Shown here in pieces: positions 1 through 64,000 of a stretch of DNA of 64,000 bases (positions within the stretch are counted from its first letter, which is position 1; each line of letters begins with the position of its first letter). The DNA comes from Arthrobacter sp. ERGS1:01 (GTDB lineage Bacteria > Actinomycetota > Actinomycetes > Actinomycetales > Micrococcaceae): positions 558,001 to 622,000 of the forward strand of contig NZ_CP012479.1 in NCBI RefSeq assembly GCF_001281315.1, written 5' to 3'. The notes beneath the pieces were generated by a model. The model did no database searches. It was not told the origin of the DNA and worked only from the letters and a program-made list of their open reading frames with translations. Position numbers and translations under genes: made by a program.

Positions 1-2
1 AG

Positions 3-377
3 CAACTGCCCGTGGACCGGGCCACCTCGCTGGAGCTGGAGATTGATTCGGCAGTGGACAGGAACGAGCTGCTGCCGGCCTACCTGAACCGCTTTGCCGG
101 CCTGTACCGGGACTTTGTGGCGGTGGGTGGTGATGCCCTGCGCCCGCTCAGCGGCGGCGAGTCCGTCCACGCCCTGGCTTCCGGGCTCATGCTCACCCTG
201 GGAACGCAGGTGCGCGCCGAACTTCCCGGCGGCCAAATGCTCCATGGTACCGCCGTGCGGCTGGGCCCGGGCGGAGAGCTGGAAATCCGGGACGGTGACG
301 GTGCCATGCACACGGTCAGTGCCGGCGACGTGGTGCATTTGCGCCGGACGGGTTCCGACGGTGTGGGTTATGCGTAA
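3..377 (+). CDS. birA: Biotin--[acetyl-CoA-carboxylase] ligase, C-terminal part (5' end outside window)
   Basis: The reading frame is open from the first bases, so this is the 3' end of a gene that starts upstream. The visible 124 residues look like the end of the BirA catalytic core followed by the small SH3-like C-terminal domain (roughly the last 55 residues, with the GTAVRLGPGGELEI and VSAGDVVHLR strands). BirA joins biotin to the carrier domain of acyl-CoA carboxylases using ATP. The catalytic GRGRxG loop lies outside the window, so the call rests on the C-terminal domain. The next gene starts inside its last codons, which suggests co-translation. Confidence 0.7.
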   Translation, partial: QLPVDRATSLELEIDSAVDRNELLPAYLNRFAGLYRDFVAVGGDALRPLSGGESVHALASGLMLTLGTQVRAELPGGQMLHGTAVRLGPGGELEIRDGDGAMHTVSAGDVVHLRRTGSDGVGYA

Positions 378-984
378 GTGGCTGGCCGACGGCGAACAGG
401 TGCTGGTGCAGGTCCGTCCGCACGCGCGAATCCTGGTGGTTCCGGTGGCTGTGGGACTCCTGCTGGTCATGGGGACGTCGGCGGCGCTGGCAAAATTGCA
501 GCCCGCTGAGTACTCCCAGTGGGCACCGGACGCCCTGGAGCTTCGCGAACCCGCAATCGTGCTGCTGCTGACGGCGGTGCTGTTGGTGGAGATTGCGTAC
601 CCGCTGCGGCGGGTGGTCCGTTGGGCCAACACGCGGTATATCCTCACCAGCGAGCGGGTGGTGATCCGCCGGGGCAACCTGCGCCGCCGCCAGGAGGACT
701 GCGTCCTGGCACGGGTGCAAAGCGTTGACATGCACCAAAAACTGCGGCAACGCATGGTCGGTGCCGGCGAACTGGACTTCCACATGACCAGCGGCGGGGT
801 GCGGACCGTGCACGATGTGCCGCATATCCAGGCGTTTCGCAACGAGACCCACGCGGCATGGATGAAATTGTTTCGAGCGTCTTTCCAGCAAGCACCCGGC
901 TCCGGGTACTACGCTGAGGACGTTGGCGCTGATGAGGATGAATTGATTGGAAAGGAACTGCGGAAGCTTGGAAGAGACCATTGA
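370..984 (+). CDS. PH-domain (bPH2/YdbS-like) membrane protein
   Basis: A 204-residue protein with two hydrophobic segments (about residues 20-42 and 60-80) followed by a bacterial PH domain (about 85-165: NTRYILTSERVVIRRG and LARVQSVDMHQ strands). Members are small membrane-anchored proteins of unknown biochemical role. The ATG at 370 overlaps the birA stop, and the following cyclase gene starts before this gene ends, so three genes appear to be translated as one operon. An in-frame GTG at 361 is an alternative start. Confidence 0.75.
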   Translation: MRKWLADGEQVLVQVRPHARILVVPVAVGLLLVMGTSAALAKLQPAEYSQWAPDALELREPAIVLLLTAVLLVEIAYPLRRVVRWANTRYILTSERVVIRRGNLRRRQEDCVLARVQSVDMHQKLRQRMVGAGELDFHMTSGGVRTVHDVPHIQAFRNETHAAWMKLFRASFQQAPGSGYYAEDVGADEDELIGKELRKLGRDH

Positions 985-2047
985 TTCACCCGAGCCGCTG
1001 CTCCAACCCGCCTCGCGGAGCCAGACAAAAGCATTGGAAACACAGCTGTTGGGCGGCGAACGCACGCTCAAACGCCGTGATGTAGCCGCCGGAGCCGGTG
1101 TTTCCCTGCTGTCTGCACGCAAAATTTGGCGCGCCATGGGGTTCCCCAACCTGGGGGACGACGACGTCGCCTTCACCCAGCGCGACCAGGAGGCCCTCAA
1201 CATTGTGGTCACCATGGTCCGGGAAGGGCTGCTGACGGAGGAGACCGCCATCTCCGTCACCCGCTCGATCGGGCAAATGACCGACCGCATGGCCGTCTGG
1301 CAGATCGAGGCGCTCGTTGAGGACCTTGTGGCCGAACACGGCGTCAGCGATGCCGAGGCGCGCCGGGCCGTGGTGTCCGAGCTGCCCAACCTCATTGCCC
1401 CACTGGAGGAATTGCTGGTCTACTCTTACCGGCGCCAACTCAACGCCGGCATCCAGCGACTGGCTGTTCGCGCCCAGGAAGGGCTCGCCTCCAGCGAACT
1501 GGGCCGTGACGGCGACGAGGACGACACCCCGTTGCCGCTGGCACGCGCCGTGGGCTTTGCCGATCTGGTCAGCTACACCTCCCTGTCGCGGCGCATGAAC
1601 GAAAAAACGTTGGCCAAGCTGGTGCAGCGCTTTGAAAACATCTGCGCCGAGATCATCAGCGTTGGCGGCGGCCGCCTCGTCAAGACCATTGGCGACGAAG
1701 TGCTGTTCAACTGTGAAACGCCCGTTGCCGGCGCCCAGATTTCGCTGGCCCTGGCCGAGGCCATGGAGGCCGACGACTTCCTGCCCGAGGCCCGCGTGGC
1801 CATGGTGTGGGGTCGTGTGCTGTCCCGCCTCGGCGATATCTACGGGCCCACCGTGAACCTCGCGGCACGCCTGACGTCGCTGGCCGAACCCGGCACCGTG
1901 TTGATCGACTCCGTCACCGCGGCCGCCCTGGCCGACGACGACCGGTTCATCCTCACGGAACTGCCGATGGAGCATGTGCGCGGCTTTGGCGAAATTTCCC
2001 CTGTGCTGCTCCAGCGCGGTCGCGGCAAGGGCCTCGTCGTCGACTGA
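968..2047 (+). CDS. Class III adenylate/guanylate cyclase, Rv1264-like
   Basis: About 359 residues. The C-terminal half is a class III cyclase homology domain: FADLVSYTSL carries the first metal-binding Asp, KTIGDEVLF the second, and GPTVNLAARLTS the transition-state Asn/Arg pair. The helical N-terminal half (about residues 20-170) resembles the autoinhibitory, pH-sensing half of the mycobacterial cyclase Rv1264, so it probably makes cAMP under control of this domain. There is no membrane segment. I chose the TTG at 968 because AAAGGA lies about 12 bases upstream; TTG 947 is the in-frame alternative. The gene overlaps the end of the PH-domain gene. Confidence 0.8.
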   Translation: MEETIDSPEPLLQPASRSQTKALETQLLGGERTLKRRDVAAGAGVSLLSARKIWRAMGFPNLGDDDVAFTQRDQEALNIVVTMVREGLLTEETAISVTRSIGQMTDRMAVWQIEALVEDLVAEHGVSDAEARRAVVSELPNLIAPLEELLVYSYRRQLNAGIQRLAVRAQEGLASSELGRDGDEDDTPLPLARAVGFADLVSYTSLSRRMNEKTLAKLVQRFENICAEIISVGGGRLVKTIGDEVLFNCETPVAGAQISLALAEAMEADDFLPEARVAMVWGRVLSRLGDIYGPTVNLAARLTSLAEPGTVLIDSVTAAALADDDRFILTELPMEHVRGFGEISPVLLQRGRGKGLVVD

Positions 2048-2058
2048 CAGCTACCTCC

Positions 2059-2141
2059 CGGATCTCGACAAGCTCGATCACCGATGGTCGAGCCTGTCGA
2101 GACCAGAGCGGCAGTCTCGGATCCCGACAGGGTCGATCACC
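2059..2141. repeat. Cluster of dispersed palindromic repeat units (REP-like) between convergent genes
   Basis: Three related units fill the gap between the convergent cyclase and HNH genes. 2063-2080 (TCTCGACAAGCTCGATCA) and 2085-2104 (TGGTCGAGCCTGTCGAGACC) are near-perfect inverted copies that fold into a hairpin. 2118-2141 repeats the first unit in direct orientation with about four changes. The same 20-mer with one change recurs exactly at 41502-41521 and 53276-53295. The hairpin could act as a bidirectional terminator. Confidence 0.75.
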
Positions 2142-2146
2142 CGACG

Positions 2147-4084
2147 TCAGGCCTTGGCCAGGCCGTGGTGGTAGGTGTTGCGGCGTTCCCGGCGCAACGG
2201 GTCGAGGCTGAACTGCGGGGTGAATAGTGGGACGCCCTGGTCCAGCCTCACCGTCCATGCACCTTGGTGGACGAGGTGGTGGTGCAGGCAGCAAAGTAGT
2301 GCGCCGTTGCTGATATTGGTTTCCCCGCCGTCCTTCCACGGGATGATGTGGTGCGCCTCGGTCCAATAGGCGGGCGCCGTGCAGTCGGGGAAGGTGCAGC
2401 CCATGTCGCGGGCGATGAGGATCTTCCGTTGCGCCGCGGTGAAGAGCCGTTGGGTGCGCCCGACGTTGAGGATGTCGCTGCCGTCGCCCAAAATAATCCG
2501 GGTCACGTCGGCGTCGCACAGCGCCTCCTCGAATGCGGCCAACTGTTGGGGCCCGCAGTAGGGGGCCAGGGCGATGCCCAAACTCTCGCCGGCGGCGTTC
2601 TTCCGATCGAGCTCGGCCTGCGTGGTGCTGATGAACAGCTGGGCCTTGGCTCCGCCATTCATGGGGAGCTTGCCGGTGCGCGCAGCCAGCCCAAGGCAGT
2701 CGATGAGCCCGTCCAACAACTTTTGGCCGTGGGTTCGGCGGTCCTGCACTGCAGGGTCAGTGGAGCGTGGATCGATGGGGTCCAGTCCGGGCAGGTCTTC
2801 GCCACTTCCGGGTTCGGGCACCGGGATGCCGTTGACCAGGTGCGGCCAGGGCGGCGGCTGATCGGGTGTGGAGTCGACTGCCGGTTCGTGGGGTCCGGAA
2901 TCGCTTCCCGGGTCCTCCGGTTCGCATTCACCCCTTGGCTCCTCCGGGATTCTTCGCGCCCATTCGGGAATCGGGCCTTGGGGCGGTGGCCACTGCGACT
3001 CCGCTGCCGCCCGGCCCGCCGCTTCCGGCCCCGCCGAGAAGATCCCGGCGCCTGCAAGGCGGACGAAGTCGGTGATATCCATTTGTCCGGGCATCGCTGC
3101 GTCACCGGGCATGGCAGTGCGGTGGTTCCTGGCGTCGCCGGGCAGGAGGGCGTCCTCTGGCACACCCGTACCGCCGGAATCACAGTCTGTAGCGCAGTCG
3201 GGATCGGCGTCGGGGGTGATGTCCTTGAAGTCGGTGTGGTTGGCCGGATTGGTGGACGAGCCGATGAATGCCATGGTGGTTTCGTATTGTGCAACGGTCA
3301 TGTGGCCGTCAAAGTGAACCATTCCGCGGCGCGCGTGATGGAAGAAGATTCCCTGCTTGGCCAGGAGTTCACCTTCGGTGGGCCGCTGACCGTCGGGGTC
3401 CAGCAGGTTCACGGCCCGCAGTCCAACTCGCCGCAGGAAGTCCGGCGGCTCGTTTGTGGCGTAGACGGTGAGGGTTTCCTCCAATTCCCGGACCTTGTCC
3501 TCGGGGATGCGCCCGGCATCCGCAAGGTGGGAGGCTTCGTCCGTAAAGGCGGAAATGATCAGTGCCTGTTCGCTGGACACGTCCCCGGCAAAGAACGCCG
3601 CCCCCAATGCCGGCTGGGCGGGCGGCGTGGTGACGGCGGTGAGAAAGTTGGTCGAGGGCAGGAAATGTTCGGCCAGGCGAAGCCGGCGATTGGCCTCGGC
3701 CTTGCTGAGGTTGAGCGACACAGTCAGCAATTCCGCCGGATTCTTGACGCCGGCCTGCTCAAACCGCCCGGCTAGGGCGCGGTCCGCGAGTTCGCCGGCT
3801 GCCTGGACTTGCATCCCCACAAGGAAACGGCCCAAATGTTCGAGGTTTTGGGCCCAGTCGACCACCGACGCATCGCTGAGGGAGCCGAGATCAAGCCCAA
3901 AAGGGGTACCCAGTGTCGAATACTGGCAATCGGCCTCGTCGGAGCCGGGCGTATGAGCGGGCGTTGGAACAGCGGCCCGGGACAGCGCGGCGGCGAGGGC
4001 CAACACCTGGTGAACATGGCCACCAAGGTCCCTTTTGCCGTCCGTGGAGCCGGGATGTCCCGGCGTCCTTGCCGTTGCTTCCAT
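2147..4084 (-). CDS. DUF222 domain HNH endonuclease (13E12 repeat family type)
   Basis: A 645-residue protein. The N-terminal half (about 60-340) is the helical DUF222 domain (LGRFLVGMQVQAAGELADRA). A long acidic, Pro-rich linker follows, then a C-terminal HNH nuclease motif: MGCTFPDC, WTEAHHIIPW and ALLCCLHHHLVH supply the Cys/His metal ligands. The family is multicopy in Arthrobacter, Mycobacterium and relatives and is often considered mobile; no function is established. I used the ATG at 4084, since longer in-frame extensions are AT-rich and have no similar signature. A LexA-box-like palindrome lies just upstream, and REP-like units lie just downstream. Confidence 0.85.
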   Translation of the reverse strand: MEATARTPGHPGSTDGKRDLGGHVHQVLALAAALSRAAVPTPAHTPGSDEADCQYSTLGTPFGLDLGSLSDASVVDWAQNLEHLGRFLVGMQVQAAGELADRALAGRFEQAGVKNPAELLTVSLNLSKAEANRRLRLAEHFLPSTNFLTAVTTPPAQPALGAAFFAGDVSSEQALIISAFTDEASHLADAGRIPEDKVRELEETLTVYATNEPPDFLRRVGLRAVNLLDPDGQRPTEGELLAKQGIFFHHARRGMVHFDGHMTVAQYETTMAFIGSSTNPANHTDFKDITPDADPDCATDCDSGGTGVPEDALLPGDARNHRTAMPGDAAMPGQMDITDFVRLAGAGIFSAGPEAAGRAAAESQWPPPQGPIPEWARRIPEEPRGECEPEDPGSDSGPHEPAVDSTPDQPPPWPHLVNGIPVPEPGSGEDLPGLDPIDPRSTDPAVQDRRTHGQKLLDGLIDCLGLAARTGKLPMNGGAKAQLFISTTQAELDRKNAAGESLGIALAPYCGPQQLAAFEEALCDADVTRIILGDGSDILNVGRTQRLFTAAQRKILIARDMGCTFPDCTAPAYWTEAHHIIPWKDGGETNISNGALLCCLHHHLVHQGAWTVRLDQGVPLFTPQFSLDPLRRERRNTYHHGLAKA

Positions 4085-4104
4085 GTACTCAATTTTACTC
4101 CGAT

Positions 4105-4120
4105 TCGACCGAATTTTCGA
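4105..4120. promoter_or_regulatory. Possible LexA (SOS) box upstream of the DUF222-HNH gene
   Basis: TCGACCGAATTTTCGA matches 10 of the 12 defined positions of the actinobacterial/Gram-positive LexA box TCGAAC-N4-GTTCGA. It lies 20 bases upstream of the HNH start on the minus strand, in the AT-rich gap before the divergent gene. DUF222/13E12 genes of M. tuberculosis are reported to carry SOS boxes, which is why I looked for one. Two mismatches keep this tentative. Confidence 0.3.
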
Positions 4121-4265
4121 GTAAGAATCGAAACTGTGGATAACTATTAGAACTAATCTCGAAGATGTGGAGGAATCAATGAACATGCACCCGGCGATAC
4201 CCTTGATACCGTCACCACGGCACGGTTTGGCCGTCCACCAGCCGTCCATCCCCGAACGGAGCGCC

Positions 4266-4565
4266 ATGATTGAGCTGCTGATCATCAACGACTGTCCCAA
4301 CTCGGCGCCCGCAAAGGACTTGTTCCTCCGCGCCCTGGCCCTGGAAGGTTTGGACCCCCGGAGCCTGGCCGTCAAGGTCATCGAGAACGACGACGACGCT
4401 GCCGCCGCCGACTTCCACGGCTCGCCCAGCTTCGTGATGGACGGGCAGGACCTCTTTCCGGCAACCGGCGAACCGGCAGTGTCCTGCCGGGTCTACGCCA
4501 CCGAAACCGGCCTTGCCGGTTTGCCGGAGCTCGACGTCCTGCGCAGGGCAATCCGCGCAGCCTGA
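4266..4565 (+). CDS. Small thioredoxin-fold protein (alkylmercury lyase-like family)
   Basis: About 99 residues starting IELLIINDCPNSAPAKDLF, which matches the first strand and CPN turn of small thioredoxin-like proteins annotated near alkylmercury lyases. FHGSPSFVMDGQDLF resembles the conserved cis-Pro strand. There is a single Cys where thioredoxins have CxxC, so disulfide exchange would be monothiol at best. The start is uncertain: ATG 4266 fits the domain border and has GGAG four bases upstream. ATG 4179 has a better Shine-Dalgarno (GGAGG, five-base spacing) and would add 29 residues with no recognisable domain. Confidence 0.6.
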   Translation: MIELLIINDCPNSAPAKDLFLRALALEGLDPRSLAVKVIENDDDAAAADFHGSPSFVMDGQDLFPATGEPAVSCRVYATETGLAGLPELDVLRRAIRAA

Positions 4566-4690
4566 CCGTGCCCTTTCGCCAAAGCTGGTTGTCCCACGCA
4601 ATCAGGTACACCTAGACGGTTGCCTCTCATTGGAACGGGTCGCCTCCCATATGCTGAGTCGCAAATGAGATCTTGTCGTAGCCTGAACGC

Positions 4691-6016
4691 ATGCTGCCCG
4701 AAATGCTTGACTACATGTCTACCCGGGAATTGTCCATGTCCATCTGGACGTTGATCCTTCTCCTCGTCTTGCTTCTGTGGCCCGCAACGAGGGCATCCAT
4801 CAAGGACGCAGTTCGGTCCATGTTGCATTGGAAAGTCTCTCTCTCGTTCGCCCTCTACACGACGTATCTGGCCAGCGCGGTGTGGCTTATGTGGTCTCTT
4901 CACCTTTGGGATCAAGAGCTGCTTGGAGGGACTGTCATTTGGCTACTAGGCAGTGGGTTCATCTTGCTTGGGAACGCCGTTACCGAGGCTCCGAAGCAAC
5001 ACCACTTTTTCAAGGGGGCCGTCCTCGACTCGCTCAGAGTCGTAGCCGTCGTTGAATTCGCCGTCGCAGCTCGACCATTCGCTATTGGCACTGAACTTTG
5101 GCTGGTTCCAGCATTGGCCGTGCTCACAGTCTTCTGGGCGGTGTCAACGACTGCTGATAATGCGTCCGGCGGATCGAAGTTTTGGGTAGTAATCGCGGCC
5201 ATGGTGGGCCTAACTCTTATCGTGTTAAGCGTTAGGGACCTGATACTCCATCCGGCCAACGATGTATTCGACGACGTAAGGGCATTCTTTCTTCCCATTC
5301 TCTTGGGCCTTGCCGCGATACCAGCGGCATTTATTGCCGCCGTCATTGGGGCCTACGAACTCTTCGCCACAAGGCTAAGTCGGTATCCAACTGGACATTC
5401 CCTACCACCAAAGGTGGTACTGGGCCTGGTCGCATCCTTGAACTGGGATCTATTCGCTATTGATCGATTCCCAGGGCAATGCGGATACGCTGCTGCGCGA
5501 TTGGGGACCTTTGCTGACGCGCGGTCGCTGGTGGCGCAATACCGTAATGACGAGCGCGCTCGCGAAGATCGACGTGCCGCAGCGAAAAGAAGACTGGAAG
5601 AGTTGGCTGACGTTCAAGGCACAGATGAATCCGGAAGGCAGTTGGACCGCCGAGAGTTCGAAGAAACGAAGCGGGCCCTCGAGTGGTTGCAAATCTGCTT
5701 GACGAGTCGTCATCACAACACCGGCAGATTTCAAGCGGACATTCTTGAAGTGATGGGTAGCTTCCAAACCCAGGGGCTCCCAGATCCGCATGGGATTTGT
5801 GTGCGCGTTCGAAAGGACGGACAAGCTTGGTTCGGATATCGAGAAACACCATCCGGATACTACTTTGGTATCGGCGCGAACGGCGCCGGCCCAAGTCAGT
5901 GGGTCTACAGTATGGAAGTCCCTCCGGCGGGCTACCCTAGTTCAAGATCCCAGGGTTGGACGAACTCGCTTGTTGCAGATACCCCACTGGAATGGCTCCC
6001 GGAAACGATGGACTAG
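4691..6016 (+). CDS. Polytopic membrane protein of unknown function in an AT-richer island
   Basis: A 441-residue protein that I do not recognise. About seven hydrophobic segments fill residues 15-235. A charged, probably cytoplasmic helical stretch follows (about 280-335, rich in Arg/Glu, coiled-coil-like), then a globular C-terminus (about 345-441, rich in Gly, Tyr and Trp). Base composition and codon use are clearly AT-richer than all neighbours, a sign of recent transfer. No Shine-Dalgarno is visible, but TAGCCT six bases before the ATG is typical of leaderless actinobacterial starts. It faces the retron-type reverse transcriptase gene tail-to-tail. A retron or defence-related role would be speculation. 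Confidence 0.6.
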   Translation: MLPEMLDYMSTRELSMSIWTLILLLVLLLWPATRASIKDAVRSMLHWKVSLSFALYTTYLASAVWLMWSLHLWDQELLGGTVIWLLGSGFILLGNAVTEAPKQHHFFKGAVLDSLRVVAVVEFAVAARPFAIGTELWLVPALAVLTVFWAVSTTADNASGGSKFWVVIAAMVGLTLIVLSVRDLILHPANDVFDDVRAFFLPILLGLAAIPAAFIAAVIGAYELFATRLSRYPTGHSLPPKVVLGLVASLNWDLFAIDRFPGQCGYAAARLGTFADARSLVAQYRNDERAREDRRAAAKRRLEELADVQGTDESGRQLDRREFEETKRALEWLQICLTSRHHNTGRFQADILEVMGSFQTQGLPDPHGICVRVRKDGQAWFGYRETPSGYYFGIGANGAGPSQWVYSMEVPPAGYPSSRSQGWTNSLVADTPLEWLPETMD

Positions 6017-6020
6017 ACCA

Positions 6021-6176
6021 ATGAGATCGCCTCGATCCAAATCGCAAGCTAAAGGGAAGCCCCCCAGCTCCGAGATCATCGCAAGGCATGGAACGTCGCA
6101 GCCCATTGAAAACGCATACACAAGACTATCCTCGAATCTCGGCGGTTGTATCTGGCCTTCTGAACCGACCAGGTGA
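6021..6176 (+). CDS. Possible small ORF (51 codons) after the membrane protein
   Basis: An ATG four bases after the preceding stop opens a 51-codon frame of Lys/Arg/Ser-rich sequence without a recognisable domain. There is no clear ribosome binding site apart from coupling to the upstream gene. A 107-codon minus-strand frame (5942-6265) covers the same DNA. Neither shows convincing coding character. From 6177 to 6303 I see no feature. Confidence 0.2.
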   Translation: MRSPRSKSQAKGKPPSSEIIARHGTSQPIENAYTRLSSNLGGCIWPSEPTR

Positions 6177-6303
6177 AACGGCAAGACGTAGATAGGACGG
6201 GTGGATTCGCGCCAATGGCTGCGCAATATGTATAGCGTGTTACGAATGCCCGGAAACCCCGGCATAATCAGTCTGCATCACGAGCCATCTTCACCAGCCA
6301 AAA

Positions 6304-7734
6304 TCACCAGTCGATCAACGTGAAATCGGCCAGGAGCCTGGCCCCACGCCCCGGATTGACGCTGGCAACCCAGGCAATCCGGCCCCGGAGCTGCGCGCGG
6401 AAGTCCGGGTGCCCATCCCGGTTTTGACCGTCGGGTCCGTGGACCACGCAGTTGTGCAGCACCGCCTTGAGCCGGTCGAAGTCCCGCCGCGAAACATTCG
6501 TGTGCCGGTTCACCACGACGCCCGTCACGGACTGGCGTACGCCGGCCTTGTGGACCCGCGTCTTTGTCGCGTTCAAGGTGTGGCCCTCGTCGGCAACAAT
6601 CCGCGCCGCGCCCTTGAGGAACGCATCGGCGCGGCGGGCCAGGACAGGACCACCGCTGAAGGCGAGGTCGTCGGCGTAACGGGTGTAGACGGCATCGAAC
6701 CCGCCGGCCCAGCCCTGCAACCTCGAATCAAGCCGTCGCAGCGTCAGGTTGGCCAGCGCAGGGGAGGTGGGTGCACCCTGTGGAAGATGGGCCTTGCGCA
6801 GCGCCTGGCGCAAGGCAAAACGATCCTCCGCGCTGCCGCCGGGCGGCATCTCGGCGATGACGCCCACGGGAACGGCGTGCGTGCACAAGCCCGTCAGCCG
6901 GTGCGCCACACTTTCCGGGTAGCCGGCCGCCCGCAACACCCCGTACACCTTGCCCGGGGTGACGTGCGCAAAGAATGCCGCCAGGTCAAGGTTGATGACC
7001 ACGTCCCGTCCCGTGTGCCGGGCCGCACCGCTCACGGCGCTGCGGCCGGGCACAAATCCGTGGGCTGAAGCGTGCAGGGGTATTCCCGCCAGCAACTCAC
7101 GCAGCACGGTGCGCTGGACGGCCCGCAGCCGGGGGTGCGGGATCTCCAGCAGCCGCGGCACCCGTCCCTGCCGGGTCCGCCACTGGTAGCGGTAGTGCTG
7201 CAGCCGGGGATTTCCGGTGGTCCGGTTCCAATGTTTGGGATCGGCAAACCATTCCAGCCGGCCGGCGTCCACGCCCAGGATCGCGGCCAATTCCGCCAGG
7301 GTGTCCAGCCGCGGGACCCCGGCAGGCACCCCGGCAGCCTCGCCCATTCCGGCCGGAGGCACGGCATACCGGGCGATCCTGATCGGCTTGCACTGCAGAT
7401 CGGCCTTCGCCACCGCCTCGGCGAATGGAGCGCTGCCAAGCACGACGGCGGTCAGCTCACGCGGGGCGTCCGCCGGGGGACGGCGGTAGCTGGCCAGGAC
7501 GTGGCCGGCCAGCGGACCCAGCCACCGGCGTCGAGCACCCAGGACGGTGGCGCCGGCCTCGACAAGGTCCGGCTTGGACCAGCTTTCGGCGGCGAGGAAG
7601 GCATGGGCCAGGGCCGTTGCAACGGTTTTGGGGGAGGGGCGCGGGGTGCGGCCCAGCACGGCCGACGCCGGAGTGGGGCCAGGTGTGGAGTCAGCCAGGG
7701 GGCCAGGCCGTGTGGAGTCGGGAGTGTGTTTCAT
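6304..7734 (-). CDS. Retron-type reverse transcriptase with N-terminal extension
   Basis: A 476-residue RNA-directed DNA polymerase. Motifs in order: SAHGFVPGRS (retron-type region before motif 3), VINLDLAAFF (first catalytic Asp), LPQGAPTSPALANL, then RYADDLAFSG with the YADD catalytic pair near residue 352. SVTGVVVN and LKAVLHNC match the VTG and thumb region of retron RTs. A domain of about 165 residues precedes the polymerase, ending in LEWFADPKHWN and LQHYRYQW; such extensions are known from myxobacterial retron RTs such as Mx162. GC content matches the chromosome. The start has no good Shine-Dalgarno and sits in an ATGA overlap with a small upstream ORF. A retron-like msr-msd candidate lies just upstream. 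No effector gene is encoded in the same direction. Confidence 0.85.
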   Translation of the reverse strand: MKHTPDSTRPGPLADSTPGPTPASAVLGRTPRPSPKTVATALAHAFLAAESWSKPDLVEAGATVLGARRRWLGPLAGHVLASYRRPPADAPRELTAVVLGSAPFAEAVAKADLQCKPIRIARYAVPPAGMGEAAGVPAGVPRLDTLAELAAILGVDAGRLEWFADPKHWNRTTGNPRLQHYRYQWRTRQGRVPRLLEIPHPRLRAVQRTVLRELLAGIPLHASAHGFVPGRSAVSGAARHTGRDVVINLDLAAFFAHVTPGKVYGVLRAAGYPESVAHRLTGLCTHAVPVGVIAEMPPGGSAEDRFALRQALRKAHLPQGAPTSPALANLTLRRLDSRLQGWAGGFDAVYTRYADDLAFSGGPVLARRADAFLKGAARIVADEGHTLNATKTRVHKAGVRQSVTGVVVNRHTNVSRRDFDRLKAVLHNCVVHGPDGQNRDGHPDFRAQLRGRIAWVASVNPGRGARLLADFTLIDW

Positions 7735-7904
7735 GGGGTGCGGCGGCTTCCGGATGACCCGTCAGTCTGTGCGGCCGCCCTGCTGCGCGGAGCGCTGCGA
7801 GGCGGCTGCGGTGCTTGCAGGAGGTCGTTCTTCGTCCCCCGGGGTATCCCCGGAGAGGGCAGGGCACGCAAATGCCCACCCACCTCATCCGGAATCCGTC
7901 GCAT
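7731..7904 (-). CDS. Possible 57-codon ORF overlapping the RT start (ATGA)
   Basis: An ATG at 7904, six bases after TACGCT (a leaderless-type arrangement), opens a 57-codon frame whose TGA overlaps the RT start codon as ATGA. The product is rich in Arg, Pro and Ser and has no domain I recognise. It covers the candidate msr-msd exactly, so it may be chance, or it may serve to couple translation to the RT, whose own ribosome binding site is poor. Confidence 0.25.
   Translation of the reverse strand: MRRIPDEVGGHLRALPSPGIPRGTKNDLLQAPQPPRSAPRSRAAAQTDGSSGSRRTP
7748..7894 (-). ncRNA. Candidate retron msr-msd non-coding RNA
   Basis: Read on the minus strand, the segment begins with TTCCGGATGA (7894-7885) and ends with its exact complement TCATCCGGAA (7757-7748), 13 bases before the RT start. 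This matches retron a1/a2 repeats, which flank msr-msd. Between them lie three hairpins: GGGCA/TGCCC (7877-7862), CCGGGG-ATA-CCCCGG (7853-7839), and a long GC-rich stem-loop (7809-7771) with nine-position outer arms and one mismatch. A G directly follows a1, the usual place of the branching guanosine. TACGCT at 7916-7911 could be a -10 element. The core TCCGGA is itself palindromic, so part of the a1/a2 match is automatic. An overlapping 57-codon ORF is an alternative reading. Confidence 0.5.
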
Positions 7905-8037
7905 GCTGCCAGCGTAGCGGACGGGGGTGGCCGGTGGTCCATAGGAAACGCCAAGGTGGGCGGCGTACTGTGGATGTCTAATAGTGCCCGGCCTGCCGGA
8001 CCGGTGCGCACAATGGTATTCAAGGCAGGTGGCATGG

Positions 8038-8862
8038 ATGGCGGATAACCGCCAAGGACAGCTCGGATCGACAACGCGGGACCGCCGGGGATCGCGGCGT
8101 CGAACGGCGGCGTTGGCGGCGGGCCTGCTGGCCATGGCCGCCGCGCTGCTGCTGGCGCTGTCCGGCTGCCAGGGAGTAGCCGCGGCACAGCCCCCCGCTT
8201 TGGCGAAGGCGCCCGCGGCCCCGCACAAGGTGGTGGTGATCGGCGATTCCCTCAGCACCGGATTCGGCACCACGGCCCAGGACGCCTGGCCCAACCTGAT
8301 CAACACGGACCCCGTCGACATCGACGACCAGTTGCAACTCTTCAACGCCTCCACCAACGGCAGCGGCTACGTCTCAATCGGCACCGGCAATTCCACCTTT
8401 GGATCGCAGGTGAAGGACGCCGTCACTTCCGACACCCAGCTGGTGTTGTTCTTCGGTTCGGAAAACGACATGGGCCAGGCGCCCGCCGCGATTGGCGCGG
8501 CCGCGTCCGCCGCCTTTGCCGAGGCCAAGGCCAAATCCCCGCAGGCCGTCATGCTGGTGGTGGGGCCGCCGTCGTACACGGACCAGCCGGAATCGGACCG
8601 CCTGGCCGTCCGTGACGAAGTGCAGGACGCGGCCGTGGCCGTGGGTGCCATGTTTGTGGATCCCATTGCGCAGGGCTGGATCATGGGGCACGTCGATGAC
8701 CTGATCGGTCCCGACGGCGACCATCCCTCCGTGGCCGGCCAGCACTACATCAAGGCGCAGATGGAGAAACTCATCAAGGAGGCCCTCAGCCAGCCGGCCG
8801 TGCTGCCCGCCGTCACGAAGGCTCCCACGGCTCCCGCAACGGCCCCCGCCGTGGTGAAATAA
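8038..8862 (+). CDS. SGNH/GDSL-family hydrolase lipoprotein
   Basis: A 274-residue secreted lipoprotein. An Arg-rich N-terminus and hydrophobic stretch (about 23-41) end in the lipobox LSGC with Cys44. The mature part starts with VVVIGDSLSTG, the GDSL block with the nucleophilic Ser; FGSENDM fits the block III region and DGDHPS near the C-terminus supplies the Asp/His pair. Family members are esterases or acyl hydrolases acting on lipids, sugar esters or cell-wall acyl groups; the substrate cannot be read here. The ATG at 8038 gives the best signal peptide. The following esterase gene begins three bases after the stop, so both are probably co-transcribed. Confidence 0.8.
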   Translation: MADNRQGQLGSTTRDRRGSRRRTAALAAGLLAMAAALLLALSGCQGVAAAQPPALAKAPAAPHKVVVIGDSLSTGFGTTAQDAWPNLINTDPVDIDDQLQLFNASTNGSGYVSIGTGNSTFGSQVKDAVTSDTQLVLFFGSENDMGQAPAAIGAAASAAFAEAKAKSPQAVMLVVGPPSYTDQPESDRLAVRDEVQDAAVAVGAMFVDPIAQGWIMGHVDDLIGPDGDHPSVAGQHYIKAQMEKLIKEALSQPAVLPAVTKAPTAPATAPAVVK

Positions 8863-8865
8863 TCC

Positions 8866-9738
8866 ATGGCCACCCAACGAACCGACGCCGGAGCCGAGCC
8901 GGTCCCTTCACGGCACAATATTGCCGTGGCCGGCCATGTGCGGACGTTTTTCGTGGTCGACGGCGGCCCGGCGGCTCCGGCGCCGTCGGCGGTGTTGATC
9001 TTTTTGCATGGTTCACACCAATCCGGCCGGTCGCTGCGCACGTTCACGGGCGGCAGTTTTGACGCCATGGCGTCCGGCGGGCACGTCGCCGTCGTCTATC
9101 CGGACGGCCTGCGGCGACGCTGGAACCATGCCGGCTCGGGCGTGCGCGTGGTGGACGACGTCGCCTTCATGGTGGCGCTCTCGGACCATTTCCGGGCGCT
9201 GCACGGGCCCATTCCCATTGTCATCGCCGGGTACTCCAACGGCGGCCAGCTGGTGATCCGGCTGATCCACGAGGTTCCCGAGATGTTCGACGGCGCAGCG
9301 ATCCTCAGTGCCACGCTGCCCCTTCCCGGGGGCCTCGATTTTGCGGACCGGCACCAGCCGTTTCCCGTGCTGCTCATGCACGGCACCCGTGACACGGTGG
9401 TGCCGTATCGCGGCGAAACCCAGTGGTGGGGCCTGCTGGGTGGTCCGCGCGGCCCGTCTGCGCCGGAAACCGCGCAGTACTTCGCGGAGCGCAACGGCAT
9501 CACGGTGGCGCCCGTGCACGATGCGCTGCCGCACCGCCGGGGCGGCAGGTGGACCCGGGTGGAGCGCACCCGTTACGACCAGGACGGGCATCCGCCGGTC
9601 CTGCTGTACACCGTGCACGGCGGCGGACACGTGGTGCCGCACCCCGCCACCCGCCCTTTGACGGTGTTGGGCAGGAACACCCGGGACATCAGCGCCGCGG
9701 ACGCCGTGGCGGAGTTCTTCCCCGTACTGCGCCCCTGA
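8866..9738 (+). CDS. Alpha/beta-hydrolase esterase, PHB depolymerase/LpqC-like
   Basis: A 290-residue alpha/beta hydrolase. LIFLHGSHQSG is the oxyanion-hole strand, AGYSNGGQL the nucleophile elbow with Ser, LLMHGTRDTVVPY carries the acid residue and GGGHVVPH the catalytic His. This order is typical of the poly(3-hydroxybutyrate) depolymerase/feruloyl esterase-like family (LpqC in mycobacteria). Most such proteins are secreted, but I see no signal peptide here, so it may be cytoplasmic. It directly follows the SGNH lipoprotein gene. The substrate is not predictable. Confidence 0.75.
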   Translation: MATQRTDAGAEPVPSRHNIAVAGHVRTFFVVDGGPAAPAPSAVLIFLHGSHQSGRSLRTFTGGSFDAMASGGHVAVVYPDGLRRRWNHAGSGVRVVDDVAFMVALSDHFRALHGPIPIVIAGYSNGGQLVIRLIHEVPEMFDGAAILSATLPLPGGLDFADRHQPFPVLLMHGTRDTVVPYRGETQWWGLLGGPRGPSAPETAQYFAERNGITVAPVHDALPHRRGGRWTRVERTRYDQDGHPPVLLYTVHGGGHVVPHPATRPLTVLGRNTRDISAADAVAEFFPVLRP

Positions 9739-9834
9739 ACTGCGGCGCTGCCTCACCGATCCCGGTCGCTTCATAATCCCGCACTCCCGGATTAGGATCA
9801 GCCCATTGGGCCAAAACTTGAGGGGGCACTTGCC

Positions 9835-10572
9835 GTGTTTGAGAACCTGAGGAGGATCGTTGGCGACCTCGTGGAAAACGCCGCGCACGCCACCCTGCCG
9901 GGCTTGGGCACGGTGCCGTTCGAGGCCGCCGGCCGCCCATTCGACACCATCCCGCTGCAGGTCATCAGTGACTACACCGGCTTGGAAGTGGCGAAGGTGG
10001 AACCCCTGCACCGTTTTGCTGCGGGTCCGGCCACCGGCCCGGCTGCCGGACTGGCCAACGGGATGGCCAATAAGATGGCGGCATTGTTCGCGGAGGGCCA
10101 GGAACGGCTTGCCGCCGCTGCCCGGGAGGACAACGCCGATCCAGAACTTGCCGAAAGGGCGGCCCGCGGTGCGCAATTGCGGCCGGTCGTGGACGCGGCC
10201 ATGGCCGAAACCCTGCCCGGCTCCTGGGCCATTACGCTCGCTAACGGCAAGCAGGCCACGGTGCGGATCTTTCCCTTGGGGGATTCCGAGGCGGGGTTTG
10301 AGACGCTGAAATCCAAGGAAAAGTTCCAGCGCACCCAAAGAGGGGCCCGTCAGGAGCACGACAACGTGTTTGACCAGCACGTCCGCCAACTCATGGCGGC
10401 TCCCTACAAGAGCTACTACGACTTCACGCGGCTGTGTGCGCGCGGACTTTCCCATGACGCCGTCGCCACGGGACGCTTCGGCAAGGCCCACGACAACGAA
10501 TCCCTGGCGGCTCTGGCAGCCCTCGCACTGTGCTCGCTGGAGGGCAACCCGCCAACCACCGCCATCAGCTGA
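9835..10572 (+). CDS. Hypothetical protein, 245 residues
   Basis: I do not recognise this protein. It starts at GTG 9835, preceded by GAGGGGG. It is soluble, with an Ala/Gly-rich helical middle section (about residues 60-125) and a C-terminal helical region containing several aromatic residues (YKSYYDFTRLCARG). No membrane segment or signal peptide is apparent. Its last eight bases overlap the convergent ppgK stop. Codon use matches the chromosome, so it is probably a real gene. Confidence 0.6.
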   Translation: MFENLRRIVGDLVENAAHATLPGLGTVPFEAAGRPFDTIPLQVISDYTGLEVAKVEPLHRFAAGPATGPAAGLANGMANKMAALFAEGQERLAAAAREDNADPELAERAARGAQLRPVVDAAMAETLPGSWAITLANGKQATVRIFPLGDSEAGFETLKSKEKFQRTQRGARQEHDNVFDQHVRQLMAAPYKSYYDFTRLCARGLSHDAVATGRFGKAHDNESLAALAALALCSLEGNPPTTAIS

Positions 10573-11371
10573 CGGTGAGGGCCGCCCCGACCACCCCTGC
10601 CGTGTTTGCCAAAAGTGCGGGCACCACGGGCGTGCGCAGCGATAGGTGCGGCAGGAACTCGCCGTGCCGGACGGAAATGCCGCCGCCCAGGATCATCAAG
10701 TCCGGCGAAAACAGGAACTCCACATGGGCCAGGTACTCCTGGAGCCTTTCGGCGTAGGCGGCCCAGTCCAGCCCGTCCCGTTCACGGGCGACGGCGGATG
10801 CCTTCCTTTCCGCCTTTGTCCCGCCCAGCTCCAAGTGCCCCAGCTCAAAGTTGGGCACCAGCTTGCCGTCCGCCACGAGGGCGGATCCGATGCCCGTGCC
10901 CAGGGTCAGCACCATGATCACCCCGCCGGTTCCGTGTCCGGCGCCGTGGGCGGCCTCGGCCAGGCCGGCGGCGTCGGCGTCGTTGCTCACCCGCACCGGG
11001 CAGCCGAGGCGGTCGCTCAGGAACGCGTTGACGTCGAGCCCCATCCAGTCGGCACTGATGTTGGCGGCGGACAAGGCGACGCCATTGCGGATCACCGACG
11101 GAAACGCCACGCCCACGGGCAATCCCGAATCCGCCGGGTCAAGCTCGGGCCGTTCTAGCAGCACCTGCGCCACCACGTCGGACAGGGCATCCGCCACGGC
11201 TACAGGTGTGGCCGGCTGCGGGGTGGGGACCTGCCGGACCGGGCCCAGCACCGTGCCGTCGGCCGTGTCCACCACGCCGTACTTGATGGCGGTGCCGCCC
11301 ACATCGATCCCGAGCCGCAACGACGTGGTGGGGCTGGCGAGCGGCCGGGTGCGCATGGCGGTGATGGTCAC
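10565..11371 (-). CDS. ppgK: Polyphosphate glucokinase
   Basis: A 268-residue ROK-fold sugar kinase. LGIDVGGTAIKYG is the phosphate-1 loop, VSNDADAAGLAEA contains the catalytic-base Asp region, and VLTLGTGIGSALV plus GHLELGG match actinobacterial polyphosphate/ATP glucokinases. It converts glucose to glucose-6-phosphate using polyphosphate or ATP. The GTG at 11371 is chosen because AGAGGA lies eight bases upstream; ATG 11356 is an alternative. It lies downstream of the alpha-glucosidase gene in the same direction but is separated by about 245 bases with two hairpin structures, so it may have its own control. It supplies the step after sugar hydrolysis. Confidence 0.85.
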   Translation of the reverse strand: MTITAMRTRPLASPTTSLRLGIDVGGTAIKYGVVDTADGTVLGPVRQVPTPQPATPVAVADALSDVVAQVLLERPELDPADSGLPVGVAFPSVIRNGVALSAANISADWMGLDVNAFLSDRLGCPVRVSNDADAAGLAEAAHGAGHGTGGVIMVLTLGTGIGSALVADGKLVPNFELGHLELGGTKAERKASAVARERDGLDWAAYAERLQEYLAHVEFLFSPDLMILGGGISVRHGEFLPHLSLRTPVVPALLANTAGVVGAALTVS

Positions 11372-11407
11372 TGGTGGAGTCCTCTTCTGTTGAGTGGCAA
11401 ATAGTTT

Positions 11408-11455
11408 TGAGGGGACGCACCCCAAAGGGGACACACCCCAGAAGGATGCATCCCC
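11408..11455. repeat. Three tandem 16-bp units, each nearly palindromic, upstream of ppgK
   Basis: The units TGAGGGGACGCACCCC, AAAGGGGACACACCCC and AGAAGGATGCATCCCC follow each other without gaps. Each has a GGGG-(6)-CCCC-like core, and the first and last also pair with each other (12 of 13 bases, 11407-11419 with 11447-11459). The array lies 37 bases upstream of the ppgK start on the minus strand, where a regulator array or an mRNA structure could act. Confidence 0.6.
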
Positions 11456-11564
11456 TCAAGAGGCGGCGGGGCTGGTGTTTCCGTAGGCCGCGTAAAGGAG
11501 ACTGTGAGGCCGCCCGCGGCCGTCAGTCGGATAGCGGCCGAGGAAATGCCGGCACCACCGCCGG

Positions 11565-11612
11565 GGTGATGTGTCTCCTCAACGTCGGGGCGGGTTGGGA
11601 AGACACATCACC
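11565..11612 (-). terminator. Long hairpin after the alpha-glucosidase gene
   Basis: GGTGATGTGTCT (11565-11576) and its perfect complement (11601-11612) form a 12-bp stem. After one mismatch six more pairs can form inside, one of them G-U, giving about 18 pairs. It starts four bases past the end of the alpha-glucosidase gene on the minus strand. There is no run of T, so termination is likely but not proven; mRNA stabilisation is an alternative. Confidence 0.55.
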
Positions 11613-11615
11613 GGA

Positions 11616-13304
11616 TTAGACGAGCCAGGCGGTTGCGGCTGCGGGGAGCTTGCCGTCAACGAGCGGCACGCTGCTGAGGGCAACGGTGCCGGCGGGCAGT
11701 TCCACGGCGGTTGCGCCGAAGTTGGTCACCACGTTCCAGCCGTCGGGGCGGGCAAAGTGGAGTACGTCCGGGTTGGCGTTCTCCACCCAGTCCAGCTGCT
11801 CGGCACCCTGCAGGTGGCGGCGCAGCTCGAGGGCCTTGCGATAAAGGTTCAGCGTGGAATCCGCCGCGGTGTCCTGGACGGAGACGGCGGCGTCGGCGAA
11901 CCAGGCCGGCTGGGGAAGGTGCGCGGTGGCCTCGCCGAAACCGAAGGACGTGTCCGTGGCGGTCCAGGGCAGGGGCACGCGGCAGCCGTCGCGGCCCACT
12001 TCGATGCCCTTGTTGCGGAAGAAGGCCGGGTCCTGGCGGTCGGCGTCGGCAATCTGGGCCACCTCGTGCAGGCCCAGCTCCTCGCCCTGGTACAGGTAGG
12101 CGGAGCCCGGCAGGCCCAGCATGAACAAGGTGGCGGCGCGGGCGCGGCGCAGGCCAAGCTCGCGGTCCAGTGCGGATTCGTCGCCGCCGGCCAACAGCCA
12201 GGCCTTGCCGTCCTGGGTCTTCCCATCCTCAGCGTTGTCGGCGGCGGCCAGCGCGGGCAGGCCGTAGCGGGTGGCGTGCCGGACGACGTCGTGGTTGGAG
12301 AACACCCAGGTTGAGGATGCGCCGGTGGCGTTGGCCTCGGCCAGGTTCTTGGTGACGATGGAGGCGAAGGAGGCGGCCTCGAAGTCGGCCATGAGCAGGT
12401 CGAAGTTGAACGCCTGGCCCAGGCTGGTCGGGGAGGCATAGCGGGCGCGGCGGGACTGGTCCACCCAGGCCTCGGCGACGGCGGTGCGCGGCGGCGTGTA
12501 CTCGTTGAACAGGGCGCGCCATTCGGCGTAGATCTCGTGGACCTGATCGCGGTCCCACAGCGGGTTGGAGCCGTTGTGCAGCTTCTCCAGGCGCTGAAGT
12601 CCAGCCTTGTTTGGCAGCGGCTCGGAGAGGTCCTTGGACAGTGCGTGGGCCACGTCGATGCGGAAGCCGTCCACGCCGCGGTCGGACCAGAAGCGCAGGG
12701 TCTTCAGGAAATCGTCGCGGATTTCGCGGTTGTCCCAGTTGAAGTCGGGCTGCTCGGAGGCGAACAGGTGCAGGTACCACTGGCCATCGGCGACCTGGGT
12801 CCAGGCCGGGCCGCCAAAGATGGAGCCCCAGTCCGACGGCGGGAGCTCGCCGTTCTCGCCCGTGCCGTCGCGGAAGATGTAGCGGGCGCGGGCGGCCGAA
12901 CCCTTTTCGGCGGCCAGTGCCTCCTGGAACCAGGCGTGCTGATCCGAGGAGTGGTTCGGGACGATGTCGACGATGATCTTCAGGCCGGCAGCGTGCAGGG
13001 CGGCGGCCATTTCATCGAAGTCGGCCAGGGTGCCCAGCTTGGGGTCCACGTTGCGGTAGTCGGCGACGTCGTAGCCGCCGTCGGCCAGTTCGGACGGGTA
13101 GAACGGGCTCAGCCAGACGGCGTCCAGGCCCAGTTCCCTCAGGTACGGCACCTTGGCCGTGATGCCCTTGATGTCGCCGAGGCCGTCGTTGTTGGCGTCG
13201 TTGAAGCTGCGCGGGTAGATCTGGTAGACGGCCGCCTGGCGCCACCAGTTTGCGTCGGTGCCGGCGCCGTCCAGGGTCAGGACTGCGGTGGGGGATTCGG
13301 TCAT
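11616..13304 (-). CDS. GH13 alpha-glucosidase (oligo-1,6-glucosidase/AglA-like)
   Basis: A 562-residue GH13 enzyme. AVYQIYPRSFNDANNDGLGD is the typical N-terminal start. IIVDIVPNHSSD is conserved region I, DGFRIDVAHAL carries the nucleophilic Asp, TAVAEAWVD the acid/base Glu and FSNHDVVR the third Asp. It hydrolyses maltose, isomaltose or related alpha-glucosides to glucose; no signal peptide, so it is cytoplasmic. AAGGAA precedes the ATG. It is the fourth gene of the transport operon (binding protein, two permeases, this enzyme) and feeds glucose to PpgK. The exact linkage preference cannot be read from sequence. Confidence 0.88.
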   Translation of the reverse strand: MTESPTAVLTLDGAGTDANWWRQAAVYQIYPRSFNDANNDGLGDIKGITAKVPYLRELGLDAVWLSPFYPSELADGGYDVADYRNVDPKLGTLADFDEMAAALHAAGLKIIVDIVPNHSSDQHAWFQEALAAEKGSAARARYIFRDGTGENGELPPSDWGSIFGGPAWTQVADGQWYLHLFASEQPDFNWDNREIRDDFLKTLRFWSDRGVDGFRIDVAHALSKDLSEPLPNKAGLQRLEKLHNGSNPLWDRDQVHEIYAEWRALFNEYTPPRTAVAEAWVDQSRRARYASPTSLGQAFNFDLLMADFEAASFASIVTKNLAEANATGASSTWVFSNHDVVRHATRYGLPALAAADNAEDGKTQDGKAWLLAGGDESALDRELGLRRARAATLFMLGLPGSAYLYQGEELGLHEVAQIADADRQDPAFFRNKGIEVGRDGCRVPLPWTATDTSFGFGEATAHLPQPAWFADAAVSVQDTAADSTLNLYRKALELRRHLQGAEQLDWVENANPDVLHFARPDGWNVVTNFGATAVELPAGTVALSSVPLVDGKLPAAATAWLV

Positions 13305-13360
13305 GGTGTCATTCCTTAGCTGTTGAAAGGCTGGTTTCTTGGTTGTTTTGAAGAGTGGGG

Positions 13361-14284
13361 TTACTTGACGGCGCCGCGCATCACGCCGGACATGATCCAG
13401 CGCTGCGCGAACAGGTAGACCACCAGCGTGGGCGCCAGGGCCATGAGGTAGGAGGCAAAGGCGAGCGGGTAGTTGGTGTTGAACTGGCCCTGGAACAGTT
13501 GCTGTACCACGGGCAGGGTTTGCAGGGCGGGGTCGGCGATGAGCATCTGCGGCAGCAGGAAGTCGTTCCACGAACCCAGGAAGGCGAAGATGCCCACGGT
13601 GGCGCTCATGGGTGCCAGCAGCGGGAAGATGACCTTCCGGAACGTCTGCCACGTGCTGGCGCCGTCGAGCCGGGCGGCCTCTTCAAGTTCGATCGGGATG
13701 GAGCGCAGGAACGCGATGAACAGCAGCGAGTTGAAGGAGATGCCGCCCACGATGTGGATCAGGGCCACGCCCATCGGGTTGTCCAGGCCCAGGATGGCGG
13801 TTTGCTTGATCAGCGGCAGGATCACCACCGGGAACGGCACGAACATTGCCGAGAGCAGGTAGATGTAGGAAAGCCGGAAGAACCTCCGCTCCCAGTTGCG
13901 CACAATCGCGTAGGCCACCATGGAACTGGCCGCCAGCGATCCCAGGACCGTGATGACCGTGATGACGGCCGTGGACAGGAATGCCGCAGGGTAGTTGGTC
14001 AGCACGAACGCCTGGGCGAAGTTCCCCCACTGCGGGTTGGCCGGCCACGCGAATCCGGTGCCGGAGACGGCTTGTTCGGGGGATTTCAGGGCCATGCTGA
14101 TGGTGAAGTACAGCGGGACAAGGATGGTCAGCGACGCCGTCAGCATCAACGCCGTCATCCACCAGTTGATCTTGTAGCCCTCGCGGTTGGCGCGGCGGGT
14201 GCGCACCGCGGGGGAGGGGCGGGGCGTGTCGAGGGGTGCGGGGCCCTGGGTTTCCGGGCGTGTGCCGGTCATTGCTGTGGTCAT
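13361..14284 (-). CDS. Carbohydrate ABC transporter permease, MalG type
   Basis: A 307-residue inner-membrane permease with about six transmembrane segments. The cytoplasmic EAA loop reads EEAARLDGASTWQTFRKVIFPLL, the coupling helix that contacts the ATPase. The N-terminus carries a Pro-rich tail of about 35 residues. Its ATG overlaps the stop of the upstream permease gene by one base (TAATG). No ATPase gene is in the locus, so a shared MsmK-type ATPase encoded elsewhere is likely. Confidence 0.88.
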   Translation of the reverse strand: MTTAMTGTRPETQGPAPLDTPRPSPAVRTRRANREGYKINWWMTALMLTASLTILVPLYFTISMALKSPEQAVSGTGFAWPANPQWGNFAQAFVLTNYPAAFLSTAVITVITVLGSLAASSMVAYAIVRNWERRFFRLSYIYLLSAMFVPFPVVILPLIKQTAILGLDNPMGVALIHIVGGISFNSLLFIAFLRSIPIELEEAARLDGASTWQTFRKVIFPLLAPMSATVGIFAFLGSWNDFLLPQMLIADPALQTLPVVQQLFQGQFNTNYPLAFASYLMALAPTLVVYLFAQRWIMSGVMRGAVK

Positions 14285-15228
14285 TAGAGTGAAACCTCCC
14301 GGCGGCGCAGAATCTGCAGCTGCAGCAGCGAAATGATGAGCGTGATGATGAAGAAGATGATGGCGTTGGCCATCTGGTAGGAGTAGTCGCCGCCGGCAAA
14401 GCCGGAGAAGATGCGCATGGCCACGGACTGCGTGGCCGTGCCGGGTCCGCCGCCGGTCAAGGCCACGATGACCTCGTAGGTGCCCAGGTAGCCCTTGAAG
14501 CCGAGGATGATGTTGATGACCACGTAGCCGGCGATCAGCGGCAGCGAAATGCTGCGCAGCGATCGCCAGGCACCGGCCCCGTCCAGGGATGCGGCCTCGT
14601 AGACGTCGGCGGAGATGCTTTGCAGCCCGGCAAGGTAGATGATGGTGGCGCCCGGGGCAGCCTGCCACACCGTGACGAAGACGATGGCCAGCCACGCCCA
14701 GTGTTCGTTGGCCAGGATGCTCGTGGCCAGGGGTGCGATGCCGAGGTTGCCGGCAATCGTGGGCAGCGTGTTGGAGAACAGGTAGTTGAAGACGTAGGCG
14801 ATGATCAGCCCGGACAGCACCATGGGGATGAAGTACACGCCGCGGATGCCGGTCTTCCACTTGATCTTCGAGTTCAGACCCAGGGCCAGCAGCAGGGCCA
14901 CCACGTTCACCACCAGGGTTGCCACGATGGCGAAGAAGAACGTGAACAGGTAGGACTGCAGGATTTCCGGATCCGTGAAGATGTTCAGGTAGTTGCGCAG
15001 CCCGATGAGCTTCCAGTCACCGTAACCGGCGTAGTTGGTGAAGCTGAAGAAGCCGCCAATCAGGGCCGGAATGGTGCTGAACAGGGCAAAGAGGACGAGG
15101 ACCGGGATGATCATCCAGTAGTAGGTGGGATCAACCTTGGGGCGCTTGCGAACGGGCGCGGCGGGGGTTGGCGTTGTTCCGGCGGGCCGGGTGGGGGCCG
15201 GGGATTCGACGTCGGCGGGTGCAGTCAT
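14284..15228 (-). CDS. Carbohydrate ABC transporter permease, MalF/UgpA type
   Basis: A 314-residue permease. A Pro-rich cytoplasmic N-terminus of about 35 residues is followed by six membrane segments, with the EAA loop EAASLDGAGAWRSLRSISLPL near residue 220. It pairs with the MalG-type partner encoded immediately downstream. It begins 17 bases after the binding-protein gene. The predicted substrate is an alpha-glucoside, based on the alpha-glucosidase in the operon. Confidence 0.88.
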   Translation of the reverse strand: MTAPADVESPAPTRPAGTTPTPAAPVRKRPKVDPTYYWMIIPVLVLFALFSTIPALIGGFFSFTNYAGYGDWKLIGLRNYLNIFTDPEILQSYLFTFFFAIVATLVVNVVALLLALGLNSKIKWKTGIRGVYFIPMVLSGLIIAYVFNYLFSNTLPTIAGNLGIAPLATSILANEHWAWLAIVFVTVWQAAPGATIIYLAGLQSISADVYEAASLDGAGAWRSLRSISLPLIAGYVVINIILGFKGYLGTYEVIVALTGGGPGTATQSVAMRIFSGFAGGDYSYQMANAIIFFIITLIISLLQLQILRRREVSL

Positions 15229-15245
15229 GGCGGACTCCTTGGGAT

Positions 15246-16517
15246 CTAGGCGTTGCGCGCGGCAACGCGGTGCCAGGCGTCGTCGAGGGTGGTCAGGAAT
15301 GCGCCGGCGTCACGGTTCAGGGCCAGCGTCTGGAAGTAGTTGTTGTACGTGATGGCTGGCGGGAAGTAGTTGGTGGCGTTGAGGTAGTACCGGCCGTCGG
15401 CGATGAGCGGCTGCAGGCCCGCGATCTGCGGGTTCACCGCCACTTTGGAATCCTTCAGCGGCGAGAACGCGGAGAACTTGCTGTTGTAGGCGTTGACCAC
15501 GGCGGGTTCCATGAGGAAGCTGACGAACCGCTTGGCCTCCGCCATCCGCGGGGTGGAGCGGGCAATGGAGAAGGTCATGTCCAGCGTGACCTGGGCCTGC
15601 GTGTCCGCCGGGCTTTCCGTGCCGGGCAGGGCGAAGGTGCCCAACTGCATTTTGGGGTTGCTGGTCATCAGCTCGGACAACGCCCACGGCCCCTGCAGGT
15701 ACATGGCGGCCGCACCCTTGGCGAATGCCGCGTTGCCGTCCGTGTAACCGCGGCTGCCGGCGTCCTTTTGCATGAAGGAGAACAGGGTGAGGGTCTTGGC
15801 CGTCGCGTCCCCGAAGTCCTTGCTGAAGGACACCGTGGGGCCGGCCTTCAAGTCCGCAGAGGTCTTGGGCATCCTGGCAAAGAAGTCGGCGAGGTTCACG
15901 CTGCTGCCGGCCGCGTAGCCAAAAGGCTGTCCCAGCGTCCAGGAGTCCTTGAACGTGCCGTAGATGGGGGTCACCCCGGCCGCCTTGAACGTCTTGCAGG
16001 CCGCCACGAATGCGCTCCACGTGGTCGGGACGGCCACCCCGTGCTTGGCAAACAGCTCCTTGTTGTAGATGACGCCGGCCGCGGCCAGCGAGAACGGCAG
16101 GGCGCTGAGCTCACCCTCCCTGTACCGGCCAAAGGAGTTGATCAGCTCAAGGGCCTTGGGATCGGCGTTGGCGGCCGCGGGGAGGTCGGAAAGGTCGGCA
16201 AAAATGCCCTTGTCCGTGAAGTCCGCGGTGGTCACCGAGTAGGCGTTGGTCACGACGTCGGCCGGGTTGTCACGGATCAGCCCCGGCACCCAGTTGCCGC
16301 CGTTGAAGTCCTGGACCACGCGGATGTCGGGGTTCTTCGCCTCGAACGCCTTGATCAGGCCGTTGAAGTACTCCACCACCTCGGGCTTGCCCTGCTGGAG
16401 GCGGATGGTGGTGACGGCGCCGGCTTTTGCGGGGGAGCAGCCTTGCAGGGCCAGTCCGGCAGCCGCCGCCCCGGCCAGTGCGAGCACGTTGCGGCGGCTC
16501 AGGCCCGGGACGCTCAC
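15246..16517 (-). CDS. Sugar ABC transporter substrate-binding lipoprotein
   Basis: A 423-residue family-1-type binding protein. The start region SRRNVLALAGAAAAGLALQGC is a twin-Arg/lipobox signal with the lipidated Cys about residue 27. The mature part has typical features (VIYNKELFAKHGV, AAMYLQGPWALSEL). I use GTG 16517 because its G-TGA overlaps the stop of a 23-codon ORF that has a strong Shine-Dalgarno (GTGA coupling). GTG 16529 is also in frame but has no ribosome binding site. Alternatively one base is missing here and the protein starts at ATG 16585 with about 446 residues. It captures the sugar for the two permeases. Confidence 0.85.
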   Translation of the reverse strand: MSVPGLSRRNVLALAGAAAAGLALQGCSPAKAGAVTTIRLQQGKPEVVEYFNGLIKAFEAKNPDIRVVQDFNGGNWVPGLIRDNPADVVTNAYSVTTADFTDKGIFADLSDLPAAANADPKALELINSFGRYREGELSALPFSLAAAGVIYNKELFAKHGVAVPTTWSAFVAACKTFKAAGVTPIYGTFKDSWTLGQPFGYAAGSSVNLADFFARMPKTSADLKAGPTVSFSKDFGDATAKTLTLFSFMQKDAGSRGYTDGNAAFAKGAAAMYLQGPWALSELMTSNPKMQLGTFALPGTESPADTQAQVTLDMTFSIARSTPRMAEAKRFVSFLMEPAVVNAYNSKFSAFSPLKDSKVAVNPQIAGLQPLIADGRYYLNATNYFPPAITYNNYFQTLALNRDAGAFLTTLDDAWHRVAARNA

Positions 16518-16585
16518 GACGCCGGCCACAGGGCGGGTGCGGGCACGGCGGAACGGACCGCTGCTGTGGATGGTACTGCCTTCAT
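16514..16585 (-). CDS. 23-codon leader ORF overlapping the binding-protein start
   Basis: AAGGGAG, eight bases before ATG 16585, is the best ribosome binding site of the operon. The frame runs 23 codons and stops at TGA 16516-16514, overlapping GTG 16517 of the binding-protein gene. This could be a translationally coupled leader. It could also be the true N-terminus of the binding protein separated by a one-base deletion: an extra base around 16540 would join the two frames. Confidence 0.45.
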   Translation of the reverse strand: MKAVPSTAAVRSAVPAPALWPAS

Positions 16586-16649
16586 CAAAAAAACTCCCTT
16601 GTTCTTCCGGGTGCAGCGGCCTTGCATGCGCCGGCTGCGAAGATAATTT

Positions 16650-16668
16650 TAGTCTTTTATTTAGACTA
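16650..16668. promoter_or_regulatory. Operator-like inverted repeat between the sugar operon and the ROK regulator
   Basis: TAGTCT-(7)-AGACTA lies in the only AT-rich stretch (about 16640-16690) between the two divergent transcription units. The spacing and position suit a ROK-family repressor operator overlapping both promoters. TATAAATTTATG just to the right may contain promoter elements. Binding is an inference from position and symmetry. Confidence 0.5.
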
Positions 16669-16726
16669 TAAATTTATGCGCTGTTAGTATTATGGACATC
16701 ACACGAGCGCTAGTCAAGGGGACCTT

Positions 16727-18034
16727 TTGGAACTGACCGCAAACACCCCCCAACAGCTGCGCCACACCAACATGAGCGCGGTGCTGGCCGTCATGCGCCG
16801 CTCCGCCGCCGTCACCGGCACCGACCTCATCGAGGCCACGGGACTGGCCCGCGCCACGGTCATCGCCGTGTGTGACGACCTGATCCACGCCGGCTGGGTC
16901 CGCGAACTTCCCGCCCAACGACCGGTATCCGGCGTGCAAAAGGGGCGCCCCGCCAGGGTGTTTGAGTTCGACGCCGGAGCCGGGGTGGTGCTTGGCATCG
17001 ACTTTGGCGTCACCAAGACCACGGCGCTCGTGGCCGACCTCAAGGGCCGGACGCTCGCCAAGTCAACGGAAATCTTCGGCGACACCGCCGAATCCGTGGA
17101 GGGCCGGCTGGCCACGATCGACAGGGCGCTGAGGGCGGCGCTCGCAGCTGCCGGCGTGGCGCCCGAGGCAGTGCTGGTGGCCGGCGTGGGAATCGCGGCG
17201 CCCGTGGCCCGTTCGGGGGAAATCTCCCACGGCCAGGCCTTTTGGGAAAACTTCGACATTGGCATCCAGGAAAAACTGCGCGACCACTACGGCTGGCCCG
17301 TACTGCTGGGCAATGACGCCAACCTGGCCGCCATGGCCGAACGCTGGCAGGGCGCCGGCACCGGGGTGGACGACCTGGCCGTCATGCTCGCCGGGGAACG
17401 CATCGGCTTTGGCCTGATGGAATCCGGGCGGCTGCTGCACGGCGCCTCCGGCCGCTCGGGAGAGGTGGGCCTGCTGGGCCTGGTCAAGGGCGTGGGGACG
17501 CCGGACGGCATCGCGGCGCTTGCCCGCGAGCTTGCCGTGGAGGAACTTGCCGCCGCGAAGGTCGCCGCGGATGGGCTTGCCTCGGCTGAATTTACCGTGG
17601 CGGCGCCCGGCGCGGCGTCGTCTTCGGCGCCCGTCCGGGAATCAGCACCGCATTTAGCACCGCATCCCGCAAAGCCGTCGCTGCTGGCGGCCCTGCCGGC
17701 GGACGCCATCGGTGCCGAGGACGTCTTTGCGGCCGCGCAGGCCGGGGATGCCGTGGCCCGGCGGGTCCTTGACCGGATTGCCCGCCGGATGGGCCGCGTC
17801 ATCGCGCTCATGGGAACCTTCCTCGACCCGGAGCTGGTGGTGATCGGGGGAGCCGTATCGGCGTCGTCGGCCGTGCTCCTGGAACCCCTGCGCCAGGAGT
17901 TGGCCGCGTTCATGACCACCCCGCCCAGGGTGGCGGTCTCCACCCTCGGCGACGCGATCGTGACGCTGGGCGCCGTGCGGCTTGCCCTTGATTACGTGGA
18001 GAAGAACGCGCTGGACCTGCTGCCCCGCAGTTAG
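16727..18034 (+). CDS. ROK-family transcriptional regulator
   Basis: About 435 residues: N-terminal winged helix (about 10-80, TGTDLIEATGLARATVIAVC is the helix-turn-helix), then a ROK domain beginning VLGIDFGVTKTTALV with LLGNDANLAAMAE. The usual ROK zinc motif (GHxxxxxxGxxCxCG) is not visible. Instead a low-complexity Ala/Pro-rich insert occupies about residues 280-325. It probably represses the divergent alpha-glucoside operon and is released by sugar or sugar phosphate. The start is TTG 16727 after AAGGGG. A very strong hairpin follows the gene. Confidence 0.82.
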   Translation: MELTANTPQQLRHTNMSAVLAVMRRSAAVTGTDLIEATGLARATVIAVCDDLIHAGWVRELPAQRPVSGVQKGRPARVFEFDAGAGVVLGIDFGVTKTTALVADLKGRTLAKSTEIFGDTAESVEGRLATIDRALRAALAAAGVAPEAVLVAGVGIAAPVARSGEISHGQAFWENFDIGIQEKLRDHYGWPVLLGNDANLAAMAERWQGAGTGVDDLAVMLAGERIGFGLMESGRLLHGASGRSGEVGLLGLVKGVGTPDGIAALARELAVEELAAAKVAADGLASAEFTVAAPGAASSSAPVRESAPHLAPHPAKPSLLAALPADAIGAEDVFAAAQAGDAVARRVLDRIARRMGRVIALMGTFLDPELVVIGGAVSASSAVLLEPLRQELAAFMTTPPRVAVSTLGDAIVTLGAVRLALDYVEKNALDLLPRS

Positions 18035-18067
18035 CCGGCATGGCCGGGGCTCCCGCGTACGATCCGC

Positions 18068-18116
18068 GGTGCAGCTATTGCGGGCCGGGGTCACGCCGGC
18101 CCGCAATAGCTGCACC
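18068..18116 (+). terminator. Perfect 21-bp hairpin after the ROK gene
   Basis: Two 21-base arms (18068-18088 and 18096-18116) are exact complements around a 7-base loop (GGTCACG). It lies 33 bases past the ROK stop. No T-run follows, which is common for actinobacterial terminators. From 18117 to 18393 I see no gene; the stretch is very GC-rich in its second half and should contain the promoter and leader of the long cluster that follows. Confidence 0.6.
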
Positions 18117-18393
18117 GCCGAATCCGTCGGGCCCCGAACGGCCTCTAAGAATTAACCCATCAAGTGGATCAATCGGCTAGGATGGGGGCGCACCCCGCCG
18201 AGATCGTAGGGGGAGAAGTCCCCATTGCCGCCGGCCGGATGACCCGGACAGACTAAACGATGGGGGCGCGGGCCTCGCCGCAGTCGCAGCGCAGTTGCAG
18301 TGCTGGCCCCGCAGCGCCACCGCAGCGGCACCGCGCGGCGGTACACAGCAGGTTCACGGCCGGTCCTGGGGGTCGGATTAGCAAGGGTTTTTC

Positions 18394-21300
18394 ATGGCAT
18401 TGAACGCGTTATTCACCAAGTCCGCCGGCAGGAAGCAGGTCTTTTCGGCGTCCCTGGCCGCGGTGGTGACGGCCGCAGTGGTGACGGGAGCCATCATTTA
18501 CCCGGGTTTCACCACCGCCGACGTCGACCTCAATGACGGCAGTGTGTGGGTGACCAACCGTTCCGCCGGTCTCGTGGGGCACCTCAACGACCAGTCGAAG
18601 GTCCTTGACGGCGGATTCACCGCAACCACGTCCACTTTTGACGTCATCCAGAACGCCGACAACGTCTTCATGGGCGGCGACGGCGGCAACCTGCTCAACC
18701 CCGTCAACGTCCCCATGATGGCCATGTCCTCGGAGACCAACCTCGGCGGCGGCAAGGCGACGTCCCAGGGCACCGGGATCGTCGCGCTCACCGACGCCGG
18801 GCAGGGCAAGGTGTGGGCCATGTCCAACGCCGACGTCCCCGGCTTCAGCGACAAGACGAGCGCCCCGATCCTCAAGGGCCTGGAAAACGCCGTCTCCGTC
18901 ACGGCCCCCGACGACACCATCTACACGCTCGATGCCGGGACCGGTGAGCTGATCAGCACCGTATTGAACGACGCCGGCAAGATCGCCTCGCAGGACCGGG
19001 CCAAGGTCAACGGGCTGGCCGGCTTGAAGGACGTTCAGCTCACCGTCGCCGGCGGCAAGCCCGTAGCGTTCTCCGCCGAGGCCGGAAAGCTCTTCCTGCC
19101 GGGGGAGAAGGAGGTCCCGGTGCCCGACGCCGACGGCGCCCTGCTCCAGCAACCGTCGGCCGACGCAAGCTTCGTGGCGTTGGAAACCGCCACCGGACTG
19201 CTGACCCAGCCGCTCGACGGATCGGCCGGCAAGCTCCTCAAGCTCGGCACCACGGGCAAGGCCGTGGCCCCTGTGGTGCAGGGCGCCTGCGTCCACGCCG
19301 CCTGGTCCGGGGCCAACAAATACGTCCGTTCCTGCGACGGAGCAGGGCAGCTGACGGACATTCCCAAGGCCGGCGGCCAGTCCGCGTTCGTATTCCGCAA
19401 GAACCGCGACGTCGTCGTGCTCAACGACGTGAACAGCGGCAATGTGTGGCTCGTCAATCAAAACCTGATGCTCGTCAATAACTGGGATGACCTCAAGGCG
19501 GATTTGAAAAAGGCCGACAACGCCGACAAGGACTCCGCCGACCCCACCGTTGTCAACACCCTGCCGGACAGGACCAAACCCAACCGCCCGCCCATCGCCA
19601 CACCGGATGAATTCGGCGTCAGGGCCGGCAAGACCACCATCCTGCCGGTACTCTTCAACGACTCCGATCCCGACGGCGACGTCCTGACCGTCGAGGCGCC
19701 GGCCGTCAATCCGTCCGTGGGCGCGGTGCAGTCCATCTATGGCGGCACAGGCCTGCAAATTTCCGTCCCCGACGGCAAGCGCGGATCCGGCACGTTCGGC
19801 TACCTGGCCAACGACGGCCGCGGCGGCAGGGACCGCGCCGACGTCACCGTGCGTGTGGTGCCTCCGGGGGAAAACTCCGCCCCGCGCAGCATGCGGGACT
19901 CGACCCTCGTGGTGGAGCAGGGCCAAACCGCCAGCCTGAACGTGCTCTCGGACTGGATCGACCCCGACGGGGACGACATCTTCCTGACCGGCGCCGTCTC
20001 CGACGACGGCTCCGCGAGCATCAAGACCAGCCCCGACGGCGTGCTGAAATACACCGACGACGGTGAAAAAACCGGCCAGAAAACCATGACTATCTCCGTC
20101 TCCGACGGCCAGGCCATCACCGAACGCAAGGTCAAGGTCCGGGTGCTGCCCGGCGGCACCGTCCCGCCCGTGGCCAACGCCGACTTCTTCCGCGCCGTGG
20201 CCGGCCAGCCCATCGTGCTGGCCCCGCTCAAGAACGATCTGGACCCGGCCGGCGGCACCCTGCGCCTGGCCAGCGTCTCAAAACCCTCCAATGCCACGGT
20301 GTCCAAGATCGCCGACAACGGCACCGTCACATTCACGGCGCCGTCGGCCGGCCAATATTATCTCGACTACCAGGTCACCAACGGGCCCATGAGCGCCACC
20401 GGACTGATCCGGGTCGACGTCGTGAGTGCCAGCAACGCCGGCCTGCCCGTGGCCGTGAAGGACTTGGCCATGCTGCCGTCGGGCGGCTCGGTCCTGGTGG
20501 ACGTGCTGGGCAATGACACCGACCCCGCCGGCGGCGTGCTGGTGGTCCAGTCGGTGGATGTCCCGGACGGTGCGCCCGTCTCGGCCACCATCATCGACCG
20601 GGACATCATCAAGCTCAGCGATGTCCGCGGCCTCAGCGGCACCCTCAGCGTGAAGTACACCATCTCCAACGGCACGGGCAGTGCGGTGGGGGAGATCGCC
20701 GTCATCCGCATCCCCGCAGCGGACAAGCTGCTGCCCCCGCGGGTGGAGCCCGACACCGCCACGGTGCGGGTGGGCGACATCGTCAGCATCCCCGTGCTGG
20801 AGAACGACGTCGACCCCAACGGTGAGGTGCTTAAGTCACCCGTCGTGGCGGAGGCCGGAAACCCGGCGTTCGGGAAGTTGTTCACCGACCAGAACCAGCT
20901 GCGCTTCATCGCCGGGACCACGCCCAAGACCGTCGAGGGCGTCTACAAGGTGGCCAACAGTTCGGGCCAGTTTGCCTCCGCGCAGGTCACCGTCACCATC
21001 GTCGCGGCCGACCCCGAACACAACCTGCCGCCCGCACCGAAGAGCCTGACCGGCCGGGTCATCGCCGGCGACCAGGTCAAGATTCCGGTGCCGCTGAACG
21101 GGATCGACCCCGAGGGCGATTCCGTGGAACTCGTGGGGATCGACAAGGCGCCCACCCTTGGCACGGCAGAGACCGGCAACGGCTACATCTTCTACACGGC
21201 CGGCGGCAGCTCCACGGGCACCGACTCCTTCACCTACCGGGTGCGGGACAGGCTCGGCGCCGAGGCCACGGGCCGCGTCGAGGTGGGCGTGGCCCCGCCC

Positions 21301-24300
21301 CTGGACATCAACCACCCGCCCGTCACGGAGGACGACTTCATCACGATCCGCCCCGGGCGCAAGGTGGCCCTCGATGTGGCGCTCAATGACTCCGATCCCG
21401 ACGGCGGCCGGCTCGGCGTGGTCAAGAACGGCTTCAAGGGACCGCAGGAAATGGCGCCCACCGTCAACGCCAAGGGCCTCGTGGTGGTGACAAGCCCGCG
21501 CGAACCCGGCACCGCAACCATGATGTACACCGTGGCCGACAAATTTGGCGCAAAAGCCACCGGCAACATCCGCATGACCGTCACGCCCGACGCCCCGCTG
21601 AAGGCACCCATTGCCCGCGACGACAGGGTCACCGTCAAGGCGATGCTGGGCCGGAACACGGTGGACGTACCCGTGTTGGAAAACGACTCCGATCCCGACG
21701 GAGTGACGGAGGCGCTGAAGGTCTCCCTGACGTCCGTGCCCGGCAAGCCCCCGGCACAAGCCACCGTCACCTCCGAAGGCGCCGTCCGCGTGGTGCTGGG
21801 ACCGGCCGATCAGATGATCCCGTACACGATCACCGACCAGGACGGACTCAAGGCCACGGCCGTGATCTGGGTGCCGGGCCTGGCCAAGCAGTACCCCGTG
21901 CTGGGCAAGACCGACGTCATCCGGGTGACGGCCGGCCAGAGCGCCGTCTTGAAACTTGCCGACTACGTCAAGGTCCGTGAGGGCCGCAAGCCGCGCCTGA
22001 CCGAGGCGTCCAAGATTTCGCTGCTGGGCGCCGCGAACACCAACGCGATCGTCGGCGACGGTGCGGGCATCAACTATGCCGCGAGCCCGTCGTTCTACGG
22101 CCCCGGATCCATCACCTTCGAGGTCACCGACGGCACCGGCCCGGACGATCCCAACGGGCTGAAGGCGACGCTGACGGTCATGACCCTGGTGGATCCGGCC
22201 CCGTCGGCGAAGAAGGATCCCAAGAAGTCCGAGAAGAAGAACACGCCGCCCACCTTTACCGGTTCGACGCTTGAGGTGCCGCAGCAGGAGACCGCAACCC
22301 TCGACGTCGGCCCGCTGGCCTTTGACGTCGACCCGGGGGACAAGGACAAGTTCGCATTCTCGCTGGCCGGGGCCGCCCCCGCGGGGTTCAAGGTGTCCCT
22401 GAAGGGCAGCGTCCTGACCGTCTCGCAGGCCGACGGCACCCGGGTTGGCGTCACGGGCACCGCGCACGTGCAGGTCAGCGATGGCAGCAACGCCCCCGTT
22501 GGCGCGGACATCCTGCTGCGGGCGACGTCGTCGTCCCGGCCGCTGGCCGTCGCCAACGACGACGTGGTCCCCAACGCCCATGCCGGCCGCCCGGAGGTGG
22601 TCCAGGTCCTGAAGAACGATGTAAACCCGTTCCCGGATACCCCGTTGAAGGTGGTGGGGACGTCCGTCGAGACCGGCAGTGCCGGCATCACCGTCACCAA
22701 TACCGGCGATTCCGTGTCCGTGAACACCTCCGACAGCTACAAGGGCACGGTGGTGGTCCGCTACATCGTCGCGGACAAGACCGCCGACCCGGACAGGTAC
22801 GCCAACGGGCGAATCCGCATCACCGTCAAGGGCCGCCCGGACGCGCCCGTCAAGCCCGTGGTGCTGGAGGAAAAGGACAAGGCGGTGCTGCTGACCTGGG
22901 ATCCGCCGGCGGACAACGGCGAGGCCATCACCAAATACACGGTGGCCTGGAGCGGCGGCAGCCAGGACTGCGCCACCAACACCTGCACCATCACGGGCCT
23001 GAAGAACGCCCGGCCGTACAAGTTCACCGTCACGGCCACGAACGACGTCGGCACCTCCCCGGCGTCGCCGGCTTCGGCCAGTGCCACGCCGGACACGATT
23101 CCGGACACTCCCGCGGCCCCGACCACCACGTTTGGCGACGGACAGGTGGACGTGCACTGGGTGACGCCGGTGGGCGAGTTCTCGCCGGTCACCAAGTTCA
23201 ACGTGCAAATTTCCCCCGTCCCGGCCGGCCAGAACGGTCAAAAGACCGCGGTGACCGGCAATTCGCTGCCGTGGACGGGGCTGGAGAACGGCACCGAGTA
23301 CCAGTTCCGGGTCCAGGCCATCAACCGTGCGCCCAAGCCCTCCGAATGGAGCCCGTACTCGGAATCGGTGGTCCCGGCGGGACTGCCCGACGTGCCCGTG
23401 GCGCCCACCGTGGCGACACAGCCGGCCGTGGGCTCCAACAGCCAGGTCAGCGTGTCCTGGCCCGAACCGTTCCTCAACGGCGCCCCCATCACCTCGTACG
23501 AGGTGGAACGCTCGGGCGGCGGGCAGGCGGCCGTGACGCAGAAGGTCACCTCGCCGGAGGCCACTTTCTCGGTCAACACCTCCACCGAGGGCTACCAATA
23601 CCGGGTCAAGGCCGCCAACAAGGCCGGCACCACGGCGTACGGCGCCAAGTCCGCGCCGCAGCGTGCCCTGGGCAAGATCGCCCAAATGCAGCCACCGTCC
23701 CTGGCCCTGGTGGGGACCGGCGGCTCCGGCGGCCAGGTCAGGGTCACCTATGCGGCGCTGTCCGGCAACCAGCTCAACGGCTACGCAGGCAGCGAGGTCA
23801 GCTATTGCGTGCGGCTCTCCACGACCGGCGAGACCTGCGGGGTGGCGTCCGGAGCCGTACTGTCCACGCCCAACGGCGCGGCCGTCTATGCGAATGTCTA
23901 TGCGGCACCCAACAGCGGCGCGGCCCAGCGCGGCGACGCTTCGGCGGCCTCGGCGCAGGTAACGCCGTACGGCGTTCCGCTGCAACCTTCCGTGGACGGC
24001 TCCACGGCGCCGGCACAGCAAAAAACCGTGAGCTGGAGCTGGGGTGCGGCCAACGCCAACGGCAGCGCGGTGACCCGCTACGACGTCAGCCTCAATGGCG
24101 GCGGATGGTCTTCCGTGGACAAGGCGCGCAGCTACTCCCATGGCACCTCCGGCTACGGGGACGCGGCCACGCTGAGCGTGCGGGCCTGCAACGCGGGCGG
24201 TTGCGGTGCCGGTTCGCCGGCCGTCACGTCCCGCGCCGGCTCGGCGCCCCCGCCGCCCGTCACGGAATGGTCCATGACCCACAATGTGGGCAACCGAACG

Positions 24301-24552
24301 TGCATGGATGCGCTGGGCAGCACCCACTGGGTTAACAACACGTGCAGCAGCTCCAGTTACTGGCTGGACCCGGGCGACACCATCCAAACCAACTGTTACG
24401 TCAACCGCAGCGGCTCGACACCGGGAAAATGGTACCGCCAGCAAAGCGGTCCCAATGCCGGAAATAACGGATTGTTTGCCCGGTACGACTCCTTCAGTGC
24501 CGGCCAGCGCAGCCAGCCGATCCCCGAATGTCCGCAGCCGCATGGCTGGTAG
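18394..24552 (+). CDS. Giant membrane-anchored Ig-like/fibronectin type III protein (PFNA-cluster FN3 protein)
   Basis: A 2,052-residue protein. One membrane segment near the N-terminus (about 18-36) probably anchors it with the rest outside. Residues about 45-380 contain repeated short motifs (DGSVWVTNRSAGLV, IYTLDAGTGEL, SGNVWLVNQ) that suggest a beta-propeller. From about 396 to 1,480 there are about ten cadherin-like/Ig-like repeats of roughly 95 residues (NDSDPDGDVLTV type, possible calcium sites). FN3 domains follow to about 1,950, then a tail with four Cys. Likely a cell-surface adhesin or sensor. It heads the ten-gene cluster and matches the FN3 component of the bifidobacterial PFNA clusters. 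AAGGG precedes the ATG. Confidence 0.85.
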   Translation: MALNALFTKSAGRKQVFSASLAAVVTAAVVTGAIIYPGFTTADVDLNDGSVWVTNRSAGLVGHLNDQSKVLDGGFTATTSTFDVIQNADNVFMGGDGGNLLNPVNVPMMAMSSETNLGGGKATSQGTGIVALTDAGQGKVWAMSNADVPGFSDKTSAPILKGLENAVSVTAPDDTIYTLDAGTGELISTVLNDAGKIASQDRAKVNGLAGLKDVQLTVAGGKPVAFSAEAGKLFLPGEKEVPVPDADGALLQQPSADASFVALETATGLLTQPLDGSAGKLLKLGTTGKAVAPVVQGACVHAAWSGANKYVRSCDGAGQLTDIPKAGGQSAFVFRKNRDVVVLNDVNSGNVWLVNQNLMLVNNWDDLKADLKKADNADKDSADPTVVNTLPDRTKPNRPPIATPDEFGVRAGKTTILPVLFNDSDPDGDVLTVEAPAVNPSVGAVQSIYGGTGLQISVPDGKRGSGTFGYLANDGRGGRDRADVTVRVVPPGENSAPRSMRDSTLVVEQGQTASLNVLSDWIDPDGDDIFLTGAVSDDGSASIKTSPDGVLKYTDDGEKTGQKTMTISVSDGQAITERKVKVRVLPGGTVPPVANADFFRAVAGQPIVLAPLKNDLDPAGGTLRLASVSKPSNATVSKIADNGTVTFTAPSAGQYYLDYQVTNGPMSATGLIRVDVVSASNAGLPVAVKDLAMLPSGGSVLVDVLGNDTDPAGGVLVVQSVDVPDGAPVSATIIDRDIIKLSDVRGLSGTLSVKYTISNGTGSAVGEIAVIRIPAADKLLPPRVEPDTATVRVGDIVSIPVLENDVDPNGEVLKSPVVAEAGNPAFGKLFTDQNQLRFIAGTTPKTVEGVYKVANSSGQFASAQVTVTIVAADPEHNLPPAPKSLTGRVIAGDQVKIPVPLNGIDPEGDSVELVGIDKAPTLGTAETGNGYIFYTAGGSSTGTDSFTYRVRDRLGAEATGRVEVGVAPPLDINHPPVTEDDFITIRPGRKVALDVALNDSDPDGGRLGVVKNGFKGPQEMAPTVNAKGLVVVTSPREPGTATMMYTVADKFGAKATGNIRMTVTPDAPLKAPIARDDRVTVKAMLGRNTVDVPVLENDSDPDGVTEALKVSLTSVPGKPPAQATVTSEGAVRVVLGPADQMIPYTITDQDGLKATAVIWVPGLAKQYPVLGKTDVIRVTAGQSAVLKLADYVKVREGRKPRLTEASKISLLGAANTNAIVGDGAGINYAASPSFYGPGSITFEVTDGTGPDDPNGLKATLTVMTLVDPAPSAKKDPKKSEKKNTPPTFTGSTLEVPQQETATLDVGPLAFDVDPGDKDKFAFSLAGAAPAGFKVSLKGSVLTVSQADGTRVGVTGTAHVQVSDGSNAPVGADILLRATSSSRPLAVANDDVVPNAHAGRPEVVQVLKNDVNPFPDTPLKVVGTSVETGSAGITVTNTGDSVSVNTSDSYKGTVVVRYIVADKTADPDRYANGRIRITVKGRPDAPVKPVVLEEKDKAVLLTWDPPADNGEAITKYTVAWSGGSQDCATNTCTITGLKNARPYKFTVTATNDVGTSPASPASASATPDTIPDTPAAPTTTFGDGQVDVHWVTPVGEFSPVTKFNVQISPVPAGQNGQKTAVTGNSLPWTGLENGTEYQFRVQAINRAPKPSEWSPYSESVVPAGLPDVPVAPTVATQPAVGSNSQVSVSWPEPFLNGAPITSYEVERSGGGQAAVTQKVTSPEATFSVNTSTEGYQYRVKAANKAGTTAYGAKSAPQRALGKIAQMQPPSLALVGTGGSGGQVRVTYAALSGNQLNGYAGSEVSYCVRLSTTGETCGVASGAVLSTPNGAAVYANVYAAPNSGAAQRGDASAASAQVTPYGVPLQPSVDGSTAPAQQKTVSWSWGAANANGSAVTRYDVSLNGGGWSSVDKARSYSHGTSGYGDAATLSVRACNAGGCGAGSPAVTSRAGSAPPPPVTEWSMTHNVGNRTCMDALGSTHWVNNTCSSSSYWLDPGDTIQTNCYVNRSGSTPGKWYRQQSGPNAGNNGLFARYDSFSAGQRSQPIPECPQPHGW

Positions 24553-24669
24553 GGACGTACCGCCTCACGGGCAACGCCAAAAGGTGAACAAACCAGGCCT
24601 GCCATTGCCCGGGCAGGCCGAACGCAACACAAGACCAACATGAGCACCAATGAAAGAGGAGCCACCTCC

Positions 24670-25640
24670 ATGTCCATGACTCCGGAACAGGCCACCTGGT
24701 TCGCCGGAACCTTCGAGAAGCTGGTGGCCAATGTGGGCCAGGCTGTGCTGGGCAAGACGCACGTGGTCAGCCTGACGCTGTCCGCCATGCTGGCCGAGGG
24801 CCACGTCCTGTTCGAGGACGCCCCCGGCACGGGCAAGACCATGCTGGCGAGGGCGCTGTCGGCCACGGTCAAGGGCTCCCATTCGCGGATCCAGTTCACC
24901 CCTGATTTGCTGCCCTCCGACGTCACGGGTGTCACCATCTATGACCAAAAAACGCAGGTCTTCGAATTCCACAAGGGACCCATCTTCGCCACGATCGTGC
25001 TGGCCGATGAGATCAACAGGGCCTCCCCGAAGACGCAGTCGGCGCTTTTGGAGGTCATGGAGGAATCCCGCGTCACGGTGGACGGCACCAGCTACGAGAC
25101 GGGCCGGCCGTTCATGGTCCTGGCCACGCAGAACCCCATTGAGCAGGCCGGCACCTACCGGCTGCCCGAGGCCCAGCTGGACCGCTTCCTGATCAAGACC
25201 TCGATCGGCTACCCGGACCACGCGTCCACGGTGCAGCTGCTCTCCGGCGCCGGCCAGCGGGACCGCACCTCCTCCCTGCAAGCCATCATCACGCCGTCGG
25301 CCGTGGCGGAAATGGCGGACCTTGCCGCGACCACGCACACCGACGGCTCGGTGCTTGAATACATTTCGCGCCTGTGCGAGGAAACCCGCAATGCGCCCGA
25401 GACCCGCCTTGGCGTCTCGGTGCGCGGCGCCATCGCCATGGTCCGCATGGCCAAGGTGTGGGCCGCCGCCAAGGGCCGCAACTACGTCCTGCCCGACGAC
25501 GTGAAGGAGCTGGCCCCCTACGTGTGGACGCACCGTTTCGTCATGGACCCGGAGGCCGAATTTGCCGGCGCCACCCCGAGATGGTGCTCGGCCGGGTCCT
25601 GGCCGAGGTGGCCGCGCCGCAGCAGCGCGCTACGGCCTGA
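24670..25640 (+). CDS. MoxR-family AAA+ ATPase, frameshifted near its 3' end as given
   Basis: A MoxR ATPase: Walker A APGTGKT, Walker B VLADEINRA, sensor ATQNP. ATG 24670 is preceded by GAGGAG at eight-base spacing. As written, the frame shifts after FAGATP (base 25578) and would run on into the DUF58 gene as one 784-codon ORF. In the -1 frame the expected MoxR ending (EMVLGRVLAEVAAPQQ) continues to TGA 25640. Adding one G after 25578 gives 323 codons, the normal MoxR length. DUF58 has its own ribosome binding site, so a genuine fusion is unlikely. MoxR proteins are chaperone-like ATPases that act with DUF58/VWA partners. Confidence 0.85.
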
Positions 25641-25662
25641 GCGGGGCATCTTGAGGGAGAGC

Positions 25663-26994
25663 ATGACCATCACATCCGGCATGGGGAAGGCCCGGGCCGC
25701 CCTGGCGCGCCCGTTCCATCGCGACGGAACCCCCACCCGTCTGCACCCCACCTCGCTGTGGGCCGAGGTTGACAAGGTGGCGGGGCTCTACGCAGCACCC
25801 GTCTGGGCCGCGGTCCGCGGCCGGCTTGGGCGCCTCGCCCTGCCCGTGGTGGGTACGTTCAGCGCACTGGGCGCCACGGTGCTGGGTGCTGCGGTGCTGC
25901 TCTGGATCGTGGGGGCGGCCTACGGGTGGCAGGAGGCCAAGGTGGCCGCGCTGATGGCCACGCTGCTCCTTGTCCTGGCTGTCGCGTTCATCCTGGGCAC
26001 CACCCGGTACGCCGTCACGCTCGACCTGGCCCGGACCCGGGTGGCGGTGGGGGACAACGCCGTGGGCAGCATCTCCGTGGCAAATGCGTCCCCGCGCGCC
26101 ATCCTGCCTGCAGCGCTGGAACTGCCGGTGGGCCAGGCCACGGCACTCTTCCACCTGCCCCGGATGAAACCGGCCGACGTCCACGAGGACCTCTTCACGA
26201 TTCCCACCGCCCGCCGCGCCGTCATCACCGTGGGCCCGGTCCGTTCGGTGCGGGCCGACCCCTTGCGCCTGCTGCGCCGCCAACTGGTATGGACCGACCC
26301 CACCCTGCTGTACGTCCACCCGCGGACGACGGCGCTGGACGGTCCCGCCGCCGGCTTCCTGAAGGACCTTGAGGGGCTTCCCACCACCGAACTTTCCAGC
26401 GCCGACGTCTCCTTCCATGCTCTGCGGGACTACGTGCCGGGCGATGACCGCCGCCACATCCACTGGAAAACCACCGCCCGCACCGGCAAGCTGATGGTGC
26501 GCCAATTTGAGGAGACCCGCCGCGCCCACCTGGCCGTGGCCTTGTCCGTCAACACCGAGGAATACGTCCACGACGACGATCTTGAACTGGCGATCTCCGC
26601 CGCCGCATCCCTGGGACGGGCCGCCATCAAGGAATACCGTGAGCTCAGCGTCGTCACCCAGCGCGGCCCCATCCGCTGCGAAACCGGCAAGAACCTGCTC
26701 GACGACATGACGCGGCTGGCCGGCCACGCCCGGCGCGGCACGGCCGTCGACCTGGCCCGTTCGCTGTCCGACTCGGTGCCCAACGCCTCCGTGGTGTTCC
26801 TCGTGGTGGGCTCCAAGGTCACCCCGGCACAGCTGCGCAGCGCGGCCGCCGCGGTGCCGCCGGGCGTGCGGGCCTTCGCCATCCGCTGCCATGCCGGCGC
26901 GGAGCCGGCCCGGGCCGGCATTGCCGACCTCACCGTCCTGACCCTCGGCGACCTTGCCGACCTGCCCGTGCTGCTGCGCAAGGCCATCGCATGA
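25663..26994 (+). CDS. DUF58 domain membrane protein
   Basis: A 443-residue protein with two or three hydrophobic segments in the first 110 residues. The DUF58 core follows, with the signature RDYVPGDDRRHIHWKTTAR near residue 255 and EETR after it. The family is nearly always next to MoxR ATPases and often beside transglutaminase-like membrane proteins, as here. Its biochemical role is unknown; assembly of extracellular or envelope complexes is suspected. GAGGGAG precedes the ATG. The gene ends in an ATGA overlap with the next gene. Confidence 0.85.
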   Translation: MTITSGMGKARAALARPFHRDGTPTRLHPTSLWAEVDKVAGLYAAPVWAAVRGRLGRLALPVVGTFSALGATVLGAAVLLWIVGAAYGWQEAKVAALMATLLLVLAVAFILGTTRYAVTLDLARTRVAVGDNAVGSISVANASPRAILPAALELPVGQATALFHLPRMKPADVHEDLFTIPTARRAVITVGPVRSVRADPLRLLRRQLVWTDPTLLYVHPRTTALDGPAAGFLKDLEGLPTTELSSADVSFHALRDYVPGDDRRHIHWKTTARTGKLMVRQFEETRRAHLAVALSVNTEEYVHDDDLELAISAAASLGRAAIKEYRELSVVTQRGPIRCETGKNLLDDMTRLAGHARRGTAVDLARSLSDSVPNASVVFLVVGSKVTPAQLRSAAAAVPPGVRAFAIRCHAGAEPARAGIADLTVLTLGDLADLPVLLRKAIA

Positions 26995-29390
26995 GTACCC
27001 GCATGAGCGCCCGGATGAACGCCGGGCCGAACACCTTCCCGGGCTCCCGCCCGTGGTGGCAACCCGGCCTCGATGCGGGTGCACTGTTCCTGCTGCTGGC
27101 CGTGGGCGTCCTTGGTTTTGGGCCCACTTTTGGCCAGGACCCCCGCTACCTGCTGGCAGGTTTGGGCGCCACAATCTTGGGCCTGGGCGTTGCCGCCGCC
27201 GGTGCGCGCTGGCGCCTTGGTTCGCTGACGGTGGCGGGCATCGCGTTCGTCGCCTACCTGCTGTTTGGCAGTGCCCTCGCGGCCCGTGACGAGGCGCTGC
27301 TGGGCTTCCTGCCCACGGCGGCCTCCCTGCGCGGACTGCTGTTGGGGATCATGCTGTCCTGGAAGCAGCTGTTGACGCTTGCCCCGCCCGTGGGCACCGG
27401 CGTCGAGGTCATGGTGGTCCCGTACCTTTCCGCCTTCGTCGCCGCCGTGGTGGCCGGCAGCCTGGCCTGGCGCGTGCGCCGCGCCGGCTGGTCGATGCTG
27501 CCCGTGCTGGCCCTGTTCATCACGGCCATCCTCTTTGGCACGGGCCAGGCCCAGCTGCCCGCGCTGCGCGGAACGCTCCTGGCCGCGATCGCCGTCGCCT
27601 GGCTGGCCTGGCGGCACGAACGCAGCCGCCGCGAATCGGCCGGCGCCGTCTCGGCCCAGCAGCCCGTGCAGGATCGCTCGGCCGCAAAGACCGCCCTGCT
27701 GCGCCGCCTGGGCCTGGCCGCCGGCGTGATCGCCGTGGCCGGTGCGCTGACCTTCGCCGCCGCCCCGGCCCTGACCACCAGCGCCACCCGCAACGTGCTC
27801 CGCGATTCCGTGGTCCCCCCGCCGGACCTGCACCAGCTGCCGTCACCGCTGGCCAGCTTCCGCGACTACGTCAAGAATGAAAAGGACACCGTCCTGTTCA
27901 CGGTGGACGGCTTGCCCAAGAACGGCCGGGTCCGCCTCGCCGCCCTGGACAACTATGACGGCGTCGTCTTCAACGTCGACCCCAACAGCTCCGCCTCCTT
28001 TGCCCCGATCGGCGACCCCAAGGCACTGAACCAGGCAGGCGGCGGCACCGGAGTCGGCGTCGTTATTGGGGGGTACACGGGGGACTGGATTCCCAGCGTC
28101 GCCGTGGCCCACAGCCTCAGCTACCACAGCGCGGCCGGCCCCGCCCCGACCCTGTACCTGAACAAGGATTCCGGCACCGCCCTTGATTTGGCCGGCGTGA
28201 ACAAGGGCGACGACTACACCATGGATGTCGACGTCCCCGCCGTGGACGTTAACACGCTGGCCGGTTCCAACTTTGGCCAGGTCCAGCTGCCCAAGCTCGA
28301 AAACGTCCCGCAGATCGTCATCGCCAAGGCCAACGACATGGTGGGCGAGGCGGACACCCCGTTGAAGAAGGTCCAGGCGCTGGAAGGGGCCTTGCAGCGC
28401 GAGGGCAAGTTCAGCAACGGCCTCGACGGCCAAACCCCCAGCACTTCGGGGCACAGCGCAGCCCGGATCACCAAGCTTCTCACCGGCAAGCAGATGGTGG
28501 GCGACGACGAACAATACGCCGCCGCCATGACCCTGATGGCCCGGTCGCTGGGCATCCCGGCCCGCGTGGTCATGGGCTTTTACCTCGACGAGAAGGACCC
28601 CGCCAACGGGGCGCGTGAGGCGAAGATCAAGGGCTCGGACGTCCACGCCTGGGTGGAGGTGAACTTTGCCGGTGCCGGCTGGGTGCCGTTCAACCCCACC
28701 CCCGACAAGGATCACATTCCCAACCCGCCGGAGCCGCAAAACGCGTCCAAGCCCAAGCCGCAGGTGCTCCAGCCCCCGCCCCCGCCGCAGGAGCCCGCCG
28801 ACCTTCCCGCCGACAGCGCCCCCGATGCCCTGGACACCGACGGGAAGAAGGACCACGCCGCTAGCGTGCTCGCCGCCATTTTGACCGTGGTGGGCGTCGC
28901 GGCCATTCCGGTCCTGGTCATTGCGATCCCGCTGGGGCTGATCGTGGCGCTGAAGTCCCGGCGCCGAAAGCGCCGCCTCACCTCCGGACTGCCCACCGAC
29001 CGCGTGGGCGGCGGCTGGTCCGAGGTGATGAGCGTGGCCACGGACCTCGGTGCCGGTCTGGACGCCAACGGCACCCGCCGGGAGTCGGCCGCAGCCCTCG
29101 CCGGCGCGTTCCCCGCCAGCCACGGAACGACGGCGGTGCTCGCCGAACGCGCCGACGCCGCCATCTTTGGTCCCGGCCAGCCCAGCGAGGACGACGTTGC
29201 AACATATTGGCGGCACGTGGAAAAGTCCGTCGACGGCATGAGAGGCTCGGTAGGGTTCTGGAAGCGGCAGCGGGCACGGTTCTCGCCGCGGTCGCTCCTG
29301 CAGGACCTCCGGACCGGAGCGGGACGCCCCACCACCGGGGCAGCCCGGAAGGGAAAGTTTTTGGACACGTTGAGGAAGAGGGCACGGTAG
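26991..29390 (+). CDS. Transglutaminase-like membrane protein lacking the catalytic Cys
   Basis: A 799-residue protein: about six or seven membrane segments in the first 260 residues, an extracytoplasmic part with a transglutaminase-core fold (about 440-600), a Pro-rich stretch, another membrane segment (about 625-650) and a cytoplasmic tail. The core shows GDDEQYAAAMTLMARSLGIP and DVHAWVEV. The normal active-site Cys (GxCxxF/YA) is Asp506 here, while the His and downstream Asp (NPTPD) remain. It is therefore probably a binding module or a different hydrolase rather than a classic transglutaminase. It starts in an ATGA overlap with the DUF58 gene. Confidence 0.85.
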   Translation: MSTRMSARMNAGPNTFPGSRPWWQPGLDAGALFLLLAVGVLGFGPTFGQDPRYLLAGLGATILGLGVAAAGARWRLGSLTVAGIAFVAYLLFGSALAARDEALLGFLPTAASLRGLLLGIMLSWKQLLTLAPPVGTGVEVMVVPYLSAFVAAVVAGSLAWRVRRAGWSMLPVLALFITAILFGTGQAQLPALRGTLLAAIAVAWLAWRHERSRRESAGAVSAQQPVQDRSAAKTALLRRLGLAAGVIAVAGALTFAAAPALTTSATRNVLRDSVVPPPDLHQLPSPLASFRDYVKNEKDTVLFTVDGLPKNGRVRLAALDNYDGVVFNVDPNSSASFAPIGDPKALNQAGGGTGVGVVIGGYTGDWIPSVAVAHSLSYHSAAGPAPTLYLNKDSGTALDLAGVNKGDDYTMDVDVPAVDVNTLAGSNFGQVQLPKLENVPQIVIAKANDMVGEADTPLKKVQALEGALQREGKFSNGLDGQTPSTSGHSAARITKLLTGKQMVGDDEQYAAAMTLMARSLGIPARVVMGFYLDEKDPANGAREAKIKGSDVHAWVEVNFAGAGWVPFNPTPDKDHIPNPPEPQNASKPKPQVLQPPPPPQEPADLPADSAPDALDTDGKKDHAASVLAAILTVVGVAAIPVLVIAIPLGLIVALKSRRRKRRLTSGLPTDRVGGGWSEVMSVATDLGAGLDANGTRRESAAALAGAFPASHGTTAVLAERADAAIFGPGQPSEDDVATYWRHVEKSVDGMRGSVGFWKRQRARFSPRSLLQDLRTGAGRPTTGAARKGKFLDTLRKRAR

Positions 29391-30827
29391 ATGGCACGAC
29401 ACACGGGGGATCCGTGCCGGAACTGCGGGGTGGAACTGGCACCCGGCGCGGCCTTTTGCGTGCTGTGCGGGGCTGCAGTGGCCAATCGTGCCGCCGCGCC
29501 CGCCCCCGCCACGGTTCCCTTGAGTGGAGTCCCTGTAGGCGGAGCGCCGTCTGCCGGAGCGCCGCTGGACGGGCGGGGGAACGCCGTCGGCTCCGTCACG
29601 GCGGTGCCCGGCATCATCGCCGTGGGCACCCAACTGCCGGCCCCCCTCGTGGAACCACGCACCGTGGGCGTTGACCCCCGGCTGGCGGCCGCCGCGGCAC
29701 TCGTGCCGGGAGGCGCCGGGCGCAGGCTTGCCGCGCAATTGCTGGACGGCGTCATCCCGGCAGTGGTGCTTGCCGCGGCCATGGTTGGCGGCCTGTCCCT
29801 GATGAGCGTCAGGGACGACGCCGGCTACCGGACCATCGACTTCAGCTGGCTGGCAATCCTGACCTCGATCGCCTCCCTCGCGTCCCTCGGTTACTGGATC
29901 TGGCTGTGGTTGTGGGAGGCCAGGGCCGGCAAGACTCCCGGAAATGCCCTGCTCGGGCTGCGGACCACGGGCATGGACGGGCACCCGGCAGGGTTGCTGG
30001 CCGTGTTCCTGCGCAAACTGATGATTGGGCTGGGCTCCGTGGTGCCCGTCGTGGGCCCCCTCGTGGTCACCGTTTCCAATGCCTGGGATCCCCATGGCAA
30101 GCGCCAAGGCTGGCACGACAAAGTGGCGCACACCCTCGTGTTCAACGTCGGCGCCGGCCGCAACCCGCTGGAGACCGGCGGCATTGCCGGCCGGGAATCC
30201 TATGTACCGGCTCCCATGCCGGCCATCTCGCCCGTCGGCTCACCGCTTCCGGCCGCTCCTGCTCCGCTTGCGGTTCCCGCTCCGGATTCGAGTTCCGCTC
30301 CGGCCGGCATCATCACCGCAGTGCCGTTTGCGCGGGCCGCGGCCGTACCACCTGCTGGGATGCCGCAAGGGGAGTCGTCGGAAAATGCCGCGCCGCTGGT
30401 TTCGTCCTTCGCCCCTCCCGTTGCCGAGGCTATTGCGCCGCAACCCTTTGCGGACGACGATTTTGGGCCAACGCGGGTCCGGCCCGTCGCGGCCGCTGCG
30501 GGCCTCCGGATTGTCTTTGACGACGGCCGCACGGAAGACATCGACACAGTGGCCCTCGTTGGCCGCAACCCGGCCGGATACGATGGGGAGATGATTGCTC
30601 GACTCGTCTCTGTCCAGGATTCCGGCAGATCCGTCTCCAAGACCCACCTGCATGTGCGGGCCTCCGCCGAGGGATTGTGGGTGACGGACAGGAATTCCAC
30701 CAACGGCAGCGCCATCACCGACGCCGCCGGACGGAGAATGCCACTGGCGGGCGGCACCGCGGCGCTCGCAGCCCCGGGCTCGCGGGTCCACTTTGGCGAC
30801 CGCTCGTTCCTGGTGGGCGGCGCATGA
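29391..30827 (+). CDS. Zinc-ribbon, RDD and FHA domain protein
   Basis: A 478-residue protein in four parts: an N-terminal zinc ribbon (CRNCG and CVLCG, residues 9-28), an RDD membrane domain (about 100-235, with RRLAAQLLDGV and KTPGNALLGL), an Ala/Pro-rich linker (about 240-365) and a C-terminal FHA domain (about 370-478, with VGRNP, SVSKTHLHV and DRNSTNGS). FHA domains bind phosphothreonine, so this probably links the cluster kinase to the membrane. It follows the transglutaminase-like gene with no gap and overlaps the phosphatase gene as ATGA. Confidence 0.85.
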   Translation: MARHTGDPCRNCGVELAPGAAFCVLCGAAVANRAAAPAPATVPLSGVPVGGAPSAGAPLDGRGNAVGSVTAVPGIIAVGTQLPAPLVEPRTVGVDPRLAAAAALVPGGAGRRLAAQLLDGVIPAVVLAAAMVGGLSLMSVRDDAGYRTIDFSWLAILTSIASLASLGYWIWLWLWEARAGKTPGNALLGLRTTGMDGHPAGLLAVFLRKLMIGLGSVVPVVGPLVVTVSNAWDPHGKRQGWHDKVAHTLVFNVGAGRNPLETGGIAGRESYVPAPMPAISPVGSPLPAAPAPLAVPAPDSSSAPAGIITAVPFARAAAVPPAGMPQGESSENAAPLVSSFAPPVAEAIAPQPFADDDFGPTRVRPVAAAAGLRIVFDDGRTEDIDTVALVGRNPAGYDGEMIARLVSVQDSGRSVSKTHLHVRASAEGLWVTDRNSTNGSAITDAAGRRMPLAGGTAALAAPGSRVHFGDRSFLVGGA

Positions 30828-31732
30828 GTTCCGCAGCCGCGGCCGACGGCACGCAAGCAGCCCACGACGGCGGGGACACGGCGTCGAACCCGGCGGGCGG
30901 GATCCGGCTGAGCTTCGGCTTCGGTACCGACCGCGGCCTGCGCCGTGAACTGAACGAGGACTCGTTCCTGGCCTCCGACCCCATCTTTGCCGTGGCCGAC
31001 GGCATGGGCGGACACGAGGCCGGCGAGGTGGCCAGCCGGGAGTGCATCAGCGTGTTGAGCCGGCAGGCCATCCTCGCCTCCGGCTCCCGCAACGCCACGG
31101 CCGCCGACCTCCAGCTGGCCCTGCGCCAGGCGGACCAGCGGATCCGCGAGGTGGCCAATGCCCGCGCCGGAACCACCGTGACGGGCGTGGTGCTCGTGGA
31201 GGAACGCGGCGTGCCGTACTGGCTGGTGTTCAACGTGGGCGATTCGCGGACCTACCGGCTCAGCCAGGGCGCGTTCGGCCAGGTCACGGTGGACCACTCC
31301 GAAGTCCAGGAACTGGTCGACGGCGGCTACATCACCCCGGCCGAGGCACTCGTCCACCCGCGACGCCACGTGGTGACGCGCGCCCTGGGCACGGGTTCGG
31401 ACTCCGAGGCGGACTTCTGGCTTGTTCCCGTGGAGGACGGCGACCGGATCCTTGTCTGCTCCGACGGGCTCACGGCAGAGCTGGCCGACGAACAAATCCA
31501 CCATGCCATGAGCACCCTCACCGAGCCGCAGGACGCCGTGGACTCGCTGATCCAATCGGCCCTGCGCTCCGGCGGCCGGGACAACATCACGGTGGTGGTG
31601 GTGGATGCCGGCAATGTGCACGCCGCCGCCAATGCCGAAACACAGACCACCCCCGGGAAGCCCCCGTGGACGAGGTCACGCTGCCGCGCGTGCCCGAAAC
31701 CGAGACTGGCGCAGCCACAAATCCGGCTGTAG
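30824..31732 (+). CDS. PP2C-family protein phosphatase (PrpC/PstP type), tail frame doubtful
   Basis: About 302 residues. The PP2C motifs are complete: RELNEDSFL, VADGMGGHEAGEVAS, NVGDSRTYRL, ILVCSDGLT and GGRDNITVVVV, with the metal-binding Asp residues. It should remove phosphate from Ser/Thr targets of the kinase encoded downstream. After residue about 280 the given frame yields an Arg/Cys-rich tail ending at 31732. In the -1 frame the tail would be acidic and end at 31809, overlapping the next start codon, the cluster's usual layout. A one-base deletion in the C-rich stretch near 31650-31670 is therefore possible. No membrane segment is visible. Confidence 0.82.
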   Translation: MSSAAAADGTQAAHDGGDTASNPAGGIRLSFGFGTDRGLRRELNEDSFLASDPIFAVADGMGGHEAGEVASRECISVLSRQAILASGSRNATAADLQLALRQADQRIREVANARAGTTVTGVVLVEERGVPYWLVFNVGDSRTYRLSQGAFGQVTVDHSEVQELVDGGYITPAEALVHPRRHVVTRALGTGSDSEADFWLVPVEDGDRILVCSDGLTAELADEQIHHAMSTLTEPQDAVDSLIQSALRSGGRDNITVVVVDAGNVHAAANAETQTTPGKPPWTRSRCRACPKPRLAQPQIRL

Positions 31733-31801
31733 ACACGGCCACGACTGTTGCCGCAAACACGGAGGCCGACGGCCCCGCATCATTCCCGCATGAGGAGAAC
31801 C

Positions 31802-34485
31802 ATGGTTAGCACCGCCTACCGCCCCGGATCCTGGCTCGCCATTGTGCGATCCGGCGCCGTCATCGTGGTGGAGGAGACAACGGACCCGGCCACGGTGGCC
31901 GAGTTGTGGGACTACCTGGCGCAGCCCCCCTCCATCCACGGCGTGCTCAACGCCGTCACCGGCAAGTTCGGCACGGAACTGACGGGCATGCCGCAGTTCG
32001 CCATCCTCGTGAAGGCCGACCGGCTGCATGCGATCCTGCGCGGCGGCATGACCCTTGCCGTGACCAGCGGCGGCCAGGGCGAAGTGGTGTCCGGGCGCGA
32101 CGTCACCACCTGGAGCGAGCGGTCCCTGCCGTTGCCCGAAACCCTGCTGCTCACCCTTGACGGTCCCGCCGACGCCGGCCCCGCCGCCGGCTCGGGCGTC
32201 CTCGAGGGAGCGGTATTGCCCTTGGGTGAGGCCGTGGTGCGGCTGTCACAGCTGCGCCAAAGCGATTCGACGCCGGCGGCTTCGGTGGAACAGGACACCG
32301 TGCCCGCCGTCGTGGCCGACGAACACGCGGCGGCTCCCGCCGAAACGCCGGCGCCGGCCATCGTGGAGGCGCTTGGCGCGGCACCGGACGAGGACGCAAG
32401 CGATAGTTCGGCACCGCACAGTCCCGAGCCGCACAGTTCCGAGCAGCACTCTTCGGCGCCGCTGATCGGGGCACCGCGCTGGGTGCGCGGATTGTGGCCC
32501 TCGGGGCGCAACAACGGCCATGCGGCATCGGACGGCAACCATCCTGATGACGCCGAGGATGACGGCAGCCAGGCCGGCAACGTCCAAACGGGCGACGCCG
32601 AGCCGGATTCCGTTGCAGCCTTCGACACCGGTTACGACGCCGACGCACCTTTTGACGTCGAAACCGCTTTTCCCCGTGTGGACACCGGAGAAGACGACTC
32701 CGGGATCGAGGCGGCGGAGTCGGCGGACACTGCCTTTGAGAGCCAAGCCTTTGAGAGCCCGGATATTGCGGACGCTGGTTTAGTGGAAACCGGCGAAATC
32801 AACGACGACGACGGCACAGGCCCGGAGGTCGACGCGGAGACGGTTATCCTCCCGGCGGACGGCGCGGACTACGAAGCGGCCGATGCCCATGAATTGGCCG
32901 AAAGCCCCGACGTCGATAGTCTCCACGAAGCCGGTCTTCACGGATCCGGTTTCCCGGAAGACGGCGGCACCGATGGCCTTGCCGGTCGAGACGATTCCCC
33001 GCAGGACGCCGTCGTCGACGGTTCTGGGGACGGCGGCATCCCGGAATACGGCCCACTGGAAGAGGTCACGCTCGACGACGGCACTCCGGAAAACGGTTCG
33101 CTCGACGACGGCGCCCTTGAGGAAGACGACTACGAGGGCTTTGCCCGGGCCGCCGACGCCGAATGGAGCGCGCAGCTGGCCGATCCGGCCACCATGCTCC
33201 CCGATGCGTACCTTGGCGACCCTGACCTGGGCCGGACCATCTTCGCCCACGAGGGCCTCGATGACGCGGAGCCGGGGGACTACGGAACCGTTGCTGACGC
33301 CGCAGAAGAGCCCGCAACCACGGAGGAGAACGCACCCCTCGACGAGGCGGAAACCCACGACGCACTAACCCATGTCGCGGCCATTGACGACGCCGCCACT
33401 GACGGCACCGACACTGACGACACCGAAGCCGAGGACACCGAAACCGATGAGGACGCCGAGCTGACCGGCAGCTACGACCACCTCTTTGGTGCCACCGAGA
33501 TGCGCAGCGTGGAAGGTGCGGCCGTCCGCTTTGACGAGGAAGGCCATGAGTCCGGCGGCGATGGCCCGGCGCCGCTCCCCGTCCACGTGCCGCCGCTGCC
33601 GGCCAGGCCCCCCGCAGCGGGCTATCGCGGCGACGCGGATCAGGACACGGACGCTGCGGATAGCCCCGGCTACCCGTCGAACACCGATACCCCCGACGCG
33701 CCGGTCTTCATCGACGAGCCGGCCGAGCCAGCCAACCCGGTGCCGCTCGCGGACGCCGAGGCGGAGCCGGCGTGGGAACCGCCGGCAGGCGTCCTGATCG
33801 AGTCCGTGCCGTGGCACACGGGCGAAACCCCCGACGGGGAGACCGCAGCCGCCGAAACACCCGAAAGTGCCGGCCTCGAGGATGCGCAGCTCCCGGATCA
33901 GCCCCAGTGGCAGGCCCCTGCCGGGACGGACTCCGACCACGACGGCCAGACGATCCTGCGAGGGGACCTGCAATCGCAAACCCCGATGCCGGGCAGCCGG
34001 CCGGCGTGGAGGGCCGTCCGGCCACCGGTCCCATGGTTTTGGCACGGTTGTGCCCCAACGGCCACGCCAACCCGCCGAGCCGTTCGCAATGCGCCGATTG
34101 CGGTGCGGCCATCAGCTCCGAGCCCCTGGAGGTGGGCCGGCCGCGGCTGGGCCGCATGCACATTTCCACGGGCGAGGTGGTGGACCTCGACCACTCCCTG
34201 ATCATTGGCCGCCAACCGTCTGTGTCCCGCGTCCTGGGTGCCGTGATGCCGCGCCTCGTGCAGGTGCACAGCGCCAGCGGCGATATCTCCCGCTCGCACG
34301 TGGAGGTCAGGCTGGATGGCTGGGACGTGCTGCTCGTTGACCTGAAGGCCACCAACGGCACGGTCCTGGTCCGTGCGGGCCAGGCTCCGCGCCGCCTGGG
34401 CCAGGGCGAGGAGGCCATGCTGCTGGACGGTGACGTTGCCGAACTGGGCGACGGCGTCTCGCTGCTTTTTGAAGGACTTCTGTGA
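31802..34485 (+). CDS. Large FHA protein with acidic linker and zinc ribbon, frameshifted as given
   Basis: About 894 codons after correcting one missing base. Residues 1-120 form a conserved globular start (GSWLAIVRSGAVIVVEET). Residues about 120-720 are acidic, Asp/Glu-rich and low in complexity. Then come a zinc ribbon (CPNGHANPPSRSQCADCG) and a C-terminal FHA domain (LIIGRQPSVS, SRSHVEV, KATNGT). The first frame runs into nonsense after about 33990 and stops at 34201. The -1 frame carries the ribbon and FHA and ends at 34485, overlapping the kinase GTG (GTGA). One base is missing between about 33970 and 34035. AGGAG precedes the ATG. Confidence 0.8.
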
Positions 34486-36269
34486 GCAGCAGGCGCCCCC
34501 CTGCAACACCCCCGGATCTTCCCGGCTTCGCCTATCGCTCCGTGCTGGGTTCCGGGGGGTTCTCCGACGTGTACCTGTACGAACAGGACAGGCCCCGCCG
34601 GAACGTGGCCGTCAAGGTGCTGGTCGCGGACCTGAAGACCGACGGCGCCCGCCGTCGCTTTGAGTCCGAGGCCAACCTGATGGCGCAGCTGTCCTCCCAC
34701 CCGTACATCGTGACGATCTACGAGGCCAACGTCACCGCGGCCGGACACTCCTACCTGGCCATGGAGTACTGCTCCCGGCCCAGCCTGGACGTGCGGTACC
34801 GGCGCGCCCGGTTCAGCGTCGACGAGGTCCTGGGGATCGGCATCCAGGTGGCCTCCGCCGTGGAAACCGCCCACCGCGCCGGAATCGCCCACCGCGACAT
34901 CAAGCCCGCCAACATCCTCGTCACCGACTACAACCGGCCCGCCCTGACCGACTTCGGCATCTCCGGCACCATGGACGCCGTGGCCGACGACGACGCCGGC
35001 ATGTCCATTCCGTGGTCGCCGCCGGAATCCTTCACCTCGGGGGCCGCCGACGGCGTCAAGGTGGACATCTGGGCTCTGGGCGCCACGCTCTACACCTTGC
35101 TGGCCGGCCATTCGCCGTTCGTGATCCCGGGAGCAGAGAACTCGCAGCGTGAGCTGATCTCCCGCATCAACACAACGCCGCTGCCGCGACTGGGCCGCGC
35201 CGACGTCCCCGAGGCCCTGGACCTGGTGCTGGCCACCTGCATGTCCAAATCGCCGGCGTCCCGCTACAGCTCCGCGAAGGCCCTGGCCCGCGCACTCATG
35301 CGCATCCAGGCGGACCTGAACCTATCCGTGACGCCGTTCGAGGTCCAGGACGACGCCGTGGCGGAGGCACCCGATCCGGACGCCGCCTTTGAGGCCACCC
35401 GGGTCCGCCGCGTCGTCTCGATCGATCCCGACGCGACACCGTCCGGGCGAACCTTCCCGTCCATCTTCCGCACCACCGAGCCCGACGACGGCCGCACGGC
35501 TGCCGGCAAACAGGGCGCCACCGGTTCCTTCACCCAAAGCCCCCGGATCAACAGCGTTCCCGGCGTAACGGGTGCCACCCACGGGTCCACCTCGGGCCTG
35601 ACCCAAAACGGGGTGACGGTGCCATCGGATGCAAAAGCCGTGTCCCAGCCGACAGTGTCGCAACCGACCGTGCCCCAACCGGCCGGGTCCCAGCCGGGCA
35701 GCCTCCCGAACCCGGCCGATGAACTCCTGGCCTCCACGGTGCACCGCAGCCAGGTCGCGCCGCCTCCCAACGCGCCCGCCCTGCCGGGATGCCCGGGCCC
35801 CGACAGTTCCGCACCCGCCAGTCCCGCCCACGGCGGTCCGGCCACCCCGCCGTCCACGAAACGCAAGTGGCTGGGCCTGGGCGCCGGCGCAGTGCTGGCG
35901 GCCGCCGTCGTCGTTGGCATTGTCCTTGCCACGAGCAACGGGGGGACGCCGTCGCCCGAGGCCAAGGACACCGTGGTGGCCACGCCGCCGCCGGCGTTGA
36001 TAGTTGGCGCCGAGGTGCCGGCCGTGACCAAGCTGGCCGCCAAGGCCGGCAATGGCGGAGCCGTGTGGAGCTGGGTCAACCCCGACCCCAAGCCGGGGGA
36101 CATGTACCTGTGGGCGGCCGTCAGCGCCGTCGACGCCGGCGACTTCAAGCCCGTCAAGGCGGCCACGGTGTTCGTCATCAACAACCCGAACGACCAGTCG
36201 TGCATCTCGGTGAAGCTTGTCCGCAAGGACGGCACCACCTCCGCCGAGACCAAGAAGTGCTTCCCCTAG
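34482..36269 (+). CDS. Transmembrane Ser/Thr protein kinase (Pkb2/PknB-like)
   Basis: A 595-residue Hanks-type kinase. LGSGGFSDVYLYEQ is the nucleotide loop, VAVKVL holds the Lys, HRDIKPANIL the catalytic loop and LTDFGISG the Mg-binding DFG. The kinase domain spans about 15-270. A Thr/Ser/Pro-rich cytoplasmic linker follows to about 460, then one membrane segment (WLGLGAGAVLAAAVVVGIVL) and an extracytoplasmic domain of about 105 residues with two Cys, with no PASTA repeats. It probably phosphorylates partners read by the four FHA domains encoded around it. It starts at GTG in a GTGA overlap. Confidence 0.88.
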   Translation: MSSRRPPATPPDLPGFAYRSVLGSGGFSDVYLYEQDRPRRNVAVKVLVADLKTDGARRRFESEANLMAQLSSHPYIVTIYEANVTAAGHSYLAMEYCSRPSLDVRYRRARFSVDEVLGIGIQVASAVETAHRAGIAHRDIKPANILVTDYNRPALTDFGISGTMDAVADDDAGMSIPWSPPESFTSGAADGVKVDIWALGATLYTLLAGHSPFVIPGAENSQRELISRINTTPLPRLGRADVPEALDLVLATCMSKSPASRYSSAKALARALMRIQADLNLSVTPFEVQDDAVAEAPDPDAAFEATRVRRVVSIDPDATPSGRTFPSIFRTTEPDDGRTAAGKQGATGSFTQSPRINSVPGVTGATHGSTSGLTQNGVTVPSDAKAVSQPTVSQPTVPQPAGSQPGSLPNPADELLASTVHRSQVAPPPNAPALPGCPGPDSSAPASPAHGGPATPPSTKRKWLGLGAGAVLAAAVVVGIVLATSNGGTPSPEAKDTVVATPPPALIVGAEVPAVTKLAAKAGNGGAVWSWVNPDPKPGDMYLWAAVSAVDAGDFKPVKAATVFVINNPNDQSCISVKLVRKDGTTSAETKKCFP

Positions 36270-36357
36270 GGCGAAGTGCGGCACGCACAGCGCGGCCATG
36301 CAGCACGAAGCAGCAGTGAACAGAACCATAAGTCAGCAAGGGAAAGCAGGGTCCGTC

Positions 36358-37058
36358 ATGGGGGAACTCGCCATCGATTTTTGTGGTGAATGGTACGAAC
36401 CCGCACCCGATACGGTTTTCAGCATCGGCCGGGAGGGCGATCTGGAGGTCGACGACAACCCCTATCTGCACCGCAAATTCCTGGAAATCAGCCGCTACGA
36501 CGGCATCTGGTGGCTGAGCAACGCCGGCACCATGCTTTCAGCCACCGTGGCCGACGCGGCCGGCGGCATGCAGGCCTGGATGGCGCCCGGGGCCCGGATT
36601 CCGCTGGTCTTCGCGCACACCAACGTGATCTTCACGGCCGGGCCCACCACCTACGAATTCTCCGTCCACCTGAAGACGCCGTCGTTCACCGCGCACAGCC
36701 GCGAAGATGACTCCGCCGGGTCCACCACCATTGGTCCGGTCATCTTCACGGAGTCGCAGAAGGCCCTGATCGTGGCCCTGGCCGAACCCATGCTCCGGCG
36801 CGGCGGCACCGGATTCAGCTCCATCCCGTCCTCGGCGCAGGCCGCGGCCCGCCTGGGCTGGGCGCTGACCCGCTTCAACCGCAAACTCGACAATGTATGC
36901 GACAAGCTGGACCGGGTGGGCGTCGTCGGGCTGCGCGGCGGCAGCGGCAGGCTAGCCACCAACCGGCGCGCCCGGCTCGTGGAGCACGCCGTCACCTCGC
37001 ACTTGGTGACCCCCGACGACCTGCCCCTGCTCGACGCGCAGCGCGATGCGGATGACGC

Positions 37059-37062
<4 letters not shown>
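36358..37062 (+). CDS. FHA domain protein with C-terminal winged-helix-like region
   Basis: A 234-residue soluble protein. Residues about 15-115 are FHA-like (FSIGREGDLEVDDNPYLHRKFLEI). Residues about 135-225 are helical and resemble a winged helix (SSIPSSAQAAARLGWALTRFN). It may carry phosphothreonine-dependent recognition to the secretion-type ATPase encoded next. I use ATG 36358, where the conserved sequence begins; upstream in-frame codons are low in complexity. It overlaps the FtsK-type gene as ATGA. The 88 bases before it form the largest gap in the second half of the cluster. Confidence 0.78.
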
Positions 37063-44693
<7,631 letters not shown>

Positions 44694-44838
44694 CCGGTGC
44701 GATGGAGACCGTTTGATTTCGGCCGGCTCGATCACCGCGGCACCTTCGACCTCACGTTTTGGCCGGTTCTTTCGTCTATAAGATTGGCCCCTGCGGAACA
44801 CCGCAACGGGATTTGACCGACGGAAACGGACTTTGCGC

Positions 44839-45807
44839 ATGCCCACCCCCAAAATGGCCGGCAACTGGCCGTTGCTGCAGTTCGTGATCCTGGCCTTCGT
44901 CTGGGGTGCCAGCTTCCTGTTCATCGCGATCGGGCTGGAGGGAATGTCGCCGGCACAGGTGGTGCTGGGCCGGCTGTGTGCCGGCGCCGCGGCCCTCGCC
45001 GTCGTCTGCCTCGTGACCCGCAGGAAGCTGCCCTCCGAACCGGTTGTCTGGGCGCATTTGGCAGTCGTCTCCGTGCTACTGTGCGTGGCCCCGTTCCTGC
45101 TGTTTTCCTGGGCGGAGCAAAGCATCGCCTCGGGACTGGCCAGCATCTACAACGCCACGACGCCGCTCATGACGACGCTCGTGGCCCTTGTGGCCTTGCC
45201 CCAGGAAAGGCCCACCAGGGCCCGCCTGCTGGGTCTGATCGCCGGTTTCGCGGGCGTGCTGCTGGTCCTGGGCCCGTGGCGCCTGGTGGGCGGGGGATCC
45301 GTTGCCGGCCAGCTTGCCTGCCTGCTCGCCACGGCCTGCTACGGCATGGGATTCGTGTACCTTCGCCGCTTCGTTTCCCCGCGGGGCTTGTCCTCGCTCG
45401 CCGTCGCCACGGTGCAGGTGGGGTTGGGCGCGGTGATCATGCTTGCCATGGCGCCATGGATCGCCACCACCCCCGTCCACCTCACGCCGCGGATCGTCGC
45501 CGCAATCCTGGTCCTGGGCGTGGCCGGCACGGGCCTGGCCTACGTGTGGAACACCAACCTGGTGGCCGCCTGGGGCGCCGCCAACGCGTCGACCGTGACC
45601 TACCTGACGCCCGTGGTCGGGGTCAGCCTCGGCGTACTGGTCCTGTCCGAGCCGGTGACCTGGAATCAGCCCCTCGGGGCACTCGTCGTGGTGGCCGGCA
45701 TCGCCATCAGCCAGGGCAGGCTGGCCGGCCTCACGCAGGGCCTGCGCGGCCGGCGGTCCCGGCGCGGCAGCGCCGCCGCGGGCCCCGGCACGGCAGACGC
45801 CGAGTAA
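44839..45807 (+). CDS. EamA/DMT-superfamily transporter
   Basis: About 322 residues with ten membrane segments arranged as two EamA repeats (FVWGASFLFIAIGL opens the first; VATVQVGLGAVIML lies in the second). Family members export small metabolites such as amino acids or nucleosides; no substrate can be assigned. ATG 44839 is chosen, with TTG 44833 as an alternative. The 145-base gap upstream contains TATAAG near 44777, a possible -10 element. The Arg-rich tail is cytoplasmic. Confidence 0.82.
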   Translation: MPTPKMAGNWPLLQFVILAFVWGASFLFIAIGLEGMSPAQVVLGRLCAGAAALAVVCLVTRRKLPSEPVVWAHLAVVSVLLCVAPFLLFSWAEQSIASGLASIYNATTPLMTTLVALVALPQERPTRARLLGLIAGFAGVLLVLGPWRLVGGGSVAGQLACLLATACYGMGFVYLRRFVSPRGLSSLAVATVQVGLGAVIMLAMAPWIATTPVHLTPRIVAAILVLGVAGTGLAYVWNTNLVAAWGAANASTVTYLTPVVGVSLGVLVLSEPVTWNQPLGALVVVAGIAISQGRLAGLTQGLRGRRSRRGSAAAGPGTADAE

Positions 45808-45858
45808 CCCCGGCCCCTGGCCCGAACTCCCGCGCAGGTTCCGGAGTACCGTATTGGC

Positions 45859-47217
45859 ATGGAGCTACGAGACGGAATCTTCCTTCCCCCGCGCAACCTG
45901 CAACTCACGGGCACCGGCACCCTGGACTCGGCCTTCGATGTGTCCGGCCTCGCCGTGGCATCCATCGCGGAGGCCGGCACCGCCATGGCCCGGCTGGCCC
46001 GCCGACTGGGGGCCGCGGACCCGCAGCTGCACCTCGACCGGGACCTGGCGGCGCTGTGGTTCGGCATGTCCTTCAAGCCCTCCGGCTGGGAGCTGCCCTC
46101 ACCCTGGGATCCGATCGCCGGCGACTACGCCTGTGCGGACGGCTGGATCCGCCTCCACACCAACGCCCCGCACCACCGGGCCGCCGCCCTCGCGGTGCTC
46201 GGCCTGCCCGCGGATGCGGACCGGGCGCGGGTTGCCGCCGTCGTCCCCGCCTGGGCCGGGCAGGAACTCGAGGACGCCGTGGTGGCCGCGAACGGCTGTG
46301 CGGCCCTCATGCGCTCGCCTGCCCAGTGGACGGCTCATCCGCAGGGTGCCGCGGTGGCCGCCGAACCCTTGACCGCCTGGGGTAGGGCCCGCGCGGTGGG
46401 GACGCCCGACGCCGGTGCCCACGGCCGCGGTCGGCCCGCCACCGGGCGCCGACCGCTGGACGGGGTGCGCGTGCTGGATTTGACCCGGGTCATCGCCGGG
46501 CCGGTGGCCACCCGCTTCCTGGCACACTACGGGGCACAAGTGCTGCGCATCGATCCGCCCGACTGGCAGGAACCCGCGCTGGAACCCGAGATGACGAGCG
46601 GCAAGCACTGCGCCCGGCTGGACGCGAAAACGCCCGGCGGCCTGGCGGCGCTGCATGAGCTGCTGGCCGGCGCCGACATCTTCATCCACGGCTACCGCCC
46701 CGACGCCCTGGCCCGGCTGGGCCTCTCCGACGATGCCCTGGCCGAGCGCCACCCCGGCCTGGTCAACATCGCCCTCGACGCATATGGCTGGAGCGGGCCC
46801 TGGGCCAACCGGCGCGGCTTTGACTCACTCGTGCAGATGAGCTGCGGCATCGCGCAGGCGGGCATGGCCCACTTTGCCGCCGACAAACCCGTCCCGCTGC
46901 CCGTCCAGGCGCTCGACCATGCCACCGGCTACCTGGTTGCGGCCGCCGCCGTCGATGCCTGGCGCGAACGCCTCGACGGCACGGCCCGGAACGCGAGGCT
47001 GTCGCTGGCGCGCACGGCCGTGGAGCTGATGCGCACCTCCCCGACGTCGGGCACCCTGCCCCACGTGGCCGATTCGGCCATGCTCCCCGAACACACCGCC
47101 TGGGGCCAGGGGCTCCGGCTGCCCCCGGCCATCCAGATCGACGGCGTGCCGGCACACACCGGCGTCGAGGCGCGGGGCTATGGTTCGGCCCCTGCAGCCT
47201 GGCCGGCCGGCAGCTAG
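45859..47217 (+). CDS. CaiB/BaiF-type CoA transferase family protein
   Basis: A 452-residue protein. PLDGVRVLDLTRVIAGPVATRFLAHYGAQ (about 195-225) is the typical start of family III CoA transferases, and the large domain continues through DIFIHGYRPDALARLG. This core is preceded by about 190 residues resembling the second half of the same family, so the protein may be a rearranged or incomplete tandem. The catalytic Asp normally found after the first domain is hard to place. Classic members move CoA between carboxylates; the substrate is unknown. Confidence 0.75.
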   Translation: MELRDGIFLPPRNLQLTGTGTLDSAFDVSGLAVASIAEAGTAMARLARRLGAADPQLHLDRDLAALWFGMSFKPSGWELPSPWDPIAGDYACADGWIRLHTNAPHHRAAALAVLGLPADADRARVAAVVPAWAGQELEDAVVAANGCAALMRSPAQWTAHPQGAAVAAEPLTAWGRARAVGTPDAGAHGRGRPATGRRPLDGVRVLDLTRVIAGPVATRFLAHYGAQVLRIDPPDWQEPALEPEMTSGKHCARLDAKTPGGLAALHELLAGADIFIHGYRPDALARLGLSDDALAERHPGLVNIALDAYGWSGPWANRRGFDSLVQMSCGIAQAGMAHFAADKPVPLPVQALDHATGYLVAAAAVDAWRERLDGTARNARLSLARTAVELMRTSPTSGTLPHVADSAMLPEHTAWGQGLRLPPAIQIDGVPAHTGVEARGYGSAPAAWPAGS

Positions 47218-47297
47218 GACCGGCAGCAGGAACGGAACCGGCCGCCGCATAGAATTGTTGAGCCCCGCCACCCACGCCGCAAGGAATGCCCCCACCC

Positions 47298-47795
47298 ATG
47301 AGCTTGACCGTCCGCCCCATCACCCCCGCCGACTACGACGCCGTCGCCCGCATCACCGCCGACGCCTACCTGGGCGCGGGGTACTTTGACAGCGCCGAAT
47401 ACCCGTACATGCAAAAGATCATGCGCGTGGGGGAGCGGGCCGCGGTGGCGCCCATCATCGTCGTCGAACGCAACGGCGTGGTGATCGGCTCGGCCACCTT
47501 GGCGGTGAACGGTGACGAATGGGCCGACATCGCCCTGCCGGACGAGCTGGAATTCCGGCTCCTGGTGGTGGACCCGGCCGTGCAGCGCAGCGGCGCCGGC
47601 AGGGCCATGGTCAACGCCATCCTGGCCCAGGCCCGGGAAACCCCCGGGATCCGCGCCGTCAGCCTCACCACGGGCGACGACTGGCACGGTGCGCACGCCC
47701 TGTACCGCAAGCTTGGCTTCACCAGGGTCCCGGAACGCGACTGGCCCATCCCCGAAAACGGCAAGATGCTCCGCGTCTACCGCATGGAGTTGTAG
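47298..47795 (+). CDS. GNAT-family N-acetyltransferase
   Basis: A 165-residue acetyltransferase. LTVRPITPADYDAVARI is the usual first strand and helix; FRLLVVDPAVQRSGAGRAMV is motif A, which binds acetyl-CoA pyrophosphate; ALYRKLGFTRV is motif B. The acceptor is not predictable. AAGGA lies 12 bases before ATG 47298; ATG 47286 would add four residues. Confidence 0.82.
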   Translation: MSLTVRPITPADYDAVARITADAYLGAGYFDSAEYPYMQKIMRVGERAAVAPIIVVERNGVVIGSATLAVNGDEWADIALPDELEFRLLVVDPAVQRSGAGRAMVNAILAQARETPGIRAVSLTTGDDWHGAHALYRKLGFTRVPERDWPIPENGKMLRVYRMEL

Positions 47796-47816
47796 GGCCG
47801 GGCTTACGTCGCGGGC

Positions 47817-49358
47817 CTAAATTGCAAGGAGCGGGCGGGTCGAGGCGTAGCCGTCCCGGATGGTCGAGGACGGTACGTCGTAGACCATGGTCACTTCGCT
47901 GCCCGGCTCGCAGGCCGGCCAGCCCGGTTCGCCACGGACCGCGAACCCCACCGCGGAGGCATGGACCGCGTTGGCGAGGCCCTGGGGCGGGTTTGGGCCG
48001 GCCAGGGCGTCGACCTTGACGGAGTCCAGGCAATCAAAGATGAACGGCACATCCAGGCAGTGCACGGCCCGGCCAAACACGCCGCTGGGCCAGGAGAACC
48101 TGTACAGCCAGGTCTGGGTGGGCCGCGCCACGGCCGTGCCTCCCGCCAGGCGCGCGGCACAAACCTCCAACACGGTCTTTCGGAACGCCACATCCGTGAT
48201 GTAACGGCCCAGCACGGCCACCGATCCCTTCCCGGCCACCTCCTTGTTCGCCGCCAGGTAGGCCGATCTCGGGGCCCCCTTCAGCCCAGCCGCGCCCAGC
48301 AGGAACCGCGCCGGGACAAGCCGCATGGCCTTGGGGGCGGTGTCGAGCGCCATGGAGAATTCGTCGTCGGCCGTGCCCATCACCAGGCCCTTGTCCGCGC
48401 CCACACCCGCACGCAGCGAATCAAGGGTGGGCCGCGCAATCAGCTCGCCGTCCACCAGGGGGCCGTACGACAGCCCGCCCGCCAACAGCGCCTTGAGCAT
48501 GGCGGCGGACTTGCGCGGCCCGCCCTCCGGGTGTTGGGCCTTTATCTGCAGTTCCAGGATGGTCAGTTCGTCGATGCCGGCAAAACCGTCCCAGGTGCTT
48601 GCGACGCCGGCCAGTGCGGCCAGCCGGCCGGCGATGGTTTTTGCCCGTTCCGGGGCAATGTCGGCCAAGGCACCGGAAACGCAGTGGACCCGGTTGAAGA
48701 GGTGCTGCGCCCTCGGCATGCCCAATAGTGTCAGCACGGCGCCGCCGCCGGCCGACTGCCCCATAATGGTGACCTGCCGGGGATCGCCGCCGAACGCCGC
48801 AATGTTCTCCTGCACCCACTCAAGCGCGGCCAGCCAGTCCAGCACGCCGCGGTTGTGCGGCGCCCCGTCGATCCAGCCAAATCCGTCAAAACCAAGCCGG
48901 TACGACACCGAGACCGTCACGACGCCGTCGCGGTTGAACGCGGTGCCGTCGAACCAGGGGCTGGCGGGGGAGCCCGCCGTGAACCCGCCGCCGTGGATGT
49001 ACACCAGGACGGGCAGGGCGGCGGCGCCGGACGGATCCGGGGTGAAAACGTTAACATTCAAGGTGGAATCGCCCGGGATGGACGGCGCGGGGATCAGCGT
49101 GACTTCACTCAACGTTTCGCGTTGCGGGGTGGGGGCGTCGGCCACGGCGTCCAGCACGTCCTCCCACGGCCCGGGCGGAACGGGCGCAGCGAAACGGAGC
49201 GCTCCCACGGGCGCCTGGGCGAAGGGGATCCCCTTGAACGCAGCGGAACGCCGATACTGCCCGGTGCCGCTGCACTCGCGCCAGACACCGCGGACGGGAC
49301 CCGAGGCCGTCCTGACCACCGGGCCGGTCAGGGTGGCGAACTCGGATTGCTGTTCCAT
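47817..49358 (-). CDS. Type B carboxylesterase/lipase
   Basis: A 513-residue carboxylesterase. PVLVYIHGGGFTAGSP forms the oxyanion hole, and TIMGQSAGGGAV carries the nucleophilic Ser. The acid residue is probably in ADDEF and the His in VHCLDVPF. The N-terminal VVRTASGPVRGV and GIPFAQAPVG are typical of the family. No signal peptide is seen, so the enzyme is likely cytoplasmic. It stands alone on the minus strand, divergent from the RidA gene across about 225 bases. Confidence 0.85.
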   Translation of the reverse strand: MEQQSEFATLTGPVVRTASGPVRGVWRECSGTGQYRRSAAFKGIPFAQAPVGALRFAAPVPPGPWEDVLDAVADAPTPQRETLSEVTLIPAPSIPGDSTLNVNVFTPDPSGAAALPVLVYIHGGGFTAGSPASPWFDGTAFNRDGVVTVSVSYRLGFDGFGWIDGAPHNRGVLDWLAALEWVQENIAAFGGDPRQVTIMGQSAGGGAVLTLLGMPRAQHLFNRVHCVSGALADIAPERAKTIAGRLAALAGVASTWDGFAGIDELTILELQIKAQHPEGGPRKSAAMLKALLAGGLSYGPLVDGELIARPTLDSLRAGVGADKGLVMGTADDEFSMALDTAPKAMRLVPARFLLGAAGLKGAPRSAYLAANKEVAGKGSVAVLGRYITDVAFRKTVLEVCAARLAGGTAVARPTQTWLYRFSWPSGVFGRAVHCLDVPFIFDCLDSVKVDALAGPNPPQGLANAVHASAVGFAVRGEPGWPACEPGSEVTMVYDVPSSTIRDGYASTRPLLAI

Positions 49359-49585
49359 GGACTGTCCTCACTCGGGGCTGGCTTGACTGCGACGCGGGCC
49401 GGGGACGGATCCATCTCCCCCTTATTACCCAACGGGGGAATTCACGGAAATGCAAGAGCGCGGGGCCACGGACCTGGACGGGCGTCGTAGAAAAACGCAA
49501 TGAAGTCCGCCCGCCGGAGGGTCCGCCCTTAGAGTGGTGGCTCCACTGACGGGGCGCGAAGCCCCACGACGCAAAGGACATCCGC

Positions 49586-49963
49586 GTGCGCAAAATCTTC
49601 GGTTCCGGCTCCAGCTGGGAAAAGACCCTCGGTTATTCCCGGGCCGTACAGGTCAACGACACCCTGTACATTTCCGCGACCTCGGCAGCGGGTCCGGACG
49701 GCACGGTTGTCGGCGACGGCTTCTACGAGCAGAGCGCCTACATCCTGACGAAGCTCGACGCCGTGCTGGCCGAAGCCGGCTTCTCCTTTGCCGACGTCGT
49801 ACAGTCCAAGATCTACCTGACCGACATTGCCGCTTGGGAAGAGGCCGGCCGGGCCCACGGTGAGGTCTTTGGCGAGATCCGCCCCACCCTGGCCCTCGTC
49901 CATGTGCTGCCGTTCCTCGACCCCGCCATGAAGGTCGAGATCGAACTCGTCGCCCAGCGCTGA
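49586..49963 (+). CDS. RidA/YjgF-family protein
   Basis: A 125-residue member of the RidA superfamily with typical blocks YSRAVQVNDTLYISATSA, YILTKLDAVLAEAGFSFADVV and EIRPTLALVHVLPFLDPAMKVEIEL. Archetypal RidA hydrolyses reactive imine/enamine intermediates from PLP enzymes and needs an Arg in the C-terminal strand region. Here the Arg lies in EIRPT, a position differing from RidA itself, so another subfamily function is possible. GTG 49586 is preceded by AAAGGA. Confidence 0.8.
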   Translation: MRKIFGSGSSWEKTLGYSRAVQVNDTLYISATSAAGPDGTVVGDGFYEQSAYILTKLDAVLAEAGFSFADVVQSKIYLTDIAAWEEAGRAHGEVFGEIRPTLALVHVLPFLDPAMKVEIELVAQR

Positions 49964-50035
49964 CGGACACGCCCCGGGCGCAGGGGATTGCGGGGACCCG
50001 GGCCAAAAACCGGGGCGCAAGGTTAGGATGAGGCC

Positions 50036-51403
50036 ATGTGTCCAAGCCCAGCGTCCGGGCCGAAGCCAATGAGCAAGCTCCCGGGCTCGCCGCGGAGCCT
50101 GCGCCGCGGCACCCGGCGGCGTTCCGTCAACGCGCTCCTGGACAACGTGGTCTTTGTCTTCAGCGGGGTCGCGGCGCTGTGGCTGGCGTGGCTGGTGCTC
50201 TCGGACAGCCAGTCCTGGGGCTGGTACCTGGTGCCGTACTTCGTGTTGTTCTGGCTGGTGTTGGCCTACCTTGTGCTGCCGCGCCTGCACCGGATCCTGA
50301 CCAGCATCTATGTCCCCGACTACTTCATCGGCCGGGCCCGCACCAGCGACGGGCTGCTCGGGGACCCGATCAACGTCGCCGTGGTGGGCGCCGAGGACCA
50401 GCTGAACGAGGCCATGACCCGGGCCGGCTGGATCCGCGCCGACGACGTCACCCTCGCCTCCAGCCGCCGGATCGTCACCTCCACGATCTTCCGGCGCAGC
50501 TACGACGAGGCGCCCGTGAGCCCGCTGATGCTGTTCGGCCGGCAACAGGACCTCGCCTACCAGCAGGAGGTGGCGGGCAACCCCGCCAAGCGCCACCACG
50601 TGCGGTTTTGGCGCTGCCCGGAGGACTGGCTGCTCCCGGGCGGGCACAAGACGGACTGGCTGGCCGCCGGCACCTTCGACCGCGCCGTCGGGTTTTCGCT
50701 GTTCACCCTGCAGATCACGCACAAGATCGACGCCGATACCGACATTGAGCGGGACCACATCGTGGCAACGCTCACGGAGGACAACACCGACGTCGAGGTG
50801 CGGGTCCTGGCCGACTTCTCCACCGGCTACCACTCCCGCAACGGCGGCGGCGACACGATCGAAACGGACGGGAACCTGCCGGTCGTCGACGTCAGCAAGG
50901 TGCCCGTGCCGCCCGACGGCATACCTCTCGGCGCAGACCTGGCCGCCCGACGGGCCGCCCGGGCACGGCGCCGGCCCGTCTCCACCCTGCTCGGCGTCCT
51001 CCTGATGGCCATCCGCGTCGTGGTCGGCGCCGTGACCGTGGCCCGGATCGTGGGGGAGCGGCGCACCATCATCGCCGATGCCGCCTCCACCCTCACCACG
51101 GCACAGGCCGCGGACCTGGACCTCTCGGTCAACGTCATCATCGTGCTGGCCGCCGTGGGCATCCTGGCATACCTGCTCCTGGCCGTCCTCGTCTTCCGGG
51201 GCAGCAACTGGGCCAGGATTGCCGCCATGACCTTCAGCGGCCTGCTGATAGTGCTCGCGGCCATCGACTTCGTCAACGGCGAACGGTTCACCCTGCACAA
51301 CGACGTCTTCGGCCTGCCCCTGGACATCCTGGTCCTGCTGGCCCTGTCCGCGCGGCACTCCCGGCTCTGGGCGCGGAAACGGGAAACTCACAGCATTTCG
51401 TGA
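50036..51403 (+). CDS. LssY C-terminal domain membrane protein
   Basis: A 455-residue protein. Two membrane segments (about 38-60 and 65-85) precede a soluble domain (about 105-290) matching the LssY C-terminal domain: GDPINVAVVGAEDQLNEAM, TLASSRRIVTSTIF and HHVRFWR. Three or four more membrane segments follow (about 315-440). LssY was named for a Legionella secretion-locus gene, but the domain has no proven activity. ATG 50036 is used; ATG 50069 is also possible. It stands between ridA and gatC with short gaps. Confidence 0.75.
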   Translation: MCPSPASGPKPMSKLPGSPRSLRRGTRRRSVNALLDNVVFVFSGVAALWLAWLVLSDSQSWGWYLVPYFVLFWLVLAYLVLPRLHRILTSIYVPDYFIGRARTSDGLLGDPINVAVVGAEDQLNEAMTRAGWIRADDVTLASSRRIVTSTIFRRSYDEAPVSPLMLFGRQQDLAYQQEVAGNPAKRHHVRFWRCPEDWLLPGGHKTDWLAAGTFDRAVGFSLFTLQITHKIDADTDIERDHIVATLTEDNTDVEVRVLADFSTGYHSRNGGGDTIETDGNLPVVDVSKVPVPPDGIPLGADLAARRAARARRRPVSTLLGVLLMAIRVVVGAVTVARIVGERRTIIADAASTLTTAQAADLDLSVNVIIVLAAVGILAYLLLAVLVFRGSNWARIAAMTFSGLLIVLAAIDFVNGERFTLHNDVFGLPLDILVLLALSARHSRLWARKRETHSIS

Positions 51404-51468
51404 TTTCACGCCTGCCATGGCGGATAAGCTAGTGGGGACAACTTCTATTCTTTTTGCAGGGGAGATCC

Positions 51469-51765
51469 ATGGCTGCGATCAACCGTGAGGACGTGGCGCA
51501 CCTGGCGCAACTCGCTCACATCGAGATGAGCGACGACGAACTGGACCGCATGGCCAATGAACTGGCAGTGATTGTGGATTCGGTCAAGAGCGTCAGCGAG
51601 GCTGCGGGAGCCGACGTTCCCGCCACCTCGCACCCGATTCCGCTGACCAACGTCATGCGCGAGGACGTGGTGGGCCACGTACTGTCCGCCGAGGAGGCGC
51701 TCTCCGGCGCCCCGGATTCCGCCGACGGCCGCTTCAAGGTCCCCGCAATTTTGGAAGAGAGCTAA
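51469..51765 (+). CDS. gatC: Asp-tRNA(Asn)/Glu-tRNA(Gln) amidotransferase subunit C
   Basis: A 98-residue GatC: INREDVAHLAQLAHIEMSDDE, then MREDVVGHVLSAEEAL and GRFKVPAILEES. It wraps around the GatA/GatB interface and stabilises the complex that amidates mischarged Glu-tRNA(Gln) and Asp-tRNA(Asn). GGGGAG precedes the ATG. gatA follows after three bases. Confidence 0.93.
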   Translation: MAAINREDVAHLAQLAHIEMSDDELDRMANELAVIVDSVKSVSEAAGADVPATSHPIPLTNVMREDVVGHVLSAEEALSGAPDSADGRFKVPAILEES

Positions 51766-51768
51766 GCC

Positions 51769-53319
51769 ATGACTGCCAACGAACTCATTCGTTCCAGCGC
51801 GTCCGCCATGGCCGCCAAGCTTGTCGCGGGCGAGATCACCTCCGTGGAACTGGTCCAGGCGCACCTTGACCGCATTGCCGCCGTCGACGGCGGGGAACGC
51901 GGCGTCAACGCGTTCCTGCACGTCAACGCCGAGGAGGCGCTCGCCGTCGCCGCCGACGTCGATGCCCGCCGCGCCGCCGGTGAGGAGCTCCACGAGCTCG
52001 CCGGCGTGCCGATCGCCATCAAGGACCTGATCGTCACGAAGGGCCAGCCCACCACGGCCGGCTCCAAGATCCTCGAGGGCTGGATGAGCCCCTACGACGC
52101 CACCGTGATCAAGAAGATCCGGGCCGCGCGCATGCCCATGCTGGGCAAGACCAACCTTGACGAATTCGCCATGGGCTCCTCCACCGAGCACTCCGCCTAC
52201 GGCCCCACCCGCAACCCGTGGGACCTGGACCGGATCCCCGGAGGCTCCGGCGGTGGCTCCGCGGCCGCCGTCGCCGCCTTCGAGGCCCCCCTGGCCTTGG
52301 GCACCGACACGGGTGGCTCCATCCGCCAGCCCGGCGCCCTCACCGGCACCGTCGGCGTGAAGCCCACCTACGGTGCGGTGTCCCGCTACGGCGCCATCGC
52401 CATGGCCTCCTCGCTGGACCAGATCGGCCCTGTTTCGCGGACCGTGCTGGACTCCGCACTGCTGCAGGAAGTCATCGGCGGGCACGACCCCCAGGACTCC
52501 ACCTCGCTGACGGACGCCTCCACGGGCCTCGTCGAGGCCGCCCGCCTGGGCAACGTTGCCGGCATGAAGATCGGCATCATCAAGGAGCTGCACGGCGAAG
52601 GCTTCCAGCCCGGCGTCGAGAACCGCTTCAACGAATCCCTGGAGCTGCTGCGCGGCGCCGGCGCCGAAATCGTCGAGGTCTCCTGCCCCAACTTCGGCTA
52701 CGCACTGGGCGCCTACTACCTGATCATGCCCAGCGAGGCCTCCTCCAACCTGGCCAAGTTCGACGGCGTCCGCTTCGGCCTGCGCACGCTGCCCACCGAA
52801 GGCCCGCTCACGATTGAGCGCGTCATGGGCGCCACCCGCGCCGCCGGTTTCGGCGACGAGGTCAAGCGCCGCATCATCCTGGGCACCTATGCGCTGTCCG
52901 CCGGCTACTACGACGCCTACTACGGCTCGGCCCAGAAGGTGCGCACCCTGATCCAGCGCGACTTCGCCGCCGCGTTCGAACAGGTCGACGTGCTGATCTC
53001 CCCGACGTCGCCCGTCACGGCGTTCAAGCTGGGCGAAAAGCTCGATGACCCGCTGGCCATGTACCTGAACGACATCGCCACGATCCCGGCCAACATGGCC
53101 GGCGTCCCCGGCCTGACCCTGCCCGGCGGCCTGGCCGATGAAGACGGCCTGCCCGTCGGCATCCAGCTGCTGGCCCCGGCCCGCGAGGACGCCCGCCTGT
53201 ACCGCGTGGGCGCCGTGCTGGAATCCCTGCTCGAGGCACAGTGGGGCGGCCCCATCCTGGACCAGGCGCCGTCGTTGGTCGAGCTTGTCGAGACCCTTGC
53301 AGCCAAGGAGGCTAACTAA
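51769..53319 (+). CDS. gatA: Asp-tRNA(Asn)/Glu-tRNA(Gln) amidotransferase subunit A
   Basis: A 516-residue amidase-signature enzyme that releases ammonia from glutamine. The catalytic Lys is in VPIAIKDL, the cis-Ser in [13 protein letters not shown] and the nucleophilic Ser in [10 protein letters not shown]. After the normal ending ([17 protein letters not shown]) the last 16 residues contain SLVELVETL, the translation of a dispersed palindromic repeat found elsewhere in the window. The stop overlaps gatB by one base (TAATG). The enzyme should be active, since the tail lies beyond the conserved fold. Confidence 0.94.
53276..53295. repeat. REP-like 20-mer inside the 3' end of gatA
   Basis: TGGTCGAGCTTGTCGAGACC is identical to the intergenic copy at 41502-41521. 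Here it lies in frame within gatA and encodes the SLVELVET part of the C-terminal tail. Confidence 0.8.
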
Positions 53320-54827
53320 TGAGCGTTGACACCATCTTGAGCTTCGAAGAAGCCATGGAAAAGTACGATCCCGTCCTGGGCTTCGAGGTCCACGTGGAGC
53401 TGAACACCAAGACCAAGATGTTCTCCTCCGCCCCGAACGAGTTTGGCGACGAGCCCAACACGAACGTCAACGAGGTGTGCCTGGGCCTGCCCGGCGTGCT
53501 GCCCGTGGTGAACAAGAAGGCCGTTGAGTCCTCGATCCTGATCGGCCTGGCGCTGAACTGCAAGATCGCCGAGCACTGCACGTTCGCACGCAAGCAGTAC
53601 TTCTACCCGGACACACCCAAGAACTTCCAGACCTCCCAGTACGAGGACCCGATCTGCTACGACGGCTGGATCGACATCGAGCTGGAGGACGGCACCGTCT
53701 TCCGCGTCGAGATCGAGCGCGCCCACATGGAGGAGGACGCCGGCAAGCTGACCCACATGGGCGGGGCCACCGGCCGCATCCAGGGCGCCGACTTCTCCCT
53801 GGTCGACTACAACCGTTCCGGCGTGCCGCTGGTGGAAATCGTCACCAAGCCCATCGAGGGTGCCGGCTCCCGCGCCCCCGAACTGGCCAAGGCGTATGTT
53901 GCGGCCATCCGGGAAATCGTGAAGAACCTGGGCGTTTCCGACGCCAAGATGGAACGCGGCAACGTCCGTTGCGACGCCAACGTCTCCCTGCGCCCCTACG
54001 GCCAGGAGAAGTTCGGCACCCGTACGGAAACCAAGAACGTGAACTCGCTGCGCGCCGTCGAGAACGCCGTGAAGTTCGAGATCCAGCGCCACGCCGCCGT
54101 GCTCGACTCCGGGGTGAAGATCATCCAGGAAACCCGCCACTGGCACGAGGACACCAAGTCCACGACGTCCGGACGCCCCAAGTCCGACGCCGACGATTAC
54201 CGCTACTTCCCGGAACCGGACCTGGTGCCCATCGTCACCACGGCCGAGTGGGTCGAGGAGCTGCGCTCCCGCCTGCCCGAGCCGCCGGCCGTGCGCCGCA
54301 AGCGCCTGCAGGCCGAGTGGGGCTACACGGACCTCGAGTTCCGTGACGTGGTCAATGCCGGCCTCATGGACGAGATCGAGGAGACCGTCGCCGCCGGCGC
54401 CTCCGCCGCGTCCGCCCGCAAGTGGTGGATGGGCGAGATCGCCCGCCGCGCCAAGCTGGCCGATGTCGACCCCGCCGCGCTGGGCGTCAGCCCCGCCGTC
54501 GTGGTGGAGATCGAGAAGCTCATCGCCGCAGGCAGCATCAACGACAAGCTGGCCCGCCAGGTGCTCGACGGCGTCCTCGAGGGCGAAGGAACGCCCGCCG
54601 AGGTCGTCGCCAAGCGCGGCCTGGCCGTGGTCTCCGACGACGGCGCCCTGCAGGCCGCCATCGACGAGGCCCTGGCCGCCCAGCCCGGCGTTGCGGACAA
54701 GATCCGTGCCGGCAAGGTCCAGGCCGTGGGTGCCATCGTTGGCGGCGTCATGAAGGCCACCAAGGGCCAGGCCGACGCGGCCCGCGTCCGGGAACTGATC
54801 CTCAAGACGCTCGGCGTCGAGGGCTAG
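53319..54827 (+). CDS. gatB: Asp-tRNA(Asn)/Glu-tRNA(Gln) amidotransferase subunit B
   Basis: A 502-residue GatB. The kinase/transamidase core begins [22 protein letters not shown] and contains the family motif region [19 protein letters not shown]. The C-terminal YqeY-like tRNA-binding domain covers about 350-500. It phosphorylates the misacylated Glu or Asp and receives ammonia from GatA. The gene is complete and is followed by a classic terminator, closing the gatCAB operon. Confidence 0.94.
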
Positions 54828-54837
54828 TTTCCACAAC

Positions 54838-54902
54838 TGCGCCCGTTTCCGCGTTCCGCACCCGTTCCGACGGGCGCCGAATGCGGAAACGGGCGCATTT
54901 TT
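54838..54902 (+). terminator. Rho-independent terminator of gatCAB
   Basis: TGCGCCCGTTTCCGC (54838-54852) and its exact complement (54883-54897) form a 15-bp stem, followed at once by five T (54898-54902). It lies 10 bases past the gatB stop. Confidence 0.85.
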
Positions 54903-54972
54903 ACGTGGGCCGCGAGTCCACGTGCCGCGCCGGGCGCCAATATGAGTAATTGTGAATCGTAATAGCACTTTG

Positions 54973-55017
54973 CAATCATGAACATTCAGGAAATGATTGG
55001 GTATCACCGTCGATACC
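54973..55017. promoter_or_regulatory. Two operator-like inverted repeats upstream of the glycosidase gene
   Basis: CAATCAT-(13)-ATGATTG (54973-54999) is followed at once by GGTATC-(6)-GATACC (55000-55017). Both are perfect. They lie in an AT-richer gap and end 16 bases before the start codon at 55034, so a bound repressor would block the promoter or early transcript. No regulator gene is adjacent. Confidence 0.4.
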
Positions 55018-55033
55018 TCTTGGAGTCTTTCCC

Positions 55034-58000
55034 ATGCCCACCCCGGCACTTGCCACGTCCGTCCCGTCCCGCCTGAGCGCACCCGAACGCCTGCACCCCG
55101 AACTTGACTGCGGCATCGGCCAGTGGGACAAACTGCTGTACGGCAACCACAGGATCGTGGTGTCCGTACCCGAGCTCCCGCAGGGCGGCCGTGCCGCCAC
55201 GGTTACCCTGCCGTGGCGCCGCCACGACGCCGCACCGGCCGACGTCGACGTCGTCGTGGTCTCCGCGGCCACCGGAACCCGCGTGCGCAACGTCGTGGCC
55301 GGGGAACGGGACCGGGCCGCCGGAATGTTCACGTTCGAGCCGGTCGACGGCGCGGGCGACTACTTCTTCCACTACCTGCCCTATGCCATGATGGGCCACT
55401 CCTACTACCCCCAGGCCGAGTACCTGCCCGCCCGTCCCACGGCGGACCCTGCCTGGGTGAACTCCGTTGCCGCCAGTGTGTGGTCGTTCGAGTTGGGCTT
55501 CCACACCGCCCACCCCGCCGCCACCGCCGTCCGCTATGAGGCCGCGAGCAAGTGGGACAACTTTGCCCCCATGAACTTCACCGCAACGGAGCCCGAACTG
55601 GCCGCCCTGCACGAGGCCCACGCCGGCGCGGCGTTCCTGCTCTTTGCCCAGGACCGCCGCCACGCGATCTCGATGAAGGACGCCATCCCGGCGCACTGGG
55701 CCATCGCGGGGCCGGCCGCCGTGCCGGGCACCGCTGCCGGGCTGTTGTGCCTGTCGGCCCAGCCGGGGGAGGACTACGTCATCCAGCTGGGCCTTTACGC
55801 GCAGGCGGAACTGACGGGAGTGTCCGTAGACGTGGCCGCCCGGGCCGACGGCGGCGAGGTCGCGGCCCGCTGCATCAACACGGCCGGCGTCGACCGCCTG
55901 GGCCGACCGTTCAGCAAGACCCTGGCCGTGGCCGACGGCGCCGTGCAGGCGCTGTACGTGGTGGTCCCGGTTCCCGCCGCGTCCGCCGGATCAACCGTGG
56001 AGGCCGTCATCACGGTGTCCACGTCCGCCGGGAGCGCCGAGCTGCCGGTCCGCCTTGAGGTGGCCGACGAAGCCGAGCCCGACATTGCCGCCGGCGGCTT
56101 TGGCGACCCCCGCGAACTGCGTCGCCTGGCGTGGCTGGACTCCACCCTCGCCCAGGATGACGAGCTCGTGGCACCCTACACTGCCGTGGAGATCGACGAG
56201 GCCGCCCGCACGCTGGCCATCCTGGGCCGCACGGTTCAGCTGGCCCCCAACGGCCTGCCGGCGCAGCTGGAATCGACGTTCACCTCGGCCGTGACGGCCG
56301 TTGACGGCCCCGCCCGTGCGCTGCTCCTGGAACCGCTGAACCTGGTGCCGGAGCTGGCGCAGGGCGCCGTGGCATGGGCGTACTCGCCGCTGGCCATCAC
56401 CACCTACGGCCCGGCCCGCGTGGGCTGGACGTGCACGTGGACCAGCCCGGACACCGCCTTGCAGGTCACCGTGGAGGGCCGGTTGGAGGCCGACGGCGCC
56501 GCCGACTTCGCCGTCCGCCTCACCGTCCCGCACGGTGCCGGGGCCGTGGAGTTGAACGATGTATCCCTCAACCTTGCCCTCGACCCCGCCGCGGTCCCGT
56601 ATGCCATGGGGCTCGGCGTGCCCGGCGGCACCCGCCCGGCCGGCATCGACTGGACGTGGGAGGTCGCCACCAGGAACCAGGACTCGCTGTGGCTTGGCGA
56701 CAGCAACATCGGCGTCCAGCTGGCGCTTCGCGACGACAACTACGAACGTCCGCTGAACACCAACTTCTACCGCGAAAAGCCGCTCATCGCACCCGACTCC
56801 TGGGCCAACCCCGGGGCGGACACGGCCCGGGTTCCCGGCATCACGCTCAGGGAGGCCGGCAGCGCCAACGGAAGCGGCGCCGTCGTGCTCCAGGCGTTCA
56901 GCGGCGGCCGCACCATGGAGCCGGGGGAGAGCCTGAACTACGGCTTCCGGCTGCTCCTGACCCCGTTCAAGCCCATCGACCCGGCCCGGCAGCTGCGCAA
57001 CCGCTACTTCCACGACCAGGGCAGCGTTGCGGACATTGCCGCGACCGGCGCCAGCGTCATCAACATCCACCACGCCACAGCCCTGGCCCCGTTCATCAAC
57101 GACCCCCTGCTGCACGCCGATGCGCTGGCGGAGTACACCACGGAGGCCCATGCGGCGGGGCTCAAGGTCAAGGTCTACGACACCGTGCGGGAGCTGACGG
57201 GGCACAGCCCGGACCTGCTGCCCATGCTGTCCCTGGGGCACGAAATCTTCAGCGACGGACCCGGCAAGGGGCACATTTGGCCGCAGGAGCACGCGGGCGC
57301 CAACTACGTTTCGGCCTGGCATGCGCCCAATGTGGACGACATTGCCGTGGTGACGGCGGGGGAGTCGCGCCTGCAAAACTGGTACATCCGCGGCCTCGAC
57401 GAGCTGGTGCGCAAGACCGGCCTGGACGGGATCTACCTCGACGACATCGCCTACGACCGCCAGGCCATGAAGCGTGTCCGCAAGGTCCTGGCGGCCCGCT
57501 GCGCCGACCCGGAAATCGACATCCACTCGGCCAACCAGTTCAACGACAAGGACGGGTTCGCGTCCTCCGCGAACATGTACATGGAACAGCTGCCGTACAC
57601 GGACAGGCTGTGGCTGGGCGAATACTTCGACTACGACAACACGGACCCCGCGTACTGGCTCGTGGAAGTTTCCGGCATTCCCTTTGGGTTGATGGGGGAG
57701 ATGCTGGAGGGTGGCGGCAACCCGTGGCGCGGGCTGGTCTTCGGCATGACCGGCCGGGCGCCGCGCGTGGACAACCGGGCCCTGTGGGAACTGTGGGCCG
57801 CGCATGGTTTGGCCGAGGCGCCCATGCTGGGGCACTGGGCCCTGAACGTGCCCGTGCGCAGCAGCCACCCCGAGGTGCTGGCCACGTCCTGGATTACGCC
57901 GTCCGGACTCGTGACGGCGCTGGCCAGCTGGGCGCCGGAAACGGTCTCCGTGACGCTGGAGTTCGCGCCCGAGTTCGCGCGCCTTGCCCAGGCGTCCCGG

Positions 58001-58108
58001 GTGGCGCCCTGCATTGACGGCTTCCAGGACGCCGCGGCCTTCGCGCCCGGGGACACCATTGCGGTGGAGCCGCGCCGCGGGATCGTGCTGGTCATCGACG
58101 GGGCATAG
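55034..58108 (+). CDS. Large glycoside-hydrolase-like protein (DUF6067/GH123-like)
   Basis: A 1,024-residue protein without a signal peptide. The N-terminal 650 residues look like consecutive beta-sandwich domains. From about 650 there is a TIM-barrel-like part: TEAHAAGLKVKVYDTVREL, KTGLDGIYLDDIAYDRQAMK with the acidic pair DD, and IDIHSANQFND. This resembles DUF6067-type glycoside hydrolases distantly related to GH123 beta-N-acetylgalactosaminidases. The substrate is not assignable; a hexosaminyl or galactosyl glycan fits the neighbouring GH110 gene. GGAG lies eight bases before the ATG. It is convergent with the GH110 gene across a shared terminator. Confidence 0.7.
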   Translation: MPTPALATSVPSRLSAPERLHPELDCGIGQWDKLLYGNHRIVVSVPELPQGGRAATVTLPWRRHDAAPADVDVVVVSAATGTRVRNVVAGERDRAAGMFTFEPVDGAGDYFFHYLPYAMMGHSYYPQAEYLPARPTADPAWVNSVAASVWSFELGFHTAHPAATAVRYEAASKWDNFAPMNFTATEPELAALHEAHAGAAFLLFAQDRRHAISMKDAIPAHWAIAGPAAVPGTAAGLLCLSAQPGEDYVIQLGLYAQAELTGVSVDVAARADGGEVAARCINTAGVDRLGRPFSKTLAVADGAVQALYVVVPVPAASAGSTVEAVITVSTSAGSAELPVRLEVADEAEPDIAAGGFGDPRELRRLAWLDSTLAQDDELVAPYTAVEIDEAARTLAILGRTVQLAPNGLPAQLESTFTSAVTAVDGPARALLLEPLNLVPELAQGAVAWAYSPLAITTYGPARVGWTCTWTSPDTALQVTVEGRLEADGAADFAVRLTVPHGAGAVELNDVSLNLALDPAAVPYAMGLGVPGGTRPAGIDWTWEVATRNQDSLWLGDSNIGVQLALRDDNYERPLNTNFYREKPLIAPDSWANPGADTARVPGITLREAGSANGSGAVVLQAFSGGRTMEPGESLNYGFRLLLTPFKPIDPARQLRNRYFHDQGSVADIAATGASVINIHHATALAPFINDPLLHADALAEYTTEAHAAGLKVKVYDTVRELTGHSPDLLPMLSLGHEIFSDGPGKGHIWPQEHAGANYVSAWHAPNVDDIAVVTAGESRLQNWYIRGLDELVRKTGLDGIYLDDIAYDRQAMKRVRKVLAARCADPEIDIHSANQFNDKDGFASSANMYMEQLPYTDRLWLGEYFDYDNTDPAYWLVEVSGIPFGLMGEMLEGGGNPWRGLVFGMTGRAPRVDNRALWELWAAHGLAEAPMLGHWALNVPVRSSHPEVLATSWITPSGLVTALASWAPETVSVTLEFAPEFARLAQASRVAPCIDGFQDAAAFAPGDTIAVEPRRGIVLVIDGA

Positions 58109-58130
58109 CGTTGCGGAAGGCATAACGCGA

Positions 58131-58166
58131 AGGAGGGCCGGCACGAGTATCCGTGTCGGCCCTCCT
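58131..58166. terminator. Bidirectional terminator between convergent glycosidase genes
   Basis: AGGAGGGCCGGCAC (58131-58144) pairs with GTGTCGGCCCTCCT (58153-58166) with one mismatch and an 8-base loop. It sits midway between the two convergent stops. Confidence 0.7.
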
Positions 58167-58203
58167 GTGTATTTCCTGGCTGTGTTGCCTGGTGGGCCGG
58201 TGG

Positions 58204-60564
58204 TTAGTCGGCGATCATCACCCAGCGATAGCACTGGCCGGCACTCCGGTCGGCACCCAGCGTCCGGACTTCCAGGATGTTGGGCCCGGCCAACAGGTCC
58301 AGGACGTAGTTCCCGTCCGCCGTGGTGGCGACCTTCCTGTCGTTGTAGTTGAGGTGCAGCGACGTGCCCGGCTCCGCCGCGGCCAGTGCAACGGACACCT
58401 GCGTGGTTCCCGTGGGCGCGTGCGTGAGCCACGCCAAGGGAGAGGCGGGCTCGCCAAAGTCGACGCCGGTCCACACGGGGTCACCCAGCGGTGCCAGCAG
58501 GGTGCCGCGGCGGTGCCCGTCAGGGGTTCCGACCACGGACTGGTCCGCATCGGCGGCGACGCTGACCGTCCGGGTTTCGACACCGTCCGCCGCACCGTCG
58601 ACCTCGCCGGCGGCCATCTCGGAGATGGCCACGGCAACGTTGAAGCCCGGGGCATAGCGATTTCCCGAGAAGACCAGACCGCGGCTGGCGGCGAAGTCGA
58701 ACAACTCCGGGGTCGGGTGGGCGGGCGTTTCGACGGTCGGGGCGTAGTGCCCCACGTGGTTGTTGGTGAAGGACAGCCCGGCCACGGACTTGCCCCTGAC
58801 CAGGGATCCGCCCGCCGGCAGCATGAAGCGGTTGGCATCGATGCGGATGTTGCCGTGGACGGTCCGGGCCGGCTCCGATTCGGCGTTCGTGGGGTCGAAC
58901 CAGATGGCGGCCCAGCCGCTCGCGGGGCGGTCGAAGACGTTGTTGCGGATGGTCGCGTTCGTGACGCCGCTTGATTCGTACCAATAGTCGGCATCCGCGG
59001 AAATGTAGATGCTGGCCATGCCCATTTGATCGAAGTGGTTCCGTTCAATGAGCACGGGCTTGGGCGTCGTGACGAGGATGCCGCGGGTTGGCGTGGATTT
59101 GAACGTGTTGCCGGCAATGTAGACCTCGGGCGTGTACGTCATGTTCTCGGCGACGTAGCTGCCCACCGCCAGATCGGCCGGCAGTTCCTTGTCCACCGTG
59201 GCGGTCATCCGTTCCAGGTCGTGGGCGGTGTCCCTGCCGTTGGGCCCGGTCACGGCCACCACCCGGTAGTCCTCCGCGCCGTCGGAAAGCATCGTGGCGC
59301 GCCTGACGAAGCGCAGTTCGTCGCCCGGGTAGAACTGCGGGAATCCGGCGGTGTCCCGTTCCATGTATTTCAGCGTGACGGTGCGGGTGTCGCGGTCGAT
59401 CGCCTCGACCTGCACGTAGGTGCCGTGGATGTTGATCGGGTCATCGTGCGGGTTGTCGAAGAGGCAGTTGGTGATCTGCGCCTTGCCGGCAACGCCCGAG
59501 AGCTGGATGAAGTCGGCCAGGCCGGCCGTCTGGCGCCATGTGCCGGGCTTGGCGCGCAGCGTGATCCCGTCCAGGGACAGGTCCCGGCTGAGCTGGCCCA
59601 CGATCCCGAAGCCGTGCAGGTAGCCCAACGCAAGGTTCTTCAGTTCCACGCGTTCGGACTCCCAGACAAACCCGCCCGGGGTGTCGCGCGGGCGCTGGCG
59701 CAACTCGTAGACCTTGCCGGCATCGCCCGGATCCCCGGCGGAGTCGTAGCGCACGCGCAGCACGTTGTTCCCGAGGTCCGTCACGGAGCGGGAGCCGATC
59801 CACAGGGGCAGGGGTGAACGCAGCGTCAGGCCGCTGGCGAGCTCGCGGATCTGGTTCTGCCATTCGGTGGCCACCTCGGGCCCGTGGGACCAAGAGGGGA
59901 CGCCCGTGGCCGGGCTGGGCTCACCGGTGAACGTGGCGGTGGCGCCGTCGATCACGTGCCCCACTCCGGCGAGCAGCTTGATGTCGCGGAAGCCGAAACC
60001 GTCCTCCACCCCGCTGGCCAGCACGGTCAGGTCCAGCACCAGCGGCGCGTGCCAGTCCGTGCTGAAGTTCCGGATGGTGACGTCGCTGGAACGGATGGCC
60101 GCGAACTGGGTGGCCCGGCCGTGGAAGGTCAGCTCCGAACCGTTGCCTTCGACAATGACGTCGTGCATGTCCTCAAGCAGGATCCCGATGTTCTTGACCT
60201 TGAATTCCTCGAACCGGCCCACGGTGTTGGAGACGTACAGTTCCCGTTTGGGAGCGTCCTCCGGGTACAGCGTGTAACGCCCGTGCGGGAACTCGATGGT
60301 GGCCGGTGTTCCCAGCCCCCGGGCATGGACGATCGCGTCGTAAACGGCGTAAGCGGAATCCGCGGCGCCGGACGGATCCGCGCCAAAGTCAGTGACGCGC
60401 ACCACCGTACGGTCCGTGGCGTGCACGGGCAGCGGGGCGGGGTCCTGCGCGGTCCTGGTCGCGGCGTGATAGCCCACGGTATCCGGGCCCAGCTCGCCGG
60501 CGGACAGGCGCTCGTGGCTGGTCCACGGGGAAGTGATGGATTTGGAGGCGGTGATTGTGTCCAT
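58204..60564 (-). CDS. GH110-like alpha-1,3-galactosidase (right-handed beta-helix)
   Basis: A 786-residue parallel beta-helix enzyme. VRVTDFGADPSGAADSAYAV opens the helix. TIEFPHGRYTLYPED, SELTFHGRATQFAAIRSSDV and CLFDNPHDDPINIHGTYVQV closely resemble family GH110 exo-alpha-1,3-galactosidases. The Asp-rich FDNPHDDPINIHG turn probably contains catalytic acids. These enzymes remove terminal alpha-1,3-galactose, for example from blood group B or linear Gal-alpha-1,3-Gal, and some act on algal galactans. No signal peptide is visible, so it would act on imported oligosaccharides. ATG 60564 is chosen because GGAG lies seven bases upstream. The last 150 residues form extra beta-sandwich domains. 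Confidence 0.75.
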   Translation of the reverse strand: MDTITASKSITSPWTSHERLSAGELGPDTVGYHAATRTAQDPAPLPVHATDRTVVRVTDFGADPSGAADSAYAVYDAIVHARGLGTPATIEFPHGRYTLYPEDAPKRELYVSNTVGRFEEFKVKNIGILLEDMHDVIVEGNGSELTFHGRATQFAAIRSSDVTIRNFSTDWHAPLVLDLTVLASGVEDGFGFRDIKLLAGVGHVIDGATATFTGEPSPATGVPSWSHGPEVATEWQNQIRELASGLTLRSPLPLWIGSRSVTDLGNNVLRVRYDSAGDPGDAGKVYELRQRPRDTPGGFVWESERVELKNLALGYLHGFGIVGQLSRDLSLDGITLRAKPGTWRQTAGLADFIQLSGVAGKAQITNCLFDNPHDDPINIHGTYVQVEAIDRDTRTVTLKYMERDTAGFPQFYPGDELRFVRRATMLSDGAEDYRVVAVTGPNGRDTAHDLERMTATVDKELPADLAVGSYVAENMTYTPEVYIAGNTFKSTPTRGILVTTPKPVLIERNHFDQMGMASIYISADADYWYESSGVTNATIRNNVFDRPASGWAAIWFDPTNAESEPARTVHGNIRIDANRFMLPAGGSLVRGKSVAGLSFTNNHVGHYAPTVETPAHPTPELFDFAASRGLVFSGNRYAPGFNVAVAISEMAAGEVDGAADGVETRTVSVAADADQSVVGTPDGHRRGTLLAPLGDPVWTGVDFGEPASPLAWLTHAPTGTTQVSVALAAAEPGTSLHLNYNDRKVATTADGNYVLDLLAGPNILEVRTLGADRSAGQCYRWVMIAD

Positions 60565-60684
60565 AGTGGTCTCCACGGGTGACGGCTCATGCAAACTTTG
60601 TGCGGTTTATGATCAGAAATGATCGCTTTGTCCAGTCTAGCGCGTAGTCGGCGGCAGCTACCCGGTCTCTGGCAGGATGAAGCC

Positions 60685-61467
60685 ATGACCTTTAGTTGGG
60701 AAACCCTGGCCCGTGTTCAATTTGAGGGTGACGCCCATGTCATCGAGGACAGCTGCGGATTCATCGGCCCGCACGCCTGGATCATCGACGGAGCCACCAG
60801 CCTGCTCGAACCGCTGGGCCTGCCGGCCGCCAGCGACCCCCAGTGGCTGGCCCAGGTATTGAGCGTCGAGCTGGCACGTGGCGGCGGGGACGATGTGCGC
60901 TCCCGGCTCGCCGCCGCACTGGCCGCCGTGAATGCCGAAGCGGCGAAGCTCGTGGGTGCCGAAACGGTCCGTTTTCCCAGTGCCGCCATTTCCGTGGCCC
61001 ACCTGAACGACGACGGCGTCGAGGTCGCGTCGCTGGCCGATTGCACCGTCGTGGTGCGCACCGGCGACGGCGCCACCCATGTGGTGCGGGCAGAATTGGC
61101 CGATTCCCGGGTGGACCTTGAGGCGTCCCGGCGCACGGTGGACCCGGCGGAACGGCTGCGCCTCCTGGTCCGGGACCGCGAATTGCGCAACACCGAGGGA
61201 AATCTGTGGGTGGCGCGGCGCGAACCCGAGGCCGCCGACCACGCCCGCGTGGTGCAACTGGGCCGGCCCGCACTCATGGTGATGGCAAGCGACGGCGCCT
61301 GGCGCGCCGTCGACCTTGGCCTGGTCGGCGGCCCGGAGGAATTCCTGGAACGCACCTCCTCGACGCTTGGCGCCCTGGAACTGATGACCGAGCTGCGCCG
61401 CAGGCAGGGTGAGATTGGCGAAGTCGCCGACGACGCCACGGTGCTCACCCTGGCGCCCCGCGGGTGA
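60685..61467 (+). CDS. PP2C-like phosphatase domain protein
   Basis: A 260-residue protein with a PP2C-like layout: EDSCGFIGPHAWIIDGATSL holds the first Asp, VASLADCTVVVRTGDGATHVV the middle strands, LMVMASDGAWRAVD the second metal site and VADDATVLTLAP the final Asp. Motifs are shorter than in the PrpC-type enzyme at 30.8 kb, as in standalone PP2C-like proteins of actinobacteria. Its target is unknown, and its link to the glycan genes around it may be only positional. AGGA precedes the ATG; it converges on the FGE gene with a 9-base gap. Confidence 0.7.
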   Translation: MTFSWETLARVQFEGDAHVIEDSCGFIGPHAWIIDGATSLLEPLGLPAASDPQWLAQVLSVELARGGGDDVRSRLAAALAAVNAEAAKLVGAETVRFPSAAISVAHLNDDGVEVASLADCTVVVRTGDGATHVVRAELADSRVDLEASRRTVDPAERLRLLVRDRELRNTEGNLWVARREPEAADHARVVQLGRPALMVMASDGAWRAVDLGLVGGPEEFLERTSSTLGALELMTELRRRQGEIGEVADDATVLTLAPRG

Positions 61468-61476
61468 TCTGGCCCC

Positions 61477-62487
61477 TCAGCGTTCGGGGAGGGTGACCGT
61501 CCGGAAGCCGAGGTTTCCGCTGGCCGAATCCGGCGTGTTGGAGCTTCGCGCGGCCAGCCGGTAGCGGTTGCAATACGAATCGTGGCACAGGTAGGACCCG
61601 CCGCGCATGACCCGTCCGCGCCCGATCGTGGGGCCGGCCGGATCCGTCACGGTGCCCTGCGCCAGGCATGATTTGTAGTACTTGGGCAGGAACCAGTCCG
61701 CGCACCATTCCCACACGTTTCCGCTGGTTTGGTACAGCCCGTAGCCGTTGGGCTCGAAGCTGCGCACCGGCGCCGTCGTGAGGAAGCCGTCCTCGCACGT
61801 GTTGACGGTGGGGAAGGTGCCCTGCCAAATGTTGCAATGGTGTTCGGTGCCGCCGTCCCCGGAAACGCCGTGGAGCTCGTTGCCCCACGGGTACCGGGCC
61901 TGCGCCAGGCCGCCGCGGGCCGCGTACTCCCATTGCGCCTCGGTGGGCAGTGCCCGCCCGGCCCAGGCGCAGTAGGCCAGGGCATCGGCGTGCGAGAGCT
62001 GCGTGGCCGGGTGGTCGGGGATGTCCTGCCAGGCCGAGAGCGGCCCCGCCGGATGCGCCCAGTCCGCGCCGCGCACGTTCAACCACCAGGGCGTGCCGGC
62101 GGCCGTGCCCAGGACGTCGGCCGGTGACGCCTGGACGGCCAGATGGAAGACGGCCGAGGTGCCGTAGACCTCGGACTCGGTGCGGTAGCCGGTGGCGTCC
62201 ACGAACGCGGCAAATTGTGTGGTGGTCACGGCCGTGGTGTCGATCCGGAAGCCCGCCAGGGCCACCTCGTGCACGGGGGTTTCGCCGTCGGCCTGATATC
62301 CCTCATCGAAGGGGTCGCCCATGGCAAAGGATCCCGCGGGGATGGCGACGTCATCGTGCAGGGAAGCGGCGCGCCGGGGCGGGACGGACAAGCCGAACGA
62401 CGCCGGGGCGGCGATGCCGTGGGGGCCTTGGTCCGATCCGGGCGCCTCCGATTCGGGCCGGGCGCCGGGGCTGCAGCACGTTGACAC
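61477..62487 (-). CDS. Formylglycine-generating enzyme (sulfatase activator)
   Basis: A 336-residue SUMF1/FGE-family protein. The active-site segment RGGSYLCHDSYCNRYR keeps both catalytic Cys, followed by AARSSNTPDSASGNLGFR, closely matching human FGE. SGNVWEWCADWF and ALPTEAQWEYAARGG are further family blocks. It oxidises the CxPxR Cys of type I sulfatases to formylglycine using oxygen and copper. Its presence implies at least one sulfatase gene nearby, but none lies in the window. Start GTG 62487 follows AAGGAG. Confidence 0.88.
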   Translation of the reverse strand: MSTCCSPGARPESEAPGSDQGPHGIAAPASFGLSVPPRRAASLHDDVAIPAGSFAMGDPFDEGYQADGETPVHEVALAGFRIDTTAVTTTQFAAFVDATGYRTESEVYGTSAVFHLAVQASPADVLGTAAGTPWWLNVRGADWAHPAGPLSAWQDIPDHPATQLSHADALAYCAWAGRALPTEAQWEYAARGGLAQARYPWGNELHGVSGDGGTEHHCNIWQGTFPTVNTCEDGFLTTAPVRSFEPNGYGLYQTSGNVWEWCADWFLPKYYKSCLAQGTVTDPAGPTIGRGRVMRGGSYLCHDSYCNRYRLAARSSNTPDSASGNLGFRTVTLPER

Positions 62488-62691
62488 GGGCTCTCCTTCG
62501 AGGTGTTCCGGCCGCCGCGCTGGCGGTGCCGGAAAAGATGATCAAAAAATCTTTTGCCAGTTCCAAGTGTGCGCCATCGCCACCAAAAAGCCGCAAAAGC
62601 CGCGAAATTCCGGGGTTTTGTGATGATCGGAAACGTGACGCATCAATGATTGAAACTGACGTATTTAAGAAATTACCCAACACTATGTTGC

Positions 62692-62713
62692 ATAAGTGAC
62701 ACCTGTCACTTAT
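62692..62713. promoter_or_regulatory. Perfect 22-bp palindrome in the FGE/transporter divergent region
   Basis: ATAAGTGACA (62692-62701) and its exact complement (62704-62713) are separated by CC. The site lies in the AT-rich 317-base gap between the divergent FGE and permease genes. The gap also holds AAAAGAT-(9)-ATCTTTT (62533-62555) near the FGE start and TTAAACGGTTAA (62719-62730), a LacI-type-looking half-symmetric site. The length and perfection of the 22-mer make it a strong operator candidate for the transporter operon. Confidence 0.6.
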
Positions 62714-62804
62714 CTTTGTTAAACGGTTAACCGCCTGGGGTGCAGTTCACCACGAAACGGCCTTCAGGCCGGAGCTAACCGTCTTAGACGAACGAGGAGT
62801 ATCA

Positions 62805-63860
62805 ATGAGCCAGACCCAACAGGAGTCGGCAGGGCAGCTGGTTGCCGCCGCTGACCGTCCCATGGCGGGCGCCGCATCGAAGGGGCCACGCCGGAAGAAG
62901 CCGGCCAAGGCCGCCGTCACCGCCGACGGCCACCAGGTGCGCAAGCTGTCCTGGAAGACCCGGCTCCGCCGCGACCGGCAGATGCTCCTGATGATGATTC
63001 CGGGAGTCCTGTTCCTGGCGTTGTTCTTCTACATCCCGATCCTGGGCAATGTGATCGCATTCCAGGACTACCAGCCGTTCCTGGGCATCACGGGCAGCGA
63101 CTGGGTGGGCCTGCAAAACTTCGTGGACCTCTACTTCGACCCGGATTTCTGGGGGGCTTTCAAGAACACGATTGTCCTCGCCGTCTGGCAGCTGGTGCTG
63201 TTCTTCCCGGTGCCCCTGGGCCTGGCCTTGATCGTGGACTCCCTGATCAGCACCAAGGTCCGCCGCTGGTTCCAATCGCTGGTGTACCTGCCGCACTTCC
63301 TGTCCTGGGTCCTGGTCATCGCATTGTTCCAGCAGGTCCTCGGCGGTGCCGGCCTCGTCAACAACACGCTGCGCGACATGGGCATGGGCGCCATTCCGTT
63401 CATGACCAACCCGGACACGTTCCCGCTGCTGGCCACCGTCCAGCTTGTCTGGAAGGACGCCGGCTGGGCCATGATCATCTTCCTGGCTTCGCTTGCCGCC
63501 ATCGACGGCTCACTGTACGAGGCCGCCGCGGCCGACGGCGCCGGGCGCTGGCGGCGCATGTGGCACGTCACGCTGCCGGGCCTGCGCTCGATCATCGTGT
63601 TGCTGCTGATCCTGCGCATCGGCGACATCCTCAGTGTCGGGTTCGAGCAGTTCCTGCTCCAGCACGACGCCGTTGGTCCGGGCGCCGCGGAGGTCCTGGA
63701 CACGTTCACCTACTTTGCCGGCGTCGTGGGCGGCGGCTGGAGCATGGGTGCCGCGGCCGGACTGGCCAAGGGCGTGGTCGGCGCACTGCTGATCTTCGCC
63801 GCGAACAAGGTGGCCCACAAGATGGGCGAACCCGGAATCTTTCAGAAGAAGGTCGGCTAG
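62805..63860 (+). CDS. Sugar ABC transporter permease, LplB/YtfT-like polysaccharide class
   Basis: A 351-residue permease with a Lys/Arg-rich cytoplasmic N-terminus of about 60 residues and six membrane segments. The EAA loop reads YEAAAADGAGRWRRMWHVTLPGL. IPGVLFLALFFYIPILGNVIAFQDY is typical of the LplB class, which imports oligosaccharides such as aldouronates or other polysaccharide fragments. GAGGAG lies five bases before the ATG. It is followed after 40 bases by a second permease gene, so it begins a new import operon, probably for the glycan handled by the nearby glycosidases. Confidence 0.85.
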   Translation: MSQTQQESAGQLVAAADRPMAGAASKGPRRKKPAKAAVTADGHQVRKLSWKTRLRRDRQMLLMMIPGVLFLALFFYIPILGNVIAFQDYQPFLGITGSDWVGLQNFVDLYFDPDFWGAFKNTIVLAVWQLVLFFPVPLGLALIVDSLISTKVRRWFQSLVYLPHFLSWVLVIALFQQVLGGAGLVNNTLRDMGMGAIPFMTNPDTFPLLATVQLVWKDAGWAMIIFLASLAAIDGSLYEAAAADGAGRWRRMWHVTLPGLRSIIVLLLILRIGDILSVGFEQFLLQHDAVGPGAAEVLDTFTYFAGVVGGGWSMGAAAGLAKGVVGALLIFAANKVAHKMGEPGIFQKKVG

Positions 63861-63900
63861 ACCCGGCCCCGGCCAGGACTAGCCGAATAAGGAGACAACC

Positions 63901-64000
63901 ATGGCTACAACACTTCACGAGCGGCGCTCGGCCAAGCGCCGGAGCAAAGGGCTGACCTACAACCCGAACCGGCCCGTCTGGAAAGAACCGGCATCGCCGT
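63901..64000 (+). CDS. Second sugar ABC permease, N-terminal fragment (runs off window)
   Basis: ATG 63901 follows AAGGAG at short spacing and opens a frame that continues past the end of the window. The 33 visible residues are basic and hydrophilic (ERRSAKRRSKGL), as at the cytoplasmic start of LplC-type permeases. The assignment rests on position right after an LplB-type gene; no membrane segment is yet visible. Confidence 0.5.
   Translation, partial: MATTLHERRSAKRRSKGLTYNPNRPVWKEPASP

Follow-up and report, generated by a model that had tools for sequence, protein, structure and literature searches.

A probable, intact-looking retron of untyped lineage in Arthrobacter, apparently without a linked effector gene

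The window, that is, the whole stretch of 64,000 nucleotides of Arthrobacter sp. ERGS1:01 analysed here (contig NZ_CP012479.1, positions 558,001 to 622,000), carries on its minus strand a gene for a 476-aa protein (6304..7734), identified as a retron reverse transcriptase (RT) by PADLOC, a Pfam RVT_1 match, a structure model and dN/dS. Directly upstream lies a predicted retron RNA of about 165 nt, bounded by the arms a1 (7885..7903) and a2 (7739..7757). The arms have 19 pair positions, of which 17 form pairs in the window itself, and the RT start (7734) is found 4 bases beyond the end of this stem. The first-pass annotation of the locus had described a 10-bp inverted repeat, TTCCGGATGA at 7894-7885 and TCATCCGGAA at 7757-7748 on the minus strand, with 127 bases between the repeats, a G (7884) right after the first and 13 bases from the second to the RT start, and all of these positions proved correct. 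The repeats do pair and covary; only their length needed revision, as the a1/a2 stem covers around 19 pair positions (to 7903 and 7739), not 10.

We searched 23 genomes of the genus, of which 20 have some RT match and 18 a full-length RT. These 18 RTs are 60-100% identical and contain no internal stop. Their upstream regions (17 distinct sequences) can be aligned along the entire RNA and define the parts of the locus from 5′ to 3′ on the minus strand. The window has a promoter -10-like element, TACGCT, at 7911..7916; its general form, TANNNT, is present 33-35 bases before the branch region in 18/18 genus genomes, and two further TANNNT occur in those 18 stretches. The transcript is likely, from sequence, to start at around 7904. 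The base directly 3′ of a1 (G7884, in GAGG) is the candidate branching (priming) G, and this base is G in all 18 sequences. For comparison, priming contexts of validated retrons include GAGC, CAGC and TAGC, according to the accessible text of PMC6868368.

Three hairpins follow. The first msr hairpin (7857..7881) has a variable loop and a conserved foot of four pairs; two of these four change on both sides, and 94% of the cells are paired. The second, CTCCGGGGATACCCCGGGG (7837..7855), has 8 pairs with 100% of cells paired, and 7 of them never vary. In the msd hairpin, the template part (7771..7809), all seven pairs of the lower stem have changes on both sides in the alignment, and the upper stem of 6 pairs is nearly invariant, with 98% of cells paired and a single position that the window leaves unpaired. 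Between the msd hairpin and a2 lies the unpaired ACAGACTGACGGG (7758..7770), where a ACAGACAG-like stretch is conserved in the genus alignment. The hairpins proposed earlier from the letters alone are thus upheld by the foot pairs, the near-invariant pairs and the covarying lower msd pairs.

Folded on the minus strand, the upstream region (7910-7740) reaches -89.4 kcal/mol compared to -75.6 +/- 4.8 for shuffled sequences (z -2.92), and none of the 200 shuffles is as stable. Compensatory changes are found in the a1/a2 stem, where 14 of the 19 pair positions change on both sides among the 17 distinct genus sequences. Each relative keeps 17-19 positions paired (17 in the window; for L008, 18 of the 18 positions with letters). 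It had been a concern that the six-base core of a1/a2 is self-complementary, which weakens the match somewhat. This worry is answered by L007 and L010, whose core is not self-complementary and whose arms still pair at 19/19 positions.

Of the 48 pairs in the RNAalifold consensus, 25 show a double change in one or more sequences. We omitted one of its helices (alignment positions 91-95/156-160), which is broken in several sequences and competes with the last a1/a2 pair. Our 44-pair structure has 97.6% of cells paired, compared to only 41-49% for control structures slid along the alignment, and 24 pairs with double changes. Its covariation score was reached by 0/500 shuffles and its number of further pair types by 14/500. 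Because this structure was chosen partly from the same alignment, tests on other sequences weigh more.

Conservation of the upstream region as coding sequence would speak against a retron RNA. In one group of six sequences the variable columns are spread over the three phases as 22/21/22, and in another, of five sequences, as 10/12/5; for comparison, the three codon positions of the RT gene give 332/239/443 of 454. The distance from the branch to a2 varies between 123 and 128 nt across the genus sequences, which breaks the frame. The region thus does not evolve as protein-coding sequence, and we rejected a coding region on its varying length and its lack of codon periodicity. It is scarcely credible that the hairpins are a leader, a terminator or a coding leader peptide rather than template RNA: the window has an ATG at 7904 and one branch-to-a2 frame is open in 16/18 genus sequences, which says little at such high GC, but codon periodicity is missing, length changes break the frame, the ATG is missing in 6/18 sequences and the same fold precedes the RT in several phyla.

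A covariance model built from the 18 genus RNA sequences matches 18 of the 23 genomes of the genus, precisely those that have a full-length RT. No RNA match was found in the three genomes without RT match (G004, G008, G013), nor in G022, which has a fragment, nor in G007, which has a distant RT. Besides the 18 matches there are four weak partial ones; in three of these, the match falls on the antisense strand of the hairpin in an intact copy. We also observed a 31-nt msd-hairpin match about 1.8 kb from the intact RNA in L077 (3956-3986, minus strand; 22.8 bits, E 0.007 in one search and 0.03 in another), either an orphan copy resembling the msd or a chance match.

Across the family, an RT match is present in 55 of 395 genomes, 20 in the genus and several of the others weak or distant. 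At the non-genus family loci that we kept (L022-L033), the RNA was found in 12/12 with E 2.6e-25 or better, and none was found at the fragment or distant-RT loci L019, L020, L051 and L052. The fragment of G022 (L019/L051) is C-terminal, with 81 residues at 60% identity, in a neighbourhood unlike that of the window. Outside the genus, the RT matches of G229 and G331 are interrupted by an internal stop, and some matches are partial or split.

Among named-record loci (the best 80 of 574), 78 have the RNA at the RT 5′ end with E < 0.01, either before the RT match or overlapping its first codons. These 78 include four training genomes (L076, L077, L079, L143), and three loci (L080, L081, L084) look, from equal scores, like family loci already counted. 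The two loci without a counted match are L098, where the contig breaks off 38 bases ahead of the match, and L135, with a partial match only. Matches are weakest at L142 (E 0.0079) and at L117, the orthologue in Myxococcus (E 0.0037). Folded alone, L117 gives the same plan (z -2.66, 2/200 shuffles as low). In the best 80 of 574 loci, RT and RNA occur together in Actinobacteria, Myxococcus, Burkholderia, Acidobacteria and Planctomycetes. One of the records, titled Vibrio cholerae 35D (L082), has the retron and neighbour clusters common to Arthrobacter agilis L081 and L084; it is probably mislabelled or contaminated.

When 51 distant sequences are fitted to the model, a procedure that biases the alignment toward the structure, 39 of 44 pairs show double changes, including 19/19 in a1/a2. 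The aligned branch-G column is G in 38 of these 51, in a place where the alignment may be off. A profile of these RTs retrieves 7674 of 8000 candidates at E <= 1e-20, a set that may include other retron types. Rfam release 15 gave no match in the window at the gathering threshold, and a relaxed Rfam search of six loci gave one below-threshold match, in L117 and away from the RNA. Literature searches for a retron in Arthrobacter and for orphan or effectorless retrons returned nothing relevant, which does not prove absence from print.

The RT itself is best matched by two PADLOC profiles, RT_other (PDLC02949; 3.1e-183, 608.3 bits, from residue 24 to the RT end) and RT_outgroup (PDLC03740; 2.7e-171, 568 bits, from residue 36 to the RT end). 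The next profile, RT_XIII, is far weaker (8e-89, 296.8 bits) and matches from residue 139 only. The same two profiles rank first in all five relatives tested (L117, L113, L155, L140, L099). Both exist in PADLOC as profiles only, described merely as 'retron'; judged by them, the RT fits the untyped RT_other/RT_outgroup and the lineage is an untyped retron. The protein also matches Pfam RVT_1, and its NCBIfam retron_St85_RT match stays below the cut-off (156.5 vs 235 bits).

The motifs read in the protein at first pass, LPQGAPTSPALANL, YADD and VTGVVVN, are all there. YADD (residues 353-356) is invariant in a 46-row RT alignment. In region X, GAARH (236-240) provides the AXXH of retrons, with H240 invariant in 46 rows and the N of NAXXH replaced by G, and in region Y, VTGVVVN (403-409) provides the VTG. 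NAXXH is found in 14 of 16 validated retrons and its N is substituted in Ec48 and Mx65, as far as the accessible text of PMC6868368 goes. The structure model (mean pLDDT 92.5) consists of a helical N-terminal domain (about 28-120) and an RT fold (about 126-476). Its nearest solved structures are retron RTs, in a structure-match (VIA) list that covers mainly residues 134-476 and hardly tests the N-terminal domain. Over the RT part the nearest is Retron-Eco1 (Ec86, 7v9x; 26-28% identity), which was solved with its effector according to the 7v9x title. The Retron-Eco1 chain aligns from model residue 126 on and has no counterpart of the N-terminal domain.

We assign the locus to the retrons because the sequence features that define them were found. 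Two outcomes speaking against this reading, a conserved RT without covarying a1/a2 pairing and conservation of the upstream region as protein, did not occur. The intact actinobacterial retron proposed at first pass is supported by the motifs and structure of the RT together with the covarying RNA. On these grounds we consider it very probable that the window contains an intact-looking actinobacterial retron with the RNA anatomy given above.

RT systems of another kind may also have an RNA of their own; the DRT defence systems, as the accessible descriptions have it, combine an RT with a neighbouring RNA, and the window RT does show a weak Drt2 match (30.9 bits, far under the curated cut-off of 390). 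Nevertheless, the retron profiles score 608 and 568 bits (in a different library from Drt2), the nearest structures are those of retron RTs, and the a1/a2 arms with an adjacent conserved G, the VTG and the AXXH are retron features in the accessible text of PMC6868368. We thus regard a system other than a retron as very unlikely.

The first-pass annotation had likened the RT to the Mx162 type. Mxa1 (Mx162) and type XIII are likewise retron RTs with an N-terminal extension, and such an extension is indeed present in the window RT, but it is not the same one, as the proteins align only from residue 139. The comparison uses the L221 RT of Myxococcus qinghaiensis (35% identity from residue 139 only), which PADLOC puts in type XIII and which we take to be Mx162-like. 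In addition, the RNA model (R1) has no match better than E 0.7 at L220-L222. By sequence, the window RT is not Mx162/type XIII. L220, L221 and L222 are three further type XIII retron RTs that M. qinghaiensis carries beside a relative of the window RT. This other M. qinghaiensis RT shares the N-terminal extension, with 45% identity from residue 36.

A second myxobacterial retron, Mxa2 (Mx65), has an extended N terminus, a substituted N in NAXXH and its priming G in GAGC (accessible text of PMC6868368). By these published motif descriptions only, the window RT resembles it in its N-terminal domain, its GAARH and its GAGG. Kinship with Mx65 may be followed as a lead.

Selection on the RT was estimated from eight pairs, with dN/dS of 0.10-0.21 compared to 0.005-0.05 for rpoB; by this measure the RT is under purifying selection. 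The RT tree correlates with that of rpoB (Mantel r 0.54, p 0.0001) and has 8 of 15 splits in common with it, although each of the two contains weakly supported nodes. Given this partial agreement we gave up strictly vertical inheritance as a reading, and the trees indicate that the RT is partly vertically inherited. Probable vertical inheritance is reported for Mx162 and Sa163 in the accessible text of PMC6868368.

Within the genus, the retron is found in several different neighbourhoods. For example, its flanking genes in G000 and G006 are a conserved gene (window 947-2047) on one side and, on the other, one for a GDSL lipase (7984-8862). The same two genes are close together without a retron in G013 and G022, and in G002 only a DUF222-HNH gene lies between them. 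The pattern fits inheritance within subclades combined with loss and relocation; the retron-free sites taken alone fit loss as well as a retron that was never present.

The DUF222-HNH endonuclease gene is also seen near the retron in the window (2147-4381, minus strand). Its cluster occurs near the RT in G006, G017 and G020 as well (4/21 stretches including the window), and at the retron-free site of G002.

A recent phage or plasmid origin is unsupported, as all such matches are distant. The RT matches 133 plasmid records, all below 60% identity; the record ranked first has 45% over 88% of the RT, and others among those listed reach 49% over 71%. Phage records number 21, with 25-32% identity among the matches listed.

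A relic, with RT and RNA intact and no longer used, would be favoured by the gaps within the genus: G004, G008 and G013 have no match, G007 has a distant RT only and G022 a C-terminal fragment only, and G013 and G022 show a retron-free site. The low dN/dS in all eight pairs, the compensatory changes in the RNA and 18 genus RTs free of internal stops argue against it, and we hold such a relic to be most improbable.

Retrons are usually described as a combination of an RT, an RNA and a toxic effector. The search for a partner covered linked genes in 97 loci, namely the window, 18 genome stretches and 78 named loci (of the best 80 of 574), with two genomes included twice. ORFs of at least 80 aa were clustered within a reach of about 6-8 kb or up to the contig end, and among the 25 widest clusters, 11 besides the RT's own were placed relative to the RT. 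Of the clusters that we inspected in these 97 loci, none holds the same position relative to the RT from lineage to lineage. The leading clusters are shadow ORFs overlapping the RT, and the widest other one, of ABC-transporter proteins, occurs in 16/97 loci at varying places. The remaining placed clusters, each present in 6-9 loci, consist of acyl-CoA synthetases, transporters and similar proteins; further clusters are found in 6-8 loci, mostly from one common chromosomal neighbourhood. Unlike typed retron systems that have either, this lineage appears to have no linked effector gene among the clusters inspected and no fused effector domain recognised by Pfam in the four proteins searched.

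In the window, a 441-aa ORF (4691-6016, plus strand) was considered as an effector and rejected: it is on the opposite strand, in a low-GC stretch, and has no counterpart in 20 other stretches. Only 7 proteins match it, itself included. The stretch that contains it (4450-6290) has a GC of around 0.55 compared to mostly 0.63-0.74 in the flanks, and several membrane helices are apparent by eye in the protein.

We infer the steps of transcription, pairing, priming and copying from known retrons. The transcript would start at a1, and a1 and a2 would pair. The RT would then bind the msr hairpins, prime from the 2′-OH of G7884 and copy the msd from 7758 toward the second hairpin, with 7758-7770 copied first. 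The product would be a branched RNA-DNA molecule (msDNA) with about 52-79 nt of DNA starting at its 5′ end with CCCGTCAGTCTGTG, a 13-nt 5′ tail and a hairpin. The predicted copied strand from 7758 has 13 free 5′ bases and a hairpin, with a stability z of only -0.59 relative to shuffles.

The N-terminal domain accompanies the RT in lineages that range from Actinobacteria to Myxococcus, Burkholderia and Planctomycetes. In Pfam, the N-terminal parts of four proteins gave a sole match below the cut-off (E 0.17), and a PDB sequence search with the domain gave four matches, the best with E 0.11. Possible free-standing copies amount to 43 matches of 72-172 aa, many of them single and on short contigs, and are perhaps pieces of RT genes. 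From the sequences analysed, the domain would be the sole linked candidate for an output module.

It is quite possible, if short of probable, that RNA and enzyme are real and that the effector is unlinked or a host nuclease rather than the RT's own N-terminal domain, a reading that competes only with the output step and not with the retron identity. It is favoured by the absence of a linked partner among the 97 loci, and several of the top-listed solved retrons have an effector or further components in their structure titles. Against it stands the retention of the N-terminal domain across phyla, as for a module needed wherever the RT goes, which would equally suit a docking site. Our own proposal, offered tentatively and as a possibility, is that the RT-msDNA particle itself would deliver the output, and that the N-terminal helical domain would act as its effector or provide a docking site.

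By default, phage defence is what would be expected from other retrons. In its most far-reaching form, the proposal describes phylum-spanning, self-contained retrons in which the N-terminal helical domain would be effector or sensor, and one gene with its RNA the whole system; we put this forward as speculative and rather unlikely. The function of a partner-less retron becomes testable here, in a soil genus that can be cultured and with RNA and residues both defined, and the covariance model could be used to annotate an RNA that is absent from Rfam.
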